Source of the DNA: Stenomitos frigidus ULC18
Lineage (GTDB): Bacteria; Cyanobacteriota; Cyanobacteriia; Leptolyngbyales; Leptolyngbyaceae
Direction: 5' to 3'
Assembly: GCF_003003795.1 (NCBI RefSeq)
Contig: NZ_PVWK01000083.1
Coordinates: forward strand, 124,001 to 188,000
DNA length: 64,000 bases
Shown here: positions 1 through 64,000 of the stretch, piece after piece
How positions within the stretch are numbered: the first letter of the stretch is position 1
Layout of the letters: the number at the start of each line of letters is the position of its first letter
Made by a program: the position numbers and the translations under genes
The notes under the pieces: generated by a model
The model's input: the letters and a program-made list of their open reading frames with translations, nothing else
Told to the model about the DNA's origin: nothing
Database searches by the model: none

Positions 1-84
1 AGTATCAGAGACTCGCTGACGAGTGTTGAAGACTCATTCACGAGTATCAGAGACTCATTCGCGAGTGTCTGAGGTGCGTGCGTG
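1..84. repeat. 21-bp tandem repeat at the window edge
   Basis: Three clear 21-bp units (1-21, 22-42, 43-63) and a decayed fourth. Each is built around an AGACTC core and begins with AGT. On the minus strand the array is open in one frame and reads as a seven-residue period rich in N-E-S-L, but no start codon was found upstream. It is either the end of a gene that runs off the left edge or a non-coding minisatellite. Confidence 0.6.
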
Positions 85-134
85 CGGTGTGCAGGTGCGG
101 CGAGGAGGGTTTGCAGGTGGCTGGCGAGGAGGAG

Positions 135-200
135 AGAAACCGGGTTTCTAAGCCTGGTCTGGAGGCTCAACGGCATTGCTTCGTAGAGAAACCCGGTTCT
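135..200. repeat. paired AGAAACC/GGTTTCT palindromes
   Basis: Two near-identical short palindromes lie 40 bases apart, at 135-149 (AGAAACC-GGGTTTCT) and 187-200. They sit in the gap downstream of the TPR gene. They look like a dispersed palindromic repeat and could act as weak hairpins at the 3' end of that transcript; no run of T follows, so a terminator role is not assured. Confidence 0.4.
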
Positions 201-262
201 GACCCCACTAATGCTACAGGCTACCGAGAGAGGAACCGCCATAGTTTTTGGAGCCGATTTTC

Positions 263-2017
263 TTAGTTGCTGTTCTCAGATGCAAGTTTCGATCGCAACC
301 CTTCAAGGTTTTCACGCCGACTAAGCGTTTTAGGGTGGTTCTCACCCAGTAGCCGATTACCCATTTCCAGCGCCTGTACATATAGCGGTTCGGCTTCGCT
401 GTAGCGTCCCTGTGACTCATAGAGATATGCCAGGTTGTTAAGGCGTGTTGCCACTTTGGGATGGTCTTCTCCCAGCAGCCGTTTGTCCATTTCCAGCGCC
501 TGCAGGCAAAGCGGTTCGGCTTCGCTGTAGCGTCCCTGTGACTCATAGAGATATGCCAGGTTGTTGAGACTGGTTGCCACATCGGGATGGTCTTCTCCCA
601 GCAGCCGTTTACTCATCTCCAGCGCCTGCAGGCAAAGCGGTTCGGCTTCGCTGTAGCGTCCCTGCGATGCGTAGAGATTTGCCAGGTTGTTAAGGCGTGT
701 TGCCACTTTGGGATGGTCTTCTCCCAGCAGCCGTTTGTCCATTTCCAGCGCTTGCAGGTAGAGCGGTTCAGCTTCGCTGTAGCGTCCCTGCGATTCGTAG
801 AGGGATGCCAGGTTGTTAAGGCGTGTTGCCACATCGGGATGGTCGTCACCCAGCAGCCATTTGCTCATTTCCAGCGCCTGCACGTACAGCGGTTCGGCTT
901 CGCTATAGCGTCCCTGCGAGTCGTAGAGAGATGCCAGGTTGTTGAGGTCGGTTGCCACAGCAGGATGGTCTTCTCCCAGCAAACGTTTGTTCATTTCCAG
1001 CGCTTGCAGGTACAGCGGTTCGGCTTCGCTATAGCGTCCCTGCGATTCGTAGAGTAATGCCAGGTTGTTGAGACTGATTGCCACATCGGGGTGGTCTTCA
1101 CCCAGCAGTCGTTTCCTCATGTCTAACGTTCGTAAGTAGAGCGCTTCGGCTTTGCTGTAGTTGCCCTGATCCTTGTAGAGTAGACCGAGCCAACCCAGGC
1201 TATCTGCCAGGTCTATCTCCTGTCCCAGTTCGGTTTGTAAGTCTGCGGCTTTTTGGAAGTAGCCGATCGCTTCTCCCATCTCCTGCTGATAGTCGATCGC
1301 CTCTCCTCGTTGCAGCCTGCCTGCATAGATTTGTCCCATCTGGCTATACAGGTTTGCCAGCAGGGGGTCTTTAGGCTGGTTTGCCTCCGTTTGGGCAATC
1401 AGCGCTTTCAGATCTTCCAGGGGCAGCAGGTGATCGTCGTCTGCCGATAAGTTCAAGTCGTCGAGGACGGGACGGATTGCCTCAATCTGGCTGCTTCGCA
1501 CCGCACCCGATTTCCGCGAGGTGAAGCGAAACACGCCTTTGCGCCAGCTCCAGAAGTCGGGGGCATGGCGTGCCAACTGTCCCAAAAGCTGGTGCGTCAC
1601 CCAGAGGACGATGGGGAAGTGAAAGTCGCGCAATGCCTCCCGCGTCCACTGGAGGTAGCCGAAGAAAATCTCTTGCTCGGAGCGTTCCTCGCCCAGCTTG
1701 AGGAAGAAAAGCTGCTCGGTTCCGGTGATGGTGACAACCGCTCTACCGCCATTGCGGAGATACTCGTCGTCCTGGACTTTCGCTCGGATGGTCTGGGTGA
1801 GGCTGGGTTCGACACGCTGAATCGGTAAGCGATAGTTGCGGATGTCAGGGGCGAGTTCGGCTTCGTAGCGGCTGATGATGTCGTCCCGCAGGCGGCTGTC
1901 ATCGCAGACGGCAAGCAGCAGGCTCAAGGTGCCTTCGCCAGCTTCAATGCTGACGATCAACTCGTCGTAAGCCTCTTCGTTTTGCTCGTCGGGGTCTACC
2001 CGGTTTGCCCCAGTCAT
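263..2017 (-). CDS. TPR-repeat protein, partner of the upstream ATPase
   Basis: A 584-residue protein with two parts. Residues about 20-190 form an alpha/beta region with hydrophobic strand-like segments such as RAVVTITG and FPIVLWVTHQ. This resembles a P-loop fold, but no Walker A motif is visible. Residues from about 265 to the end are seven 42-residue tetratricopeptide repeats of the kinesin-light-chain type, each ending near LLGEDHP. Neighbouring repeats are so alike that the DNA is a 126-bp tandem array. The ATG directly follows the TAG of the upstream ATPase gene (TAGATG), so the two are co-transcribed and translationally coupled. TPR arrays of this kind bind protein partners. A sensing or scaffold role for the ATPase is inferred; the pathway is unknown. 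Confidence 0.85.
   Translation of the reverse strand: MTGANRVDPDEQNEEAYDELIVSIEAGEGTLSLLLAVCDDSRLRDDIISRYEAELAPDIRNYRLPIQRVEPSLTQTIRAKVQDDEYLRNGGRAVVTITGTEQLFFLKLGEERSEQEIFFGYLQWTREALRDFHFPIVLWVTHQLLGQLARHAPDFWSWRKGVFRFTSRKSGAVRSSQIEAIRPVLDDLNLSADDDHLLPLEDLKALIAQTEANQPKDPLLANLYSQMGQIYAGRLQRGEAIDYQQEMGEAIGYFQKAADLQTELGQEIDLADSLGWLGLLYKDQGNYSKAEALYLRTLDMRKRLLGEDHPDVAISLNNLALLYESQGRYSEAEPLYLQALEMNKRLLGEDHPAVATDLNNLASLYDSQGRYSEAEPLYVQALEMSKWLLGDDHPDVATRLNNLASLYESQGRYSEAEPLYLQALEMDKRLLGEDHPKVATRLNNLANLYASQGRYSEAEPLCLQALEMSKRLLGEDHPDVATSLNNLAYLYESQGRYSEAEPLCLQALEMDKRLLGEDHPKVATRLNNLAYLYESQGRYSEAEPLYVQALEMGNRLLGENHPKTLSRRENLEGLRSKLASENSN
330..1215 (-). repeat. 126-bp tandem array encoding seven TPR units
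   Basis: Inside the TPR gene, about seven 126-bp units (42 codons) are highly similar at the DNA level, including the synonymous positions of the segment encoding GRYSEAEPL. The first unit, nearest the middle of the gene, is the most diverged. Such uniformity points to recent expansion or gene conversion and predicts length variation between strains. Confidence 0.8.
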
Positions 2018-3313
2018 CTAGATTAAGTCCCGATCGCTCAACAGTTCCACAACGATCGGATGCACGTCGTACCAGACCTTGCGGTTACGATACTCCAGCA
2101 CATGGAGTCCGTGTAGTAAGTCCAAAAATTCTTTCTGAGTCGGGTCATCGGGCAGGAATTCGGTGTAAACCTGCTGGAGAATGGCGTAGTCCAACTTGCC
2201 GAGCCGTAGCGCAAAATCGTTTCGCAGCTTATTCACTGCTTCGTCGAGAACCTTCTCATCAATGGTGATCGCTTGGCGGGTGGGTTCGCGCCGAATTTGC
2301 AGGAGACAGCGCCGACAGGATTCGGTAGCAATGCGAATGAGTTCGCGCAGTACGCCACCACTGTAGAAAATGAGCGTTTCAGCAACGGCGCGATCGAGCA
2401 ACTGATCGGGAATGCGTTTGTGCAGAATGGCACACAAAAGATCCAGCACCTCTGGCTTGGGTTTGGCGTGAGGATTGTGTGCCTCTGCCTGGGGCAGCAG
2501 CTTCAACACAGGCATATTCACGATGCGGTTATTCATCTCCGACTCCACCATCGGTAGAATCTCTTTGTCCCGTAGTGCTGCGATCGGAATGGTGTAGATG
2601 ATGTGGAACGCAGGCAAACACAGCGCTTTGATATTGTCCTTAAAGATGGGTTTGACGACGGCTAAATCCAGCTTATCCAGATCATCAATGATCACCAGGA
2701 TGGTTTCTTTTTTTGCCGCTGTTCTCAACGCCGCCGCAATGATGTTGAGCTGTGCAACGAGTTCAGAGGCGTTCCGTTCAAACTTCTGCTTGATTTCTTT
2801 GCGCGTACCTGCGTTCGTCAGCAGCTTGAGTTGAATGACTTCTAACAGATTGACGTTGACGGAGGCTTCCCCTTTGAGTTCTTTTACATCGGTTTGGGTT
2901 TGCTCTGCCAGCCAGCGATGGATCACCGCTTGCGTCGATTTTGGAATCGGAATCTGACTCGTTTCAGCGGCAAGCATTAGCTTCACGGCGATCGCAAACA
3001 GGATATTCACATGATCGATATCCGAGTTCTCGACCGTATCTGCGATGGAAAACATCACGACCACATAGCGATCGGCGAGTTCTGGGCTGCGGCTCAATGC
3101 CGACAGCAGTGTTGATTTGCCACAGCCCCGGTGCCCCGAAAAGACAACCTTGCTGTCAGCCGTATCGCTATCCACAATCAGTTGCACTAACTGATCCAGA
3201 ATGTCCTCGCTGTAGTCCACATGGAAGCGAGCCAGAGACTCCGGGTCAAGCAATGGTCCCAGTTCGAGATTGCGGTAGGCGGTTTGAAACGCGGTCAGTA
3301 GTGGTTCAGCCAT
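2018..3313 (-). CDS. P-loop ATPase (STAND/AAA-like) with C-terminal winged-helix-like end
   Basis: A single NTPase domain with Walker A GHRGCGKST at about residues 60-70 and Walker B ILVIIDDLDKLD near the middle. A helical region follows, then a C-terminal segment (LDYAILQQVYTEFL...LLHGLHVLEYRNR) that looks like a winged helix. This order is common in STAND and other signal-transducing ATPases. The ATG at 3313 (MAEPLL) was chosen. An in-frame ATG at 3346 would add 11 residues, but its only purine-rich stretch touches the start codon. The TPR gene begins at the base after the stop, so the pair probably forms one complex. Function is not recognised: defence, stress signalling or transcription control are all possible. 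Confidence 0.8.
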   Translation of the reverse strand: MAEPLLTAFQTAYRNLELGPLLDPESLARFHVDYSEDILDQLVQLIVDSDTADSKVVFSGHRGCGKSTLLSALSRSPELADRYVVVMFSIADTVENSDIDHVNILFAIAVKLMLAAETSQIPIPKSTQAVIHRWLAEQTQTDVKELKGEASVNVNLLEVIQLKLLTNAGTRKEIKQKFERNASELVAQLNIIAAALRTAAKKETILVIIDDLDKLDLAVVKPIFKDNIKALCLPAFHIIYTIPIAALRDKEILPMVESEMNNRIVNMPVLKLLPQAEAHNPHAKPKPEVLDLLCAILHKRIPDQLLDRAVAETLIFYSGGVLRELIRIATESCRRCLLQIRREPTRQAITIDEKVLDEAVNKLRNDFALRLGKLDYAILQQVYTEFLPDDPTQKEFLDLLHGLHVLEYRNRKVWYDVHPIVVELLSDRDLI

Positions 3314-3403
3314 GAATAGGTGCGATCGGGATGCATACTCTATCATCCTCTATGCTTCAGAGGGTATCGCACTTTGCCTCAAAAGATTTGCCCCAAAACA
3401 GCT

Positions 3404-3431
3404 GTAGGGACGGTCCATGGAACGTCCCTAC
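3404..3431. repeat. 28-bp near-perfect palindrome GTAGGGACG...CGTCCCTAC
   Basis: An interspersed palindrome in the gap between the ATPase gene and pnp. It has the same length and the same ends (GTAGGG/CCCTAC) as the palindrome at 30395-30422, so both belong to one dispersed family. It would form a strong hairpin in RNA from either strand. Confidence 0.65.
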
Positions 3432-3460
3432 AAAAGGAATCTGGCAATTAGATTAGGTTT

Positions 3461-3572
3461 AGGACTTACGCACTTGCCCCCTTAAATCCCCCAATTCTGG
3501 GGGACTTTGATGTTCTTGCTCCCCCAGAATTGCGGGTTGGGGGGCGAATTCTGATTCATCTGCGTAAGTCCT
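3461..3572. mobile_element. MITE-like element with 12-bp perfect terminal inverted repeats
   Basis: The 112-bp segment starts with AGGACTTACGCA and ends with its exact reverse complement TGCGTAAGTCCT. The interior contains a second pair of opposed C-rich and G-rich blocks around CCCCCAATTCTGGGGG, so the whole can fold into a long hairpin. It encodes nothing. Size, ends and intergenic position fit a miniature inverted-repeat transposable element. No flanking target duplication was established. Confidence 0.65.
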
Positions 3573-3602
3573 GAGATTGTGTCTAACAACCAACAACCAT
3601 CC

Positions 3603-5753
3603 CTATCCCACAGCGGCGGCTTCCCGTGCTGCTGCTGCCTCATCGGGGTGAATGCCCAGACGAGTGAGGTTCACACGTCCCCGGTTGTCGATTTCGCGCA
3701 CCTTAACGATCACTTCATCGCCAAGATTTACTTCATCTTCCACCTTGCCCACGCGGTAGTCAGCCAGTTGCGAGATGTGGATCATGCCTTCTTTGCCGGG
3801 AAGGAACTCAACAAACGCGCCGATCGGAATGACCCGTGTCACTCTACCAACATACACATCACCCTGGTTGAGCTTGCGCGTCATGCCCTGGATGATGCTG
3901 CGTGCCTTCTTCGCCGATTCGCCATCGACCGACGAAATCGTGACAATACCAGTGTCTTCGATGTCGATCTTCGCGCCCGTTTCCTCGGTAATCCCTTTGA
4001 TGGTCTTACCACCAGGCCCAATGATCATGCCGATCATGTCAGGATCGATTTTAATGGTCAGCAGGCGAGGTGCAAACAGCGACATCTCGGCACGTGGCTG
4101 GTTGATTGCCTCCAGCATCTTCGACAGGATGTGCAGTCGGGCAGGCTTGGCTTCGTTGATTGCTTGCGCGATAACCGCTAACGGTAGACCGTTGAGCTTC
4201 ATGTCAAGCTGGAGTGCTGTGATACCTGTATCCGTACCTGCCACTTTGAAGTCCATGTCGCCAAGGAAGTCTTCAATGCCCTGAATGTCTGTCAGGATGC
4301 GGATTTCTTCGCCTTCTTTGATCAGACCCATCGCCGCCCCGCTCACCGGCTTGGTAATGGGCACGCCTGCATCCATCAGCGCCAGGGTGGAGCCAGACAC
4401 CGAACCCATTGAGGTCGAGCCATTAGACGACAGCACTTCGGAGACGACCCGCAGCACGTAGGGGAAGTCTTCTTTCGTTGGCAGGACGGGAATGAGTGCA
4501 CGTTCTGCCAGGGCACCGTGACCCACTTCACGGCGACCGGGGGTTCGCATGGGGCGTGTTTCACCCACGGAATAGGGTGGGAAGTTGTAGTGGTGCAGGT
4601 AGCGCTTCTTCTCATCGGGATGGAGGTCATCCATTTCCTGCGCATCACCAGGCGTACCTAGTGTCACAACCGACAAGACTTGCGTTAGTCCCCGGTTAAA
4701 CAAGCCACTGCCATGTACGCGTGGTGGTAAGACACCGACCCGACAGGAAATCGGACGCACTTCATCCAGCTTGCGACCGTCTACTCGAATTTTGTCTTCG
4801 ATCACCTGACGTCGCATGAGCGTTTTGGTGACTTCTTTGAAGGTGTTGCTCAACGCTTTGGGCGCTTTTGCAGCTGCCAGTTTGACCGGATCTTCAGCGG
4901 GAAGTTCGGCGATCGCGGCTACAACCGATGCCTTGATTTCGTCCAGCGCCGTATCCCGCACTGCCTTATCTTTCTCAAAGCGACCCAACACTTCTTTCAC
5001 TGGTTGTGTGACGCGCTCTTTGATGAAATTTTCGAGCGTCAAATCAACTTCGGGCGGTTCTTCTTTGACCTGTTCAATGCCCAGTTCCTTCAGCAAGTCC
5101 AACTGTGCCTGAATCAAATCGCGCACGGCTTCGTAGCCAAAGTCGATCGCCTCAATGATGTCTTGCTCTGGCAACTGGTTTGCGCCCGCTTCAACCATGA
5201 TCACACCATCGGGCGTGCCTGCTACAACGAGATCTAAATCACCCGCTTCGATTTCACTGAAGGTAGGGTTGATGACGAAATCATCGCCGACCAAGCCAAC
5301 GCGTACGGCTGCCATGGGCCCGTTAAACGGTAGCTTTGCCAGCAAGACGGCGATCGAGGCTCCGGTCACTGCGAGCACATCGGGGGGCACCCGATCGTCC
5401 ATCGACATCGTGGTTGCAACCACTTGAATATCATCCCGCAACCAGCCTGGAAACAGAGGACGCAAGGGGCGATCGATCAAACGACTGGTCAATGTAGCGC
5501 GTTCTGGCGGACGACCTTCACGTCTTAAAAAGCCACCGGGAATACGCCCAGCCGCATACAAGCGTTCTTCGTAATCAACTAACAACGGGAGGAAATCAAT
5601 CCCTTCTCTTCCAGCAGCGCGCGTTGCAGTGACCAAAACAGCAGTGTCTTCCGATTCAATGAGGACGGTTCCTCCTGCCTGTGGAGCGAGTAAACCAACC
5701 TTCAGCCGGATATCCCTACCATCAAAGGATATCGACTTCTCAAACTCTTTCAT
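3603..5753 (-). CDS. pnp: polyribonucleotide nucleotidyltransferase (PNPase)
   Basis: PNPase degrades RNA 3' to 5' by phosphorolysis and can add heteropolymeric tails, the main polyadenylation-like activity in cyanobacteria. The 716-residue protein has the family order: first RNase PH domain with [21 protein letters not shown], a helical linker, the second catalytic PH domain with [21 protein letters not shown], a KH domain ([16 protein letters not shown], about residue 560) and a C-terminal S1 domain ([21 protein letters not shown]). Length is normal. The ATG is preceded by AGAAGGA about ten bases upstream. It stands alone, with gaps of about 250 bp and 790 bp on its two sides. Confidence 0.97.
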
Positions 5754-6547
5754 GTATTGTGTTATCCTTCTTTGTCGCTCTTTTTGTTTTCTTTCGCAAT
5801 CGTAGCATTGATATTCATATACGGCTTTTAATGCGGGCGATCGCCCAAAAGGAGCTGTTTAGACTGTTAAAAAAATGGAAAAAGCGGCTGAGCAGGCATA
5901 GCAAGCCACACACTGAAAGCTATGGCTAAGGCGTGTTTTGAGCGTTGAGTGCCTTGCCAGAGGCAATCCTTAAGACATCAAACAACCAGATAAGACTGCA
6001 GTGCCCTTACTTCAGGTTTCAGGTTGTACAATAAGAGTGATTATGCAATTGCGAATCGCGCAGCTATAGCCGATAAAGCCTACTTTTAGGATCTCGCTAT
6101 GATCGGGTTTTGCGTGTAGTGGCTTTCTACCCTGAGTTAACATTGCAGCGAAGCTCTGTAATGAAATGTATAGAAACGCTTTACCCCAGCTGATGTTGTC
6201 AACGATCGAACTGGGTCTTTAACAACATTAGTTAATACGATTCTCTTTGTTTTTGAGTCATCAAGATTGGGCTGAAACATTGCCACATTGATTCGCTACG
6301 ACACGCCTCTATTCCTGCTATGTTGGCGGATAGGGCGGATAACCGTGTTGACCATACGAAAGTTTTGCCAGCCAACCAGATCGCAGCCAGTAAACGGTTC
6401 TTTGGGGTGCTGCTAGAAGTGAAATTGTTCGTTTTCACCAAGAGTTGCTACCGTCGTGATTCATCACTGCATCTCAGCTACCGCCTTCCCAATGCTCCAT
6501 CACACTCAACGTTCCCCTTCAGCGCAGTCTGAATTCCTTTAACGCGC
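5754..6547. other. 794-bp intergenic region between divergent pnp and the SNF2 helicase gene
   Basis: The gap must hold the promoters of both divergent genes. Only short open frames occur (for example 6232-6441 minus and 6320-6532 plus, which overlap each other), with no recognisable product and unusual composition. No tRNA, long repeat or convincing riboswitch was seen. Confidence 0.5.
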
Positions 6548-9500
6548 ATGGCAATTTTACACGGTAGCTGGTTAATCCATTCTCAAGCGGATGCAGAAAC
6601 GCAAGCACATCAAGCGGCGGGAACAGTTTCCAGCGATCGCTCTACACCCTTTCAAGGCTCTCTTTTTTTGTGGGGAGAAGTCTGGCGCAGAATTGAGCCA
6701 GAGATGTTGCATGCTGGACAGTCTGACGTAGTAGTGGAAAGGCATCCGTTTGCGATGCCCCCGCTTGAGCTACTGGCTTTTTTGCGATCGCGCCAGCAGT
6801 CCGGCAAACTTCGCCTTCCAACCTCACTTCTGGAGTCGGTAGCAGAACCACCTACTGAAACGACCGTGAACGCAAAACGTGGGCGCTCCAAGCAGGGGAC
6901 GACGACAGTAGTCGAGGCGGCGGCACTATCCGGTCAATGGCAGACTCGGACACTAGCCATCCCGTCTCACGTCGCGGATGATGAATGGGAGCTACCAGCA
7001 GGCACGATTGTCCCACAACATTCTGCTGCCAACGACGATCGCGATTGTTTTCTGCATCCCTGGAACGTTGAAGGGCTTCACCTGAATGCGATAGAGGCCT
7101 TAGCGTTTCTGAACTCCTTACCCTTGGGCACCGTGGATGCTGACGACCCGTTGCTCGGTGGTGATTTGCGTTTCTGGTCTCATACTGCCCGCTGGAGTTT
7201 GGATCTATTAGCGCGATCGAAGTTTTTGCCGGGACTGGAGAGGGCAGAGGAGAGAGGGAAGCAAGGGGAGCAAGAAGAGAGAGGGGAGAGGAGTATTGGA
7301 TGGGCGCGGTGGCAACCGTTGCTGGATAGTGCCGTTGATCAGGTGCGGTGGAAGCATTTTGTCGATCGGATGCCCCTGGCATGTCGGATGTCTGAGGAGG
7401 AGGGCAGGAAGGCAGAAGAGCAAGAGGAGCAAAACTCAAAACTCTCTAGCTTGTCGGCGCAGAGCGCTACTCAAAACTCAAAACTCAAAACTCAAAACTC
7501 CCCCCTCGCTCTCCCCCTCCCCCTCTCTCCCCAAACGCTCCTCCAAGCCTTCATCAGCAGCACGCTGGATGCTCAGATCAGGCTACTGGCGCAGCGTCAT
7601 TTTGCGGCAGCGCCTGAGAAAGCCGCTTTGGGTGTTGTGAAGGTGGCGATCGCATCACCCGTGCGGGAGTGGCTACAGGCGTTGGGGCAAGCGACGGCAA
7701 GCGTTGACGCTGCGGGACTGGATTCTCTGGAAGCCGCACTCACCAACTGGACGGCTCCGTTACAGTACAACGGAGCGCAGCAGAATCTCTTTCGCACCTG
7801 TCTGTATCTGCATCCACCGCAAGCAAGTCAGAATCAGTGGTTGCTGGAATACTTTCTACAGTCAGCAGATGACGATGATTTTCTGGTGAGTGCACTCACG
7901 ATTTGGGGCAATCCTGTCGAGCAGTTGCACTATCGGGGGCGGACGATCGATCGACCACAAGAAACCCTGTTGATGGGCTTGGGGCTTGCCTCTCGTCTCT
8001 ATGCACCGATCGAGCCAAGTTTACAGGAAGCACGACCCCAGTTCTGTTCGCTCACGGCACTGCAGGCTTACGATTTTTTGAAAGTCACCGCATGGCGCTT
8101 GCAGGATAGTGGTTTGGGTGTAGTGCTGCCGCCTAGCCTCGCCAATCAGAGCGGCTGGGCGAATCGTCTGGGTCTGAAAATTCAAGCGCAGTCGGCAAAA
8201 CTCAACAAAGGGCAGGTACGCTTGGGGCTCCAAAGCCTGCTCAACTTTCGTTGGGAACTGTCGATTGGGGGACAAAGCCTGTCCAAAGCGGAGTTCGATC
8301 GCCTCGTTGCCCTCAACGCACCCCTGGTCGAAATCAATGGCGAATGGGTCGAACTGCGTCCACAAGACATTCGCGCGGCCCAAACCTTTTTTGCCAGTCG
8401 CAAAGACCAGACGGCACTTTCGCTAGAAGATGCCTTGCGGATTAGCACGGGTGATACACAGACGATCGAGAAATTGCCCGTCGTCAGCTTCGAGGCATCG
8501 GGGCCCTTACAAGAATTGATCACCACTCTCAGCGGCAATCGGCAAATCGAAGCACTGCCCACGCCTAAAAACTTCCGGGGTACACTGCGTCCATACCAGT
8601 CACGCGGGGTCGGCTGGCTGGCCTTTCTGGAACAATGGGGTTTGGGTGCCTGCCTTGCCGACGACATGGGCTTGGGCAAAACCATTCAGCTCATCGCCTT
8701 TCTGCTGCACCTGAAAGAGCAGAAAACCTTGGAGTATCCAACATTACTGGTTTGCCCAACCTCCGTGCTGGGCAACTGGGAGCGTGAGGTGAAAAAGTTT
8801 GGGCCGACGTTGACCGCCTTTTTGTACCACGGCGATAAGCGACCGCAAGGGAAAGCCTTTGCCAAGGCAGTGCAGGGCAAGGATCTCGTGATTACCAGCT
8901 ATGCGCTCATTCATCGCGATATCAAAAGTTTGCAGCCGATCGCGTGGCAAGGCGTGGTGCTAGACGAAGCGCAGAATGTCAAAAATCCGGACGCCAAGCA
9001 ATCTCAAGCAGTGCGAGAGCTTGACGCTCAGTTTCGCATTGCGCTGACGGGCACGCCTGTCGAAAATCGCCTGTCCGAACTCTGGTCGATCCTGGATTTC
9101 CTGAATCCTGGCTACCTGGGACCCAAAAACTTCTTCCAGCGCCGCTTTGCTACCCCAATCGAGCGCTATGGTGATACGGCCTCCTTGGCAACCTTGCGAT
9201 CGCTCGTCCAACCCTTCTTGCTGCGTCGCCTCAAGACCGATCGTGACATTATCCAGGACTTGCCCGAAAAGCAGGAAATGACGGTTTTCTGTGGGCTTTC
9301 CTCCGAGCAAGCCTCCCTCTACCAGCACACCGTCGAGCAATCGCTGAAAGACATCGAAGCCGCTGAAGGCATCCAGCGCAAGGGCATCATTCTCGCGCTG
9401 TTGGTCAAGCTGAAGCAAATCTGTAATCACCCAGCGCTTTTCTTGAAGGAAGACGGCGGGGAAGGAAAGGATAAAGGCTCAAGGATAAAGGATAAAAATA

Positions 9501-10099
9501 GTGACAATGATTTAGCCGTTAGCCTTTATACTTCAGCCTTCCTCACCCGCTCTGGCAAGCTTCAGCGTTTAGAGGAAATGCTCGAAGAAGTTGTGGCAGA
9601 AGGCGATCGTGCCCTCATCTTTACTCAATTTGCAGAGTGGGGAAAACTGCTGAAAGCGCATCTAGAACGGCAACTGGGACGCGAAACCCTCTTTCTCTAT
9701 GGCAGCACATCGAAGAAACAACGGGAAGAAATGGTCGATCGCTTCCAGCACGACCCTCAAGGCCCACGTATCTTTATCCTGTCGCTCAAAGCCGGTGGTG
9801 TTGGCTTAAACCTGACTCGCGCCAATCACGTCTTCCACTTTGATCGCTGGTGGAATCCCGCAGTTGAAAACCAGGCAACCGATCGGGTCTTTCGCATTGG
9901 GCAAACTCGCAACGTGCAAGTCCACAAATTCGTTTGCAACGGCACGCTTGAAGAGAAAGTACACGAACTCATTGAAAGCAAAAAAGCGCTGGCTGAGAAC
10001 GTCATTGGTACTGGCGAAAATTGGCTCACAGAGCTAGACACAAATAGCTTGAGAGACTTGCTGTTGCTCGATCGCAGCGCTATCATTGGCGAAGAATGA
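6548..10099 (+). CDS. SNF2-family DEAD/DEAH-box helicase
   Basis: A 1183-residue Swi2/Snf2-type ATPase. These proteins translocate on DNA and remodel protein-DNA complexes. The N-terminal half (to about residue 670) is the accessory region of bacterial SNF2 proteins. The ATPase core follows: RPYQSRGVGWLAFLEQWG, Walker A DDMGLGKT near residue 705, the box VLDEAQNVKN (DEAQ rather than DEAH), LTGTPVENRLSELWSI, and the C-terminal lobe with GVGLNLTRANHVFHFD, RWWNPAVENQATDR and RIGQT. Three low-complexity insertions in frame (7240-7300, 7394-7530 and 9455-9530) are built from repeats found between genes elsewhere in this window. They fall in surface linkers and keep the frame open, so the gene is probably functional. 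Confidence 0.95.
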   Translation: MAILHGSWLIHSQADAETQAHQAAGTVSSDRSTPFQGSLFLWGEVWRRIEPEMLHAGQSDVVVERHPFAMPPLELLAFLRSRQQSGKLRLPTSLLESVAEPPTETTVNAKRGRSKQGTTTVVEAAALSGQWQTRTLAIPSHVADDEWELPAGTIVPQHSAANDDRDCFLHPWNVEGLHLNAIEALAFLNSLPLGTVDADDPLLGGDLRFWSHTARWSLDLLARSKFLPGLERAEERGKQGEQEERGERSIGWARWQPLLDSAVDQVRWKHFVDRMPLACRMSEEEGRKAEEQEEQNSKLSSLSAQSATQNSKLKTQNSPLALPLPLSPQTLLQAFISSTLDAQIRLLAQRHFAAAPEKAALGVVKVAIASPVREWLQALGQATASVDAAGLDSLEAALTNWTAPLQYNGAQQNLFRTCLYLHPPQASQNQWLLEYFLQSADDDDFLVSALTIWGNPVEQLHYRGRTIDRPQETLLMGLGLASRLYAPIEPSLQEARPQFCSLTALQAYDFLKVTAWRLQDSGLGVVLPPSLANQSGWANRLGLKIQAQSAKLNKGQVRLGLQSLLNFRWELSIGGQSLSKAEFDRLVALNAPLVEINGEWVELRPQDIRAAQTFFASRKDQTALSLEDALRISTGDTQTIEKLPVVSFEASGPLQELITTLSGNRQIEALPTPKNFRGTLRPYQSRGVGWLAFLEQWGLGACLADDMGLGKTIQLIAFLLHLKEQKTLEYPTLLVCPTSVLGNWEREVKKFGPTLTAFLYHGDKRPQGKAFAKAVQGKDLVITSYALIHRDIKSLQPIAWQGVVLDEAQNVKNPDAKQSQAVRELDAQFRIALTGTPVENRLSELWSILDFLNPGYLGPKNFFQRRFATPIERYGDTASLATLRSLVQPFLLRRLKTDRDIIQDLPEKQEMTVFCGLSSEQASLYQHTVEQSLKDIEAAEGIQRKGIILALLVKLKQICNHPALFLKEDGGEGKDKGSRIKDKNSDNDLAVSLYTSAFLTRSGKLQRLEEMLEEVVAEGDRALIFTQFAEWGKLLKAHLERQLGRETLFLYGSTSKKQREEMVDRFQHDPQGPRIFILSLKAGGVGLNLTRANHVFHFDRWWNPAVENQATDRVFRIGQTRNVQVHKFVCNGTLEEKVHELIESKKALAENVIGTGENWLTELDTNSLRDLLLLDRSAIIGEE
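7437..7500 (+). repeat. CAAAACT heptamer repeat and nested element inside the SNF2 gene
   Basis: The block reads CAAAACTCTCTAGC, about 18 further bases, then AGCGCTACTCAAAACTC and more CAAAACT units. It is translated as a run with N-S-K-L-K-T-Q. The same core is found at 53422-53464 within the tocopherol cyclase gene, and a longer form lies in reverse in the intergenic region at 51196-51260. Confidence 0.8.
9455..9530 (+). repeat. AAGGATA heptamer repeat inside the SNF2 gene
   Basis: Several AAGGATA/AAAGGAT units and a TTAGCC-type tail interrupt the region between the conserved KLKQICNHPALFL segment and the C-terminal helicase lobe. They encode a Lys/Asp/Gly-rich stretch (KDKGSRIKDKN). The block is in frame and lies at a natural linker. 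Confidence 0.65.
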
Positions 10100-10501
10100 C
10101 GGCTGTCACCAGAACCCTTTGACCTTGGTTGGATAGCTGGCAATTTGTGCTCTTTACATTTTCGTTCTTTGCATAAGAAAAGCTCGATCGTGCTGCCAGC
10201 CATATTGCGGTCTATGACCATTTCTCCTTGAGTCAATGACAAGGCAGTGTATTAAAAACACGTGAAGATCAGCGAAAACACTGGTAACGCACGCAGCAAA
10301 TAATTAAACTTAATCCAATCATCAACCAAATAAACTGTCAATATAGACTGATTTAGAGCCTCGTTATCCCAAACAGTAGATTGTTGTAGGCAGTCCAACC
10401 CCTCGAAAGGTTACTATTAGGGGCTGCTCGATTCTATAAGGTTAAGTCCGACTGGGTGCAGTAAGCGAATGCCTCAGTGCCACCTACCAGGCGATCATCC
10501 A
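10100..10501. other. 402-bp intergenic region upstream of the GT25-like gene
   Basis: No open frame of interest, tRNA or repeat array was seen. The segment just before the gene is moderately AT-rich and may hold its promoter, but no clear -35/-10 pair could be assigned. Confidence 0.4.
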
Positions 10502-11233
10502 ATGCGACTCATTGATTATTTCGAACGTCTATACATTATTCACTTACCTGAGCGCACCGATCGATACCAGGCTCTGAGTCGCGAACTCGCTGCCATTGGT
10601 GTTGATATCAAGGGGCCAAAGGTACATTTACCACCACCACCGCGTCCACTGGAGGCAAATGGCTTTCCGTCGATCGGTGTCTACAGTAACTTTATTAGGC
10701 ACCTCGGAATTCTTAAAGAGTGCTTACAGGACGGGGTCGAGCGCGTTTGGATACTGGAGGATGATGCCATTTTTCGTCGTCGACTTCGACAAGAGGTCGA
10801 GCAGGACAAGCTGATCCAACGACTGGAAAAAAACGACTGGGATTTATGCTATCTGGGGCACGCGATCGAGCAGAAGGCTTTAAGCGCTTACCCAACCGGG
10901 CTTGTACCGTTCAATGGGGAATTTATCTGGGCGCACTGCTATTGTGTTCACGCTCGGGTGCTGCCTCAGCTAGTGCAATATTTTGAAGAAACGCTGCTCA
11001 ACCCTCCGGGGCATCCTCGAGGTGGACGGCTCTACATTGATGGCGCGTTTACCCTTTTTCGCCGCCTTCACCCAGACGTGGTTTGTCTGGTAAGCAACCC
11101 TAATTTATCCAGCCAAAAGGGCTCACCCAGCAGTCTGGCGCATCGAAACTGGTACGATCGAATCGCTGCTACTAAACCTCTTGTGACAGCGAGTCGATTA
11201 ATTCGTGATGAGCTATGGCGGTTAAATAGCTAA
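10502..11233 (+). CDS. glycosyltransferase family 25-like protein
   Basis: The protein opens with LYIIHLPERTDRYQAL, the start of GT25-type enzymes (LOS/LPS galactosyltransferases and relatives). It carries RVWILEDDAIF, the acidic LEDDA motif that binds metal and nucleotide-sugar. A YIDGAF motif and a C-terminal helical end complete a domain of usual size (243 residues). It would transfer a sugar from a nucleotide donor to a surface glycan. The ATG at 10502 places the conserved strand near the N-terminus; an upstream in-frame ATG at 10469 would add 11 residues of unlike composition. It is a single-gene unit on the plus strand, facing the TIR-WD40 gene. Confidence 0.8.
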   Translation: MRLIDYFERLYIIHLPERTDRYQALSRELAAIGVDIKGPKVHLPPPPRPLEANGFPSIGVYSNFIRHLGILKECLQDGVERVWILEDDAIFRRRLRQEVEQDKLIQRLEKNDWDLCYLGHAIEQKALSAYPTGLVPFNGEFIWAHCYCVHARVLPQLVQYFEETLLNPPGHPRGGRLYIDGAFTLFRRLHPDVVCLVSNPNLSSQKGSPSSLAHRNWYDRIAATKPLVTASRLIRDELWRLNS

Positions 11234-11360
11234 GGATCTCTCTAGCAAACAAAACACCCATAGGGGCACAAGGTGAACGGGTTAAAAGGCAAGACTCTGG
11301 CAAAACATGCCTGCACCCAATGGTAATTTTTTCTTGGACATCTCCTCAGTGAAACAGGGT

Positions 11361-14126
11361 CTAGAGGCACGCTGCGCGATCGCGTTGGCTGACGCTTGGA
11401 TTGGTGGTGAGGTAATCGTGCAACCAGGTGCAGCCACGCGTCAGTAGATCATTGAGATTCAGGTTCCAGAGAATCACCGTACCGTCCTGGCTGGCCGAAG
11501 CAAGGGTCTTCCCATCAGGACTAAAGCTGACGCTCCTGACCCAATTGGTGTGATCACTAAACGTCTCTAGCTGCTGTCCGTCGAGGCTCCAAAGCCGAAC
11601 AGTCTTGTCAGCACTGGCAGTCGCGATCGTTGAACCATCGGGGCTAAAGGTCAGTCCCATAATGAAACCACCATGACCTCTCAGCGTGTATAGCTGATCG
11701 CCACCCCGATTCCAAAGCTTCACAGTGCCATCGTCACTACCGGTTGCAAGTATTTGGCTATCGGGGCTAAAGCTAACTGAGCCAATGGGACCACTTTGCC
11801 CTTTCAGCGTCGTAATCAAGTCTCCACTTACGCTCCAAAGATTGGCAGTGGCATCGTCATTGCCAGAGATCAGGAAGCGACCATCGGGGCTTAAGGCAAG
11901 GCTCAGAATGGCTCCGTTATGACCTTGTAGCGTTTTGAGTAGCTGTCCCTTAAGGCTCCAGAGCTTAAGAGTGCCATCTTCGCTGGCAGAGGCGATCATT
12001 TGCCCGTCGGGACTGAAAGCCACGCTCCACACGGTTCCTTGATGACTTTTGAGTGTTTGTAGGATCTGTCCCTTGAGGTTCCAGAGTTTAACGGTGCGAT
12101 CTTCGCTAGTAGAGGCGATCGTTTGCCCATCAGGACTAAACGCCACGCTGAGAACCCGTTTTTGGTGACCTTTAAGCGTCACTCGTTCTTGACCATTGCG
12201 GTTCCAGAGCTTCACCGTATTGTCGCTGCTGCCTGTGACTAGTGTTTGTCCATCGGGGCTAAAGCGAACACTGTTCACCATGTCGCGATGCCCACTCAGC
12301 ATCACAAGTGGTTGTGATTCGACCGCCCAGAGTTTGACCGTGCGATCGCCACTGGCAGAGACCAGCGTTTTGCCATCGGGGCTGAAGTTGACGCTGTTGA
12401 CCCAATTGCTATGTCCTCGCAGGGTTTTGATTGTTTCACCATTCAGATTCCAGAGCTTGATGGTGTTATCTGTGCTGGCCGAAGCTAGCAGCTGACCATC
12501 GGGGCTAAAGCTCAAACTTTTGACTGCGTCGGTATGTCCAGTGAGTGTCTGTAGTGCTTGTCCAAACGCTTGTGGCGCGGTTCGATCGACTGACCACAGT
12601 TTAATGGTCTGATCTTCACTAGCAGAGGCAAGGGTTTTACCATCCGGACTGAAGCGGACGCTGATGACCGAGTCGGTGTGCCCTGTCAGCGTTTTGAGCG
12701 GCTGTCCGCTGCTTGTCCAAAGTCGCACACTGAAATCGCCATTAGCTGTTGCGATCGTTTGCCCATCGGGGCTGAACTGAACGCTAGAGACAGCAAAATC
12801 CAACGCTCTGAAGGTTTTCACCGCCTTCCCGTTTAGACCCCACAGCTTGACGTTACCATCTTCATCAGACGAGGCAATGAGTTTACTGTCGGGGCTAAAA
12901 CTCACGCTCAAGACTTTAGCAGTATGCCCTTTCAGCGTTCGCAGTAGCTGTCCTTCACGGCTCCACAGGTTGACCGTACGATCGTCACTGGCAGAGGCGA
13001 TCGTTTTGCCATCGGGGCTAAAGCTGACGCTGTTGACGCGATCGCGATGACCAGTGAGTGTTGCCAAGTGTTGCCCCTCACGGCTCCAGAGTTTAACAGT
13101 TTTGTCAGCACTAGCGGAGACGATCCTTTGACCATCAGGGCTGAAACTGGCACTCATCACGTAGCCCAGATGTCCCTGTAGAGTGTTTCGCGCATTCATG
13201 CCATAAACGACGTGCCGCAACGCTGCAATGACCTGTAGCTGGGTAGCGGGTGTCAAAAACCAGCCAATGTGCTTGAGCTGCTGTCCGGCTTGTAAGCCTT
13301 GAACCAGGGCATCTAGCTCCAACCCCGAAGCCAGGAGGTGCTCCGCACCAGCACTTTGGGCGATCACTTCGACTTTGTTTTTTTGCTTGAAGGCAAAGCC
13401 TGCTAAACCCAAAGCGACCACGAAAAAAGCACTGACAACACCTGTTAAAAACTGCTGACGGATGACATCAGCCTTGTGTCGGTTGGTCTCAGCTTTGCGG
13501 CTGGTGTTGATAAAAGCGCCTTGCAGTTCGCTAGGCTGTGGCTTTTTCCCCGCTGCCTTTGTCAGCCATAGCTCTGCGTCTTCCAGGTCGCTACCGCGCA
13601 AGAGAAAGCTGTCGTCCCTGATTTTTTGATCCCATTCGATCGCCCGCATTTGTAAGCGAGTGTGGGCACGAACATACTCTAAATCAGTTTCTAGTGCCGT
13701 TGTTAGGATTTGGAGGGTGCGATCGGGGTCATCGCTTTCGCGAAAAAAAAGCCAGTTATGTGTTGCTAACGCAGGATGCACATCTGCCGCATCGAAGCCT
13801 TCACGCCGCACGATCGGTACCAACCGTTTATGGTTCGCAACCGCGTGCTCAAGCTCCTGACGGCAGACTTTTGATGCCACTGAATCTGGGCTCAGCACAA
13901 AGAGGAAACTATTGGCGGCTTCAATGCCTGTCTGGATCGCTGCCCACCAGTCTTCGGTCGGCTGGATGTCTTCCCAGTCAACCCAGGGATCGTAGCCGAA
14001 CTGCCGCAGCGACGCATCTAATGTCTGAACAAAGTCCTTGTCTTTACGCGAGTAAGAAATAAAGATGCCGTTACTTTGTCGATCGCTGGCGCTGCCTTGA
14101 ACTGTTGTTATGCCCGTACCAGCCAT
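11361..14126 (-). CDS. TIR domain - transmembrane - 14x WD40 repeat protein
   Basis: A 921-residue three-part protein. Residues 20-150 are a TIR domain: FISYSRKDKDF, WVDWEDIQP, and SKVCRQELEHAV with Glu91 at the position of the catalytic glutamate of NAD-cleaving TIRs. After a charged helical linker, residues about 227-247 (LTGVVSAFFVVALGLAGFAF) form one membrane helix. From about 315 to 895 there are fourteen WD40 units with SFSPDG and VKLW signatures, enough for two seven-bladed propellers. The TIR part should be cytoplasmic or membrane-proximal and the propellers a ligand or partner sensor. Proteins of this build are frequent in multicellular cyanobacteria and are suspected in immunity or cell-death signalling; that role is inferred here. 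Confidence 0.9.
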   Translation of the reverse strand: MAGTGITTVQGSASDRQSNGIFISYSRKDKDFVQTLDASLRQFGYDPWVDWEDIQPTEDWWAAIQTGIEAANSFLFVLSPDSVASKVCRQELEHAVANHKRLVPIVRREGFDAADVHPALATHNWLFFRESDDPDRTLQILTTALETDLEYVRAHTRLQMRAIEWDQKIRDDSFLLRGSDLEDAELWLTKAAGKKPQPSELQGAFINTSRKAETNRHKADVIRQQFLTGVVSAFFVVALGLAGFAFKQKNKVEVIAQSAGAEHLLASGLELDALVQGLQAGQQLKHIGWFLTPATQLQVIAALRHVVYGMNARNTLQGHLGYVMSASFSPDGQRIVSASADKTVKLWSREGQHLATLTGHRDRVNSVSFSPDGKTIASASDDRTVNLWSREGQLLRTLKGHTAKVLSVSFSPDSKLIASSDEDGNVKLWGLNGKAVKTFRALDFAVSSVQFSPDGQTIATANGDFSVRLWTSSGQPLKTLTGHTDSVISVRFSPDGKTLASASEDQTIKLWSVDRTAPQAFGQALQTLTGHTDAVKSLSFSPDGQLLASASTDNTIKLWNLNGETIKTLRGHSNWVNSVNFSPDGKTLVSASGDRTVKLWAVESQPLVMLSGHRDMVNSVRFSPDGQTLVTGSSDNTVKLWNRNGQERVTLKGHQKRVLSVAFSPDGQTIASTSEDRTVKLWNLKGQILQTLKSHQGTVWSVAFSPDGQMIASASEDGTLKLWSLKGQLLKTLQGHNGAILSLALSPDGRFLISGNDDATANLWSVSGDLITTLKGQSGPIGSVSFSPDSQILATGSDDGTVKLWNRGGDQLYTLRGHGGFIMGLTFSPDGSTIATASADKTVRLWSLDGQQLETFSDHTNWVRSVSFSPDGKTLASASQDGTVILWNLNLNDLLTRGCTWLHDYLTTNPSVSQRDRAACL

Positions 14127-14325
14127 GCAGTCCTCTCAAATGCCAACCTACCACCACAGCACTAATGCTCCCCATTCTCAGTATGAGAGTTAATGTGCTC
14201 TCAACGTGACAAAAGAATGTGTTCGTAATGATGAGTCAGCAGCTGTCAGCGGTTGGCTTCCTAACAGCTATCTACTGACTACTAACTACCGACCACTAAC
14301 CACTAACCATTCATCTACCGCCCAA

Positions 14326-15327
14326 TCAGTGAGCGTGCCGCTTTTGGTGCCAACTCCAGGCATGAGACAGAATCGTTTGCAGATCGGCGTATTGGGGATT
14401 CCAGCCCAGAATGCTACGGGCACGATCGCCGCTACCAACCAGCGCTGGAGGATCACCAGGACGACGCTCGTGCTCGATCGCTGTAATCTCTCGTCCTGTA
14501 ATCTGGCGTGCCGTATCAATCACTTCGCGAACCGAAAAGCCATTGCCGTTACCCAGGTTAAAGATGGTCGTATTGCCACCGTTGAGCAGGTAGGACAGAC
14601 CCAAGACATGCGCCTGTGCTAAGTCCGTCACGTGGATGTAATCGCGAATGCAGGTGCCATCAGGCGTGGGATAGTCGGTACCGAAAATGGCGATCGAGTC
14701 GCGTAGCCCCAACGCCGTTTGTAAAACTAGTGGAATGAGATGCGTTTCGGGGTTATGGTCTTCTCCCAAGCGTCCTTCGGGATCGGCACCGGCTGCGTTG
14801 AAGTAGCGAAAGCAAACCGATTTAAAGTCATAGGCTTTGTCAAAATCGGTCAAGACTCGCTCCACCATCAGCTTCGTCGCCCCATAAGGATTGATCGGGT
14901 TCTGGGGGTGATCTTCAGGAATGGGAGTGGTCTTGGGGACACCGTATGTGGCACAGGTAGACGAAAACACAAAGTGCTTCACTGAGGCTGCCAACATGGC
15001 TTCCAGTAGCGTGAGGGTGCCAACAAAATTATTTTGGTAGTACTTTGCAGGGTCAGTGACGGATTCACCCACGTAAGCATAGGCGGCAAAATGCATGACA
15101 GCGCTGATGTTACGGGTCGCAAACAGGTTATCGAGTAGGGCACGATCGCTGGTATCGCCTTCAATCAATTCAACCTTGAGCACCGTTTCAGCAATGTCTC
15201 GATGCCCGTAGACCAGGTTATCGAGCACGATGACGTGATAACCCGCTTGCTGGAGTGCCAGGACGGCATGGGAACCGATGTAACCTGCGCCGCCTGTAAC
15301 AAGGATGGTTGCTTGACTCTGTGACAT
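14326..15327 (-). CDS. galE: UDP-glucose 4-epimerase
   Basis: Interconverts UDP-glucose and UDP-galactose, supplying galactose units for glycolipids and polysaccharides. It is an extended short-chain dehydrogenase with the NAD-binding GGAGYIGS at residues 12-19, FSSTCATYG with the catalytic Ser/Thr near 122-124, and the YxxxK pair Tyr148/Lys152 in YGATK. HVTDLAQAH and the C-terminal GWNPQYADLQTIL match GalE. The length of 333 is normal. The upstream Gfo/Idh/MocA gene runs in the same direction, 131 bp away, so a shared transcript for sugar metabolism is possible. Confidence 0.95.
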   Translation of the reverse strand: MSQSQATILVTGGAGYIGSHAVLALQQAGYHVIVLDNLVYGHRDIAETVLKVELIEGDTSDRALLDNLFATRNISAVMHFAAYAYVGESVTDPAKYYQNNFVGTLTLLEAMLAASVKHFVFSSTCATYGVPKTTPIPEDHPQNPINPYGATKLMVERVLTDFDKAYDFKSVCFRYFNAAGADPEGRLGEDHNPETHLIPLVLQTALGLRDSIAIFGTDYPTPDGTCIRDYIHVTDLAQAHVLGLSYLLNGGNTTIFNLGNGNGFSVREVIDTARQITGREITAIEHERRPGDPPALVGSGDRARSILGWNPQYADLQTILSHAWSWHQKRHAH

Positions 15328-15458
15328 GCTGAATCGCCCGCTGCTTGATGTTCATTTATTTCTGGACTCAGTCTAATCCAAGTTTTGTGAAGACCCAGTA
15401 AATTACGTGAGTCCTCAGCCGTCAGACTATGAGGTAGTGATTTAGTTTTTTCGCGTCC

Positions 15459-16550
15459 CTAAACGACAACCCACCGTCCACTCTTGTGGGACTCGTGCGC
15501 CAGATCCATTAAGCGCTGCGAGTAGAGCCCATCCTCCAACGAAGGCGCGATCGCCCGTCCTGCATCAATGCCCTGTACCCAGCGATCGACAATCCGCATA
15601 AACGGTGCAATCCGACCATCCTGAAACGTTTCAGCAAATTCCAACCGTTGGGGAATCTCTAACTCTGTTAAGGGTTCGCCCAACTGACTGCCCCAGAGTT
15701 TGAAGCCGTGGACGTAATCTTTCTGATTGTCGCTGCCGAGGACGAGCGTGCCGCGATCGCTATACACTTCTAGCCAGTGTCCACGTCCCTGATACGCTGC
15801 TGCACTCAAGCACATCTGGCAGGGCGTGCCATCTGCCAACTCCAGCAAAATTGTGCAGACATCATCCGCATCGACGGGTTTTAATTGACCGCTTTCGGGA
15901 TCGGGACGGGCTGGTACAGAGACACTCAAACGAGCACAGAGTTGCTTCACAGGACCAAACAACCACGCAATATAATCGAAGGCGTGGGAGCCGATCGCGC
16001 CCAGCGCCCCACCACCCTGATCCTTCCGTGCGTACCAGTTCCACGGGCGAGAAGCATCCGCGCGACTGGAGACGAGCCAGTCCACTTTAAGCAAGCGTGG
16101 TTTGCCAACGTAGCCCTCTGCCAGCAGTTCTGCCAGTCGCAGCCATGCCGGAATACAGCGAAACTCAAAATTGAGGTTAGCGACCACTCCCTTTGCGATC
16201 GCTAGTTGCTGCAAGGTTGCTGCTTCTGTGGCTGTCAGCGTCGTTGGTTTCTCGAGCAGTAGATGTTTGCCCGCATTCAGCACGATCGCTGCCTGCTCGT
16301 AGTGCAGAAAGGGGGGCGTCGAGAGACTCACACCCTGAACATCAGGCAAGGCGACAACGGCCTCGATCGTCTCACACGCATGAGGAATCTGATAGTGCTG
16401 AGCGATCGCCTCCGCTTTGGCGCGATCGCGGTGATAGACCGCCACAATCTGCGTTCGAGGATGGGCCTGAAAGCCTGGAATATGTACCTTTTGCCCAAAC
16501 CCTGTACCGACGATCGCCACTCCAAGAGTGGACTGAGTAGAAGAAAGCAT
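15459..16550 (-). CDS. Gfo/Idh/MocA family oxidoreductase
   Basis: An NAD(P)-dependent sugar or cyclitol dehydrogenase-like protein of 363 residues. The N-terminal Rossmann fold begins with VAIVGTGFGQKVHIPGF, and LLEKPTTLTATEA carries the conserved EKP motif. The C-terminal alpha/beta domain includes GGGALGAIGSHAFDYIAWLFG, whose His lies at the usual active-site position. The true substrate cannot be read from sequence; inositol, glucose-fructose and amino-sugar dehydrogenases all share this fold. It lies upstream of galE on the same strand. Confidence 0.88.
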   Translation of the reverse strand: MLSSTQSTLGVAIVGTGFGQKVHIPGFQAHPRTQIVAVYHRDRAKAEAIAQHYQIPHACETIEAVVALPDVQGVSLSTPPFLHYEQAAIVLNAGKHLLLEKPTTLTATEAATLQQLAIAKGVVANLNFEFRCIPAWLRLAELLAEGYVGKPRLLKVDWLVSSRADASRPWNWYARKDQGGGALGAIGSHAFDYIAWLFGPVKQLCARLSVSVPARPDPESGQLKPVDADDVCTILLELADGTPCQMCLSAAAYQGRGHWLEVYSDRGTLVLGSDNQKDYVHGFKLWGSQLGEPLTELEIPQRLEFAETFQDGRIAPFMRIVDRWVQGIDAGRAIAPSLEDGLYSQRLMDLAHESHKSGRWVVV

Positions 16551-16612
16551 GTGGAATGGAGATGTTGGTTGTTAGAAAGAGTCACTGGTCAGTGGTCAGT
16601 AGCTAGTAGTCA

Positions 16613-16650
16613 ACTCAAAACTCAAAACTCAAAACTCAAAACTCAAAACT
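16613..16650. repeat. CAAAACT heptamer tandem repeat
   Basis: Five units of ACTCAAA/CAAAACT in the gap between the divergent oxidoreductase and Uma2 genes. Just before it are GGTCAGT-type units, and a pyrimidine-rich CCCTCTCCCCCTCC tract follows. This is the intergenic form of the repeat seen inside the SNF2 gene, followed by the same kind of tract as at 7500-7534. Confidence 0.8.
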
Positions 16651-16735
16651 TCCCCCTTCACCTCTCCCCCTCCCTCTTTCTTCAACCCTACACCCAATTT
16701 CCGCTACTATTGCAGGTAGCACGAGAGGAACCGCG

Positions 16736-17506
16736 ATGTCTCCAGAAGTGGCAATAGAAACTGACTTGTCGCCGGATATAAGCAAGCTGGCGATCGAGGA
16801 CGATACCCCTGTGGACAATCTCATTTCTGAAAAACAGCAACGCTTTCTGACTGAACCACTCTATAGCAATGCTTCAGCACTGGGTGGGAGAACCTTCTTG
16901 TTGGCAGCCAATGTCGGTGTGTTTTATGCCGTGCGTCAGCCGCCACTCGTCCCCGATGTGTTTCTCAGCCTTGATGTTGAAGTACCTCAAGCTTGGCGCG
17001 AAAAGAAAAACCGCACTTATTTTGTTTGGGAATTTGGCAAGCCACCCGATGTCGTGATCGAAATTGTCTCCAACAAAGAAGGTAATGAGTTAGGCAGTAA
17101 GCTGCATGATTACGCCCGGATGGGTGTGGCATACTATATAGTCTTTGACCCACTCCAGCAGTTAGGGAATGAGCCGTTGCGATCGTTTGAGCAACGAGCA
17201 GGACGCTATCAGGAAATGTCCACGTTCTGGTTAGAGGCGATCAGCATCGGTTTAACGCTTTGGGATGGCACCTTTGAAGGCAAAGATGATCGCTGGTTAC
17301 GCTGGTGCAATGCTGAGGGTGTGGCGATCCCCACAGGAGCCGAAAACGCGGAACAAGAACGCCAACGAGCGGAACAAGAACGCCAACGAGCGGAACAAGA
17401 ACGCCAACGGGCGGAACAAGAACGCCAACGAGCGGAACAAGCCGAAGCGAAAGCAGCACAATTGGCAGAGCGACTGAGAGCAATGGGCATCGACCCCGAC
17501 GCTTAG
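16736..17506 (+). CDS. Uma2-family (DUF820) PD-(D/E)XK nuclease-like protein
   Basis: A 256-residue member of the Uma2 family, which is greatly expanded in cyanobacteria and has the restriction-endonuclease-like fold. Core elements are PPLVPDVFLSLDVEV, then FGKPPDVVIEIVSNKEG, GSKLHDYARMGVAYYIVFDP and the final WDGTFEGKDDRWLRW. The E-I-V near residue 107 and the following K fit the (D/E)XK site. The C-terminus is a charged coiled coil made of repeated AEQERQR heptads. The start is supported by GAGAGGA just upstream. A helicase gene starts 12 bases after its stop, so the two are probably one operon. Nuclease activity has not been generally shown for the family. Confidence 0.88.
   Translation: MSPEVAIETDLSPDISKLAIEDDTPVDNLISEKQQRFLTEPLYSNASALGGRTFLLAANVGVFYAVRQPPLVPDVFLSLDVEVPQAWREKKNRTYFVWEFGKPPDVVIEIVSNKEGNELGSKLHDYARMGVAYYIVFDPLQQLGNEPLRSFEQRAGRYQEMSTFWLEAISIGLTLWDGTFEGKDDRWLRWCNAEGVAIPTGAENAEQERQRAEQERQRAEQERQRAEQERQRAEQAEAKAAQLAERLRAMGIDPDA
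17348..17431 (+). repeat. 21-bp tandem repeat encoding the AEQERQR coiled coil
   Basis: Four almost identical 21-bp units in a row (one A/G difference) and a partial fifth, inside the 3' end of the Uma2 gene. Each unit adds exactly one heptad, so copy-number change would lengthen the coiled coil without a frameshift. Confidence 0.9.
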
Positions 17507-17518
17507 GTAAAAAATTTC

Positions 17519-19036
17519 ATGGCTCGGACTCCAACGCTGTCGTACGATCGCGGTACACTCATCCTCCATCCACCGCCGCGCGGCAAAGATTGGCTGGACT
17601 TTGCGACCTGGGACGATCGCGTCGAGCGGTTTCGTGTGCCAGCGATGCAGTACCGTAACCTCGTGTTGGCATTACGAGCAGCGGGAACGGAACTAGATGA
17701 TCGCGCCAAAGCCTTTTATGATGTTGAACTGATCCCAAAGCTGGAGATGGAACCCTACCCGCACCAGCAGGAGGCTCTAGAGGCATGGATCGAGGCCGGA
17801 CGAATGGGGTTGGTGGTCTTACCGACCGCCGCTGGAAAAACGTATCTCGCCCAGATGGCGATGCAGGCAACCAAGCGTAGCACGCTCATCATGGTGCCGA
17901 CGTTAGACCTGATGCATCAGTGGTATGCTCATCTTGTGGCCGCGTTTCCGGATGTCGAGGTTGGTTTGCTGGGCGGTGGCTCCAGAGACCGAACACCGAT
18001 TCTTGTTTCAACGTATGACAGTGCAGCGATCAATGCTGAAACATTAGGAAATCAATATGCGCTGCTGATCTTTGATGAATGTCACCACTTACCCAGTGAC
18101 TTTAATCGTGTGATTGCTGAGTATGCGATCGCGCCCTACCGCTTAGGACTCACTGCCACGCCCGATCGCACTGATGGTAGACACGCAGATTTAAACACGC
18201 TCATTGGGCCAGAAGTGTATCGCAAAAGTGCTGAAGAACTGGCGGGTACAACGCTTGCCAAACACAAAGCAGTACAGATTAAGGTGCGATTGTCGGAGAA
18301 CGAGCGTGATCTCTATGATGAACTGATCCAGGTGCGGAATCAGTTTTTGCAAGAGGCCAAAATTTTTCTGGGTTCCGTTCAAGGCTGGCAGCGGTTTGTG
18401 CAGGCAAGCGCTGGTTCTAAAGCGGGACGACGAGCCATGCTGGCACACCGAGAAGCACGCGCGATCGCCTTTGGCACTGAAGGCAAGCTGCGTGTGCTGG
18501 CAGACCTGCTGGCGACTCACTATCCCGAACGCACCCTCATTTTCACGGATGATAATGCGACGGTCTATCGCATTTCTCAGGCGTTCCTGATTCCAGCCAT
18601 TACCCATCAGACAGGCGTGAAGGAACGGCATGATATTTTGACGAGTTTCAAGGCAGGAGACTATCGCACTCTGGTTGCTTCACGGGTGCTGAACGAAGGT
18701 GTGGATGTGCCCGAAGCCAGTGTCGCGATCGTCCTTTCAGGTACTGGCTCTACCCGCGAGTATATTCAGCGCTTAGGACGAGTGCTGCGTAAGGGCAAAA
18801 CCCCTGACAAGCTTGCCTTACTCTATGAGGTCGTTGCAGAAGACACCAATGAAGAAAATGTTGCCCGTCGGCGTCGAGGAGAGCCATCCCGAACACAGCC
18901 GCAGCAGCTAGAATTAGTGCCGTCCCCACCGCTCTATCCCGTCAAGCCTATAGTAGTACCCCATGCGGCTGAGCCGCTCTCAGAGTGGACTGCAATACCT
19001 GTGAACCCGCCGCTAACACCGTCTGATCATGAGTAA
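17519..19036 (+). CDS. XPB/Ssl2-like superfamily 2 DNA helicase
   Basis: A 505-residue SF2 helicase. The N-terminal 75 residues resemble the small beta-rich domain that precedes the motor in XPB. The motor then has PHQQEALEAW, Walker A PTAAGKT (102-108), DECHH (186-190), LTATPDR (212-218), and in lobe 2 TLIFTDDNATVYRI, VLNEGVDVPEASVAIV and STREYIQRLGRVLR. In eukaryotes XPB opens DNA for transcription and repair; in archaea it partners the Bax1 nuclease. No Bax1/DUF790 gene is next to it here. Instead a Uma2 nuclease-fold gene ends 12 bases upstream. The C-terminal 60 residues are Pro-rich and look disordered. Confidence 0.9.
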   Translation: MARTPTLSYDRGTLILHPPPRGKDWLDFATWDDRVERFRVPAMQYRNLVLALRAAGTELDDRAKAFYDVELIPKLEMEPYPHQQEALEAWIEAGRMGLVVLPTAAGKTYLAQMAMQATKRSTLIMVPTLDLMHQWYAHLVAAFPDVEVGLLGGGSRDRTPILVSTYDSAAINAETLGNQYALLIFDECHHLPSDFNRVIAEYAIAPYRLGLTATPDRTDGRHADLNTLIGPEVYRKSAEELAGTTLAKHKAVQIKVRLSENERDLYDELIQVRNQFLQEAKIFLGSVQGWQRFVQASAGSKAGRRAMLAHREARAIAFGTEGKLRVLADLLATHYPERTLIFTDDNATVYRISQAFLIPAITHQTGVKERHDILTSFKAGDYRTLVASRVLNEGVDVPEASVAIVLSGTGSTREYIQRLGRVLRKGKTPDKLALLYEVVAEDTNEENVARRRRGEPSRTQPQQLELVPSPPLYPVKPIVVPHAAEPLSEWTAIPVNPPLTPSDHE

Positions 19037-19769
19037 GTAAGCTTGCTGCATTCGCATTCATGCATAATGAGATTTCACCATTTTCTCCTCATCATGCTCA
19101 AGGTAACTCCATTCGGGTTCGTTCTGGCATAGCCCTTCTCGGTTAAGCTCTAGCGAATGACATGCTTCAGCAACGGTAATAAAGGATGCCGCTAGAATTT
19201 AAACTGCTGCTTAGTTTGACTTTCAGGTTTAGTGTCTTATCGCCCTTTGATCGTGACTCTACTAGTGCCTTGGTCGCCGTAGTTCCTAACCACACTCACC
19301 CCAAAATACTAGTTTTTGATGAAGCAGGATTTGAAATTTTTTGCAATAATAAGGTCACTTAGTTGGCGTAAATTTTATCACTCTATCTTTCAGGCGTAGA
19401 AATACGATGTCAATTCCGGGTAAAGCTTCTCAAAGGCTCGGCTATTACTTTTATCTTCACCAACCTATAGTCTTAATGTTCACAGACAATCACGCATTTT
19501 ATAAGTGTCTTAATTAATACATCCTCCTATAGGGGGATGTATTTAATCCATAAGTCTCTCATTGATGAACAGCTATTTAATTGAAACAGTAGCGAAGCAA
19601 AGTATCGCTAGCGCTTGCAGAGAGACCCACTTCCTGGCTTCTGCCTTTTTACGTCAACCAAGTCATTGCTTCATGACCGTAGCGTCTTTTGGGTGGCGAC
19701 TTTAAGGCAAGTTGTTAGAATTGGTTATTCATTCATTTATTTCCTACAAATCTTAGGTCTTTAGTTTCT
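19037..19769. other. 733-bp intergenic region before the LabA-like gene
   Basis: No long open frame, tRNA or known RNA family was recognised. It holds one strong hairpin (19516-19543) and an AGCGAAGC/GCTAGCGCTTGC-rich repeat fragment around 19593-19625. The region is AT-rich compared with its neighbours and may contain a small RNA gene, which cannot be shown from sequence alone. Confidence 0.4.
19516..19543. terminator. 12-bp stem hairpin with TATA loop
   Basis: The arms AATACATCCTCC and GGGGGATGTATT pair over 12 positions with one G-T pair, around a four-base TATA loop; the T's in ATTT follow on the plus strand. It could end a transcript from the helicase side or from an unannotated small RNA. 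It lies about 480 bases after the helicase stop, which is far for a simple terminator. Confidence 0.45.
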
Positions 19770-20288
19770 ATGACTTATGCAACGAGCCGTCTTTCTATTT
19801 TTGTGGACGGGAACAATATGTTTTATGCTCAGCAAAAAAACGGTTGGTTTTTTGATCCAAAACGAGTGTTAGAGTACTTTACCAATGACCCGGACGTCAG
19901 CTTGATTAATGCCTTTTGGTATACAGGGCTGAAAGATCCCCAGGATCAGAGGGGTTTTAGAGATGCCTTGATTAGTTTGGGCTATACGGTTAGAACCAAA
20001 ATTCTCAAGGAGTACTATGACGACAACTCCGGTCGTTACTCGCAGAAAGCAAATCTGGATATTGAGATTGTGGTGGATATGTTCAACACAGTTGAGCAGT
20101 ATAACCGGGTCATTCTTTTTAGCGGTGACGGGGATTTTGAGCGCGCGATCGAACTCTTGCGTTCCAAAAATACCCACATTACCGTTGTCTCTACGGAGGG
20201 CATGATTGCCCGTGAACTTCGAAACGTCACCGATCGCTACATCGACCTGAATGCCATTCGCAAAGAGATTGAGAAAGCAGACTACTGA
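19770..20288 (+). CDS. NYN-domain protein of the LabA/DUF88 family
   Basis: A 172-residue protein that is almost entirely one NYN domain, a PIN-like nuclease fold. FVDGNNMFYAQQ near the N-terminus supplies the first conserved acidic residue, and FSGDGDFERAIELL carries further acidic residues of the putative metal site. LabA of Synechococcus elongatus, in this family, affects circadian output through negative feedback on KaiC-dependent expression. An rpaA gene also lies in this window, about 16 kb away. Whether this copy is the clock-related paralogue or another member cannot be decided. RNase activity is expected from the fold but not proven. Confidence 0.88.
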   Translation: MTYATSRLSIFVDGNNMFYAQQKNGWFFDPKRVLEYFTNDPDVSLINAFWYTGLKDPQDQRGFRDALISLGYTVRTKILKEYYDDNSGRYSQKANLDIEIVVDMFNTVEQYNRVILFSGDGDFERAIELLRSKNTHITVVSTEGMIARELRNVTDRYIDLNAIRKEIEKADY

Positions 20289-20448
20289 AAGGAAAAGGAT
20301 GCAGGCAATCGGCTCAAGGTCAAACTGAATCTCTAAGTTTGGGACGTTAAGTTTAAGGCTCTAAGCGTCAGGCGGTTCTCCACTCCCTCTAGCCTGTACC
20401 TCTAGAATGGTGATATTGTCGCTTGCATGACAGCAGGAATCTCTACTT

Positions 20449-22092
20449 ATGGAAACTCAACCCAATCACGATCGCGTCATTATTTTCGACACCACCCTTC
20501 GGGATGGCGAACAGGCTCCTGGTGCGGCGCTTAACATCGACGAAAAACTGACGATCGCGCGCCAACTTGCACGACTGGGTGTGGATGTGATTGAGGCGGG
20601 GTTTCCGTACTCCAGCCCTGGTGATTTTGAGGCAGTGCAAAAAATTGCTGAGGTCGTAGGCGCTGAAGGTGGCCCCATCATCTGTGGCTTGGCGCGGACG
20701 ACGCACAACGACATCAAAGCGGCGGCGGATGCATTGAAACCTGCTGCACGTTCGCGCATTCATACCTTCATTGCCACGTCAGACATTCACTTGCAGTACA
20801 AGCTGAAGAAGTCGCGGGCTGAAGTGCTGTCGATCGCAGGTGAAATGGTCGCTTATGCCAAGTCCTTCGTTAACGATGTGGAATTTTCACCGGAAGATGC
20901 GGGACGCTCTGATCCAGAATTCCTCTATCAAGTGTTGGAACGCGCGATCGCGGCAGGTGCCACCACGGTCAATATCCCCGACACGGTTGGCTATACCACT
21001 CCCGCTGAATTTGGTGCGTTGACTCGCGGCATCAAGGAGAATGTGCCCAACATCGATCGGGCAGTCATTTCCGTTCACGGTCACAACGACTTGGGGCTTG
21101 CCGTCGCCAACTTCCTGGAAGCGGTGAAAAACGGCGCACGACAGCTCGAGTGCACCATCAACGGCATTGGCGAACGGGCAGGAAACGCGGCGCTAGAAGA
21201 ATTGGTGATGGGTCTGCACGTCCGGCGGCAGTACTTCAATCCGTTCCTGGGTCGTCCGGTCGATTCCGAAGCGCCACTCACTAATATTGATACGCGCCAG
21301 ATTTATAAAACGTCGCGCTTAGTGTCGAACCTGACGGGAATGCTGGTGCAGCCAAACAAGGCGATCGTCGGTGCCAATGCCTTTGCCCATGAATCTGGCA
21401 TTCACCAGGATGGTGTGCTGAAAAATCGGTTGACCTACGAAATCATGGATGCTCAATCTATTGGTCTCACCGACAACCAGATTGTGTTGGGCAAACTATC
21501 GGGACGCAACGCCTTCCGATCTCGCCTCAAAGAGTTGGGCTTTGACCTCGCTGATCAAGAACTCAACAAAGCCTTTGTTCGCTTCAAAGAACTGGCAGAC
21601 AAGAAAAAAGACGTGACGGATTGGGATCTGGAGGCGATCGTCAATGACGAAATCCAGCAGGCTCCCGAACTGTTTCGCCTCGAACTGGTGCAGGTTTCCT
21701 GTGGCGATCGCGCCCACCCTACCGCCACGATCGCCATCCGCACACCCGATGGTCAGGAACTCACCGATGCCGCGACGGGTACGGGTCCTGTGGATGCAGT
21801 CTACAAAGCCATCAACCGCGTGGTGAATGTGCCCAACGAACTGATCGAGTTCTCGGTGCAATCCGTCACCGCTGGCATCGACGCGATCGGCGAAGTCACC
21901 ATCCGCCTTCGTCAAGGCGATCGCATTTTCGCGGGTCATTCTGCCAACACTGACATCATCGTGGCCTCGGCTCAGGCATACGTTAACGCACTGAATCGAC
22001 TCTATGCGTCCTTGCAGCGCTCAGAAGAATCGGCAGAGAAGGTCGCGCTTGAGTTAAAGCCCAGGGAAGCAGCGATCGCGCTTGAAAGCTAG
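20449..22092 (+). CDS. leuA: 2-isopropylmalate synthase
   Basis: First committed step of leucine synthesis: condenses acetyl-CoA with 2-oxoisovalerate. The DRE-TIM metallolyase barrel starts with [15 protein letters not shown], where Arg and Asp bind substrate and metal. [10 protein letters not shown] holds the metal-binding HxH, and [17 protein letters not shown] is the conserved glycine-rich signature. After a linker with [15 protein letters not shown], the C-terminal 150 residues form the leucine-sensing regulatory domain, so feedback inhibition is expected. 547 residues is normal for cyanobacteria. A weak AGGA lies about 13 bases before the ATG. Confidence 0.97.
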
Positions 22093-22107
22093 ACTATGGC
22101 AGAAGCT

Positions 22108-22148
22108 TGACATCGCAGAGAGTACAGAAACTGGGCTCTGTGATGTCA
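22108..22148 (+). terminator. hairpin after leuA
   Basis: The arms TGACATCGCAGAG (22108-22120) and CTCTGTGATGTCA (22136-22148) pair over 13 positions with one G-U pair. They begin 15 bases after the leuA stop. No long T run follows, so it may stabilise the mRNA end rather than terminate strictly. Confidence 0.6.
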
Positions 22149-22188
22149 CAATTGTGGTGCCAACGGTGAAAGAGTCAAGCACTAATCG

Positions 22189-22716
22189 ATGATTGAAATT
22201 ATTGAAGCCGATCTCGGTGTATCAGCTCATGCGGTTGCCCTAGTTCAATTAATGGACGAGTACGCGCTGGACCTCATGGGTGGTGGTGAAGGTCTGTCCA
22301 ACTATGTTAGAGCTAATCTCGCAACAGAGCTTGCACAGAGAAAAACGGCTCATGCCATTCTCGCGCTTGTCGAGGCTGAACCTGCGGGGCTGCTTATCTG
22401 CTTTGAAGGGTTTTCGACGTTTGCGTGTAAGCCATTGCTCAATATCCACGATGTCATCGTTGCTGCCCCCCACCGTGGCAAAGGATTGTCCAAATTGCTG
22501 CTACAGAAAGCGGAAGCGATCGCGTTGGCTTTGGGCTGCTGCAAACTCACACTAGAGGTACTGGAAGGAAACCACATTGCTCAATCAGCCTACAGGTCTT
22601 TCGGCTTTAATGGCTATGAGCTGAGTCCCCAGATGGGCAAGGCCTTATTTTGGGAGAAGAAACTGAGCGGTGGATGGATCGAAAAGCCCAGGCAGTTGAG
22701 CGATAATTGCGGTTGA
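22189..22716 (+). CDS. GNAT-family N-acetyltransferase
   Basis: A 175-residue single-domain acetyltransferase. The acetyl-CoA site is seen in DVIVAAPHRGKGLSKLLLQKAEAIA, the V-x-x-x-x-R-G-x-G motif A. KLTLEVLEGNHIAQSAYRSFGF follows, the conserved C-terminal part of motif A and motif B. The N-terminus (IEIIEADLGVSAHAVALVQLMDEYALD) is typical of the group. The acceptor is unknown: small amines, antibiotics or protein N-termini are all possible. It starts 96 bases after leuA on the same strand, beyond a hairpin. Confidence 0.85.
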   Translation: MIEIIEADLGVSAHAVALVQLMDEYALDLMGGGEGLSNYVRANLATELAQRKTAHAILALVEAEPAGLLICFEGFSTFACKPLLNIHDVIVAAPHRGKGLSKLLLQKAEAIALALGCCKLTLEVLEGNHIAQSAYRSFGFNGYELSPQMGKALFWEKKLSGGWIEKPRQLSDNCG

Positions 22717-22811
22717 ACAACCCCGTTGGAGTGCATGTGCCGAGTCTCTTCGTCAGTGTTTAAATTTTCTTATCGACGTTCCATTGGCATGATCTCTGTC
22801 GCAAGTAGACT

Positions 22812-23615
22812 ATGATGCAAGACGAAATTCTCCAGAAAGAACAGCAGTTTCATGACCAGTGGGCGGCGGTCATCGATGTCGATGGTATTCGTGTGGCTGA
22901 CTATTTTGAAGCCTGTACCGCACCCGAAAATCGCTTTATTTTGAAGCAGCTTGGCAATCTGAGCGGCAAACATTTGCTCGATTTGGGTTGTGGAGCGGGT
23001 GAAAATAGCGTTTATTTTGCGACGAAAGGGGCACGCTGTGTGGCGGCGGATTATTCGCCGGGAATGGTGGATGTCGCGCTCAAGCTAGCGGCTGCGAATC
23101 ACGTTGAAGTGGAAGGGAGGGTCGTGAATGCGATGGCGATCGATTTCCCTGACAACACCTTTGATATCGTGTATGCCTCCAATCTGCTGCATCACATCCC
23201 CGATCCGCGCCTTGCGATTCAGGAGATGCATCGGATTCTAAAACCAGGCGGCAAAGCGTGTTTTTGGGACCCGCTCAGACATAATCCAGTGATCAACGTT
23301 TATCGTCGCATTGCCACTGAGGTACGGACAGAAGACGAGACGCCGCTGGAGATTGGCATTGTCAACTTTGTGCGATCGCGCTTCTCCCAAGTCCAGTACG
23401 ATACCTTCTGGCTGGCAACTCTGTGGATTTTTCTGCGCTTCTACCTGATTGAGAAGGTGAATCCAAACAAGGAGCGCTACTGGAAGAAGATTATTCTGGA
23501 ACACGAGCGGTTAAAACCAGACTATCAGCGCTTGGAAGCGCTCGATCGGGTGCTCAAACAACTGCCACTGATGAAACGGTTTGCCTGGAATCTTGCCGTT
23601 GTTGCTACTAAGTAG
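22812..23615 (+). CDS. class I SAM-dependent methyltransferase
   Basis: A 267-residue protein with the SAM-binding motif HLLDLGCGAGENSVYFATKG, then CVAADYSPGMVDVA (acidic strand 2), FDIVYASNLLHHIPDPRLAI and ILKPGGKACFWDPLRHN. This order is the methyltransferase type 11/25 group. The long C-terminal segment with aromatic residues (TLWIFLRFYLIEKVNP) suggests a small lipid, quinone or secondary-metabolite substrate, but none can be named. A sugar permease gene starts eight bases after the stop, so the two may be co-transcribed. ATG codons at 22812 and 22815 are both possible. Confidence 0.83.
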   Translation: MMQDEILQKEQQFHDQWAAVIDVDGIRVADYFEACTAPENRFILKQLGNLSGKHLLDLGCGAGENSVYFATKGARCVAADYSPGMVDVALKLAAANHVEVEGRVVNAMAIDFPDNTFDIVYASNLLHHIPDPRLAIQEMHRILKPGGKACFWDPLRHNPVINVYRRIATEVRTEDETPLEIGIVNFVRSRFSQVQYDTFWLATLWIFLRFYLIEKVNPNKERYWKKIILEHERLKPDYQRLEALDRVLKQLPLMKRFAWNLAVVATK

Positions 23616-23623
23616 GACGTGAT

Positions 23624-24460
23624 ATGACGCAACAACGATCACGGTTCTGGCAAAGAGTCTGGATCTATAGTCTCCTGGTGGCGATCGCGATCGTGATGCT
23701 TATCCCCCTGGTTTGGCTTCTTAGCACCTCGCTCAAGTCACCTACGGAAGATATTTTTCAGTTCCCGCCGCAGCTTTTTCCCAGCCAGCCAACGTTCCAG
23801 AATTTTGTAACAGTATGGAACGCTAATCCGTTTGGGCGTTACCTGTTCAACAGTACGTTAGTGGCAGTGCTGACGGTTGGGCTGAACCTGCTGTTTTGTG
23901 CGCTGGCAGCCTACCCTCTGGCGCGGCTCAACTTTCGCGGACGGGAAGTCTTCTTCACGCTGATTGTCGCCACGATCATGATCCCGTTTCAGATTGTGAT
24001 GATTCCGCTCTATGTGCTGGCAGTGCAGTTGGGGTTACGGAATAGCTACCTGGGCGTCATTTTCCCCGCGATCGCCTCTGCCTTTGGGATTTTTCTGCTG
24101 CGACAAGCCTTTCAAGGTGTGCCCAAAGAATTAGAAGAAGCGGGACGGATGGATGGCTGCTCAGAACTGGGGATCTGGTGGTACGTGATGATCCCCGCGA
24201 TTCGTCCGGCACTGGTGACGCTGGCAATCTTCGTCTTCATTGGCTCCTGGAGCGATTTTCTGTGGCCGCTGATTGTGCTCGATCGCCCAGAATATTACAC
24301 GCTCCCTTTGGGGGTGGCGACCTTAGCAGGCACGTTTTCGCTCGACTGGCGTTTGATTGCGGCGGGTTCTGTCATTTCGATCGCCCCCATTCTGCTGTTT
24401 TTCATTGCCATGCAGCACTACATCGTGCCCACCGAATCTGGCAGCGGTGTAAAAGGCTAA
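23624..24460 (+). CDS. carbohydrate ABC transporter permease (MalG/CUT1 type)
   Basis: One inner-membrane subunit of a binding-protein-dependent sugar importer. The 278-residue protein has six predicted membrane segments and the EAA loop ELEEAGRMDGCSELGIWWYVMIPAIRPAL, which docks on the ATPase. The terminal IVPTESGSGVKG is typical of the MalG half, whose C-terminus can touch the ATPase. The usual partners (MalF-type permease, solute-binding protein, ATPase) are not adjacent, so they must be encoded elsewhere, which is common in cyanobacteria. The substrate is not readable; trehalose, sucrose and glucosylglycerol transporters have this form. Confidence 0.9.
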   Translation: MTQQRSRFWQRVWIYSLLVAIAIVMLIPLVWLLSTSLKSPTEDIFQFPPQLFPSQPTFQNFVTVWNANPFGRYLFNSTLVAVLTVGLNLLFCALAAYPLARLNFRGREVFFTLIVATIMIPFQIVMIPLYVLAVQLGLRNSYLGVIFPAIASAFGIFLLRQAFQGVPKELEEAGRMDGCSELGIWWYVMIPAIRPALVTLAIFVFIGSWSDFLWPLIVLDRPEYYTLPLGVATLAGTFSLDWRLIAAGSVISIAPILLFFIAMQHYIVPTESGSGVKG

Positions 24461-24463
24461 TCA

Positions 24464-27019
24464 CTAAACCTTGCTGGCTGAGCTTTGAATGCTCACTGGC
24501 TTTGATGGATAAGCAATGCGCTGATGATTCGATTGTTGCCAGACTTCGACAAAGACCGCAGCGATTTGGGACATCTCCTCGCGGGTGAGACCAGACTCAA
24601 TTAACTGCTTGTCTTGCCAACGGGCACGCAGAATTTTATTGATCATCGACAGCGCTTCTTTAGGAGTGGCGTCTTTGAGCGATCGCAGTGCCGCCTCGCA
24701 CGAATCTGCCAACATCACAATGCCTGTTTCTCGTGATTGAGGCGCAGGTCCGTCATATTGGAACTCTGCCTCTTTGATCGGCGGCATCGACTTGCCCTGA
24801 GCGAGTCCATCTTGTACTCGTTGCTGTGCCTGATGGTAGAAGTAGGCGATCATCATCGTGCCCTGATGCTCCGGAATAAATGACTGCACGGCCTTGGGTA
24901 AGCGGTACTTCCGTGCCATGACGATGCCCTCGGACACGTGCTTTTTGATAATTTCAGCGCTTTTCCAGGGATTGTCAATCAGGTCATGCTTGTTGGGGCC
25001 ACCCATCTGATTCTCGATAAAGCCCAACGGATCGTGCATCTTGCCGATGTCATGGTAAAGCGTGCCCGCTCTTACAAGCTCGACATTACAGCCGAGCGAT
25101 CGCGCGGCGGCTTCTGCCAGAGTGGCAACAAACAGCGTGTGTTGGAAGGTCCCAGGAGTCTTGGCGGCAAGTTGTTTGAGCAAGGGGCGATTGGGGTTTG
25201 CCAGTTCAACGAGACGAATGGTCGTCACCAGGTCAAACAGTTGCTCCAGGTAGGGGCTAATCCCGATCGCCACAATGCTCCAGGCAAGCCCAATCAGACC
25301 ATGAATCACTGTTGAACCAAGGAGTGTATAGAGGCCTGCGCCTGAAACTACATTGAACAGCAAGTAGAGCACGCCTTGAACAACACCCACCCCCGCTCCC
25401 AACAGCGCCAGTTCTTCACGCGATCGCAGCCGTCCTGCCATGAAACCACAGAGAATGCCGCCCACTGTACTAGACAGCAGGTGGCTGACGGGCAACACAG
25501 TGCCAATCGGTAAGCAGAACGTTAACAAGACCGCGACTGCAACACCCAGCGGCGAGCCGTAAAAGCTACCCACTAGCAATCCAACGGCTGGCAGATTCGT
25601 TGAAGGAACATGCAGTGCTAACAGCACGGGTGTACTTAAGGTGAGTAGCACAATCAGCACGCGATCGCGGCAACGCATCCCCGGATGAAACCGACGCTCT
25701 AAGAGCCAGTAGACGCCAACAGCGCCACCTATTACGATCCCAAAGCCCATCAAGCCAACCCAGTCCACACCACGACGGCTCAGCTTAAAGTCATCCAGTA
25801 GCGCAAAGTCAGCCGTGGTAATCGTCTCGCCAGCATGCACAATGGCCTCACCTTGACGAATAGACACCATCTCCGGCTTGACATCCTGCGCCGCTCGCTC
25901 TGCCATTAGCCGCGTCTGAATTTCATCCCTTACCAGGTTCGGCTGGAGTGATGCCAGCAACATATTGGTCGCGATCGTCTCTGCTTCGGCTGGCACCCAA
26001 TCCTTCACCTGCAGTTTGACGGCCTCATCGAGAATAGACTGTGGCAACCCCGTAGGAATACCTTGTGCCAGAATCCGGTCGGCAGCTTGAAGGGTACGTG
26101 TTTGCGTTTGCCGCCATTCTGGATCAGTCAGGTTGAGTAGTGACGCATTGTAAACGGGTTTTCCCACTGGATTTATTGTCTCTGGCGCGGGTGCTTGGGG
26201 CAGAGATTTGAACGCCACAACATACCGCGATCGCGCTCGAGTAATCGCCTCCACCAGGGTGCTGTAGCCAGTAGCATCAACCGTACGACGATACGATCGC
26301 AGTTCGGTAAACGCTTTTTGCTGGTTTGCGTCCAGACCGACCGTTTTGGGTTCACGTCTAGCCGCAGCTATTTCCAGACGGGTCGGTACTCGGTTTGCCG
26401 CCGTGGCAATCTGGTTCCAATCTTGTGCAGACGCTTGCCGCAAATACGTTTGCACAGGGAGAGACAAAATCGCCGTTTTAGCGAAGGGAAAGGAACCTGC
26501 CAGTTGTCTCAGTTCATTGCCCTGGTTTAAATGCTGCTGAATCGTTTGCTCAATCCGCTCGTTGATTAACGGATCGAGCATCAGCACAGAGGTTGCCTCT
26601 TTGCGAGCAACCTTGCGTTTTTCCTCTGTGGCTTTGGTATCTTCGACAGTAGTGGCGGCGGGGGCAAAGATGGTTTGAGGCGCGGCCTTACCAACATCCA
26701 ATTTGGGCGCATTGTAAAAGCGATGACCGATGACGCTGGTCAGTGAGGCAACCGTGACAGCCACCAGCAAATAAGAGCGAGAGGCACTGCCTGGAGACAT
26801 TTTTAGCTTGGACACGGTTTGTCCATTCGGTTGCCCAGAAGAGCCGTTTGAACTCACTGTTAACGGTTGAGATGATCGCGTTGAAGGCAGAAGCTTGCGC
26901 AAACTTGGGTGACTGCTTGACATCTGATGCAACCGTGTCTTCCAATGTGTCCAAAGTTGCTTACTGCCCTGTAGGCTCGGTACACCCAGCGGTTGCGTCA
27001 GGCGATGAAGCAACTTCAT
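24464..27019 (-). CDS. 7TM receptor - HD phosphohydrolase (PgpH-like)
   Basis: An 851-residue membrane protein of the 7TMR-HD family. After a 75-residue Ser-rich cytoplasmic leader come a first membrane helix (YLLVAVTVASLTSVIG), a long extracytoplasmic 7TMR-HDED domain (about 105-430), seven membrane helices (about 435-620) and a cytoplasmic HD domain. The HD domain shows AGTLYHDIGKMHDP, FIENQM, HVSEGIVMARKY and FIPEHQGT, the metal-binding histidines and aspartates of the HDIG type. In PgpH of Listeria this domain hydrolyses cyclic di-AMP, and cyanobacteria use c-di-AMP, so that reaction is likely here. It converges with the permease gene, three bases apart. Confidence 0.92.
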   Translation of the reverse strand: MKLLHRLTQPLGVPSLQGSKQLWTHWKTRLHQMSSSHPSLRKLLPSTRSSQPLTVSSNGSSGQPNGQTVSKLKMSPGSASRSYLLVAVTVASLTSVIGHRFYNAPKLDVGKAAPQTIFAPAATTVEDTKATEEKRKVARKEATSVLMLDPLINERIEQTIQQHLNQGNELRQLAGSFPFAKTAILSLPVQTYLRQASAQDWNQIATAANRVPTRLEIAAARREPKTVGLDANQQKAFTELRSYRRTVDATGYSTLVEAITRARSRYVVAFKSLPQAPAPETINPVGKPVYNASLLNLTDPEWRQTQTRTLQAADRILAQGIPTGLPQSILDEAVKLQVKDWVPAEAETIATNMLLASLQPNLVRDEIQTRLMAERAAQDVKPEMVSIRQGEAIVHAGETITTADFALLDDFKLSRRGVDWVGLMGFGIVIGGAVGVYWLLERRFHPGMRCRDRVLIVLLTLSTPVLLALHVPSTNLPAVGLLVGSFYGSPLGVAVAVLLTFCLPIGTVLPVSHLLSSTVGGILCGFMAGRLRSREELALLGAGVGVVQGVLYLLFNVVSGAGLYTLLGSTVIHGLIGLAWSIVAIGISPYLEQLFDLVTTIRLVELANPNRPLLKQLAAKTPGTFQHTLFVATLAEAAARSLGCNVELVRAGTLYHDIGKMHDPLGFIENQMGGPNKHDLIDNPWKSAEIIKKHVSEGIVMARKYRLPKAVQSFIPEHQGTMMIAYFYHQAQQRVQDGLAQGKSMPPIKEAEFQYDGPAPQSRETGIVMLADSCEAALRSLKDATPKEALSMINKILRARWQDKQLIESGLTREEMSQIAAVFVEVWQQSNHQRIAYPSKPVSIQSSASKV

Positions 27020-27194
27020 AATGGCACCTGGTCGCCCTGTCGGCGGCAGCGACTGTAGATAGGACAGCGTGACTGAGAGAGAACGATTGCCATAACCCTT
27101 CCATTATAGAAAGCCGTTTTACCTTGAAGTAAAGCCGTATCACCACATATAGCTCTGTTAGACGCTCGATCAAGTTAGACGCATAATCAAGGTC

Positions 27195-28241
27195 TTACCG
27201 GGGACGAATCACCCCAGGAGCGGCGATCGCAAATCGGTTTGTTGCAGTTGCCGTATCGTAAACACCTGACCAGACAGCAAACAGATGAGCCACTAATTGA
27301 TTCATCTCCTGATCCGACAGCCCCCACAGCAACGGCATTGGGCTGCCCGCACTCCATGCCAACGGCAACCCGTTGAGACTGTTGTAGGCACCGCTTAGAG
27401 CACCCGTCAAGGCACATACAACGGGCGCAATGACACCGCTACGCGCTGCTCGCAGCAGTGACAACGTTAGATCGTTGGGTGTACTGAGAAAACAGTAGAA
27501 TGCCAGCGCAATCGCCCTGCTGTCCAAGTGAGTGGCCCGAGCCCGTAGCTGCTCGATCGCCATATGAAGCCCAGCACCCTGTTGGAGGAGGGTTTGAGCC
27601 TGCTCCAATGTGTGCATCAAATCTAGCAGGAGAGCCGTTGGATTGGCAGTACTCTGTTTCAGGTAGGCCACAGTTTGGGGCACTAATGCCAGGCGATCGA
27701 GGCGGTCTTGAAGCAACTGGGCGATCGCATAGCTGAATGCCAGCGCCCCAGCTTCAGTGCCAGGAGGACAGCGCCAAAGGTTGGCCGTTTGAACCAGTCG
27801 CTGCTGTTGGCTAGGTTCGTTGTCGTGAAAAAATAAGGTAACAGGAAGCATCGCCAGTGCGCTTTCAGCAGCGATGAAGGCGATAGGTGAGTGTGGTCGA
27901 TCCAGCACAGCACTCATTGCCATTCTGTCAGCCGCAAGGCGAACACCGATCGCTGCCATTTCAAGTTCGTTCCAACGCCCCGCTTGAACAAGCACACGAG
28001 CACAACTGATGGCGGCATTGCCCCAAGGAGTTGAAGGCGTAGAGGACGCGCTGCCTCCAGGCATGATCCCAGGGTGCCAAGCGGCAAGATTAACTGGAGC
28101 CAGCGGCGACGCCTCTTGATTGGAGGCACTAACACCCTCTGGTTTCAAAGGTTGCCTTAACCGACTGTAAGCCCCCAGCGCATCCCCCAGCGCCGCTGCC
28201 AGCAATGTTCCCTGAAAACGGCTCAATAGCGAATAGCGCAT
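27195..28241 (-). CDS. ADP-ribosylglycohydrolase-like protein, C-terminal metal site apparently lost
   Basis: A 348-residue all-helical protein. Its N-terminus RFQGTLLAAALGDALGAY matches the opening of ADP-ribosylglycohydrolases (DraG/ARH), and its late segment VCALTGALSGAYNSLNGLPLAW matches the closing helix. Active enzymes carry a GGDxDT-type metal-binding motif just before that closing helix. Here the segment reads RSGVIAPVV, with no aspartate. The N-terminal acidic cluster is also not obvious. This may be a non-catalytic binder or a diverged enzyme. Cyanobacteria have many such proteins of unknown role. It stands alone; the neighbouring 7TM-HD gene downstream runs the same way. Confidence 0.75.
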   Translation of the reverse strand: MRYSLLSRFQGTLLAAALGDALGAYSRLRQPLKPEGVSASNQEASPLAPVNLAAWHPGIMPGGSASSTPSTPWGNAAISCARVLVQAGRWNELEMAAIGVRLAADRMAMSAVLDRPHSPIAFIAAESALAMLPVTLFFHDNEPSQQQRLVQTANLWRCPPGTEAGALAFSYAIAQLLQDRLDRLALVPQTVAYLKQSTANPTALLLDLMHTLEQAQTLLQQGAGLHMAIEQLRARATHLDSRAIALAFYCFLSTPNDLTLSLLRAARSGVIAPVVCALTGALSGAYNSLNGLPLAWSAGSPMPLLWGLSDQEMNQLVAHLFAVWSGVYDTATATNRFAIAAPGVIRPR

Positions 28242-28641
28242 CGATCGTCGATCGCTCCTGTTACGTCTTGCTTAAAGTGGACATCCTTGCGAGAACCATC
28301 CTGCACTGGGCGATCGTCGCAATGCGTGTGATCATCACAACAAAACGGACATTACAACAGGATCAAACCTCATGGCGCTTACCCGTTTGATGTCCTACTT
28401 CGTTTCGATCGGCCTCGCGCATTCTTTTAGAGACTCAGCCTCACTTATTGAAGCTGAGATTTAAGAAACTCTCTAGTTGCATTCGATCCTGACTCACCTA
28501 TAGTAGCTCTAGGGTAAAGTCACTGGAACGAAACCGCTCCAATGAGCGTCTTTCCTCTACCCAAGATCGGCTGATCAAACACTACTTTCACCGACTAGCA
28601 TCCTTAAACATCTTTCCATTCTTTACAGAAGGATTCCAGCA
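28242..28641. other. 400-bp intergenic region between divergent genes
   Basis: It contains the promoters of the ADP-ribosylglycohydrolase-like gene (minus) and the peptidoglycan-binding gene (plus). No repeat array, tRNA or convincing open frame was seen. A clear AGAAGGA site lies at its right end, just before the plus-strand start. Confidence 0.4.
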
Positions 28642-29511
28642 ATGGGCAATACGCGGGCAACTTCATCTAAGCTTCAAACGTTGACTTTTGGGCTGCTTCG
28701 CCGCACAGCCTTAAGTTTACTGGCAGTGAGCTTAGGCTATACCGCACTCGTTCACGTAACGACAGCCAGTGCTTTCAGCCAAGTCACTGGTGCCGCAACC
28801 ACCGACACTACTGGAACCGCCCCTACTAGTGACCTGATCCGTCCAACGTTGAAACCTGGCAGTCGAGGAGCAGAGGTGACTGAACTGCAAGCCGCTCTCA
28901 AGCTGTTGGGATACTACGGTGGTACCGTTGATGGGTTCTATGGTCAGAGCACCGTTTCGGCTGTTTCCCAGTTTCAGCAAGCGGCTGGTTTGGGTGCCGA
29001 TGGCATTACGGGACCCGCCACGTGGAATCGTCTTTTTCCAGCAGCAGCAGAAATCCCAAGTACATTACCCACAGCGACGGCTACAGTTCCTAATCCAGCC
29101 GTCAACACCGTGGCACCAGCCGTGAGTGGCTCAGCATCATTCCCGGTGCCAGCGGGAGCCAGTCCAACGCCTTCCAGCAGTAAACCGACCAGCAGTTCAC
29201 GCCCCGCCGCGAAGCCGGCTCCTGTCAAAGTGTCTCCAACACCAACCAAACCAGCAGCTGAAGCCCGTCCAGTCACAGCGAATACACCCACCACTGCATC
29301 CGTAACCTTGCCGACCTTAAAGCAAGGGATGAAAGGATCAGCTGTGCTGGCACTCCAAGAGCGGCTACGATCGCTCGGTCTCTTCAAAGGCACAGGTGAT
29401 GGTGTGTTTGGTGCCGAAACGTTGACCGCTGTGAAAGCCGCCCAACGCCGCTTCAAGCTTGAGCCGGATGGAGTGGTTGGTGCAGCGACCTGGAGTGCGC
29501 TACTCCGATAG
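28642..29511 (+). CDS. exported protein with two peptidoglycan-binding domains
   Basis: A 289-residue secreted protein. Residues 1-45 form a signal sequence (basic start, then LSLLAVSLGYTALVHVTTASA). Two PG_binding_1 three-helix domains follow: about 70-135, with GSRGAEVTELQAALKLLGYY and DGFYGQSTVSAVSQFQ, and about 225-289, with GSAVLALQERLRSLGLF and DGVFGAETLTAVKAAQ. They are joined by an 85-residue Pro/Ser/Thr/Ala-rich linker that is probably disordered. No hydrolase domain is present, so it may anchor or recruit other envelope proteins. The ATG has AGAAGGA seven bases upstream. Confidence 0.9.
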   Translation: MGNTRATSSKLQTLTFGLLRRTALSLLAVSLGYTALVHVTTASAFSQVTGAATTDTTGTAPTSDLIRPTLKPGSRGAEVTELQAALKLLGYYGGTVDGFYGQSTVSAVSQFQQAAGLGADGITGPATWNRLFPAAAEIPSTLPTATATVPNPAVNTVAPAVSGSASFPVPAGASPTPSSSKPTSSSRPAAKPAPVKVSPTPTKPAAEARPVTANTPTTASVTLPTLKQGMKGSAVLALQERLRSLGLFKGTGDGVFGAETLTAVKAAQRRFKLEPDGVVGAATWSALLR

Positions 29512-29769
29512 TACCGAGATTGCAGTTGAAAGATGGCCTGAGATTCAGTAGATTTCGCGTAGCTACAAGGTCTGTTCTGTCCATAGACTGAGTAAGCGAT
29601 CGCACCCCGCCCGTTGTTGCACGGGTGACTTTGGCAACCGTCAGCAAATCTGCCAATTGAGCGCAGCTGTTGCACGGTTTTGACATCCGCTGTCAGGCAA
29701 CTGTTGGCAGCTAACGGTGAGTACTGGCACTGAGCAACGGTCTGGCAGTCTTGAAGTCTTGAAGCATTT

Positions 29770-30324
29770 ATGGCTAAGCGACAGCGATCGGCACTAGCAA
29801 AGCAAAGCCTCACTCAAGAGCTAGAGTCTGAAAAGCAACTCTCTGAAGAGGCTAACACAGCCAAAAGTGAGTTTCTTGCCAACATGAGCCATGAATTACG
29901 AACCCCTCTGACGGGCATTTTGGGCTTTTCTAGCTTGCTGCTCAAGCAAATCTTTGGGCCTCTGAACACAAAACAGCAACAGTACGTCGAGAATACTGCG
30001 GCTTGTGGCGAACACTTAGGGACGGTGACGCTGACGGTTGAAAAGACTGACGGCAGAAGGCTAAAGGATAAAAACACCTTTTTCATCTGCTTTCATGTTG
30101 CTGATACAGGGATTGGTATTGCACAACAGGATATCCCCATACTGTTTCAGCCCTTTCAACAGCTTGATAGCGGGCTCGATAAAAAATACCAGGGCATTGG
30201 TATAGGGCTGGCACTTGCCCGTAAATTGGCTCAACAGCACGGTGGCGACTTGACTGTGACGTCCGAGCCTGGGCGTGGTAGGTGCTTTAGCCTGAGTTTG
30301 CCACTGGAAGACGGTGTTTCATAG
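29770..30324 (+). pseudogene. histidine kinase remnant with internal deletion
   Basis: An open frame of 184 residues that joins the two ends of a sensor kinase. The first 75 residues have a short coiled coil and the phosphoacceptor box [22 protein letters not shown] (His in HELRTP). The last 80 residues carry the ATPase G boxes: VADTGIGIAQQDIPILFQPF and YQGIGIGLALARKLA, then the C-terminal strand SEPGRGRCFSLSLPL. Missing is the stretch between, with the end of the dimerisation helices and the whole N box that binds Mg-ATP. At the junction lies an AAGGATA-type repeat (30055-30080), translated as RRLKDKN. There is no sensor domain. It cannot be an ordinary kinase; it might still act as a dimerising fragment. 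Confidence 0.75.
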
Positions 30325-30394
30325 CAGGCATTGGAAAATAGCTGACAACGGTTTTAGGAGCATGGATTAAATAAAAGCGGTAAATTGTCTGCCG

Positions 30395-30422
30395 GTAGGG
30401 GCGTTTCGCGAAGCGCCCCTAC
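30395..30422. terminator. 28-bp palindrome between convergent genes
   Basis: GTAGGGGCGTTTCGC pairs with GCGAAGCGCCCCTAC, with one G-T mismatch and almost no loop. It lies between the kinase remnant (plus) and the amidohydrolase gene (minus), which converge, so it could terminate both. The same GTAGGG...CCCTAC palindrome type occurs at 3404-3431, and related sequence at 31818-31843. Confidence 0.55.
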
Positions 30423-30447
30423 GATCGTTAATCGCCCTGAAGCCAGT

Positions 30448-31704
30448 TTAGATTGGCATTATTTCTGAGTGGCTAGTTTGCAGTACAGTCGCTTTCTCTG
30501 CTTGCCACAAAACCTTGCCCTGGTAAACCGTTGCCAACACATCTTCTGGCGTCACCCGCGTCACGATCGAGGCTGGGATGTGTTGACTCGATCGCAGATG
30601 GGGCTGATGAAAATTCAGCACAGTATAATCAGCCGGCAAGCCAGTAGCCAAATAGCCATAGGTATCGCCCCCCAACACAGGACGAATATTGCTAGTCACC
30701 ATTTTGAGTATGGCCTGTGGCGCGGGTTCTTTGGCATTCCCAAACTGACTCTTTGCCACCTTGTAGGTAAAATCTAACTCGGCCAATAAGTTAGGGCTGT
30801 TGAGCAAGCCGTTATCCGTCCCTAAAAGCAGATTGGCGTTGCTTTGCAGCAATGGTGCAATGGGAGGCAGCGGTAAACCAAGATTGGCATTTGCCCGTGG
30901 GTTAAGGACAACATTCACCTGCTGCTGTGAAAGTAAGGCAATGTCGTCTGCGTTGGCGACGGTTGCATGGATCACCAGGTGCGGCTGATAGAGCTCTAAC
31001 GCTCGTTCGAGGTCGCCGCGGCCTGTTAGCGCCAGACTCACGTCCCGATAGCCCTCGTTCTCTAAGCAGTGGATGGCACGCAACTGCTGCTGCTGGGCGG
31101 TGAGCTGATAAATTTCGAGCCATGCTGCATCGGTCAGATCGTTCATGGTGCTTTCGGAAAACCCGTCTGCGATCGCCAAGACAGCTTTCAGTTCCGCGAT
31201 CGCCTCCTTGGTCAGCCCCACCTGGTTTTGCTGTAGCTCAGCGGCTGTAAACGGCAGTTGGTTGAATTGCCCCAAAATGATCGATCGCACTCCCGTTGCC
31301 TCAGAGGCACGCCGAAGCAATTGCGAGCCGTACACGCCTTGTTCCCGAAAATCAAGATGCCCGATCGTGCCCGTACGAGCCATGTAGTGCAGATGGTTTG
31401 TCATCTGCCTGAGATGGTCTGCCTCTGGCTGTTGAGCCAAGCGACGATACTTGTAGCCATCGGGCCGAAAGAAGCCCTGCTCCAGGGTCATCCCCGTCGC
31501 GCCGTCAGGAGCAATCGCATCTCCTAGATGGGTATGGCTGTTGTACATCCCCGGCAGAATGACCAGGGCGCCCTGGTCGATCGTCTGACAGGGCGCACCG
31601 AGCACAATGGCTGCGATCGTGTCACCTTTGACCGTAAAGCGGTGACAGTGATGCGGTTCTAAGTCAGGACCGTGCAAAATAATACAGTTGGTCAGTTCTA
31701 ACAT
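30448..31704 (-). CDS. amidohydrolase, cytosine/guanine deaminase-like
   Basis: A 418-residue metal-dependent hydrolase of the amidohydrolase superfamily. The composite beta-sandwich is formed by both ends, and the TIM barrel carries NSHTHLGD (metal ligands His57 and His59), RAIHCLENEG, LVIHATVAN (third and fourth His) and LLLGTDNG (Asp). This set is that of deaminases acting on cytosine, guanine, hydroxy-triazine or similar ring amines. The upstream neighbour on the same strand is an NCS1 nucleobase permease, with a Lrp-type regulator divergent from it. Salvage or catabolism of an imported nucleobase or related heterocycle is therefore likely. The exact substrate cannot be read. Confidence 0.82.
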   Translation of the reverse strand: MLELTNCIILHGPDLEPHHCHRFTVKGDTIAAIVLGAPCQTIDQGALVILPGMYNSHTHLGDAIAPDGATGMTLEQGFFRPDGYKYRRLAQQPEADHLRQMTNHLHYMARTGTIGHLDFREQGVYGSQLLRRASEATGVRSIILGQFNQLPFTAAELQQNQVGLTKEAIAELKAVLAIADGFSESTMNDLTDAAWLEIYQLTAQQQQLRAIHCLENEGYRDVSLALTGRGDLERALELYQPHLVIHATVANADDIALLSQQQVNVVLNPRANANLGLPLPPIAPLLQSNANLLLGTDNGLLNSPNLLAELDFTYKVAKSQFGNAKEPAPQAILKMVTSNIRPVLGGDTYGYLATGLPADYTVLNFHQPHLRSSQHIPASIVTRVTPEDVLATVYQGKVLWQAEKATVLQTSHSEIMPI

Positions 31705-32043
31705 AGAGCCGTTTTTGGTGAGGACTGGCTAAAAAACAACGGCAAAGTTTGGATTAGCGTTCAGCGTTTAGCGTTCAGCATTTAGGAACAAGCATTTAAT
31801 CACTCCGGCATTTCCCGTAGGGGCGCACGCCCGTGCGCCCCTAACTGCAAAGAATTTGTCGATTTTATTTCATCCACGATCCTTAGAGAAAAGCTGATGG
31901 CTGACGGCTGATAGCTTAAACCCATGACGTTATTTCTTGACAGCGCCTAAGGCCGAAATGAAACGGTTTGTAGTGGATGAAAAGGCCTCAAGAGAGACGA
32001 TCGCAGTGGAGGCTGGGATGTGGCTACTCCCGTGTGGAACTGC
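31705..32043. other. 339-bp repeat-filled gap between amidohydrolase and permease genes
   Basis: The gap contains GCGTTTA/GTTCAGC heptamer units (31756-31785), the dispersed repeat at 31785-31851 with its GC-rich hairpin, and GGCTGATGGCTGACGGCTGATAG units near 31895-31915. The two same-strand genes on either side may thus be separate transcripts. Confidence 0.6.
31785..31851. repeat. dispersed repeat copy A with hairpin
   Basis: A 67-bp block that includes the stem TAGGGGCGCAC/GTGCGCCCCTA (31818-31843) and the flank GGCATTTCCC. A second copy in inverted orientation is at 48425-48482. Over the flank, about 30 bases match nearly exactly. Confidence 0.75.
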
Positions 32044-33336
32044 TTACCGGAGCGATCGTTCAGGCATCACCTTAACCAGGAGTGCATACAAAGCAGCCGC
32101 AACAATAATGCCATTAATGGGCGGTACACCAAAGGACAATTGACCGGAAACGAACGCAGTCGTAGCAGCGACAACGTAGGCGATAATGCCCGCCCAGTTA
32201 AACGCAGGCAGCGGCGACTCCAAAGACGGAAATTCGCTCCGATGTTTGAGCCAGAAATCAACCATGATGATGCCGCCGACGGGTGGAATCACCGATCCCA
32301 GGAAGATCAGATAGGGAATGACCTGGCTGTAAATCCCGCTGAGTGCCAGAAAGTAAGCAAAGGTTGAACCACCCAAGACAAAAAGAGTCCGCTTTGTGGT
32401 GCGAAAGAAGTTAGCACCCGCCATAGAAAACGCGTAAATGGTGTTGTCTTGAGTCGTCCAAACGTTGAGAATCAGCAGAATTAGACCCCAAAACAAAAGT
32501 CCTTGCTTTGCCATGGCCTGGATAATGTCTTCACTGCCGTACACCAGGGTGCAAAACGCACCTGCAAAAACGAGGATGCCATTGATGCCAAGGAAGGCGA
32601 ACAGAGTGCTGCTGATCGCATTTTTGCCCGTATCAGCAAAGCGGCTCCAGTTTGTCGCTTGAGTGCCACCAGAGATAAAGGTACCAATGACTACGGCAAG
32701 ACCCGCAGAAAATTCCAATGGTTTCGTGGGTTGGATGGCCTGCAATTGAGCGAAGCTGCCCCCATCTTTCACCGCAATGCCTAAACTGATGGCTAACAGC
32801 ACCAGCATGGCTGGGACGGCAAGACGGCTCAGCCAATCCATTGCTTTGTAACCGAAATAGGCAGTGGCACAAAAGCCATAAGTGAAAATCAAGATCACCA
32901 ACCAATTGAGCGATTCGGGTAGCCCAATCAATTTATTGAGAGCTTGAGCGACAAACGCGTTAGTGACCGCATACCAACCGATTTGGGTAATACCTAAAAT
33001 GAAATCAACCCAACGAGAACCGATGCTGCCAAAGCTAAAGCGTGCCATCAAGACAGTCGCCAGCCCACTTTTCTGCGCAATGTAGCCCAATGCCGCACAG
33101 TAACCGCCCAAAACTAGATTACCAATGACAATCAGCAGAATTAAGTCTGGAAAGAACTTGAAGCCTGGACCAATTTGTCCACCCGCAATTAATGTTGTGG
33201 AGGTAAAGGCAAAGCCCATCAGCAGCGGTGCTAAAGACCAGATAGAGCGACGGGCCTCTAACGGCACTGTACTCAGAGGGTAGTCTTCTTTCTGGGACGA
33301 TCCCTCAGCAATTTTCGGTTCAAGGGTTGCACTCAT
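32044..33336 (-). CDS. NCS1-family nucleobase permease (CodB-like)
   Basis: A twelve-helix inner-membrane transporter of the nucleobase:cation symporter-1 family, nearest in form to cytosine permease CodB. Signatures are MGFAFTSTTLIAGGQIG in helix 1, QIGWYAVTNAFVAQAL, SGGTQATNWSRFADTGKNAI and NVWTTQDNTIYAFSMAG. It imports a nucleobase or hydantoin-like ring compound with H+ or Na+. The ATG at 33336 (MSATLEP) is preferred; an upstream GTG at 33345 would add three residues. A deaminase-like amidohydrolase follows on the same strand and an AsnC/Lrp regulator diverges from it, so import, deamination and control are probably linked. Confidence 0.88.
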   Translation of the reverse strand: MSATLEPKIAEGSSQKEDYPLSTVPLEARRSIWSLAPLLMGFAFTSTTLIAGGQIGPGFKFFPDLILLIVIGNLVLGGYCAALGYIAQKSGLATVLMARFSFGSIGSRWVDFILGITQIGWYAVTNAFVAQALNKLIGLPESLNWLVILIFTYGFCATAYFGYKAMDWLSRLAVPAMLVLLAISLGIAVKDGGSFAQLQAIQPTKPLEFSAGLAVVIGTFISGGTQATNWSRFADTGKNAISSTLFAFLGINGILVFAGAFCTLVYGSEDIIQAMAKQGLLFWGLILLILNVWTTQDNTIYAFSMAGANFFRTTKRTLFVLGGSTFAYFLALSGIYSQVIPYLIFLGSVIPPVGGIIMVDFWLKHRSEFPSLESPLPAFNWAGIIAYVVAATTAFVSGQLSFGVPPINGIIVAAALYALLVKVMPERSLR

Positions 33337-33633
33337 CGGAAACACCGTTTGTTTGTTGCTGGTATCTTAAAAAGGCTGTCAGCAGGGTTCTGTATTCTCT
33401 ACTACGGTAAGATTGCCTTTAGAGGTGACTGTTTCACGAAAACGATCAGTTTCTAGTCTATTACCTACCGATTCCTGACATTGCCTCCAAGATTTACAGA
33501 AATCCTTACCGATATGTCTCCTGAAGCATCGATCCATGTACTCTGTACCCCAACAATTCCAATGGGCAGGTAGCTCATCAATGAGCGCAAAGTAATGATT
33601 AGACTGAATTAATCAGTTCAAAGTGAGGTGATA

Positions 33634-34140
33634 ATGCCAGCACCCATGAACGGTTCCAATGAACCGCAAGCTCATCTCCAAGAGCAGCACTTTGAGGTCG
33701 ATCGGCTGGATATCGAAATTATGGGACTGCTCCAACAAGATGGACGCATGCCCTATAGCCTGATTAGTCGAACATTAGAGGTTTCAGAAGCAACGATTCG
33801 GTATCGGATCAAACGGCTGATTGAGGAGAAAGTGATTGCTATTACGGCTTACATCAACTACGAAAAACTAAAGTTTTCTAGCATCGCCTGCATTGAGTTA
33901 GAAGTCACACCCGCCTTTTTTAAGGAAACAGTGCTCATACTAGCTGACATGGCGAAAGTGAGTTTTTTGGCGGTTGTGACGGGGCAGACTAATATTACGC
34001 TCGAATATGTGTATGAAGATAATGACGACTTAATACGCTTTTTGAACGATCTAAAAAGCATGGAAGATGTCACACAAGTAACTTCCAGAATCATGCTCAA
34101 AGTGTATAAGTCTCAATACCCGATTCAGCTAAAGCGCTAA
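33634..34140 (+). CDS. Lrp/AsnC-family transcriptional regulator
   Basis: A 168-residue regulator. The N-terminal winged helix-turn-helix reads LDIEIMGLLQQDGRMPYSLI, then SEATIRYRIKRLIEEKVI (recognition helix). The rest is the RAM/AsnC ligand-binding domain with VTGQTNITLEYVYEDNDDL. Such proteins form octamers that sense amino acids or other small molecules. The ATG at 33634 is preceded by GTGAGG with good spacing; an in-frame GTG at 33628 lies within that site. It is divergent from the NCS1 permease gene, with about 300 bp between, and is the obvious candidate to control the permease-amidohydrolase genes. Confidence 0.9.
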   Translation: MPAPMNGSNEPQAHLQEQHFEVDRLDIEIMGLLQQDGRMPYSLISRTLEVSEATIRYRIKRLIEEKVIAITAYINYEKLKFSSIACIELEVTPAFFKETVLILADMAKVSFLAVVTGQTNITLEYVYEDNDDLIRFLNDLKSMEDVTQVTSRIMLKVYKSQYPIQLKR

Positions 34141-34224
34141 ACCGAATGAGCCATTGACCGCCCTTCAGTAAGGCATGACGCTATTAGCATTCTTACCCTT
34201 TATATGTCCCTACTTGAATCATCG

Positions 34225-34889
34225 TTATGCGGTTTTTGCCAAAGGGGACTGTTCATATTGGGTGAGCAGATCTGCTGGATCGTTGTAGATGGCGATCGCG
34301 CCAGCTAATTGAGCATCACTAAAACCACCACACCGAACTGCAATCGTGCGCACTCCAGCTTGATTAGCCGCTTCAATATCAAACGGTGTGTCGCCTAGCA
34401 TCACTACTACATGGGGTTCCCACTGTCCTTTCTGCAACGCTGCGTTAACAATATCAGGGGATGGTTTGGAAGCCTCTGCATCGTTCGATGTCGTTGCTTC
34501 GGGCAGCAAAGTATCGACTTGCGCCACTTTCAGCAACACTTCAAGCTCTTCTGTCGTAGCCGAACTAGTCACAAGCAGGTGTAGCCCAGAGGCTTGCAGC
34601 TTTTGGAGAAGTGCTCGACTGCCGGGGGAGGCTGTTAGCTGAGACGCAAACTTAGTCAGAATCAGCTCTTTGCGGCGATCGCCGATCGCTTTGCCGAGGC
34701 CATCCTTATCATTTACGCTGGTACCAGCATTGGAATGACCTGATCACCTCCCATGCCGATGAGCGATCGTACCGTTTCATAAGGCACTGTGTGGTCATAA
34801 GCCGCGAATGCCTCTACCCACGCATGGGCATGGGCATCATTGCTCAACACCGTACCATCAACATCCAAAAGAACACCCTTCAACGTCAT
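34225..34889 (-). pseudogene. HAD-superfamily hydrolase, frameshifted
   Basis: Two adjacent frames together give a complete HAD hydrolase. From the ATG at 34889 the first frame reads [20 protein letters not shown] (motif I, nucleophile Asp in DVDGT) and continues to VIPMLVPA, then stops. The second frame continues exactly from there ([18 protein letters not shown]) through LLVTSSATTEE (motif II), SKPSPDIVNAAL (motif III Lys) and VVMLGDTPFDIEAA (motif IV). The switch is at about 34717-34720 and is explained by one lost base. It lies 41 bases downstream of the acyltransferase gene on the same strand. It may be a true pseudogene or a sequencing error; the intact motifs suggest a very recent event. 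Confidence 0.8.
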
Positions 34890-34930
34890 GTCAAACGCCT
34901 CTCATCACAATCTCGATCGTCGCACTGTAC

Positions 34931-35989
34931 TCAGCCCGATTCATCATCTGATTGGCAGATCTCCACCCTTTCACTACCCTTTCGCCGCAGTTGATCAATC
35001 ACCGTTTGTAGCTGTGATCGCAGTGCCGCTGCCATTTGATAGGTTGTGCGTGTTGACGTTTGCTTCGCGTCGGGTGCCGCTTGCTCCCATGGTTGCTGGA
35101 TAGGCTGTATGTGGTACTGCAAACGAGTGCGCATTGCCCAAACACCCATTGAGGGAAACAGCACAAAGACCAGCACGAGTGGCGACAGCGGAAACAGTGG
35201 CATACCTAACCAGCGAGCCAGCCAGGGTAGGTTGAGCGTCAAAGGATGCAGCAACTCACTACCGATGCAGACGACAGGCAGTACTGGCACACGATCGCGC
35301 AGGCTGAGGCGCAAAAAGCTGGGATCAAACGTTGCCAGTTGATACCGTTGCTGCCAACCTTTACTCAACCCCCGCCAACTCTCAGGTGCGTAAAGCAAAA
35401 CGCGTGCCTTGGCATGACTGGTATGAGTTGTCACAGCAAGACTTTGTCGCTCGGCTCTTACACCGCCCAGCACGTGTGCCCAGCCCCGTGGTAACCACCA
35501 CATGAGCCAGGGATGATCAAAAAAGATCGGGTGTGCCAGCGGCTGTACAGACCAATCGCGTTGTCGGCTCAGCAACAGACCTAAGCTCACAAAATCCCAC
35601 GGGAAGCACATGCCTGCGTGGTTCATCGCTACAAGCAGCGGCCCGTTTGCAGGCAGCCGCTCAAGACCATGCAGGGTGGCACGAAAATAACGATCGACGA
35701 TCGGCGTCAAGATTTCTTCCTGAAACGCTTTTTGATACACCGGATCGGGTTCGGTAGTCAAGATCGGTGCAGACGGTTGAACCAGCGATCGCACCTGCAG
35801 CCGCAACCAGCGCAGCGCCAGCGCCAGGTAAAACCCACCTGGCAGTAAAAAGAGCCCGTACTCCAACCCGTTCCAGCCGTTCACATCGGGCTTGTAGTGC
35901 TGCCAATGGCGATTAAACAGAATCAGCCATCCGGGAGGATACCAGAGACAAAACCAATCAAACCAACCAAAGCGATAGGGCTGAATCAA
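34931..35989 (-). CDS. lysophospholipid acyltransferase-like protein (PlsC superfamily)
   Basis: A 352-residue membrane-associated acyltransferase. Residues 1-60 include hydrophobic segments (WFDWFCLWYPPGWLILF and GLFLLPGGFYLALALRW). The catalytic region shows LLVAMNHAGMCFPWDFVSLG, a His...Asp arrangement wider than the classical HX4D of PlsC, and the second block LLYAPESWRGLSKGW in place of FPEG. This variant form occurs in lysophospholipid or glycerol acyltransferases of unclear substrate. The likely start is a TTG at 35989, seven bases downstream of the rpaA stop, with no better upstream codon. It thus sits between rpaA and the frameshifted HAD gene, all on the minus strand. Confidence 0.78.
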   Translation of the reverse strand: MIQPYRFGWFDWFCLWYPPGWLILFNRHWQHYKPDVNGWNGLEYGLFLLPGGFYLALALRWLRLQVRSLVQPSAPILTTEPDPVYQKAFQEEILTPIVDRYFRATLHGLERLPANGPLLVAMNHAGMCFPWDFVSLGLLLSRQRDWSVQPLAHPIFFDHPWLMWWLPRGWAHVLGGVRAERQSLAVTTHTSHAKARVLLYAPESWRGLSKGWQQRYQLATFDPSFLRLSLRDRVPVLPVVCIGSELLHPLTLNLPWLARWLGMPLFPLSPLVLVFVLFPSMGVWAMRTRLQYHIQPIQQPWEQAAPDAKQTSTRTTYQMAAALRSQLQTVIDQLRRKGSERVEICQSDDESG

Positions 35990-35993
35990 CGCA

Positions 35994-36734
35994 CTAACCC
36001 GCTAACGATTCCTCGCTCTCCAAGTCTTTACCTGTTGTTGGCAGTTCTAAACAGTAGCCAGCCCCGTAGACCGTTTTGATGTAATGGGGATGGCGTGGAT
36101 CAGGTTCCAATTTGGTTCTGAGATGGCGCACGTGAACCCGAATCGTTTCGATGTCATCATTGGGGTCATAGCCCCAGACCTCTTTGAGGATCTCGCTTGG
36201 CGAAACGGTTTGACCATGCCGTTGCAGCAGGCAATGCAAGAGCTCAAACTCCAAATGAGTCAGCTTCACCGTCTGCTCAAACCAAAGCGCTTCAAAGCGT
36301 TCCGGGACCAGAGTTAACGGTCCGTAATTGAGAATTTCACTATGCTTGGCAGCTTGAGGAATCCGATCGGTGCGACGCAGCAGTGCCCGTACCCGCGCCA
36401 ACATCTCCTCAATTTCAAACGGCTTGGTGAGGTAATCATCGGCACCTGCATTAAAGCCTTCGACTTTGTTTTGCGTCTGACTTAGAGCCGTCAGCATCAA
36501 AACGGGAATATCGGATGTGCGCTCATCGCGGCGTAGGCGCTGGCAGACTGTAAAGCCGTCTACTTTAGGTAGCATCAAATCCAGCATCACCAGATCGGGC
36601 TGTAGCTGCAAAGCCATCGCTTGACCCTTAACGCCATCAGGCGCCTGACTGACATCATAGCCAGCCATTTCAAGATTGACGGCAACGAGTTCTGAAATTG
36701 CAGGGTCATCGTCGATGACGAGTATCCGGGGCAT
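35994..36734 (-). CDS. rpaA: OmpR-family response regulator RpaA
   Basis: RpaA is the main output regulator of the cyanobacterial circadian clock, phosphorylated by SasA, and was first described in control of phycobilisome association. The receiver domain has [20 protein letters not shown], the phosphoacceptor Asp in [35 protein letters not shown] and the Lys in YLTKPFE. The C-terminal winged helix has [18 protein letters not shown] and [20 protein letters not shown]. The [16 protein letters not shown] and [10 protein letters not shown] segments match RpaA rather than RpaB. The ATG at 36734 (MPRILVIDD) is the start; a longer TTG frame to 36800 looks spurious. No Shine-Dalgarno site is visible. 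The acyltransferase gene follows closely. Confidence 0.92.
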
Positions 36735-37375
36735 CGTTACAAAGGAAATAAAGTGCTGATTGCTTGTAAGTGTTAAGGCATTACGAAGATGTCTGTACAA
36801 ATTATAAGCAGGGAAGCTAAATCTTTTTTAAAGAAAGGCAATCTTTCTGAAAAGAATAGTTTGGGTTGGCGTTGTTTACGCCAAGAGGCATTGAGGGACA
36901 AGCAACTGAGGGACAAGCTGTGTGCCCCTTCTAAGCTCAGTTTCTAACGCAGCGAACGATCGGCTGCGCGCTCTGCCAGCGATACACGATCGCTGGCCTG
37001 GTTTTAAGTGCTTTTGAAACCGATTGCCCTCCAGAGGTCGCAAGCTCGTATGCTGCGTGAAATGGCTAAGTTGTCGACATCTATGCTCTAGGAAGCTGGC
37101 TCCCTGGTGATGACGATCGTACAACAGCAAACCCACGTGGGCGATGATGGGTGCGATCGTCGTTGATGAGAAGCAGTGAATGTCAGTGGAACGGTAGCCT
37201 TACGCTGTGCGGCAGAATCCCTTAGAATGCTGGTGGCTTATGCTTGTCCTTATGTAGGCATTGGGGCTGCCGACCGATCAGGGTTAGCAATGTTCTCTGT
37301 GATCGGATTGTGATCAATAGACGTCTAAAATTGACCAGACTTTTAAACTAGAGAAAACCTACAGTTGCTAAAACA
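36735..37375. other. 641-bp intergenic region between divergent rpaA and the GT2 gene
   Basis: The rpaA promoter must lie here. An open frame at 36876-37136 (minus) has no recognisable features, is rich in Arg/His/Gln, and is probably not a gene. No tRNA or tandem repeat was seen. Confidence 0.45.
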
Positions 37376-38611
37376 TTGATAGTACTTGCAGTGGTGGTGG
37401 TTGCTCTGCTGGGGGCAAGCATTTATGAAGCTAAATTACGTCGCATCGCGGAAACCGCTCCCACGTTAGCGATCGCAACTAGCAGCAGTGATCGCTCACC
37501 GTCAGCCAGCAGCCAGCAGCCAGGGACGATCACCCTTCCTCTCGTTTCGGTGATCATCCCTGCCTATAACGAAGCAGACAATATTGAAGACTGCATTCTC
37601 TCTGTCTTGCAAGGAACACCGCCCTCAGCGCCACTGGAGGTTTGGGTGCTTGACGACCAGTCGAGTGATGACACACTGGCGATCGCTCAAACGCTGCAGC
37701 AAACTCTTAACGATCCCCGTCTACGGGTACTGGCAGGTAAAGCCAGACCCGATCAGCAAACCTGGATGGGTAAAAATTGGGCCTGCACTCAGGCCGTCGA
37801 GCACGCTAGAGGAGCGTTTTTATTGTTTCTGGATGCAGACGTCAGGTTAAAGCCAGGGGCGATCGTCGCTGCTCTTGAATTCGTACAAGAAAACCAGATT
37901 GATTTGCTCACCTTATGCCCAGAAGTGGTCTGTGGTTGCCTTGCTGAGTGGCTGGTGCAACCGTGGATGATGAGCCTGCTCATGGCTGGATTCGCTTTCA
38001 ACGAAGTCAATGATCCCCATGCAGAGGCTGCCTTTGCAGCAGGGATGTTCATGTTTTTTCGACGCACCGCTTACGAGCAAGTGGGTGGACACCAGGCCGT
38101 TGCCGATCAAGCTGTTGAAGATGTAGAGCTAGCGCGGCGCCTCAAACTGAAAGGGCTGAAGCTTTATTACGCTATTGGCGCTAATCTGGCATCGGTTCGC
38201 ATGTATCGCTCTCTGGCAGGCGTCTGGGAAGGCTGGACTAAAAACTGGCATTTAGGTTCTCGTCGTAGTCTCTATATCAGCCTCCTTTCCGCCACAATCA
38301 TGCTCTGGGTCTGTGTGTTGCCCTGGTTCGGTTTGGTCGCGTTGCTTTATCAGCTGGAGACAGTCGGCCTAACGCCAGTGAATGGGTTGGCGATCGCGCT
38401 TGCAGTCACCACGATCGCCATACAGTACCGTATCCGTTGCTCGATCGAACGAGTGGCCGCCATTCCACCGCGCTATTGGTGGCTGACAGGCATCGGTGGT
38501 GCACTGGTAGCAGCGATCACCATTGTCTCTGTCATTAAAACCGAAACGGGCTGGGGCTGGACTTGGCGCGGGCGATCGCTGCAACTGCCCAATGCAGGAG
38601 TGCGAAGTTAG
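37376..38611 (+). CDS. family 2 glycosyltransferase, membrane-anchored (CruC/CruG-like form)
   Basis: A 411-residue protein with one N-terminal membrane helix, a GT-A catalytic domain and three C-terminal helices. Motifs are VSVIIPAYNEADNIEDCI, WVLDDQSSDDTLAIAQ, the metal-binding DxD in FLLFLDADVRL, AAGMFMFFRRTAYEQVGGH and the acceptor-site ED in QAVEDVELARRLK. The WMGKNWACTQAVEHARG segment and the terminal helices recall carotenoid glycosyltransferases of the CruC/CruG type, so a lipid-soluble acceptor is plausible but not proven. The start appears to be a TTG at 37376; the frame is open only from 37352 and has no ATG there. Confidence 0.8.
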   Translation: MIVLAVVVVALLGASIYEAKLRRIAETAPTLAIATSSSDRSPSASSQQPGTITLPLVSVIIPAYNEADNIEDCILSVLQGTPPSAPLEVWVLDDQSSDDTLAIAQTLQQTLNDPRLRVLAGKARPDQQTWMGKNWACTQAVEHARGAFLLFLDADVRLKPGAIVAALEFVQENQIDLLTLCPEVVCGCLAEWLVQPWMMSLLMAGFAFNEVNDPHAEAAFAAGMFMFFRRTAYEQVGGHQAVADQAVEDVELARRLKLKGLKLYYAIGANLASVRMYRSLAGVWEGWTKNWHLGSRRSLYISLLSATIMLWVCVLPWFGLVALLYQLETVGLTPVNGLAIALAVTTIAIQYRIRCSIERVAAIPPRYWWLTGIGGALVAAITIVSVIKTETGWGWTWRGRSLQLPNAGVRS

Positions 38612-38680
38612 AGAGATTGTTGGTTCTTGGTTGTTGGTTGGTAATTGCTGGTTGTTAGAAGGAGCCCGAAGTCAGAATTC

Positions 38681-38712
38681 ACTCAAAACTTAAAACTCAA
38701 AACTCAAAACTC
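38681..38712. repeat. CAAAACT heptamer repeat
   Basis: Four ACTCAAA/ACTTAAA units between the GT2 and antiporter genes, preceded by TTGGTTG-type units at 38620-38665. It is the intergenic form of the repeat found in several genes of this window. Confidence 0.75.
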
Positions 38713-38738
38713 TCCCGTATTCCCCATCTACCACACCG

Positions 38739-40934
38739 ATGAAACTCGAAATTGTTGTTCAGGTTCTAATCGAAATTCTGATCGTCATCGGGCTTTCCCG
38801 CCTGGTTGGCTTAGGCTTTCGTCGGCTCAAGCAACCGTTGGTGATTGGTGAAATTGTCGCTGGAGTAATGCTTGGCCCATCCTTGTTGGGCTTGCTTGCG
38901 CCAAGTTTAGCGGCTGGGCTTTTTCCACCAGAGACGATTCCCTTTCTAAACGTGTTGTCTCAGATTGGGTTGATCTTTTTTATGTTTTTGATCGGGTTGG
39001 AGCTTGACCCAAAGTATCTTAAAAGTCAGCTTGACGTTGCTGTGCTGGTGTCTCACGTCAGCATTTTGGTGCCGTTTGCGCTGGGGACAGTGCTGTCGCT
39101 GTTGCTTTATCCGCTAGTGTCAAATGGCGGGGTATCGTTCACGGCATTTGCGCTGTTTTTGGGCGCAGCGATGTCGATTACCGCGTTTCCAGTTTTGGCA
39201 CGGATTATTACAGAGAATAATCTCCAAAGCACACGCTTGGGCACGCTAGCACTGACTTGCGCCGCTGTTGATGATGTCACGGCGTGGTGTGTACTGGCAC
39301 TAGCGATCGCCGTCACTCGCACCAACAGCATGGTGGGAGCCATTCCGACAATCCTGCTCTCGTTTGGCTACATCGTCTTTATGGTGACGGTGGGACGAAA
39401 GTTTCTGAAAAATTTCGCCAATTATTACGATCGCAGCGGGCGGTTGAACCAGTTTGTGCTGGCGGTTATCTACATGGGGGTTGTCACGTCAGCTCTCATT
39501 ACGGAACTGATTGGCATTCACCTGATTTTTGGTGCTTTTTTGATTGGTGCCGTGATGCCCAAGCATGCAGGGCTCACGCGGGAACTGGCGCAAAAAACAG
39601 AAGATTTTGTGCTGACTTTTTTGCTGCCCATTTTCTTTGCGTATAGTGGCTTACGCACTCAGATCGGGTTGCTTAACAGTCCGTTTTTGTGGTTGTTGTG
39701 TGGACTGGTGCTACTGGTGGCGATCGCTGGCAAATATTTTGGTACCTACTTTGCCGCGCGCGTCTCTGGCATCGAAAAACGAGAAGCCTCCGCCTTGGGC
39801 TGGCTGATGAATACACGCGGCTTGACCGAACTGATTGTGCTAAATATTGGCCTTAGTCTGAATGTGATCTCGCCGCTACTCTTCACGATGCTGGTGATCA
39901 TGGCGTTGGTGACCACTTTTATGACCTCGCCGTTATTAGAGTGGACGTATCCTAAACGCTTGATTCGCAAAGATGTTGTGCAGCGAACTGCCGATGCGGT
40001 CGAGCCAGATTATCGAATTTTGGTGCCGATTTCAAACCCCAATAGCCAAAAGGGCTTGATTCAACTGGCCGCGACGATCGCGCTGGGCAACGCTCAAGGA
40101 TCGGCAGCACTCGCCTCTGCTGGTGTTTACCCCTTAAGCCTGATTCAGCTCGATGAAGAATACGCGTTTGGCAGCACGCCAGCCGAAGCAGAGCGGTTGA
40201 TTGCTGAACGAGAGCAACGCATGGCTGAACTGGTCGAAAGCCTTGAGCCATCCTATGTTCGTTCTGTTGTGCATCCCATTACCCGAGTCGCGACGGATGT
40301 AGCACAGGAGGTAGTCAGAGTAGCAGAGAGCGATCGTGCCGATCTCATCTTGTTGGGATGGCATCGTCCTGCCTTTAGCCGTAACCGTCTGGGAGGACGT
40401 GTGGGGCAGATCCTCAGCACAGCCCGCACGGATGTCGCGGTTTTTATTGATCGTCAACAGGGATCGTTGGATAAGCTGCTGGTGCCCTATGTTTCAAACA
40501 TCCACAACGATCTTGGGCTAGAAATTGCGCTACGCATCCTGGTCAACTCGCAAAACTCAACGCTTACCATTTTGAGCGTCACCCAAAGCCATCAAGCGAA
40601 CGATCGCACCTACGAGTTTCGCACTCTGATGGAACAATTGCCCCCATCCGTCCGCGATCGCATCCATACGCCTCAGATTGAAGCCAGTAGCCCTATTCAA
40701 GCCGTCGTGGAAGCCTCAGCAACGGTAGACCTGACGATCGCTGGAGCTAGCCGCGAGTGGGGTTTAGAACGGCAAACGTTGGGCTTCTACGCTGACCAAC
40801 TGGCAGTGCAATGTCATTCATCGCTGCTCATCACCCGCCGCTATAGTCAAGTCACTGCACACCTGTCGTCAGTGCTAGGAGCAACAGAGAATGGAACGAG
40901 CCGTGAAGCCGATCAATCGGAAGCGGTTACTTAA
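38739..40934 (+). CDS. CPA2-family Na+(K+)/H+ antiporter with C-terminal USP-like domains
   Basis: A 731-residue cation:proton antiporter. The first 420 residues are the membrane exchanger, with about 12 helices. They include RLKQPLVIGEIVAGVMLGPSLLG, LIFFMFLIGLELDPKYLK, AAMSITAFPVLARII and the ion-binding pair in LALTCAAVDDVTAWCVLA. The C-terminal 300 residues (from DYRILVPISNPNSQKG) form a cytoplasmic region with two universal-stress-protein-like folds, including RADLILLGWHRPAF and DLTIAGASREWGL. These may sense nucleotide or redox state. The architecture is close to that of plant CHX proteins. Ion choice cannot be read from sequence. A small membrane-anchored protein gene follows 96 bp downstream. 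Confidence 0.92.
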   Translation: MKLEIVVQVLIEILIVIGLSRLVGLGFRRLKQPLVIGEIVAGVMLGPSLLGLLAPSLAAGLFPPETIPFLNVLSQIGLIFFMFLIGLELDPKYLKSQLDVAVLVSHVSILVPFALGTVLSLLLYPLVSNGGVSFTAFALFLGAAMSITAFPVLARIITENNLQSTRLGTLALTCAAVDDVTAWCVLALAIAVTRTNSMVGAIPTILLSFGYIVFMVTVGRKFLKNFANYYDRSGRLNQFVLAVIYMGVVTSALITELIGIHLIFGAFLIGAVMPKHAGLTRELAQKTEDFVLTFLLPIFFAYSGLRTQIGLLNSPFLWLLCGLVLLVAIAGKYFGTYFAARVSGIEKREASALGWLMNTRGLTELIVLNIGLSLNVISPLLFTMLVIMALVTTFMTSPLLEWTYPKRLIRKDVVQRTADAVEPDYRILVPISNPNSQKGLIQLAATIALGNAQGSAALASAGVYPLSLIQLDEEYAFGSTPAEAERLIAEREQRMAELVESLEPSYVRSVVHPITRVATDVAQEVVRVAESDRADLILLGWHRPAFSRNRLGGRVGQILSTARTDVAVFIDRQQGSLDKLLVPYVSNIHNDLGLEIALRILVNSQNSTLTILSVTQSHQANDRTYEFRTLMEQLPPSVRDRIHTPQIEASSPIQAVVEASATVDLTIAGASREWGLERQTLGFYADQLAVQCHSSLLITRRYSQVTAHLSSVLGATENGTSREADQSEAVT

Positions 40935-40949
40935 GAAGGGGAAGGATAA

Positions 40950-41004
40950 GAGTTTTGAGTTTTGAGTTTTGAGTTCAGCCTTTAGCCTTTAGCCTTCTGC
41001 CTCC
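40950..41004. repeat. TTTTGAG and TTTAGCC heptamer repeats
   Basis: Three AGTTTTG units run directly into CAGCCTTTAGCCTTTAGCC and a CTTCTGCC tail, between the antiporter gene and the next gene. Two heptamer families adjoin here, as they do inside coding sequence elsewhere in the window. Confidence 0.75.
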
Positions 41005-41030
41005 TTCTAACCACTAACAACCGCTACCCA

Positions 41031-41516
41031 ATGGGCAACCACTTTACTCTTAAATCTCTTAGCTTCTACGGTGGCGCGATCGCGTTCGTCATTATCTTAT
41101 TCAGCATGGTGACTGCCTATGGCGAAGCGAACCTGAAGGCTCCTCAAAAAATCGCTGGTCGTTATCAGATTCCGGCTCAAGATCTGCCAGGATGCCTGAA
41201 GTCCGAGCAATTGATTCTCTTAGTGCAGCAATCTGGAATTTACCTGACAGGTTCCCTGCTAACGGTTGATACAGTGGATACGTTGGAGAAACGGGCTATA
41301 GAGCGTCCCTCTATGACCGGGAACTGGAAGAATCAACGGCTGGCTCTACATGGGGATGCAAGCTATTTACCGAAATGTCAGGGTGATGTCAAAATTCAGG
41401 GAGCGATCGCGCAACAATCGCTCAACGGCACACTCAACCTCAGTGCTGCCCCTGGAGATATTCCCTTTACGGCAAGGCTAGAAGCACTTCAACCCAAACA
41501 ACCGCAAGGACACTGA
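41031..41516 (+). CDS. small membrane-anchored hypothetical protein
   Basis: 161 residues. An N-terminal hydrophobic segment (residues 11-31, FYGGAIAFVIILFSMVTAYG) acts as a signal anchor or signal peptide. The rest is a soluble beta-rich domain (AGRYQIPAQDLPGCLKSEQL, IYLTGSLLTVD, WKNQRLALHGDASYLPKCQG) with two cysteines that could form a disulfide outside the cytoplasm. The family is not recognised. It lies on the same strand just behind the CPA2 antiporter and could be an accessory protein, but a repeat array separates them, so that link is weak. Confidence 0.6.
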   Translation: MGNHFTLKSLSFYGGAIAFVIILFSMVTAYGEANLKAPQKIAGRYQIPAQDLPGCLKSEQLILLVQQSGIYLTGSLLTVDTVDTLEKRAIERPSMTGNWKNQRLALHGDASYLPKCQGDVKIQGAIAQQSLNGTLNLSAAPGDIPFTARLEALQPKQPQGH

Positions 41517-41626
41517 CAGCCTTGCTGCTGTAGGCACGGCTACTCAAAGAGAAGCCGCTTTGCGTCTACAACCATCAGCCGCAGGAGCTTTGCCAGCTAA
41601 CCAGGAATCTAGACACCGAGCCACCC

Positions 41627-41908
41627 ATGCAGTATGTTTTGATTATTCACGACGTCGCAGATTATCTAACCTGGAAAAAGGTGTTCGACGAAGCTTCTGA
41701 TATGAGGAGAGAGGCTGGCGAACGATCGTATCAGGTGCTCAAATACCAGAACAACTCAAACAGAATTGTGCATTTCTCAATGTGGACTTCGCTTGATGAT
41801 GCCAGGCGCTTTTTCGAGTCGCCAAAGCTCGTCCAAATTAGAGCCGAAGCGGGCGTCCAAGCGCCTGATTTTATCTATTTGGATCAGCTTGAAGCCGGTA
41901 CTCTGTGA
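41627..41908 (+). CDS. small dimeric alpha/beta-barrel protein (ABM-like)
   Basis: A 93-residue protein of the ferredoxin-like dimeric alpha/beta-barrel kind. It has an opening strand (MQYVLIIHDVADYLTWKKVF), a second strand with YQVLKYQNNSNRIVHFSMW, a helix SLDDARRFFESPKLVQIRAEAG and a final strand DFIYLDQL. Related antibiotic-biosynthesis-monooxygenase-type proteins are often heme- or cofactor-free oxygenases or stress proteins. No catalytic residue can be assigned. Its last 25 bases overlap the end of the convergent LuxR-type gene. Confidence 0.65.
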   Translation: MQYVLIIHDVADYLTWKKVFDEASDMRREAGERSYQVLKYQNNSNRIVHFSMWTSLDDARRFFESPKLVQIRAEAGVQAPDFIYLDQLEAGTL

Positions 41909-42594
41909 GTATTGTTTTGTGTCGCAAGCTGTGCCACCATCTCTGCACGAGACGATACTTCAAGTTTACGAAACATTCGCTTTAAAGCTTGCTTCACAGA
42001 ATTTTCGGTAATCCAAAGTTCTGCTCCAATTTCTGCGTTGGTTTGCCCTAAAGCCACCAACTGCGCGATTTGCCATTCACGCGGCGTTAAGCATCCAGCT
42101 TTGCTGTTCCCATAACAATCGGTTGTGGCTGTTTGGTGTAGCGATCGCACCGTCGCCGCCCAAACCGATAAGTGCAAACAGATGGCACTCAAATCAGCTA
42201 AATTTTGTGTGTCAAAAGCAAGCATTGACTTTTCACGAGTGCAGCCCACGGCGCCTACTAATTGACCGCGATCGATGATGGGGCCTGCCATCACGTGCCA
42301 ATGATCGGGACGGGGACAAATGACTGCCCACGCTTTGGGTGATGTCACCAAGCCTTCATGGACAGGCGTATGGCGTTCTGCTATGTAACGCGCCACAGGA
42401 TTATGCTCGATGGATAGGGCCACGTTCAGAATATTTTGAAACTTTCGAGCCGCTTTTAACTGATCGAAGAAAAAGATCCCCGATCGCTTGGCCGCAAAAT
42501 AATCCCCGAGTTTTGGCGCCAGGTGCGATCGCAGGTCTGCTTCACTACTGGCTTGGTTGATGGTTTCAAAAAGAAGCTGCAAGGGACTGGTCAT
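41884..42594 (-). CDS. GAF - LuxR-type helix-turn-helix regulator
   Basis: A 236-residue transcription factor. Residues about 15-150 form a GAF-like sensor (KRSGIFFFDQ, PVARYIAERHTPVHEG, VMAGPIIDRGQLVGAVGCTR). Residues about 170-230 are a LuxR/FixJ DNA-binding domain: LTPREWQIAQLVALGQTNAE, IGAELWITENSVKQALKRMF, RKLEVSSRAEMVAQL. There is no receiver domain, so control is by a small ligand or redox change rather than phosphorylation. It converges with the ABM-like gene (25-base overlap) and diverges from the MAPEG gene with 95 bp between, which could be its target. Confidence 0.87.
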   Translation of the reverse strand: MTSPLQLLFETINQASSEADLRSHLAPKLGDYFAAKRSGIFFFDQLKAARKFQNILNVALSIEHNPVARYIAERHTPVHEGLVTSPKAWAVICPRPDHWHVMAGPIIDRGQLVGAVGCTREKSMLAFDTQNLADLSAICLHLSVWAATVRSLHQTATTDCYGNSKAGCLTPREWQIAQLVALGQTNAEIGAELWITENSVKQALKRMFRKLEVSSRAEMVAQLATQNNTHRVPASS

Positions 42595-42689
42595 AGATCA
42601 AGTGGTCTGAAGTGTACCTGATCGAGGTCTAGAAGCATGTAGTGGCTCAGATTATAGTCCATTAATCTTGAGCACAAAAACAACTTGAC

Positions 42690-43115
42690 ATGACACAAAC
42701 TGCCATCTTCAGTCCCTTCTTTGCGACCGTGTTTCTAACACTCCTGGTCTGGGTGTATATGTATAGCCGTCGCATTCGTTTCATTATCAGTCAAAAGCTG
42801 CGTCCGGCAGATTTGACTCCCAGTGCCTTCGCACAGCTTTCACCCCCAGGCGTCTCCAATCCATCAGATAACTTAAAGAACCTGTTCGAGATTCCGGTAC
42901 TATTCTATGCGCTTGTCCTCTACCTTTTCGTCACGCAGCAAGTGGATAACGTGTATGTCGCCGCCGCGTGGGTTTTTGTTGGCTTTCGTGCGCTGCATAG
43001 TGCTGTCCACTGCACCTTTAATCGCATCATCCTTCGGTTCTACCTCTACCTTTTTTCGACGATCGCAGTATGGTTCATCGCCATCCGCTCAGCCTTTGCT
43101 CACTTCAGCGTCTGA
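42690..43115 (+). CDS. MAPEG-family membrane protein
   Basis: 141 residues with four predicted membrane helices. MAPEG proteins include microsomal glutathione transferases and eicosanoid enzymes. The family hallmarks here are NLKNLFEIPVLFYALVLYLF (helix 2 with the conserved Asn-x-x-E-x-P) and the Arg/His-containing VFVGFRALHSAVHCTFNRI. Bacterial members are mostly uncharacterised; some have glutathione transferase or peroxidase activity. It is divergent from the GAF-LuxR regulator. Confidence 0.9.
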   Translation: MTQTAIFSPFFATVFLTLLVWVYMYSRRIRFIISQKLRPADLTPSAFAQLSPPGVSNPSDNLKNLFEIPVLFYALVLYLFVTQQVDNVYVAAAWVFVGFRALHSAVHCTFNRIILRFYLYLFSTIAVWFIAIRSAFAHFSV

Positions 43116-43128
43116 GCATGCGCGATCG

Positions 43129-43971
43129 CTACGCTTCTGTTTTCAGCAACCAAAAGCCGCTGTAAGTCATACCAGCATCATCGGGCTGCACCAACAGGAA
43201 ATGGAGTCCTTGACTGAGTTGCTTGCGGCGCTCAAATTCTTGCCCAGCCGCAGCGACTTCAGCATCTTCAAAGGTGGTAAGAATCCAGCGATCGACCAGT
43301 CCCGCTTCCAGAATCAAACCATCGGGTGCGCCAGGAATATAGTTGAGCAAGATGGGTTGCGCTTGTTGCAGCCAGAGCGCCAGTCGCATCGCTTGCCGTC
43401 CCCCATCAATGACAACGCCGGGAATGGGAGTGGTGGATGCAAGCCCCAAATTTAGCGGCAACAGCGATTCAGGCATATCGAGAATGGGAATCATGCGATC
43501 GCTAAACGTATCGACCAGATCGGCGGTCGGCAAGACAGCAAACCGCCAGCGATCGCCCCACAGGGTCTCTGACAGCGGCACTGGCGGCAGTTTATCCAGT
43601 GCTAGTGGCTGATAGGGTTGTCCGGTAAAGCCTGCCTGCGTGGGATATTGACGTGCCCGTTCTTGCAGCCAGCGTTTGAGTGTCGATATCCGACGCGTTG
43701 GCTCCACAGCAATGCCGATCTGCTTGCCAACCGGTTCAATGAGATTAAAGGTTTGCGGTCGAAACACGCGAATGCGATCGGGCCGTGGCTGTCCTGCATC
43801 GATCAGCTGTTGCAACTGAACCAGTAGCCAGTCAGCACGTGCTTCGGCTTGAGGGCAAACCATCGCGTACTGAAAGTCCCCTACAGAATCGCAGACTAGC
43901 AATTCCCAAAGCGGATTGCCAGTTTCATCCTGTAGGGGACGACGGTAAAAATCAAGTTCCCAAACGTGCAT
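43129..43971 (-). CDS. Tab2/Atab2-family RNA-binding protein
   Basis: A 280-residue protein of the family (DUF1092) found in oxygenic phototrophs. In Chlamydomonas, Tab2 binds the psaB 5' leader and is needed for its translation; Arabidopsis ATAB2 acts on both photosystems. Recognisable blocks are WELDFYRRPLQDETGNPLWE, RPDRIRVFRPQTFNLIEP, PLSETLWGDRWRFAVLP, MRLALWLQQAQP and the C-terminal WILTTFEDAEVAAAGQ. The length is normal. A strong 22-bp hairpin begins three bases upstream of its ATG. It converges with the MAPEG gene, 13 bp apart. Confidence 0.92.
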   Translation of the reverse strand: MHVWELDFYRRPLQDETGNPLWELLVCDSVGDFQYAMVCPQAEARADWLLVQLQQLIDAGQPRPDRIRVFRPQTFNLIEPVGKQIGIAVEPTRRISTLKRWLQERARQYPTQAGFTGQPYQPLALDKLPPVPLSETLWGDRWRFAVLPTADLVDTFSDRMIPILDMPESLLPLNLGLASTTPIPGVVIDGGRQAMRLALWLQQAQPILLNYIPGAPDGLILEAGLVDRWILTTFEDAEVAAAGQEFERRKQLSQGLHFLLVQPDDAGMTYSGFWLLKTEA

Positions 43972-43973
43972 TG

Positions 43974-44023
43974 GTGATTAGTGATTAGTTTTTAGAAGAC
44001 TCTAACAACTAATCACTAATCAC
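43974..44023 (-). promoter_or_regulatory. 22-bp stem inverted repeat directly upstream of the tab2-like gene
   Basis: The arms 43974-43995 and 44002-44023, made of TTAGTGA-type heptamers, pair over 22 positions with one mismatch around a six-base loop. Because the minus-strand gene starts at 43971, the hairpin would sit in its mRNA leader or in the tail of the glmU transcript, and could affect translation or stability. It may be just a heptamer array folded back on itself. Confidence 0.7.
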
Positions 44024-44282
44024 TAACAACTTCTTAAGGTAGTGCCATTATGTGAAGGCCAAAAAATAAGCAACAACTATAAAGTTGCTGTGAGAATCAA
44101 GTAATCGGCAAACAGCACCCCACAACAAAGGGTGTACTCGTTAAACGCTCCTCCCACTACTTTGCTACGAGGCTTAAGGGTCGTTAAAGGATGAGCGTAA
44201 TTACTTAGAAACGCCTCCGCTGCCGTTTTCTCTTGATTGTTTCTTCAAAAAGAAAGGCCTCAAGGGGTTTTAAAGGAGTCGG

Positions 44283-45674
44283 CTAAGCCTCGGGTTTCGC
44301 TTTCAGTTTCCAACCGGGTTTAATGACCTGACGAGCACGGGCAATCACCAGGCAATCATCAGGGACATCTTCAGTCACCGTTGAGCCTGCAGCAATGTTA
44401 ACCCCTTCGCCGATCGTGATGGGTGCCACCAGAACACTGTTAGAGCCGGTTTTCGTACGATCGCCAATTTGTGTCCGGTGCTTTTTCACACCATCATAGT
44501 TAGCGGTGATTGTACCTGCACCCACATTGACCTGATTTCCAGCCGTGGTGTCACCGAGATACGACAGATGTGCGACATTAGTGCGATCGCCCAGCTTCGT
44601 ATTCTTCAATTCCACAAAATTACCAATGCGGCAGCCAGAGCCTGTTTCCACATGTCCCCGTAGATGGGCATAGGGACCAATACGCGTGCCCGCTGCCACT
44701 GTGCTATCGGTAACAACGGAGTACATCACCGTCACTTGCTGACCAATCTGGCTATGCTCAATCAAGCTACTGGGGCCAATGCGACTACCCGCCTGGATGG
44801 TTGTCTTGCCACGGAGATGGGTTTGCGGCTCGATCACCACATCGGCTTCCAGCCCTACCGTATCGTCGATCGTGATGCTGCTTGGGTCAATCAGCGTCAC
44901 GCCTGCTGCCATCCAATGATCCTTAATGCGCGTTTGCAGAATGTCATAAGCAGCAGCCAGTTGCTTGCGATCGTTGATACCCAGAATTTCCTGGTAGTCT
45001 TCCACATCCACAGCCATCACCGGATTAAGGAAGTTGACTGTATCCGTCAGGTAATACTCTCTTTGATCATTGTCAGCCGTCAGCTTAGGCAACGCTTCTG
45101 CTAAGTCAGCCCACCGGAAACAGTAAACGCCCGCATTAATCCGACGATTCTGTTTCTGTGCAGGCGTGCAGTCTCTGTCTTCCACAATTTGCTGCAAGCG
45201 ATTTTGACTATCACAAAACACGCGTCCATACCCCTTCGGATTGGGTAGCTGAGCCGTTAAGATCGTCGCGGCATTGTGGTGTTCTCGGTGGGTCTCCAGC
45301 AGACGCTTCAACGTTTGGGGACGCAGCAAGGGCACATCTCCATTCAAAATCAGCAAGTCGCCCTGAAAGCCCTTCAAATGCGTCAATAGCTGCTGTGCGG
45401 CATGTCCGGTTCCTAGTTGTACAGTCTGCTCGACAAACTCAATGTTCGGCGCAGCATCGTCCTCAAGGTTGGTGAGTGCCTGTGTAATGAGCTCACCCCG
45501 ATAGCCCACAATGACCAGCCGTCTGGCCGTCTCAATCTCTGACAGACTACCGAGCACCCACTCGACCAGAGATTTGCCTCCGAGTCGATGAAGCACTTTA
45601 GGCAAGTCAGATTTCATCCGTGTGCCGCGTCCAGCAGCCAAAATTGCAACCGCTACCATTGTCGTCTGCGCCAC
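44283..45674 (-). CDS. glmU: bifunctional UDP-GlcNAc pyrophosphorylase / glucosamine-1-P acetyltransferase
   Basis: Makes UDP-N-acetylglucosamine in two steps: acetylation of glucosamine-1-phosphate by the C-terminal part and uridylation by the N-terminal part. It supplies peptidoglycan and surface glycans. The N-terminal nucleotidyltransferase has [20 protein letters not shown] and [12 protein letters not shown]. The C-terminal left-handed beta-helix is seen as hexapeptide repeats from about residue 260, with [40 protein letters not shown] and [13 protein letters not shown]. The length of 463 is normal. It is the only gene of this pathway visible in the window. Confidence 0.97.
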
Positions 45675-46091
45675 CTAATTTGCTGTGGAGAAGAGTGCGA
45701 TCGCTCGCGTCTGCCTCTCCGCCTCTTCACGCTCTACAGAATACCATTCACGACACTGACATAAACTTGCATTCCAGCTTTTCAGATTTTATAGCTGTTG
45801 TCACAAAGCTTAGGACATTGGGATCAAAGGGGGAGTGGGGGCGTGCCCCCAGCCAGGGTTTCCACCCCTGCACCCCGTCCTAACCAGCATGGCTATAGCT
45901 ATAATTCATCCGTGACGGAGGGTTTTGTTCATCGTGTTTCGAACACGTAAGGCTTCCGTAGAACCGTACCAATTCAATATGAGAGTACACATAGCTTGCA
46001 AGGGCACGGCAATGTAGTGCCTCTACCCAACGATGAATCGGCTCTACGGAAGAACCAACAGATTTAAACACCAGCCCAGAGTCGACAGGGG
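45675..46091. other. 417-bp intergenic region
   Basis: Between glmU and the HD-GYP response regulator gene, both on the minus strand. No tRNA, array or convincing small gene was seen. A C-rich segment (45835-45880) and scattered short palindromes are present. Confidence 0.4.
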
Positions 46092-47111
46092 TCAGGCAGG
46101 TTGGGGCACGGGTGCTAAAGCCAGAGGTAAGGCGGCTGTTTCTGTTTGTACAGAACGGATAAACTCCTCAAACTGTTGGATCAATTCAGGGTTACGCCAG
46201 CCCGTTGCGGTTTCTTCTTTCAAAATAATGAGTGCATCGATCGGGGTAAAGGCTTTTTTATAAGGGCGCTCACTCGTTAGAGCATCATAAATATCAATGA
46301 TTTGAAAAATCTGAGCTAAAAGCGGAATTTGCTCTCCTAAAAGTCCGTCAGGATAGCCTGTCCCGTCCCAGCGCTCGTGGTGATGACGGATAATCGGCAG
46401 CACTCCACGCATGGTTCGCAGCGGTTGGCAGATCTTCACTCCAATGAGCACATGCTGCTGCATGATTTCCCATTCTTCCGGCGTGAGTTTACCTGGCTTT
46501 AGCAAAATAGCGTCGGGAATGCCGACCTTGCCGATGTCGTGCAGATAGCCACCCCACATGAGATCACGGATTTCAATGCGGGAGAGGCCGAGAAATTCTC
46601 CGAAGGCTTGACCGTGAGCCACGAGCCGTTCGCAATGATCGCCTGTGTTAGGGTCACGACTTTCGACCGTTTGGGCGATCGAAAAGAGCACTTTTTCGGC
46701 GTGGTCAAGGTCTTCGTTAAGACGCTTTTGACGAATCAGTGATTTGACACGAGCAGACAGTTCCAGCTGATCAAACGGTTTGGTCAAGAAGTCATCACCA
46801 CCAGCTTCAATGCCTTTCAGCCGAGCGCGACGATCGTCCAGCGCCGTGACAAAAACCACAGGAGTCAGCCGCGTTTGCTCATCTTGTTTCAGACGACGGC
46901 ACACTTCAAAGCCATCCATCCCAGGCATCATGACATCAAGCAAAATCAAGTCGGGGTTCGTTGCAACCATAGAGTCTAACGCTGCTGGGCCACTATCTGC
47001 CTCTAGCACGTCGTAGCCTTCGACTGAAAGCAATGCAACGGCTGTTAGTCGGCTGGAGGGGTTGTCATCAACAACAAGCACTCTGGGTCGCTCTGTATAG
47101 AGGCGGTTCAC
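46092..47111 (-). CDS. response regulator with HD-GYP domain (RpfG-like)
   Basis: An RpfG-type two-domain protein. The receiver domain begins with RVLVVDDNPSSRLTAVALLS, has the phosphoacceptor Asp in LILLDVMMPGMDGFEVCRRL and Lys in FLTKPFDQ. The HD-GYP domain has HCERLVAHGQAFGEFLG, GGYLHDIGKVGIPD, and IIRHHHERWDGTGYPDGLLG, the full HHExxDGxGYP signature of a cyclic-di-GMP phosphodiesterase. The GTG at 47111 (VNRLYTERP) was chosen because GTGAGGT lies about 11 bases upstream; a longer GTG start at 47159 has no such site. The cognate kinase is not adjacent. Confidence 0.93.
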   Translation of the reverse strand: MNRLYTERPRVLVVDDNPSSRLTAVALLSVEGYDVLEADSGPAALDSMVATNPDLILLDVMMPGMDGFEVCRRLKQDEQTRLTPVVFVTALDDRRARLKGIEAGGDDFLTKPFDQLELSARVKSLIRQKRLNEDLDHAEKVLFSIAQTVESRDPNTGDHCERLVAHGQAFGEFLGLSRIEIRDLMWGGYLHDIGKVGIPDAILLKPGKLTPEEWEIMQQHVLIGVKICQPLRTMRGVLPIIRHHHERWDGTGYPDGLLGEQIPLLAQIFQIIDIYDALTSERPYKKAFTPIDALIILKEETATGWRNPELIQQFEEFIRSVQTETAALPLALAPVPQPA

Positions 47112-47399
47112 TAAAGCAGACCTCACGCTAAGGATTATTCTAACTGCTCCACAGCGCACAGTTCAGCAGGCGCTGGATGGGTTCATGGGGCAGTGAACTC
47201 CAGTATGGGCTTTTGTTTAGAGGGAGAAATCGGGTTTTCTACGGAAGTTAGTATTTCCGTGCACTGGGTAAGTTCACCAGGATTAGCCTCAATTTTGACA
47301 AACAGAATGATTGCTTAGAAGCCTACTGTTACCCAGCTATCAGGAACCTGTAGGACTTAGATAAAAGCAACTGTAAAAGTAACTGAGCGATCGCGATCG

Positions 47400-47630
47400 C
47401 TAAACTTCAGTTGTGATTTGAGGGTGAGGCTTGCTATGACGGTTGGAGATCTCAGCCTGAAGCGTTGGCAACCACTCGACTGAAACCTGCGGCGGTGGCA
47501 AGCTACTCGCATTACATGTGGGATCGCTTTTTTCTAAAATCTCAAGGCGACAACGGCGGCACAGCCAGTAGGATTTACCAGAGCGGATATGCCGCAGTAA
47601 AATATCGGAACATAAAGGGCAGCTTGCCAT
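47400..47630 (-). CDS. small zinc-ribbon protein
   Basis: A 76-residue protein from the ATG at 47630 (MASCPLCSD). CPLC and CRRC, 19 residues between pairs, form one zinc ribbon with the form CxxC...GKSYWLCRRC. Small proteins with this arrangement recur in cyanobacteria, usually with a Trp/Tyr-x-C-x-x-C motif, and their role is not known. The tail is rich in Pro, Gln and His and lacks structure. Twelve extra residues are possible with an upstream start at 47666 but do not look conserved. Confidence 0.6.
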   Translation of the reverse strand: MASCPLCSDILLRHIRSGKSYWLCRRCRLEILEKSDPTCNASSLPPPQVSVEWLPTLQAEISNRHSKPHPQITTEV

Positions 47631-47988
47631 TTTATTACCAGTTGAATGTTTATTGTTAAAAAACAAGGCGCTAAGAACGTTGCTTTAAATATGACAGTCG
47701 TCTTTTCGCACGACTACAGTCTGTGGATATATTTTGTTCCACAGAGCTTCTTTCACTATTAGGATCATTGAGTGGCGAGTGATCCCCTTGACAATCCTGA
47801 TGCTTATGTTGACTATTCTTGCTGTATAAATACAAAGATGCCTGTATATGTAACTACAACTTAAATTAACTTTATGCACTTGACAAAACTCTGTTTTTTT
47901 ATGCTTTGTAACGGTGCTGTTTCACTGCAAGCGGCGAATTTAAGCAATATGAAGACAGCACTAACGCGTTTCAAGCTTCACTAGTCTT
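47631..47988. other. 358-bp AT-rich intergenic region
   Basis: AT-rich compared with its neighbours. It contains TTGACA (47789 region) and TTGACT followed by TATAAATAC, so a promoter reading rightward toward the gene at 47989 is plausible, but spacing is not ideal. No gene, tRNA or array seen. Confidence 0.35.
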
Positions 47989-48282
47989 ATGAGAGCCAGA
48001 ATTGAACATGACATTGTATTTCTGCATCGCGAAGATGTGCCGGAATACAAAAAAGGCGGTTCAGTTGTGAGAAACAGCTATTTTTGGGCACTGCGATCGA
48101 TCGCCGCACAGTCATATCGTCAGCGTGACTGGGAATACGAAGCAGAGGTCTGGCTTGCACTCCAGCGTATGTTACTTTCCTTTACTGAATCGGGCTACCT
48201 AGGCTTACGAGAAACGCAGTTGGAGTTTCCGGCTGAGGCAGACATTCCAGCCGTCTTAAAGCCGATCGCAACCTGGGAATGA
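47989..48282 (+). CDS. small hypothetical protein
   Basis: A 97-residue soluble, mostly helical protein (RNSYFWALRSIAAQSYRQRD, EAEVWLALQRMLLSFTESGYLG). It is acidic and has no signal or membrane segment. The family is not recognised. The codon use and length suggest a real gene, but it stands alone between two repeat-rich gaps. Confidence 0.5.
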   Translation: MRARIEHDIVFLHREDVPEYKKGGSVVRNSYFWALRSIAAQSYRQRDWEYEAEVWLALQRMLLSFTESGYLGLRETQLEFPAEADIPAVLKPIATWE

Positions 48283-48738
48283 TGCTTAGGAGCGTCGATT
48301 ATCTAAAATCGACAAATTACAGCAATTTTCGTTTGAATAAGCCACATCGACTGAGTGTGAGCGTCTGGTTCGCGCCTGCGAGCAGGATGCTCGATTGTGG
48401 CTGACCCATTTGCAAACGGCTGTATTTGCAGGTAGGGGCGCACGGCCCTATGGGAAATGCCGGAGTGATTAAATTCGTGTTCCTTAGCATGTAACATGGG
48501 CGCGTTAGCTGCGATACAAAGGTGTTATGAGGATGGCATGACAAGGGAGCTTGCTAAAATGCCTTAGCAGTGTCGTTTTACAGTACACAAGCAGCTTGCT
48601 TTCTGAATTCGTCTGCTAGACACTGGCAGTCTCATGGCTGCGACCCGAATCGTTGTGGAAGCGACGTTCTATGGCAACGTTCCCTGTTTCTACGATCGGA
48701 GGGGTTTGTGCAGAATTAATCGCTTCAGGAGTTACAGG
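48283..48738. other. 456-bp region upstream of crcB, with repeat copy
   Basis: Contains dispersed repeat copy B (48425-48482). A GGAG-type site lies at its right end. No crcB-type fluoride riboswitch consensus (GGCGATGG...GCC...CTGATGA) could be matched. The frame from 48634 to 48738 is continuous with crcB but is probably untranslated. Confidence 0.45.
48425..48482. repeat. dispersed repeat copy B
   Basis: The inverted counterpart of 31785-31851. It matches TTTGCAG, AGGGGCGCACGG, GGGAAATGCCGGAGTGATT and TGTTCC in order, but lacks the second half of the hairpin (about eight bases), so its stem is broken. Confidence 0.75.
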
Positions 48739-49194
48739 ATGTTAGTGACCCTCTTGCATCACGTTTTAAACGGTTTGGGTAAAACGCTAGGGCTTCTGTC
48801 TGCGATCGATCCGTCTCTCCGCGCACCGTTCGCAGTGATTCTGGGAGCCATTCCGGGGGCGCTAAGCCGTTATTATTTAACGCTGTTTTTTGCTCGGTGG
48901 TTGGGCGCTAGTTTTCCGTACGGCACCTTTGTCATCAACCTCACAGGCGCAATGGTAATGGGCTTTTTTATCACCTTGACGCTGGAGCGAACAATGACTT
49001 CACCAGAACTGCGATTGCTCGTCGCCACTGGTTTCTTAGGGTCATACACTACCTTTTCTAGCTATGAGTTAGATACATTCAACCTGCTGCAGTCGGGCAA
49101 CAGAGGCTTAGCGTTGGTGTATTGGCTAGGTAGCGCGGTTTTAGGCTTTCTCAGCCTAGAGTTAGGCAACCTGCTGGCAAGGAGGGTGTCGTGA
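48739..49194 (+). CDS. crcB: CrcB/FluC fluoride channel
   Basis: A 151-residue four-helix membrane protein that exports fluoride as a dual-topology dimer. The family signatures are GAIPGALSRYYLTLFFARWL, FPYGTFVINLTGAMVMGFF (the pore Asn in FVINLTG) and VATGFLGSYTTFSSYELDT (the Phe/Thr/Ser track). The ATG at 48739 has AGGAG eight bases upstream and gives the usual length; a longer frame from 48634 would add 35 residues unlike the family. A single copy is seen here, so a homodimer is expected unless a second copy lies elsewhere. Confidence 0.93.
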   Translation: MLVTLLHHVLNGLGKTLGLLSAIDPSLRAPFAVILGAIPGALSRYYLTLFFARWLGASFPYGTFVINLTGAMVMGFFITLTLERTMTSPELRLLVATGFLGSYTTFSSYELDTFNLLQSGNRGLALVYWLGSAVLGFLSLELGNLLARRVS

Positions 49195-49609
49195 TAGCGT
49201 GGAAGCCACCCTAACAACTGGCAACCCCCACCTAGACAAGGGTCTGGGAAAGGTTCCCGGTACTTATTTTGTAAAGCTTATATGAATTAGATTGCTACAT
49301 GTGTAAGACTTATATAAAGTGTGCAATGGCTAAGAGCGCAACCTGCGCGCAAACGCATTGATTTGCCCTCCTTAAAAACCTCGCACCATTGAGGTTTAGG
49401 GGATCAAGTGTGGGTCCTAGCAAGTTGAAGTAACGCAGTCAAAGGTCGGTTGCAGTCTGTTCAGCAACGTTGCTGACAAAAATCAAACTGGCAGCAACCT
49501 GCTTGGCATTCAAATTTAGTTCTTTTAATCTCTAAAGTCGAAAAGTTGACGGGTTCAGTGCTCTACCAGGCGAAGAAATACGTACGTTTTGTGAGAGCAT
49601 CAGGCGCAT
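49195..49609. other. 415-bp intergenic region with a short hairpin
   Basis: Holds the hairpin AAACCTC/GAGGTTT (49376-49397, eight-base loop). No gene, tRNA or array was recognised. An uncharacterised small RNA is possible, since the gap lies upstream of a very small gene. Confidence 0.4.
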
Positions 49610-49810
49610 ATGTCCAAACAGCGAGTCGAGTTAAATCCCGAAAATGCCGCAGTCGTGAATGAGTTGGTCACTCTGGGCTTCTTTAAAACCCCTACGATTG
49701 CTGCCAATTATCTTCTGGCAGTGATTGGTAAACGCGCACTGCATCGATTGCGAAGAAAACTAAAGCAGCGCTTGCTGGAGCGTGATGACCAACAACGCGC
49801 TGCAGAGTAA
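49610..49810 (+). CDS. small basic hypothetical protein
   Basis: 66 residues, helical and very basic at the end (GKRALHRLRRKLKQRLLERDDQQ). The start MSKQRVELNPENAAVVNELVTLGF resembles short DNA-binding or antitoxin-like proteins, but no partner gene is adjacent. The frame converges with the ArsM-like gene, 54 bp apart. Family not recognised; the coding call itself is uncertain. Confidence 0.45.
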   Translation: MSKQRVELNPENAAVVNELVTLGFFKTPTIAANYLLAVIGKRALHRLRRKLKQRLLERDDQQRAAE

Positions 49811-49864
49811 GCTTCTGCTGCCGTAGAACCGTCATATACAACGGTTCTACGGCTAATAAAGCAT

Positions 49865-51088
49865 TTAGCAGCAACGATCAGACGGATCGCAGCATGAGTT
49901 CGCATCACTGGTGAGCGTTGCACGGTACTCTAAACCTTTTGTTTCACGGGGATGACGGACAAGATCGCGAGCACAATCGAAGCTCGCAGCCGTAGCCAAT
50001 GGTACGTTAGCCTGCGGTAGGACAGGGATGATGTCTTGCTGATAGGGACTTTTCGGATCGGTATAGATCTGGAACGTTTTGTCGCAAACTGCCATCCGCT
50101 GACCGCGATAGAGCGTGTGCCCGTCATCATCCTGCACTGCTTTCCAGGGGCCTTTGTAGACTACGGCTTGATTGCGTTCCCAGCACGCGCCATCTTTACC
50201 TTTGAAGGCGCGTACGGTCATGGAGCGAAATTCAATGCCGTCAATGACCTGCCAGGGTTCTGCTTGTCGCACCAGAATCTCAACGCCGTAAAAGCCTGCT
50301 TGCTCGAACATTTCTAAGAAGGCATCTTCGCGGAAGGCTCCGGCGATGCAACCACTCCAGAGTTCGGGATCATTCAGGATCGCTGGTGTAGGATCTTCGT
50401 CGCAAACAATGTCGGAAATGACCGCTCGCCCACCTCGCTTGAGGACGCGGTAGAGTTCTTGAAAAAGCTGCTGCTTGTCCTGGGGACGGACCAGGTTGAG
50501 CACGCAGTTAGAAATGACTACATCTATACTATTGTCAGCAATTAAAGGCTCATCTTGTCGCCAGCGATCGCACTCCGCTTCAAACGCACTCAATTGATCA
50601 AGCGCAGTAATAGGGTGCTGAGTCAGCCACGCCTGGGCACGATCGCGATCCAGCGCCAGGTCTTGGATTTTCCCTTTCACAAACGAAACATTACGATAGC
50701 CCAATGCCGCTGCCATCGCATCAAGATATTTGCGCGACAGCGACAACATTTCATCGTTGAAGTCTACGCCAATGACGCGTCCTGTCGCACCGACTTTTTG
50801 AGCCAGAATATAGCAATTTTTTCCAGCCCCGGAACCGAGATCAACGACCGTTTCACCACTCTCTACGTACTTCGTTGGATCGCCACAGCCATAGTCTTTC
50901 TCGACGATCTCGGCAGGAAGTTTGGCAAGATGATGGGCATCGTACCCATCGGTAGGGCAGCAAAGCGCCGCTTCGGGCTGACGTGCCCCCGCTTCATAGC
51001 GCTGTAAAACAGCCTGTTCAACATCGTAAGCAACGGTTTCGGATGCTTCGCAGCAGGGTATCTGTTGGTTTGTTGCAATCTCAGTCAT
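49865..51088 (-). CDS. ArsM-like SAM methyltransferase with terminal Cys pairs
   Basis: A 407-residue methyltransferase. The SAM core shows VESGETVVDLGSGAGKNCYI, GVDFNDEMLSLSRKYL, IDVVISNCVLNLV and RVLKRGGRAVISDI. Two single Cys residues, in SNCVLNL and WSGCIAGAF, match the positions of thiols that hold arsenic in arsenite methyltransferases. Further Cys pairs occur at PCCEA and LCCPTDGYD near the N-terminus and at SCCDPSDRCC at the very end, as expected for a metal- or metalloid-handling protein. The C-terminal 130 residues form an extra domain beyond the common ArsM core. The chromate transporter gene lies upstream on the same strand, 245 bp away. Confidence 0.82.
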   Translation of the reverse strand: MTEIATNQQIPCCEASETVAYDVEQAVLQRYEAGARQPEAALCCPTDGYDAHHLAKLPAEIVEKDYGCGDPTKYVESGETVVDLGSGAGKNCYILAQKVGATGRVIGVDFNDEMLSLSRKYLDAMAAALGYRNVSFVKGKIQDLALDRDRAQAWLTQHPITALDQLSAFEAECDRWRQDEPLIADNSIDVVISNCVLNLVRPQDKQQLFQELYRVLKRGGRAVISDIVCDEDPTPAILNDPELWSGCIAGAFREDAFLEMFEQAGFYGVEILVRQAEPWQVIDGIEFRSMTVRAFKGKDGACWERNQAVVYKGPWKAVQDDDGHTLYRGQRMAVCDKTFQIYTDPKSPYQQDIIPVLPQANVPLATAASFDCARDLVRHPRETKGLEYRATLTSDANSCCDPSDRCC

Positions 51089-51151
51089 CGTGTCTTCTCG
51101 CTCAATCCATTGCTATCAGGGGTTTGCCTTTAGTGTAGTTATTTTAAGGTG

Positions 51152-51260
51152 GTCAGGAGTCAGGAGTCAGCGGTCAGCGGTCAGTGATTTTAAAAGTTTT
51201 GAGTCGCGCTTTGCGCCGCTGAGTCCGTTGGACACGCTTCGCGAACGCTAGAGAGTTTTG
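51152..51260. repeat. heptamer repeats and full-length nested repeat element
   Basis: GGTCAGC/GGAGTCA units (51152-51186) are followed by GTTTTGAGT (from 51196), a GC-rich core with GCGTTCGCGAAGCGTGTCC on the reverse strand, and AGAGAGTTTTG (to 51260). Read in reverse, this is the long version of the element inside the SNF2 and tocopherol cyclase genes, which both lack the central part. Confidence 0.75.
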
Positions 51261-51333
51261 CATTGAGCTTTCTTGCGCCTCCCGCTCCCTACTGAAAGCT
51301 GATAGCTGAAAGCTGATAGCTAATGGCTTAAAT

Positions 51334-52569
51334 TTATGCAATCCAGCCGAACTTTTGCGCTAAAAAGCCGATCGTTCCGCCTGCCAATACCAGCCAGGCA
51401 GAGTTGATTTTGAACCGAAACACAACGATCGTGCTGACCAGCGCGACGCCTATTGTTAGCCAATCAATCAGTGCTTCGCGTGCCAGCGTGTAGGTGACAA
51501 CTGCCATCAGTCCCAGAGAAGCAGCATTCACGCCATCTAAAAAGCCACTTGTCCAGGGTGACGATCGAAGCTTGGCTGCCCAGGGGCTGACGATCGCCAC
51601 AAACACAAAGGCAGGCAGAAAAATGCCGATCGTGCCCGCGATCGCGCCTACATTGCCCGCGATCAGGTAGCCAATAAACGTGGCAGTGGTGAAGACAGGA
51701 CCGGGCGTGAGTTGTCCGATCGCCACTGCATCTAAAAGCTGCTGAGACGTGAGCCATTGCATCCGTTCCACCAAGTCTCGTTGCAAGAAGGCAAGCAGCA
51801 CATAACCGCTGCCGTACAGTACAGAGCCTATTTTGAGAAAAACCAGAAACACTTGTGGCCAGGTCGCTTTACCAATGGCGGCAGTCGTTACACTGACTTG
51901 CGACAGAACGATCGGGAATGGTAACAACGCAGCGACGCCCGTATTGCCTCGCTGGATGTTCTTGAACAGCATGACACCTAGCCCTGCTAGTAAAAGCAAC
52001 ACCAGCTCATTGACGTTTAGAAAGAAGGCAGCGATGACGGTTGCGCCTGCGATCGCAGTCGGCAGATCTTTAATGGCAGCTTTGCCCAACTTCCAAAAGG
52101 CTTGCGCCACGATCGCCATAATCACAGGCTTCACGCCATACAGCAGCCAGCCCACTTCGGGAACGGTCTGAAAACGGACGTAAACGGCTGCTAATGCCCA
52201 CACAATCAGCATGGCGGGCAGAATAAAGCACGATCCGGCAATGATTAAGCCCTTCCAGCCCGCGCGATCGTAGCCAATATGCACCGCCAGTTCCGTGGAA
52301 TTAGGTCCCGGAATCAGGTTGGTGATGCCCAGCAGATCCAGCAGTTTTTCCTGACTCAGCCACTGCCGACGTTTCACGCACTCGTCATCCATCATGGCGA
52401 TATGGGCTGCGGGACCGCCAAACGCGATCGTCCCTAGTTTAAGAAAAACGATCGCCAGTTCGCTCAACCGCTGTTGCCTTTGGACGCCGTTGAGCTGCTT
52501 ATAGGGCATGTTCGCCGCTTCAACCTGCACTCGTTCTTGAGACTCAGCCACAGAAATTGCCTCACTCAC
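51334..52569 (-). CDS. chrA: chromate transporter, two-domain form
   Basis: A 411-residue CHR-family membrane protein, exporting chromate in characterised members. The two homologous halves each carry the family motif: FLKLGTIAFGGPAAHIAMM with LIPGPNSTELAVHIGY in the first, and FLKIGSVLYGSGYVLLAFL with LTPGPVFTTATFIGYL in the second. About ten to twelve membrane segments are expected. It is transcribed toward the ArsM-like gene, with a repeat-filled gap of 245 bp between them. A link to oxyanion resistance is suggested by this pairing, though many ChrA-type proteins have other anions as substrates. Confidence 0.93.
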   Translation of the reverse strand: MSEAISVAESQERVQVEAANMPYKQLNGVQRQQRLSELAIVFLKLGTIAFGGPAAHIAMMDDECVKRRQWLSQEKLLDLLGITNLIPGPNSTELAVHIGYDRAGWKGLIIAGSCFILPAMLIVWALAAVYVRFQTVPEVGWLLYGVKPVIMAIVAQAFWKLGKAAIKDLPTAIAGATVIAAFFLNVNELVLLLLAGLGVMLFKNIQRGNTGVAALLPFPIVLSQVSVTTAAIGKATWPQVFLVFLKIGSVLYGSGYVLLAFLQRDLVERMQWLTSQQLLDAVAIGQLTPGPVFTTATFIGYLIAGNVGAIAGTIGIFLPAFVFVAIVSPWAAKLRSSPWTSGFLDGVNAASLGLMAVVTYTLAREALIDWLTIGVALVSTIVVFRFKINSAWLVLAGGTIGFLAQKFGWIA

Positions 52570-52684
52570 TCACCGTGATTCTTCTGACGTTCTGGCACTG
52601 GTTCGGTATTCCCCCCTTAAACGTACTGGTTGCAGTTATGGCGAGAAGTGTCAGAATGGTTTGAAACGGATACCAAATTAGCAC

Positions 52685-54240
<1,556 letters not shown>

Positions 54241-54393
54241 AAAGCTTCCTCTCCGCCAGCTCAAGTTTAAGGAGATTTCTAGTAAACAAACTACCCGCTG
54301 TCTATGCCCTACGGGCAGGCTACGCCAACGACTCCGCTCAGCCAGCTTGCACCCTGAGCGGAGTCGAAGGGTAAAATCTTTGCCGGAAATCGC

Positions 54394-55170
54394 CTAAGTA
54401 TTGCGTCCTGCCATCACGCCACCATCTACATCCCATGTCGCACCCGTGACCCAGGAAGTATGCTTGGACAGCAAGAAGGTAATGACTTCTGCAACATCGA
54501 TCGGTTGACCAATCCGTCCGATCGGATGAAAGCTGTTGAAGCTCTGTAGCGTTGTCTGGATATCTTCTGGTTTGATAAACGCTCCGTAGATCGGTGTTTC
54601 GACAACAGCGGGTGCAACCGCATTCACACGAATTTGGTACTGAGCCAGCTCCATTGCTAAATGTTGTGTGAGTGCGTGCAAGCCTGCCTTCGCCATTGAG
54701 TAAGCCGAGGATGGGGTCGCCAACACTGCTTGATGCGCCCACATTGAACCCACATTGACGATGGCACCACCTTGCTTTTGCTGCACCATATTGCGAACAA
54801 CCTGCTGTGTTGCAAAGAAAGTGCCGCGATTGAGGTTGAGGTAGCGATCGTAGTCTGCCTCTGAGTGCTCAAGAAAGGGCTGGGGCAGAAAAACACCCGC
54901 CGCATTGACGAGATAGTGAACCTGCGGGAGATGGGAAGCAATCTGCTCGATCAGTCGCAAGGTGTCTTGGCGATCGCTAATATCCGCTTGCCAGACTTGG
55001 ATGCTACCGTGTTGTTCAAGCTCAGTCGCTATTGCCTGAAGTTTTTCAAGCGTGCGCCCGACGATCGTAACAGCGGCTCCTTGCTTGAGCAGCATTTCTG
55101 CAACCGTCCGCCCGATGCCACTGCTTCCTCCTATAACCAGTCCTTGTTTCTGCTTAAACTCTTGATACAT
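54394..55170 (-). CDS. short-chain dehydrogenase/reductase
   Basis: A 258-residue classical SDR. The cofactor motif is [18 protein letters not shown], with VGRTLEKL in the position where an Arg favours [13 protein letters not shown] is the NAAG motif. The active site is formed by VNVGSMWAH (Ser) and [10 protein letters not shown] (Tyr-x-x-x-Lys). The terminal [16 protein letters not shown] is the usual end of the family. The substrate is unknown. It is divergent from an HxlR-type regulator gene with 142 bp between them and is a likely target of that regulator. Confidence 0.92.
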
Positions 55171-55312
55171 GGTGATTTCCTTACTAGAGGTTATGGCGTG
55201 GGTGCAACCACAGCCAGCAGCATAGGCAAGTTAGACACGGTATAAAAGTAAGCACCTTCCAGTGAGGTACGCACTTTGGGGTCGCAATTGAGCCAGGGCA
55301 GGAAGATTTTTT

Positions 55313-55723
55313 TTGATACATCCAATGAATAGAGGAAAGCCAGATCACGAAACGTCAGCCGCAGCCATGTTGGAGTATATCGTTGGCTGTAAGTGGTCCA
55401 TTCGCATTTTGACGCTGATCCGTCAGGGAGTAGAACGCCCTGGAGCCATTACGCGGTCGATCGATGGGCTGACAACCAAAGTACAAGGTGATTGCTTAAA
55501 CAAAATGGTCAGCTTCGGGATTTTGGAAAGAATCGCGTATGCAGAGATTCCACCACGAGTTGAATACAAGCTCACTCACTTTGGGCAACGCTTCGTCTCC
55601 ATTTTGGATGCCGTTTCGGAGTTGCAACACGAGATTGATACGGTTAAACAGGATCACAAACCTGTGTTAGAGACGAATGATGAGCAGCCATCGTCCAGTC
55701 AAAAGGCAACCCGAACGGAGTGA
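55313..55723 (+). CDS. HxlR-family transcriptional regulator
   Basis: A 136-residue winged helix-turn-helix protein of the HxlR/MarR-like kind. ILTLIRQGVERPGAITRSID and LTTKVQGDCLNKMVSFGILE form the DNA-binding helices, and the wing is IPPRVEYKLTHFGQRFVSIL. A Cys in VGCKWSIRIL lies at the position used by redox- and electrophile-sensing HxlR members such as YodB and HypR. The TTG at 55313 has GGAAG seven bases upstream; an ATG at 55325 is the alternative. It diverges from the SDR gene and precedes an FMN reductase, a layout usual for quinone/diamide or aldehyde stress control. Confidence 0.9.
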   Translation: MIHPMNRGKPDHETSAAAMLEYIVGCKWSIRILTLIRQGVERPGAITRSIDGLTTKVQGDCLNKMVSFGILERIAYAEIPPRVEYKLTHFGQRFVSILDAVSELQHEIDTVKQDHKPVLETNDEQPSSSQKATRTE

Positions 55724-55730
55724 GAAAAGA

Positions 55731-56288
55731 GTGGCTGTCACCACAGGAAGCACATCCCAACCTGTAAGAATCCTTGCCATTTCGGGTAGTCTTCGTCAGG
55801 TTTCATCCAATACGGCTCTACTGCAAGCGGCGATCGCGGCAGCACCGACAACTGTGGAGATGAGATTGTATGGTGGACTCGGTGACTTGCCGCACTTCAA
55901 CCCAGATCTTGAGCCAATGGAGCCGCCAGTCGTGACGGATCTGCGGGCACATGTGAAATGGGCTGACGGTTTAATCATTTCGAGTCCCGAATACGCGCAT
56001 GGTGTACCGGGCGTTCTGAAGAATGCGCTGGATTGGTTGGTGAGTGGAGAAGAGTTTATCGGTAAGCCGATCGCCTTGTTCAATGCCTCACTACGAGCCG
56101 TTCATGCTCAAGCAGCGCTTACCGAGATTGTGACCACAATGGCAGGACGAATGGTTCCTGAAGCGTCCATCACTGCGGCTCTCCTTGGTAAAAATCTTGA
56201 TGCAGCCGGAATTGTTGCTGATGCAGAGATTTTTGGTCAATTACAAGCTGCAGTCATTTCCTTCGCAAAGGCGATTGAGTCATTCTAG
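55731..56288 (+). CDS. NADPH-dependent FMN reductase
   Basis: A 185-residue flavodoxin-fold reductase. ILAISGSLRQVSSNTALLQA binds the FMN phosphate, and IISSPEYAHGVPGVLKNALDWL is the signature loop that contacts the flavin ring. Such enzymes reduce flavin, quinones or chromate with NADPH. The GTG at 55731, seven bases after the hxlR-type stop, was chosen; a longer frame from 55677 would overlap the regulator by 47 bases and add 18 residues unlike the family. It is co-transcribed with the regulator and fits a redox-stress unit. Confidence 0.9.
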   Translation: MAVTTGSTSQPVRILAISGSLRQVSSNTALLQAAIAAAPTTVEMRLYGGLGDLPHFNPDLEPMEPPVVTDLRAHVKWADGLIISSPEYAHGVPGVLKNALDWLVSGEEFIGKPIALFNASLRAVHAQAALTEIVTTMAGRMVPEASITAALLGKNLDAAGIVADAEIFGQLQAAVISFAKAIESF

Positions 56289-56325
56289 AAGCAATCGGTT
56301 TACAGTCTAAAATGCTCTCAGTCAA

Positions 56326-57297
56326 TCATTTTTTTGACGTTGACGAGGCATTACGGCGGCGTAGAATCTCGACCAGCGTTAAGAAAGCCGCGGGTATGGG
56401 AGCCACAACGACGATCGCCTCTCCCGTTACGGGATGTTCCAACTGGAGTCGCCAGGCGTGAAGTGCCTGACCGGCCAGCTTCACCCCAACCGCGCGACCT
56501 GCACCGTAGACTGGATCACCGACGATCGGATGTCCCATTTTGGCGCTATGCACTCGAATTTGATGCGTCCGTCCCGTTTCGAGCGCAAACTGCATCAGCG
56601 TATAATTTCCCATCCGCTCTTTGACCTGCCAATGCGTCACCGCACGACGACCACCCTTTTCTTCAGGGATAATCGCCATCTTTTTGCGATCGATTAAATG
56701 GCGACCAATCGGCAAATCGATCGTGCCATTGTCAGCAGCAGGCGCACCATAAATCACTGCCAGGTAATCGCGTCGCGCTGTTTTTGCTTTTAGCTGTGCT
56801 TGCAAATGCTGGTGTGCTTGATCGGTCTTAGCAACCGCGATCGCGCCACTGGTGTTTTTATCTAACCGATGCACAATCCCTGGACGCTGGATGCCACCAA
56901 TGCCGGCCAAGCGATCGCAATGTGCCAGCAGCGCATTGACCAGGGTTCCCTCTTCATGTCCTGGAGCGGGATGCACGACTAATCCCACAGGTTTGTTGAG
57001 AATCAGCAAATGCTCATCCTCGTAAAGAATGTCGAGAGGAATGTCTTCTGCTTGAAGATCCAGCGGTCGAGCATCAGGAACAGTGATGTCGATGCGATCG
57101 CCTGCCTGCACCATCAGTTTCTTAGAAGTACAGACCTGCCCATTGACCTGGATCTGCCCTTGTTCGATCAGCTTCTGCGCGCGCGATCGTGATACGTCAG
57201 GCAGTGCTTCAGAAAGGTAGCGATCGAGGCGTTGGTGCGCTGTCTCTTCGGTAGACGCGCCCACGGCTTCAACCTGTAGTGCAATTTGTGAGGACAA
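56326..57297 (-). CDS. RluD-like 23S rRNA pseudouridine synthase
   Basis: A 323-residue RNA-modifying enzyme that isomerises uridines in 23S rRNA. The S4 RNA-binding domain is at the N-terminus (RLDRYLSEALPDVSRSRAQK, LIEQGQIQVNGQ). The catalytic domain has LLILNKPVGLVVHPAPGHEE and GIVHRLDKNTSGAIAVAKTD, where Asp of HRLDKNTSG is the catalytic residue. ETGRTHQIRVHSAKMGHPIV and LHAWRLQLEHPVTGE complete the RluA/RluC/RluD pattern. It converges with the FMN reductase gene, 37 bp apart. Confidence 0.95.
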   Translation of the reverse strand: MSSQIALQVEAVGASTEETAHQRLDRYLSEALPDVSRSRAQKLIEQGQIQVNGQVCTSKKLMVQAGDRIDITVPDARPLDLQAEDIPLDILYEDEHLLILNKPVGLVVHPAPGHEEGTLVNALLAHCDRLAGIGGIQRPGIVHRLDKNTSGAIAVAKTDQAHQHLQAQLKAKTARRDYLAVIYGAPAADNGTIDLPIGRHLIDRKKMAIIPEEKGGRRAVTHWQVKERMGNYTLMQFALETGRTHQIRVHSAKMGHPIVGDPVYGAGRAVGVKLAGQALHAWRLQLEHPVTGEAIVVVAPIPAAFLTLVEILRRRNASSTSKK

Positions 57298-57478
57298 TTT
57301 CTAAACCTTGCTCAGGAAACTCAACGATGTTTGCGCTTTCAAGCGGTACAGCAAGCAAATCTATTTAAAGATTTGTTGATGACGCTTATTTACTTAACCC
57401 TAGCGCATCAGCCAGCGTCCCCAAAACTGACCATGCTAGACTTCGAGCAGCAGGACTCACTTGAGCCAGGTAATTGTG

Positions 57479-57943
57479 ATGACGGCCAAACACCCTGAAA
57501 CGTCTGCTCCCACTGCTCAACTTTACGATCGAGATTACTATCTTTGGCTACAGGAAACTGCGCAACTGCTGCGGAATGGCGAGTTTGCCAGACTTGACGT
57601 AGAGAATTTGGTTGAAGAAATTGAGAGCATGGGCAGGAGTGACAAACAAGCCATTGAAAGCAACCTTGAAGTGGTTTTAATGCACTTGTTGAAATACAAG
57701 TACCAGCCTGAACGACGTTCTAACAGTTGGCGCTTTACCTTACTAGAACATCGTAATCGCTTGACTAAAGCTTTCAGAGATAGCCCCAGCCTGAGATCTT
57801 ATTTTGGTCAAACCTTTGACGAGAGTTATCAACAGGCCCGAAAACTAGCGGCTGCGGAAACTGGTCTGCCAAACGAAACCTTTCCCTCAGAATCGCCCTT
57901 CACTCCAGAACAGTCGCTGGATGCTGATTACTTACCGGAGTAG
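57479..57943 (+). CDS. DUF29 protein
   Basis: A 154-residue member of DUF29, a helical family common in cyanobacteria and often in many copies. Blocks are YDRDYYLWLQETAQLLRNGE, LDVENLVEEIESMGRSDKQA, HLLKYKYQPERRSNSWRFTL and SYQQARKLAAAETGLPNETF. The function is unknown; small size and copy number have suggested toxin/antitoxin or regulatory roles, which is inference. The ATG at 57479 is preferred to an upstream TTG at 57461. Its last 16 bases overlap the end of cobA on the other strand. Confidence 0.9.
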   Translation: MTAKHPETSAPTAQLYDRDYYLWLQETAQLLRNGEFARLDVENLVEEIESMGRSDKQAIESNLEVVLMHLLKYKYQPERRSNSWRFTLLEHRNRLTKAFRDSPSLRSYFGQTFDESYQQARKLAAAETGLPNETFPSESPFTPEQSLDADYLPE

Positions 57944-58713
57944 TTTTCGTACGCGATCGACGCTGGACGACAGCCAGCCAAGATCTCGTGCAGGTTAACG
58001 ACAGAGCCAATGACCGCAATCGCGGGTGCTTCAAAGTGTGCCGACTCTACCTGCTGCATGATCGTTGCCAACGTGCCGATGAGTTCTGCCTGTTCGGGTC
58101 GCGTGCCCCAACGCACCAGTGCGACTGGCGTCTGAGTTGACAAGCCTGCGAGCTGAAGCTGTTCTGTAATGTACGGCAGATTGTGGATGCCCATGTACAC
58201 GACGATCGTTTCTGAACCGTGGGCGATCGCCTGCCAATTGACGGCTGGACGATACTTTCCCGCACCCTCATGCCCTGTTACAAACGTCACCGATGAACTG
58301 TAAGCACGGTGTGTCAGCGGAATGCCTGCATAGGCAGTCGCCGCAATGCCCGAAGTGATGCCCGGTACCACTTCGACGGCAATGCCAGCTTTGACCAGAT
58401 CTTCCATTTCTTCGCCACCACGCCCAAACATAAATGGATCACCGCCCTTCAACCGGACGACGATCGCTGCCGTTTGAGCCTTCTCAATCAACAATGGCGT
58501 AATCTCTTCTTGCTTCAGCGAGTGCATGCCTCGGCGTTTGCCAGCATTAATTTGCTCTGCCTGTGGATTGATCATCGCCAGCACTGGCATACTCACCAAA
58601 GCATCATAAACAACAACATCCGCGCATTCCAGCAAGGTCTTTCCCTTCAGCGTTATCAACCCCGGATCTCCGGGACCCGCACCGACTAAGTAGACTTTAC
58701 CTATGTGTTGCAT
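57928..58713 (-). CDS. cobA: uroporphyrinogen-III C-methyltransferase
   Basis: Adds two methyl groups from SAM to uroporphyrinogen III to give precorrin-2, the branch point to siroheme and cobalamin. The SUMT signatures are KVYLVGAGPGDPGLITLKG, VVRLKGGDPFMFGRGGEEME, VEVVPGITSGIAATAYAGIP and TIVVYMGIHNL. The ATG at 58713 (MQHIGKVYL) gives a normal 261-residue enzyme; the frame extends to 58797 but its extra residues look like translated intergenic repeat. The gene follows the sirohydrochlorin chelatase gene on the same strand, so the two enzymes of siroheme synthesis probably share a transcript. Confidence 0.96.
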   Translation of the reverse strand: MQHIGKVYLVGAGPGDPGLITLKGKTLLECADVVVYDALVSMPVLAMINPQAEQINAGKRRGMHSLKQEEITPLLIEKAQTAAIVVRLKGGDPFMFGRGGEEMEDLVKAGIAVEVVPGITSGIAATAYAGIPLTHRAYSSSVTFVTGHEGAGKYRPAVNWQAIAHGSETIVVYMGIHNLPYITEQLQLAGLSTQTPVALVRWGTRPEQAELIGTLATIMQQVESAHFEAPAIAVIGSVVNLHEILAGCRPASIAYENYSGK

Positions 58714-58783
58714 GGAGTGAGGTGAGAGGTGGGAGGAGTAAGGGAGGAGGGGAACGTAAAAGTAATGGTCGGTGGTCAAAATT

Positions 58784-58808
58784 AACTCAGAACTCAAAAC
58801 TCAAAACT
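58784..58808. repeat. CAAAACT heptamer repeat between chelatase and cobA genes
   Basis: ACTCAGAACTCAAAACTCAAAACTT runs into the last bases before the chelatase stop. It lies within the false extension of the cobA frame, which supports the internal ATG of cobA. Confidence 0.7.
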
Positions 58809-58809
58809 T

Positions 58810-59679
58810 TTACCTTCTCCCTTCATCCTGTGCCAGATCGACCAGCAGATCTGTTAATTCTGAACTTGCGGCGAGGGTTGGTGCGAGGTGCAGTTTGAGG
58901 GTGGGAAATTGCTGAGAAAGGGTTTCAACGGTTTGGGCGATCGCGTCGGTAATGCCGCCAGCAAACAAGAAGTAGGGCAGAATGCCAACGTTGCGCATGC
59001 CAAGCTGTGATAGTTCCTGTAGTCGTAACTCTAGGCTAGGTGCTACAGACCAGTAAGCCGTTAAGGCACCCAACCGTTCTGCCAGAGCTTCGACAGGCTG
59101 ATTGCCATTGGCGCGACGACTGCCGTGAGAGAGTAGAATCCATGCTTCCACGGGCTGTGCTGCCATGCACTCTGTCACCAGGCGATGCAGACCCGGATGA
59201 GAGCCGATCGCTGGACGCAGCTCAATCTCGATCGCATCCCCTAATGCCTGCTGTGCCAGAGCAATTTCTTGAGGAATATCTTCCATTACATGCACACCAG
59301 GGAGCAGAAAAAGCGGTAAGAGTACCAGCTTGCATGGCCTCCCTTGGGCTGTACCGTTAGCCGCGAAGGTAGATTGTACGGCACCGCTGAACTGTTCAAT
59401 CTGTTTGTGCAACGGTAAGGGATTGCACTCCAGAGAGGCTGTGCTAACTAGAGGGTGAGCCCTATCAGCAGTAACTATGGTCGTAGCCGAGGAAGAGGTT
59501 GCTGTTTGAGAAGAGGGCTCAACGGCGATCGTGCTGACGGCTCCAGTGGTTGACAGAGCCTCTAAACCAGCGTGCTGCATTTTTTGGGCAAAGCGCTCAG
59601 CGAGTGCATTCATCGCCACTTGAGGGCGTGGATCACGGCTCCCATGCGAGATGAGAAGGTAAGCAGAAGAATAAGGCAA
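58810..59679 (-). CDS. sirohydrochlorin chelatase (CbiX/SirB-like, two-domain)
   Basis: Inserts Fe2+ (or Co2+) into sirohydrochlorin, the step leading to siroheme for nitrite and sulfite reductases. The two homologous halves show the metal-binding LLISHGSRDPRPQ near residue 10 and WILLSHGSRRANG near residue 180. KLVLLPLFLLPGVHVMEDIP and GILPYFLFAGGITDAI are the paired core strands with the second active-site His in HVMEDI. Between the first helices lies a Ser/Thr/Ala-rich stretch of about 45 residues (around 45-90) that is not part of the fold. 289 residues is longer than usual because of it. cobA follows on the same strand. Confidence 0.92.
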   Translation of the reverse strand: MPYSSAYLLISHGSRDPRPQVAMNALAERFAQKMQHAGLEALSTTGAVSTIAVEPSSQTATSSSATTIVTADRAHPLVSTASLECNPLPLHKQIEQFSGAVQSTFAANGTAQGRPCKLVLLPLFLLPGVHVMEDIPQEIALAQQALGDAIEIELRPAIGSHPGLHRLVTECMAAQPVEAWILLSHGSRRANGNQPVEALAERLGALTAYWSVAPSLELRLQELSQLGMRNVGILPYFLFAGGITDAIAQTVETLSQQFPTLKLHLAPTLAASSELTDLLVDLAQDEGRR

Positions 59680-59785
59680 GTGTTAGAACGGGTCGCTAAG
59701 GTTATTATTGTGCTGATCAGATTTGTGCTGATCAGATTCTATCGTTGATGGCATAGCTTTCTGGTGACGACGAACCGCCCCTACG

Positions 59786-60037
59786 TTAGGTGGCATTTTT
59801 GCGATCGCTCAGCGATTGCCGCAAGTCTGCAATGCGAGTGTTGAACTCTGCTTCTGAAAGGCGTTGGACATTTTGCCCTGGCTCAAAGCAGAACGCCAGA
59901 TATTGCATATCGCGCTCAAGTTTTCCGGTGGTGAGATTGGCGATGAGCACATCCATGCCGCCGCCTGGCGTGGCAACCACTTTAACAGGACGATCGTCGA
60001 TCGCGAAATACCAGGGAAAGCCTGATGCTTGATTCAT
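59786..60037 (-). CDS. conserved small protein of unknown function
   Basis: 83 residues with beta-strand-like segments (FPWYFAIDDRPVKVVATPGG, MDVLIANLTTGKLERD) followed by a helix ending EAEFNTRIADLRQSL. No signal, membrane or metal motif is present. The composition and codon use look genuine. Its family is not recognised with confidence. It lies upstream of the chelatase gene on the same strand, with a gap of 106 bp. Confidence 0.65.
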   Translation of the reverse strand: MNQASGFPWYFAIDDRPVKVVATPGGGMDVLIANLTTGKLERDMQYLAFCFEPGQNVQRLSEAEFNTRIADLRQSLSDRKNAT

Positions 60038-60140
60038 ACCGTTCTTTTGGATAGCGAGGGTGTTTGGATCTTATTTTGCCTCAGGTTGAAGGGGAAGGGA
60101 GCGAGGAATGGAAACGGGAATTTTGAGTTGCTCCCCTGCT

Positions 60141-60206
60141 TCTGCCTCTTGCCCTCTGCCTCTTGCCCTCTGCCTCTTGCCCTCTGCCTCTTGCCCTCTG
60201 CCCTTT
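60141..60206. repeat. 14-bp CTCTGCCTCTTGCC tandem array
   Basis: Four to five units of a 14-bp sequence, each a pair of related heptamers (CTCTGCC + TCTTGCC), between the small protein gene and the next gene. It is a double-heptamer form of the repeats seen elsewhere. Confidence 0.85.
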
Positions 60207-60332
60207 GCCTTCCGTCCTCTCCTAACGCTTTTGTTTAGAGCAGTTACTGAACTGATCGTTTTGTAGCTGAACTGATCACTTTTTTGGCTTAAATTGGATG
60301 AAGTCCTCGCTTGAGTTGGGTACCATGTGGCA

Positions 60333-60551
60333 ATGAAAACGCCGAATCTTAAAAAGAAGCTGATTCTCGTTGCGGTCGGGGCAGGTGTCTTAGCGGCTGG
60401 TACTGCCGTTGGTTACTGGCAGCATAGTCAGCGTGAATGGTGCGTGCAGTTTACCTCTGGCGGTGGGCAAGAAGTCACCTACAGTCGCGGCTGTCTTAAT
60501 CGTCAACGCTACAAAAAGTGGACGCTGACGGCTTTTCGGACTGAAACTTAA
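60333..60551 (+). CDS. short membrane-anchored protein
   Basis: 72 residues. A basic start (KTPNLKKK) and one hydrophobic helix (LILVAVGAGVLAAGTAVGYW) make a signal anchor. The remaining 40 residues lie outside the cytoplasm and contain two Cys, in REWCVQFTSGGG and TYSRGCLNRQRY. Family not recognised. An ATG at 60333 is preferred to the GTG at 60327. Confidence 0.55.
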   Translation: MKTPNLKKKLILVAVGAGVLAAGTAVGYWQHSQREWCVQFTSGGGQEVTYSRGCLNRQRYKKWTLTAFRTET

Positions 60552-60626
60552 AGAGCTTTAAGGAGCGGTCAGCCATCGGCCACCCAATGATGTCATCATC
60601 GCTGAAAGCCGATCGCTGACCAACTG

Positions 60627-61715
60627 TTAGGGCACCAGATCTGGGAACACTTGCTGCACGGCTGGATGCACGAGCTGATGATTTTTTACATTCAGTCCGC
60701 GAGCAAGGGCAGGGTTGCGATCGAGAGCCTCCAGACCATAGTTTGCTAGTTGCAGCACGTACGGCAAGGTGCAGTTATTGAGTGCTTGTGTGGATGTCCA
60801 GGGAACGGCCCCAGGCATATTGGGCACTCCATAGTGGACGACACCGGCTTCAACATAGGTTGGCTGAGAATGTGAGGTTGGTCGCACGGTGGCAATGCAG
60901 CCACCCTGGTCAACAGCCACATCCACAATGACCGACCCAGGACGCATTTGCTGCACCAGTTTGCGGGAGACGAGCACAGGCGCTTTTTGTGCCAGCACGA
61001 GCACGGCACCAATGAGCAGATCAGCTTCAGGCACAACCGTTTCAATTTGGCTGACACTGCTGTAGAGCAATTCGACTCTGGAGCCAAACAGCGTTTCGAG
61101 GTAGGACAGCCGATCGACGTTGACATCCAAAATTTGCACCTGGGCACCCATGCCAACAGCAATGCGGGCGGCTTCAGTACCCACCACTCCACCACCTAAA
61201 ATGACGACTTTTCCAGGCTTCACGCCAGGAACCCCGCTCAAAAGCACGCCACGACCACCCTGGTGTCGTTCTAGAAAGCGTGCCCCAAACTGTACGGCGA
61301 GCCGTCCAGCGATGATGCTCATGGGAGCCAGGAGCGGCAGCCTTTGATCGGGCAGTTCGACGGTTTCGTAGGCGATCGCGGTTGTACCAGAATCCAACAA
61401 GGCTTGCGTGAGCGTGCGATCGGCTGCCAGGTGGAGATAGGTAAACAGCGTTTGCCCTTTTTGAAGATAAGCATATTCTGCTGGCAGCGGCTCCTTCACC
61501 TTCACCACCAGTTCGCGATCCCAGGCTTCTGCCGCGCGTGCTACAAGCTGTGCACCCATTTCGCTGTAGGCGTCGTCAGTAAAGCCAGACCCTTCGCCAG
61601 CACCCTTTTCGACAAACACGGTATGACCACGATCGGTCAGACTTCTTACACTGCTGGGACTCAGCCCCACGCGATATTCTTGATCTTTCCTTTCTTTGGG
61701 AACACCAACGTCCAT
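60627..61715 (-). CDS. ald: alanine dehydrogenase
   Basis: Oxidatively deaminates L-alanine to pyruvate with NAD+, or runs in reverse. The 362-residue protein has MDVGVPKERKDQEYRVGLSP at the start, VEKGAGEGSGFTDDAY, VVKVKEPLPAEYAYL (the substrate Lys region) and TYLHLAADRTLTQAL with the catalytic His. The Rossmann motif is VVILGGGVVGTEAARIAVGM. SVIVDVAVDQGGC and VPNMPGAVPWTSTQALNN match alanine dehydrogenases rather than transhydrogenase. The ATG at 61715 has GAGGT five bases upstream; the GTG at 61721 is part of that site. Confidence 0.96.
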   Translation of the reverse strand: MDVGVPKERKDQEYRVGLSPSSVRSLTDRGHTVFVEKGAGEGSGFTDDAYSEMGAQLVARAAEAWDRELVVKVKEPLPAEYAYLQKGQTLFTYLHLAADRTLTQALLDSGTTAIAYETVELPDQRLPLLAPMSIIAGRLAVQFGARFLERHQGGRGVLLSGVPGVKPGKVVILGGGVVGTEAARIAVGMGAQVQILDVNVDRLSYLETLFGSRVELLYSSVSQIETVVPEADLLIGAVLVLAQKAPVLVSRKLVQQMRPGSVIVDVAVDQGGCIATVRPTSHSQPTYVEAGVVHYGVPNMPGAVPWTSTQALNNCTLPYVLQLANYGLEALDRNPALARGLNVKNHQLVHPAVQQVFPDLVP

Positions 61716-61741
61716 CTGCACCTCATTGATAGCCTTTAGCT

Positions 61742-62020
61742 CTAGCTTACGCTGGCAGATTTGAAATCGCTGTAGCAGTCATCAGCCAAAAACAAGTCAT
61801 TGGTACTGTTGCTGACCACAACGCTATCTTCGCTGCCGGTTGGTTGCCAGCCATATTCACTGGTGATGCCAGGATGAAGGGATTCGACCTGATTGAGCAT
61901 TTCGCAAAGCATGGCAGTGATCGCGATCACTCCCGTTGTTTCGTCCTCCAGCCGAGAATGCTGAAGATACGTGAGCAAAGTCATTGCACCGTTCAAGGTT
62001 AATTGTTCGATTGCCAGCAT
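61742..62020 (-). CDS. small hypothetical protein
   Basis: 92 residues from the ATG at 62020 (MLAIEQL). A helical first half (LNGAMTLLTYLQHSRLEDET and GVIAITAMLCEMLNQVESL) and an acidic tail rich in Ser and Asp. No known domain seen. It lies 26 bases upstream of the ald start on the same strand, so it is probably in the same transcript. Confidence 0.55.
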   Translation of the reverse strand: MLAIEQLTLNGAMTLLTYLQHSRLEDETTGVIAITAMLCEMLNQVESLHPGITSEYGWQPTGSEDSVVVSNSTNDLFLADDCYSDFKSASVS

Positions 62021-62139
62021 GATAGCCACTTTATAAAGAACCAAACGTGCTCCTGTGTAGCACGCTCTTATCTATGGATTCTTCGTGCGAGACAGCAATT
62101 CCCCACAAACGCTCAAAAAATACCCCCAACGGGTACTGT

Positions 62140-62352
62140 TTAACCGCCCCCAACAATGGTGACGATTTCCAGCCGATCGTCTGTCTCCATTTCCGTCTGT
62201 TCCCAAAACTGGCGGTGCAAAATCTCACCGTTGTACTCCACTGCGACCAGACGAGGGTTTAAGCCAAGCTGCGTGAGGAAATCTGGTAAGAATGTTTTGG
62301 CCTTGCAGGTGCGACGTTCGCCATTGACTTGGAGTGTAATTTGATCAGGCAT
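62140..62352 (-). CDS. thiS: sulfur carrier protein ThiS
   Basis: A 70-residue ubiquitin-like protein that carries sulfur as a C-terminal thiocarboxylate for the thiazole ring of thiamine. ITLQVNGERRTCKAKTFLPD, VAVEYNGEILHRQFWEQTEM and DDRLEIVTIVGGG fit the family. The protein ends exactly in the required Gly-Gly. The partners thiG and thiF are not adjacent. No TPP riboswitch was recognised upstream. Confidence 0.9.
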   Translation of the reverse strand: MPDQITLQVNGERRTCKAKTFLPDFLTQLGLNPRLVAVEYNGEILHRQFWEQTEMETDDRLEIVTIVGGG

Positions 62353-62551
62353 GTGACATCCAATTTGATTTGTGAACGTTAACCAGTTAGCCTTAGCTGT
62401 TCCGTTCTATGGTTCACCTAATGCTAATGGCTTAGAATTGCTGCGGTTGGTTAACGATCACTACAACTATCTGCTGAGTGTATCTTTCTCACGATTAGGT
62501 GACAAAATTTGTGTGGCAAAGGTTCTGTAAGAGTCCCCGTCCGCGATCGCT

Positions 62552-63814
62552 ATGACCCAAATACCAGGCATTACCCTTCGTCCTGCTGAGGATGGCGATC
62601 TGCCGCAGATTGTGAATCTCGATCGTCTGTCTTTTGCGCCCCTTAGTACCAATGCCGAAATTGAGCGGGAGTGGTATGGGCAGGGTTTAGCGTTGCCCGA
62701 CCGATCGCTCTTTGTCGCTGAGCAAGGAATGACAGGGCTGGCGGTTGGCAGCTACGCTCAGTTGCGTCTAGGTGTTTGCTTTGAAGGACAGGTGTTGCCT
62801 GCAATGGGTCTTTCAGCGGTGGCAGTCGCACCTCACTTTCGTGGGCAAAAGCTGGCGCGGTTACTGCTGGAACATGCGATCGCAGACGGTCAAGCGCAAC
62901 AGCTGCCGCTGATGATGCTGTATCCCTTTCAGCATGGCTTTTATCGCAAGTTGGGTTGGGCGTGGGTGGGGCGATCGCATCAATACCGGGTGGCGGCACG
63001 ACACTTGCCCAGTTATACGGAGCGATCGCACATCGTGCCCTATGACCCGTTTCAACATGAGCCAGTGTTGCAGGCGCTTTATCAGAGAGCGGCCTTAAAA
63101 CATAACGGCTGGCTGAAACGGTGGGATTGGCAGTGGCAGTCTCGCGTGAAGCCTGTTACCGGGCGTGAAGTCTACTGTTATACGGAGGCGGGGGAACCGT
63201 TAGGCTACGTCATTGTGCAATTTGCCCGACTGGAGCCACCGCAAAAATTACTCGCGGCGATCGTCCAGGAGTGGGTTGCCACTACACCTGCTGCCTATCG
63301 AGGCCTTGTGGGCTTTTTGGCGTCGCTGCGGGATCAGCTTTCCACGATCGTCTGGAATACGTATACCGATGATCCGTTTCCCCATCTGTTGCGCGAACAG
63401 CGACGTGATCCAGCGCTTGCAGCCATTGCGTCTGAATTTGGCTGGACGCATCATCTAGGCACGATCAATGCTGGCTTTATGTGGCGCTTGGTTGACCTGG
63501 AAGCCGCCTTTCGCTTGCGCCCGATCGCCGTACAACCATTGTTCCAACTAACCTTTCAGTTGACCGATCCCATGTTGGGCGAGCGCACGATTACGGCTGA
63601 CTTTGTGGACGGCAAAATGTATCCCACAACTCAGCCTGCTGCAACACAGATCAAAACGTCGATTGAGCATTTGACCGAGTTGTTTGCTGGGTTTCGTCGA
63701 TCGCGCGATTTGCTGTGGACGGGAGAACTTGAAGTGGAGGGCGATCGCGCATTACTGTCAAGCCTTGACCACGCCTGGGCTAGCACACCTCCCTTCTGCT
63801 GGGATTTTTTCTAA
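62552..63814 (+). CDS. Eis-like GNAT acetyltransferase
   Basis: A 420-residue protein of the Eis (enhanced intracellular survival) kind. It has a first GNAT domain with ITLRPAEDGDLPQIVNLDRL, the acetyl-CoA loop VAVAPHFRGQKLARLLLEHA and LMMLYPFQHGFYRKLGW (the tyrosine region of Eis). A second, degenerate GNAT domain and a C-terminal sterol-carrier-like domain follow (GERTITADFVDGKMYP, LFAGFRRSRDLL). The last residues CWDFF end in the free carboxylate form that Eis enzymes use in catalysis. Mycobacterial Eis acetylates aminoglycosides; the cyanobacterial substrate is unknown. It is divergent from thiS with 199 bp between. Confidence 0.9.
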   Translation: MTQIPGITLRPAEDGDLPQIVNLDRLSFAPLSTNAEIEREWYGQGLALPDRSLFVAEQGMTGLAVGSYAQLRLGVCFEGQVLPAMGLSAVAVAPHFRGQKLARLLLEHAIADGQAQQLPLMMLYPFQHGFYRKLGWAWVGRSHQYRVAARHLPSYTERSHIVPYDPFQHEPVLQALYQRAALKHNGWLKRWDWQWQSRVKPVTGREVYCYTEAGEPLGYVIVQFARLEPPQKLLAAIVQEWVATTPAAYRGLVGFLASLRDQLSTIVWNTYTDDPFPHLLREQRRDPALAAIASEFGWTHHLGTINAGFMWRLVDLEAAFRLRPIAVQPLFQLTFQLTDPMLGERTITADFVDGKMYPTTQPAATQIKTSIEHLTELFAGFRRSRDLLWTGELEVEGDRALLSSLDHAWASTPPFCWDFF

Positions 63815-64000
63815 GCAAAATCTATTAAGACACCATCCCAACGATCAATGTACAAGCCTGCCGTTCCATCCGGTGCACGTAGTTTTGACGTACCGTTCCA
63901 TGTCTACTCGTTATCAATTCCTTCTTTTTGTTCATGCTCAACTAAGTTAGAAGCAACCTTAAAGGGGGAAGGCTAATTGATCTGATATTCTCAGCGTCTT

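Follow-up and report, generated by a model that had tools for sequence, protein, structure and literature searches.

Heptameric DNA repeats and a nested element in variable protein loops of the cyanobacterium Stenomitos frigidus ULC18

The gene for an SNF2-family ATPase in Stenomitos frigidus ULC18 carries, at 7394-7534, a composite DNA repeat that lies in frame within the coding sequence. Positions refer to the window, the whole stretch of DNA analysed here (64,000 nucleotides of contig NZ_PVWK01000083.1, from 124,001 to 188,000), and are counted from its first letter. The question raised by this locus is how a repeat that also occurs outside predicted genes comes to be translated as part of an enzyme. 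A preliminary description of the DNA had pointed to a family of repeats able to insert into genes and persist there as disordered linkers. This holds, and more broadly than was claimed, with period-7 arrays in 36 of 897 genes predicted in 1.24 Mb of the host; the SNF2 gene itself has two more repeat-filled slots, at about 7244-7294 and 9446-9538. The features of the gene are as follows.

6548..10099, plus strand: host gene, SNF2-family ATPase of 1183 aa (open reading frame; Pfam DUF3670, SNF2-rel_dom and Helicase_C; match to 1z63 at E 5e-148)
7244..7294, plus strand: slot A, purine-rich 7-periodic linker, residues about 233-249 (lag-7 identity; pLDDT <50 at 235-247)
7394..7429, plus strand: left module of slot B, a purine-rich/GA-rich heptamer-like stretch (sequence)
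7430..7443, plus strand: slot B, two CAAAACT units (sequence)
7444..7471, plus strand: nested 28-bp dispersed element CTCTAGCTTGTCGGCGCAGAGCGCTACT inside the CAAAACT array (core TAGC...GCTA at 7447-7469)
7472..7499, plus strand: slot B, four CAAAACT units (sequence, Tandem Repeats Finder)
7500..7534, plus strand: right module of slot B, a pyrimidine-rich C/T tract that continues into the conserved flank (sequence)
9446..9538, plus strand: slot C, residues 967-997, with AAAGGAT heptamers on the left and TTTAGCC/TTCAGCC-like heptamers on the right (Tandem Repeats Finder 9466-9496; between the helicase lobes)

On re-reading the sequence, the makeup of 7394-7534 is as first described, namely CAAAACT units, a nested core and then a C/T tract; Tandem Repeats Finder reports 7469-7500 as period 7 with 4.6 copies at 100%. 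The reading frame is kept, as had been stated, since the composite falls within the open frame 6548-10099(+) of 1183 aa. The accompanying idea that three heptamers add whole codons, read as NSKLKTQ, is right about the open frame but too narrow, because what is inserted is the whole composite. The composite had also been likened to arrays at 16613, 38681 and 58784. All three exist and belong to the CAAAACT family, but none contains the nested element; a second window copy of that element lies in another gene.

16612..16650, plus strand: CAAAACT-family array outside predicted genes (Tandem Repeats Finder)
38681..38712, plus strand: CAAAACT-family array outside predicted genes (Tandem Repeats Finder)
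40950..40975, minus strand: CAAAACT-family array, as GAGTTTT (Tandem Repeats Finder)
58784..58808, plus strand: CAAAACT-family array (Tandem Repeats Finder)
53050..54240, plus strand: tocopherol cyclase gene with a GA-rich / GGTCAGC / CAAAACT composite (recognised by the nested element)
53429..53456, plus strand: second window copy of the nested element, in the tocopherol cyclase gene (other frame than the SNF2 copy)

Repeats of other lengths are also present in the window: a 126-bp tandem repeat of 6.5 copies at 345-1160, and a 21-bp tandem repeat of 4.5 copies (97%) at 17348-17441, which encodes the heptapeptide AEQERQR and where the congener G001 is 14 residues shorter.

The SNF2 protein was aligned with 29 orthologues from relatives and then in a set of 107 distinct sequences (the window's own, those 29 and 80 named loci, less three identical ones of the 110). 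Genome G009, which has the same family label as the host, encodes an SNF2 protein identical in sequence to the one of Phormidesmis priestleyi BC1401. One member of the set, L025, is a partial contig; another, L019 from genome G010, is represented by residues 417-1183 only, and its three slot-B arrays stand outside the array count given below. The alignment reveals three hypervariable linkers: A (about 233-249), B (the 7394-7534 composite) and C (967-997). The location of the composite in a non-conserved linker is thereby confirmed, slot B being hypervariable across the 107 orthologues and having pLDDT <50 at residues 284-324. In an AlphaFold model built from a 32-sequence alignment (mean pLDDT 70.3, pTM 0.48), all three slots (235-247, 284-324 and 967-997) are among the 13 stretches with pLDDT <50; the ten remaining stretches contain no array in the window's gene.

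Exact period-7 arrays concentrate in these slots. The slots make up 5.1% of SNF2 residues and hold 31 of the 32 arrays found in the 107 orthologues (A 2, B 19, C 10), the lone exception lying at residue 572 of L074; the binomial P of 3e-39 assumes independent arrays, and arrays within one gene are not independent. At periods 5, 6, 8, 9, 10 and 11 the same genes yield 0, 2, 5, 3, 1 and 0 arrays. One or more period-7 arrays are present in 18 of the 107 genes, the window's among them, and more than 20 different units occur, among them GAGATCG, AGAGGGG, AAGGCAG, ACAAAGG, AAAATCC, GGAAGAA, ACTGGGG, CCTCACT, CCGAAAC, CACCCCA and CTCAGCA. A linker shared with distant genera, which would mark the sequence as ancestral rather than repeat-derived, was not found: among the exact arrays of the 107 orthologues, CAAAACT occurs at slot B only in the window. 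In the congener G004 (L012), slot B holds a single CAAAACT unit and an apparent decayed nested element, and therefore the composite block may predate this species.

The 7-nt period extends beyond the exact arrays. Within the slots 7 nt is the top lag, followed by 14 and 21. Pooled lag-7 identity in the genus is 0.530 at A, 0.380 at B and 0.532 at C, against 0.362, 0.310 and 0.283 at other lags, so that slot B has a weaker 7-period among congeners than the other slots. For slot A, the pooled value over orthologues with at least 45 nt there is 0.447, compared with 0.249 in the first 600 nt of genes.

Lengths indicate how the slots have changed. In the window protein, slots A, B and C measure 24, 49 and 36 residues (flanks included as cut). 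In 16 orthologues assigned as non-cyanobacterial from their record titles, the medians are 13, 14 and 10 residues (maxima 25, 18 and 43), and in other cyanobacteria (85 at B) they are 11, 26 and 12.5. Length alone is not unique to the window, which is equalled or exceeded by one other cyanobacterium at A, 15 at B and seven at C. The archaeal structure 1z63 has six residues at the slot C position, compared with 33 in the window protein. The preliminary description had predicted an alignment gap exactly at the insert. The expected difference is present (a median of 14 residues in non-cyanobacteria against 49 in the window), but a gapless insertion point is not; slots B and C are partly pre-existing linkers. 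Because the slot was already a variable linker, the change at B is an expansion and rewriting of that linker rather than an insertion at a gapless point.

Period-7 arrays are a property of the host genome as a whole. Counting arrays of 18 nt or more, 1.244 Mb contains 207 at period 7, and 2, 5, 1, 6, 1, 0 and 5 at periods 5, 6, 8, 9, 10, 11 and 13. With exact arrays of at least 21 nt, 448 kb gives 74 at period 7 compared with none in one second-order Markov shuffle; at other periods there are none at 4-6 and 8-11, one each at 12 and 13, 12 at 14 (twice seven) and six at 15. A chance origin of the period-7 excess is excluded. An assembly artefact was ruled out by the agreement of independent genomes, and codon-level amino-acid repeats by the period of 7 nt.

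Gene calls in the host were hexamer-scored open reading frames made without annotation. By these calls, 78 of the 207 arrays lie in the 36 array-bearing genes and 129 outside, that is, 0.079 per kb of coding DNA compared with 0.50 per kb elsewhere, or about sixfold denser outside predicted genes. Of the in-gene arrays, 66 (27 genes) are at least 150 nt from either gene end, and 63 (also 27 genes) remain when both flanks must score as coding. The unit AAAACTC accounts for 58 of the 207 arrays (15 in genes, 43 outside), the GGTCAGC family for 26 (13 in, 13 out) and AAAGGCT for at least 13. The repeats are of the short tandemly repeated repetitive (STRR) type by two features, the period-7 excess and the presence of several dispersed, mostly intergenic unit families. 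Three consecutive CAAAACT units occur in 19 of 58 genomes, representing 10 genera; a reversed-pattern control is uninformative for this count, since reversing the letters of the unit only yields one of its own rotations.

In-gene arrays are filtered by orientation. Where a unit is free of stops on just one strand, that strand is the one read in 52 of 52 cases within genes, a result that is partly built in, as an open reading frame cannot hold a stop. Between co-directional genes such units divide 35:35, which indicates that array orientation is otherwise free, and a fixed orientation there was ruled out. Composition shows a lean near gene starts: of intergenic arrays within 100 nt of starts, 40 are C-rich on the coding strand, 19 G-rich and two balanced, and near the stop side 47 are G-rich, 38 C-rich and six balanced. 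A similar strand lean has been reported for G-rich repeats of Nostoc and Xanthomonas (PMC4692102).

The nested element, about 24-25 bp plus a CTC/ACTC repeat when judged by eye, is restricted to the genus among the 58 genomes. At up to three mismatches from its commonest form it has 46 copies in the host (reversed control 0) and 3-22 in each of six congeners; it is thus present in all seven genomes of the genus and absent, at the same threshold, from all 51 genomes outside it. The SNF2 copy, with four mismatches, is outside the 46. At up to four substitutions the core has 16 copies in 1.24 Mb, the SNF2 copy included, 12 of which have CAAAACT sequence on both sides; the element sits at a fixed phase of CAAAACT. 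Being very short and multicopy, it agrees with that description of small dispersed repeats. Longer forms, with an apparent further insert of ~45 nt by eye, occur on the minus strand of host contig C73 near 162326 and 20778, and have the appearance of a repeat within a repeat within a repeat.

The frames in which the nested element is read are restricted as well. All seven in-gene copies have the sense orientation; one frame is used by five of them and a second by two. None is antisense and none is in the frame where TAG is a codon, and the two copies in the second frame lack the GTAG that would stop their frame. The element is read as SLSAQSATQ in SNF2 and as an unrelated peptide in tocopherol cyclase. 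Two reading frames imply that the element spreads as DNA and not as protein.

Other enzymes carry such loops. Pfam was applied to 10 of the 36 array-bearing proteins: two remained without a name, and the other eight, largely housekeeping, were MutS, PheT, AnmK, a MalK-type ABC ATPase, an FAD oxidoreductase, an HMGL/LeuA-dimer synthase, an ACP-synthase-III-like protein and a TPR protein. A TPR protein (1505 aa; host C73:32951-37468, minus strand, L048) has nine period-7 arrays in several separate blocks and two nested copies. In all, otherwise intergenic repeats are found in frame in SNF2, MutS, PheT, the LeuA-type synthase, LigA and tocopherol cyclase; the composites in the last two contain no run of cut-off length and were recognised via the nested element. 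The mutS gene (host C92:49602-52604, minus strand, L041) has two heptamer-filled loops, one of which contains eight uninterrupted perfect CAAAACT units (61 nt), where the six congeners have other sequence; the congener G006 has an exact copy of the commonest nested form in the same mutS loop.

Orthologous loops turn over between species. MutS, PheT and the LeuA-type synthase have differing, mostly 7-periodic sequence at the same loops in six congeners, as assessed between species. Over the seven congeneric genomes the main loop measures 21-75 aa in MutS, 17-34 in PheT and 19-67 in the LeuA-type protein, and pooled lag-7 identity in these slots is 0.53-0.65 compared with 0.28-0.33 at other lags, while the conserved columns are 87-93% identical. 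Loops are shortest in G003, where little repeat remains. PheT is the cleanest case: its loop measures 17-34 aa in the genus and 6-11 aa in five genomes from four other genera. For the LeuA-type protein, one other genus has long loops as well, at 40 and 49 aa. One internal stop was flagged in the LeuA-type match of G001, G004, G006 and G021; in G001 and G006 a stop lies near the N-terminal edge of the extracted frame, probably upstream of the true start. A comparison of 80 protein pairs between the host and its closest congener, G001, drawn from stretches chosen around array genes, is suggestive but small: there are 21 internal indels of at least 4 aa, the commonest size is 7 aa (5/21), 7/21 are multiples of 7 aa, and mean lag-7 identity is 0.48 versus 0.29. 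Syntenic aligned blocks of these two genomes are mostly about 75-88% identical.

On this evidence it is probable that a DNA-level heptamer system of the STRR type, with a nested element, grows genome-wide and rewrites tolerated disordered loops in genes. Heptameric tandem repeats would arise and grow in the genome in either orientation, the CAAAACT family carrying the genus-specific nested element. Within genes they would survive given a sense strand without stops, an overall length that leaves the frame intact, and a position in a disordered loop, whether inside a domain or between two. Seven and three being coprime, a heptamer free of stops is open in all three frames and gives the same 7-residue cycle in each (here NSKLKTQ), which makes it tolerable in any frame. 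Once seated, a slot would gain, lose or exchange repeat blocks, and orthologous loops would in this way diverge between species, with about 90% identity kept in the conserved part of the enzyme. The identity and excess of the repeats, their placement in disordered slots, their turnover between species and the filter on orientation and frame are observed directly. We infer that the mutational engine is slippage combined with an exchange of sequence among dispersed arrays, by copying or by template switching; for the proteins the consequences are presumably close to neutral.

A purely local origin, with replication slippage building up the heptamers of every loop separately from a short host seed and nothing copied between loci, is unlikely as a full account. 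Slippage cannot give a near-identical nested element at 46 host places, nor does it fit a single unit, AAAACTC, that makes up more than a quarter of the host arrays and recurs at unrelated loci with purine-left and pyrimidine-right flanks. Local growth agrees better with the diversity of units across SNF2 orthologues, with the resemblance of slot A units to GA-rich host codons in congeners, and with PheT, in which the block GGTCAGC resembles GCGGTCAGC in the repeat-free orthologue of another genus (L196). The slot A repeats do look like local growth from a GA-rich seed, and the AAGGA left block of slot C matches host codons. As some left blocks match host codons in this way, part of the loop repeats may be local growth.

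Could the repeats act instead as contingency loci, in which slippage by a single 7-bp unit shifts the frame and toggles genes such as mutS? Seven is not a multiple of three, mutS has its perfect eight-unit run, and in the SNF2 orthologue of G010 (L019) the frame shifts at the slot-B heptamer cassette and reverts about 100 codons on; this gene may be broken, a switch, or a sequencing error. In contrast, all 28 genes examined across the seven congeners (four proteins in seven genomes) are open across their slots, and the named affected genes are largely housekeeping. Frame changes were inspected in four SNF2 orthologues, those of G010, G013, G015 and G041. G010 has a second one, and in the other three none is at a heptamer array and some are at homopolymer runs, which makes sequencing error a likely cause; it may account for the changes in all four. 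Toggling of genes by such slippage is therefore a poor prospect, and we attach similarly little probability to the specific proposal that the mutS run, with the ligA composite, is a slow mismatch-repair switch working by one-unit frame shifts. If true, such a switch would let the repeat system tune its own turnover and the mutation rate of the host.

It is even harder to credit selection at the protein level, with NSKLKTQ and similar peptides maintained as functional disordered linkers. The peptides are in frame in conserved enzymes and, in SNF2, in predicted disordered loops, but they differ among congeners, one DNA element gives unrelated peptides in two frames, the strongest periodicity of the slots is at 7 nt, ahead of 14 and 21, and the arrays are about six times denser outside predicted genes.

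A single foldback element, whose heptamer arms pair as a long maintained hairpin comparable to the P6b stem of the trnL intron (PMC4476775), is equally hard to sustain: in 33 composites own arms have a mean duplex energy of -30.4, not far from the -28.9 (sd 6.9) of arms picked at random in the genome and no better than the -31.3 of swapped arms (permutation p 0.785). The 33 composites are polar, with mean purine content of 0.63 in the 60 nt left of CAAAACT and 0.25 in the 40 nt to its right, as arms of a hairpin might be, and the window composite has the strongest own-arm duplex of all (-49.8), with an 11-nt arm pair at 91% (7394-7404 / 7515-7525) and only one foreign right arm that suits its left arm better. 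As a general rule the hairpin is disfavoured, and the composites are a tandem mosaic rather than one long palindromic element. Among 65 junctions, no strongly conserved column was found left of CAAAACT arrays.

The heptamer system with its nested element can be placed beside several known ones. Rickettsia palindromic elements, also DNA repeats, have entered the coding sequence of many conserved proteins without breaking the frame; in the host, too, repeats that otherwise lie between genes are read in frame within conserved ones. The Rickettsia elements are longer palindromes, whereas the host has composites of tandem heptamers, with turnover at fixed loops. The small dispersed repeats (SDR) of Nostoc punctiforme (Elhai et al. 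2008) are reportedly gene-free dispersed elements of 21-27 bp near heptamer repeats. They share very small size, dispersal and lack of genes with the nested element, which differs in its fixed CAAAACT phase and its restriction to one genus among 58 genomes.

Heptameric STRR repeats of cyanobacteria (Calothrix PCC 7601; Nostoc GGGGA(C/T)T) are, likewise, dispersed tandem units of 7 nt that are mostly intergenic, 68% in Nostoc PCC 7120, where the intragenic share is above that in xanthomonads (PMC4692102). In contrast, the host unit is CAAAACT with a nested element, and the published account, as far as it is accessible, compares no orthologous slots and mentions neither polar composites nor consequences for proteins. 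The TAACTGA heptamers of Beggiatoaceae and Cyanobacteria resemble the host repeats in that stop content limits their orientation in genes, and their authors suggest that they are tolerated between subunits of modular proteins (PMC4679880). They differ in that most, in the Beggiatoaceae genome, are just upstream of start codons, and the accessible text does not describe loop rewriting in orthologous enzymes (PMC4679880). In P6b of the Nostoc trnL (UAA) intron, one 7-nt class has been replaced by another independently and repeatedly (PMC4476775). This, too, is class replacement at one fixed slot of a functional gene, but the slot is an RNA stem with pairing arms, in contrast to the protein-coding loops here, where arm pairing is not generally supported. 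Thus cyanobacterial heptamers, their presence in some genes, the stop-codon limit on orientation and class replacement at one RNA slot are already in print. What is new is that loop slots at fixed places in core enzymes have been rewritten again and again; a literature search, mostly of papers free of subscription and judged by titles and the opening lines of abstracts, returned no earlier description of heptamer turnover at orthologous protein loops.

Repeats are usually seen as intergenic clutter. Here the same DNA blocks are in frame in the mismatch-repair protein MutS, the phenylalanyl-tRNA synthetase beta subunit PheT, a LeuA-type synthase and DNA ligase, and the orthologous loops, where compared, vary by species at fixed sites while the enzymes stay conserved. 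They amount to a natural experiment in how far individual loops can accept arbitrary sequence, call for caution in the annotation and phylogeny of heptamer-bearing proteins, and offer a route to studying the spread of heptamer repeats in bacteria. They show how DNA that resembles junk can go on rewriting those parts of important proteins that matter less.
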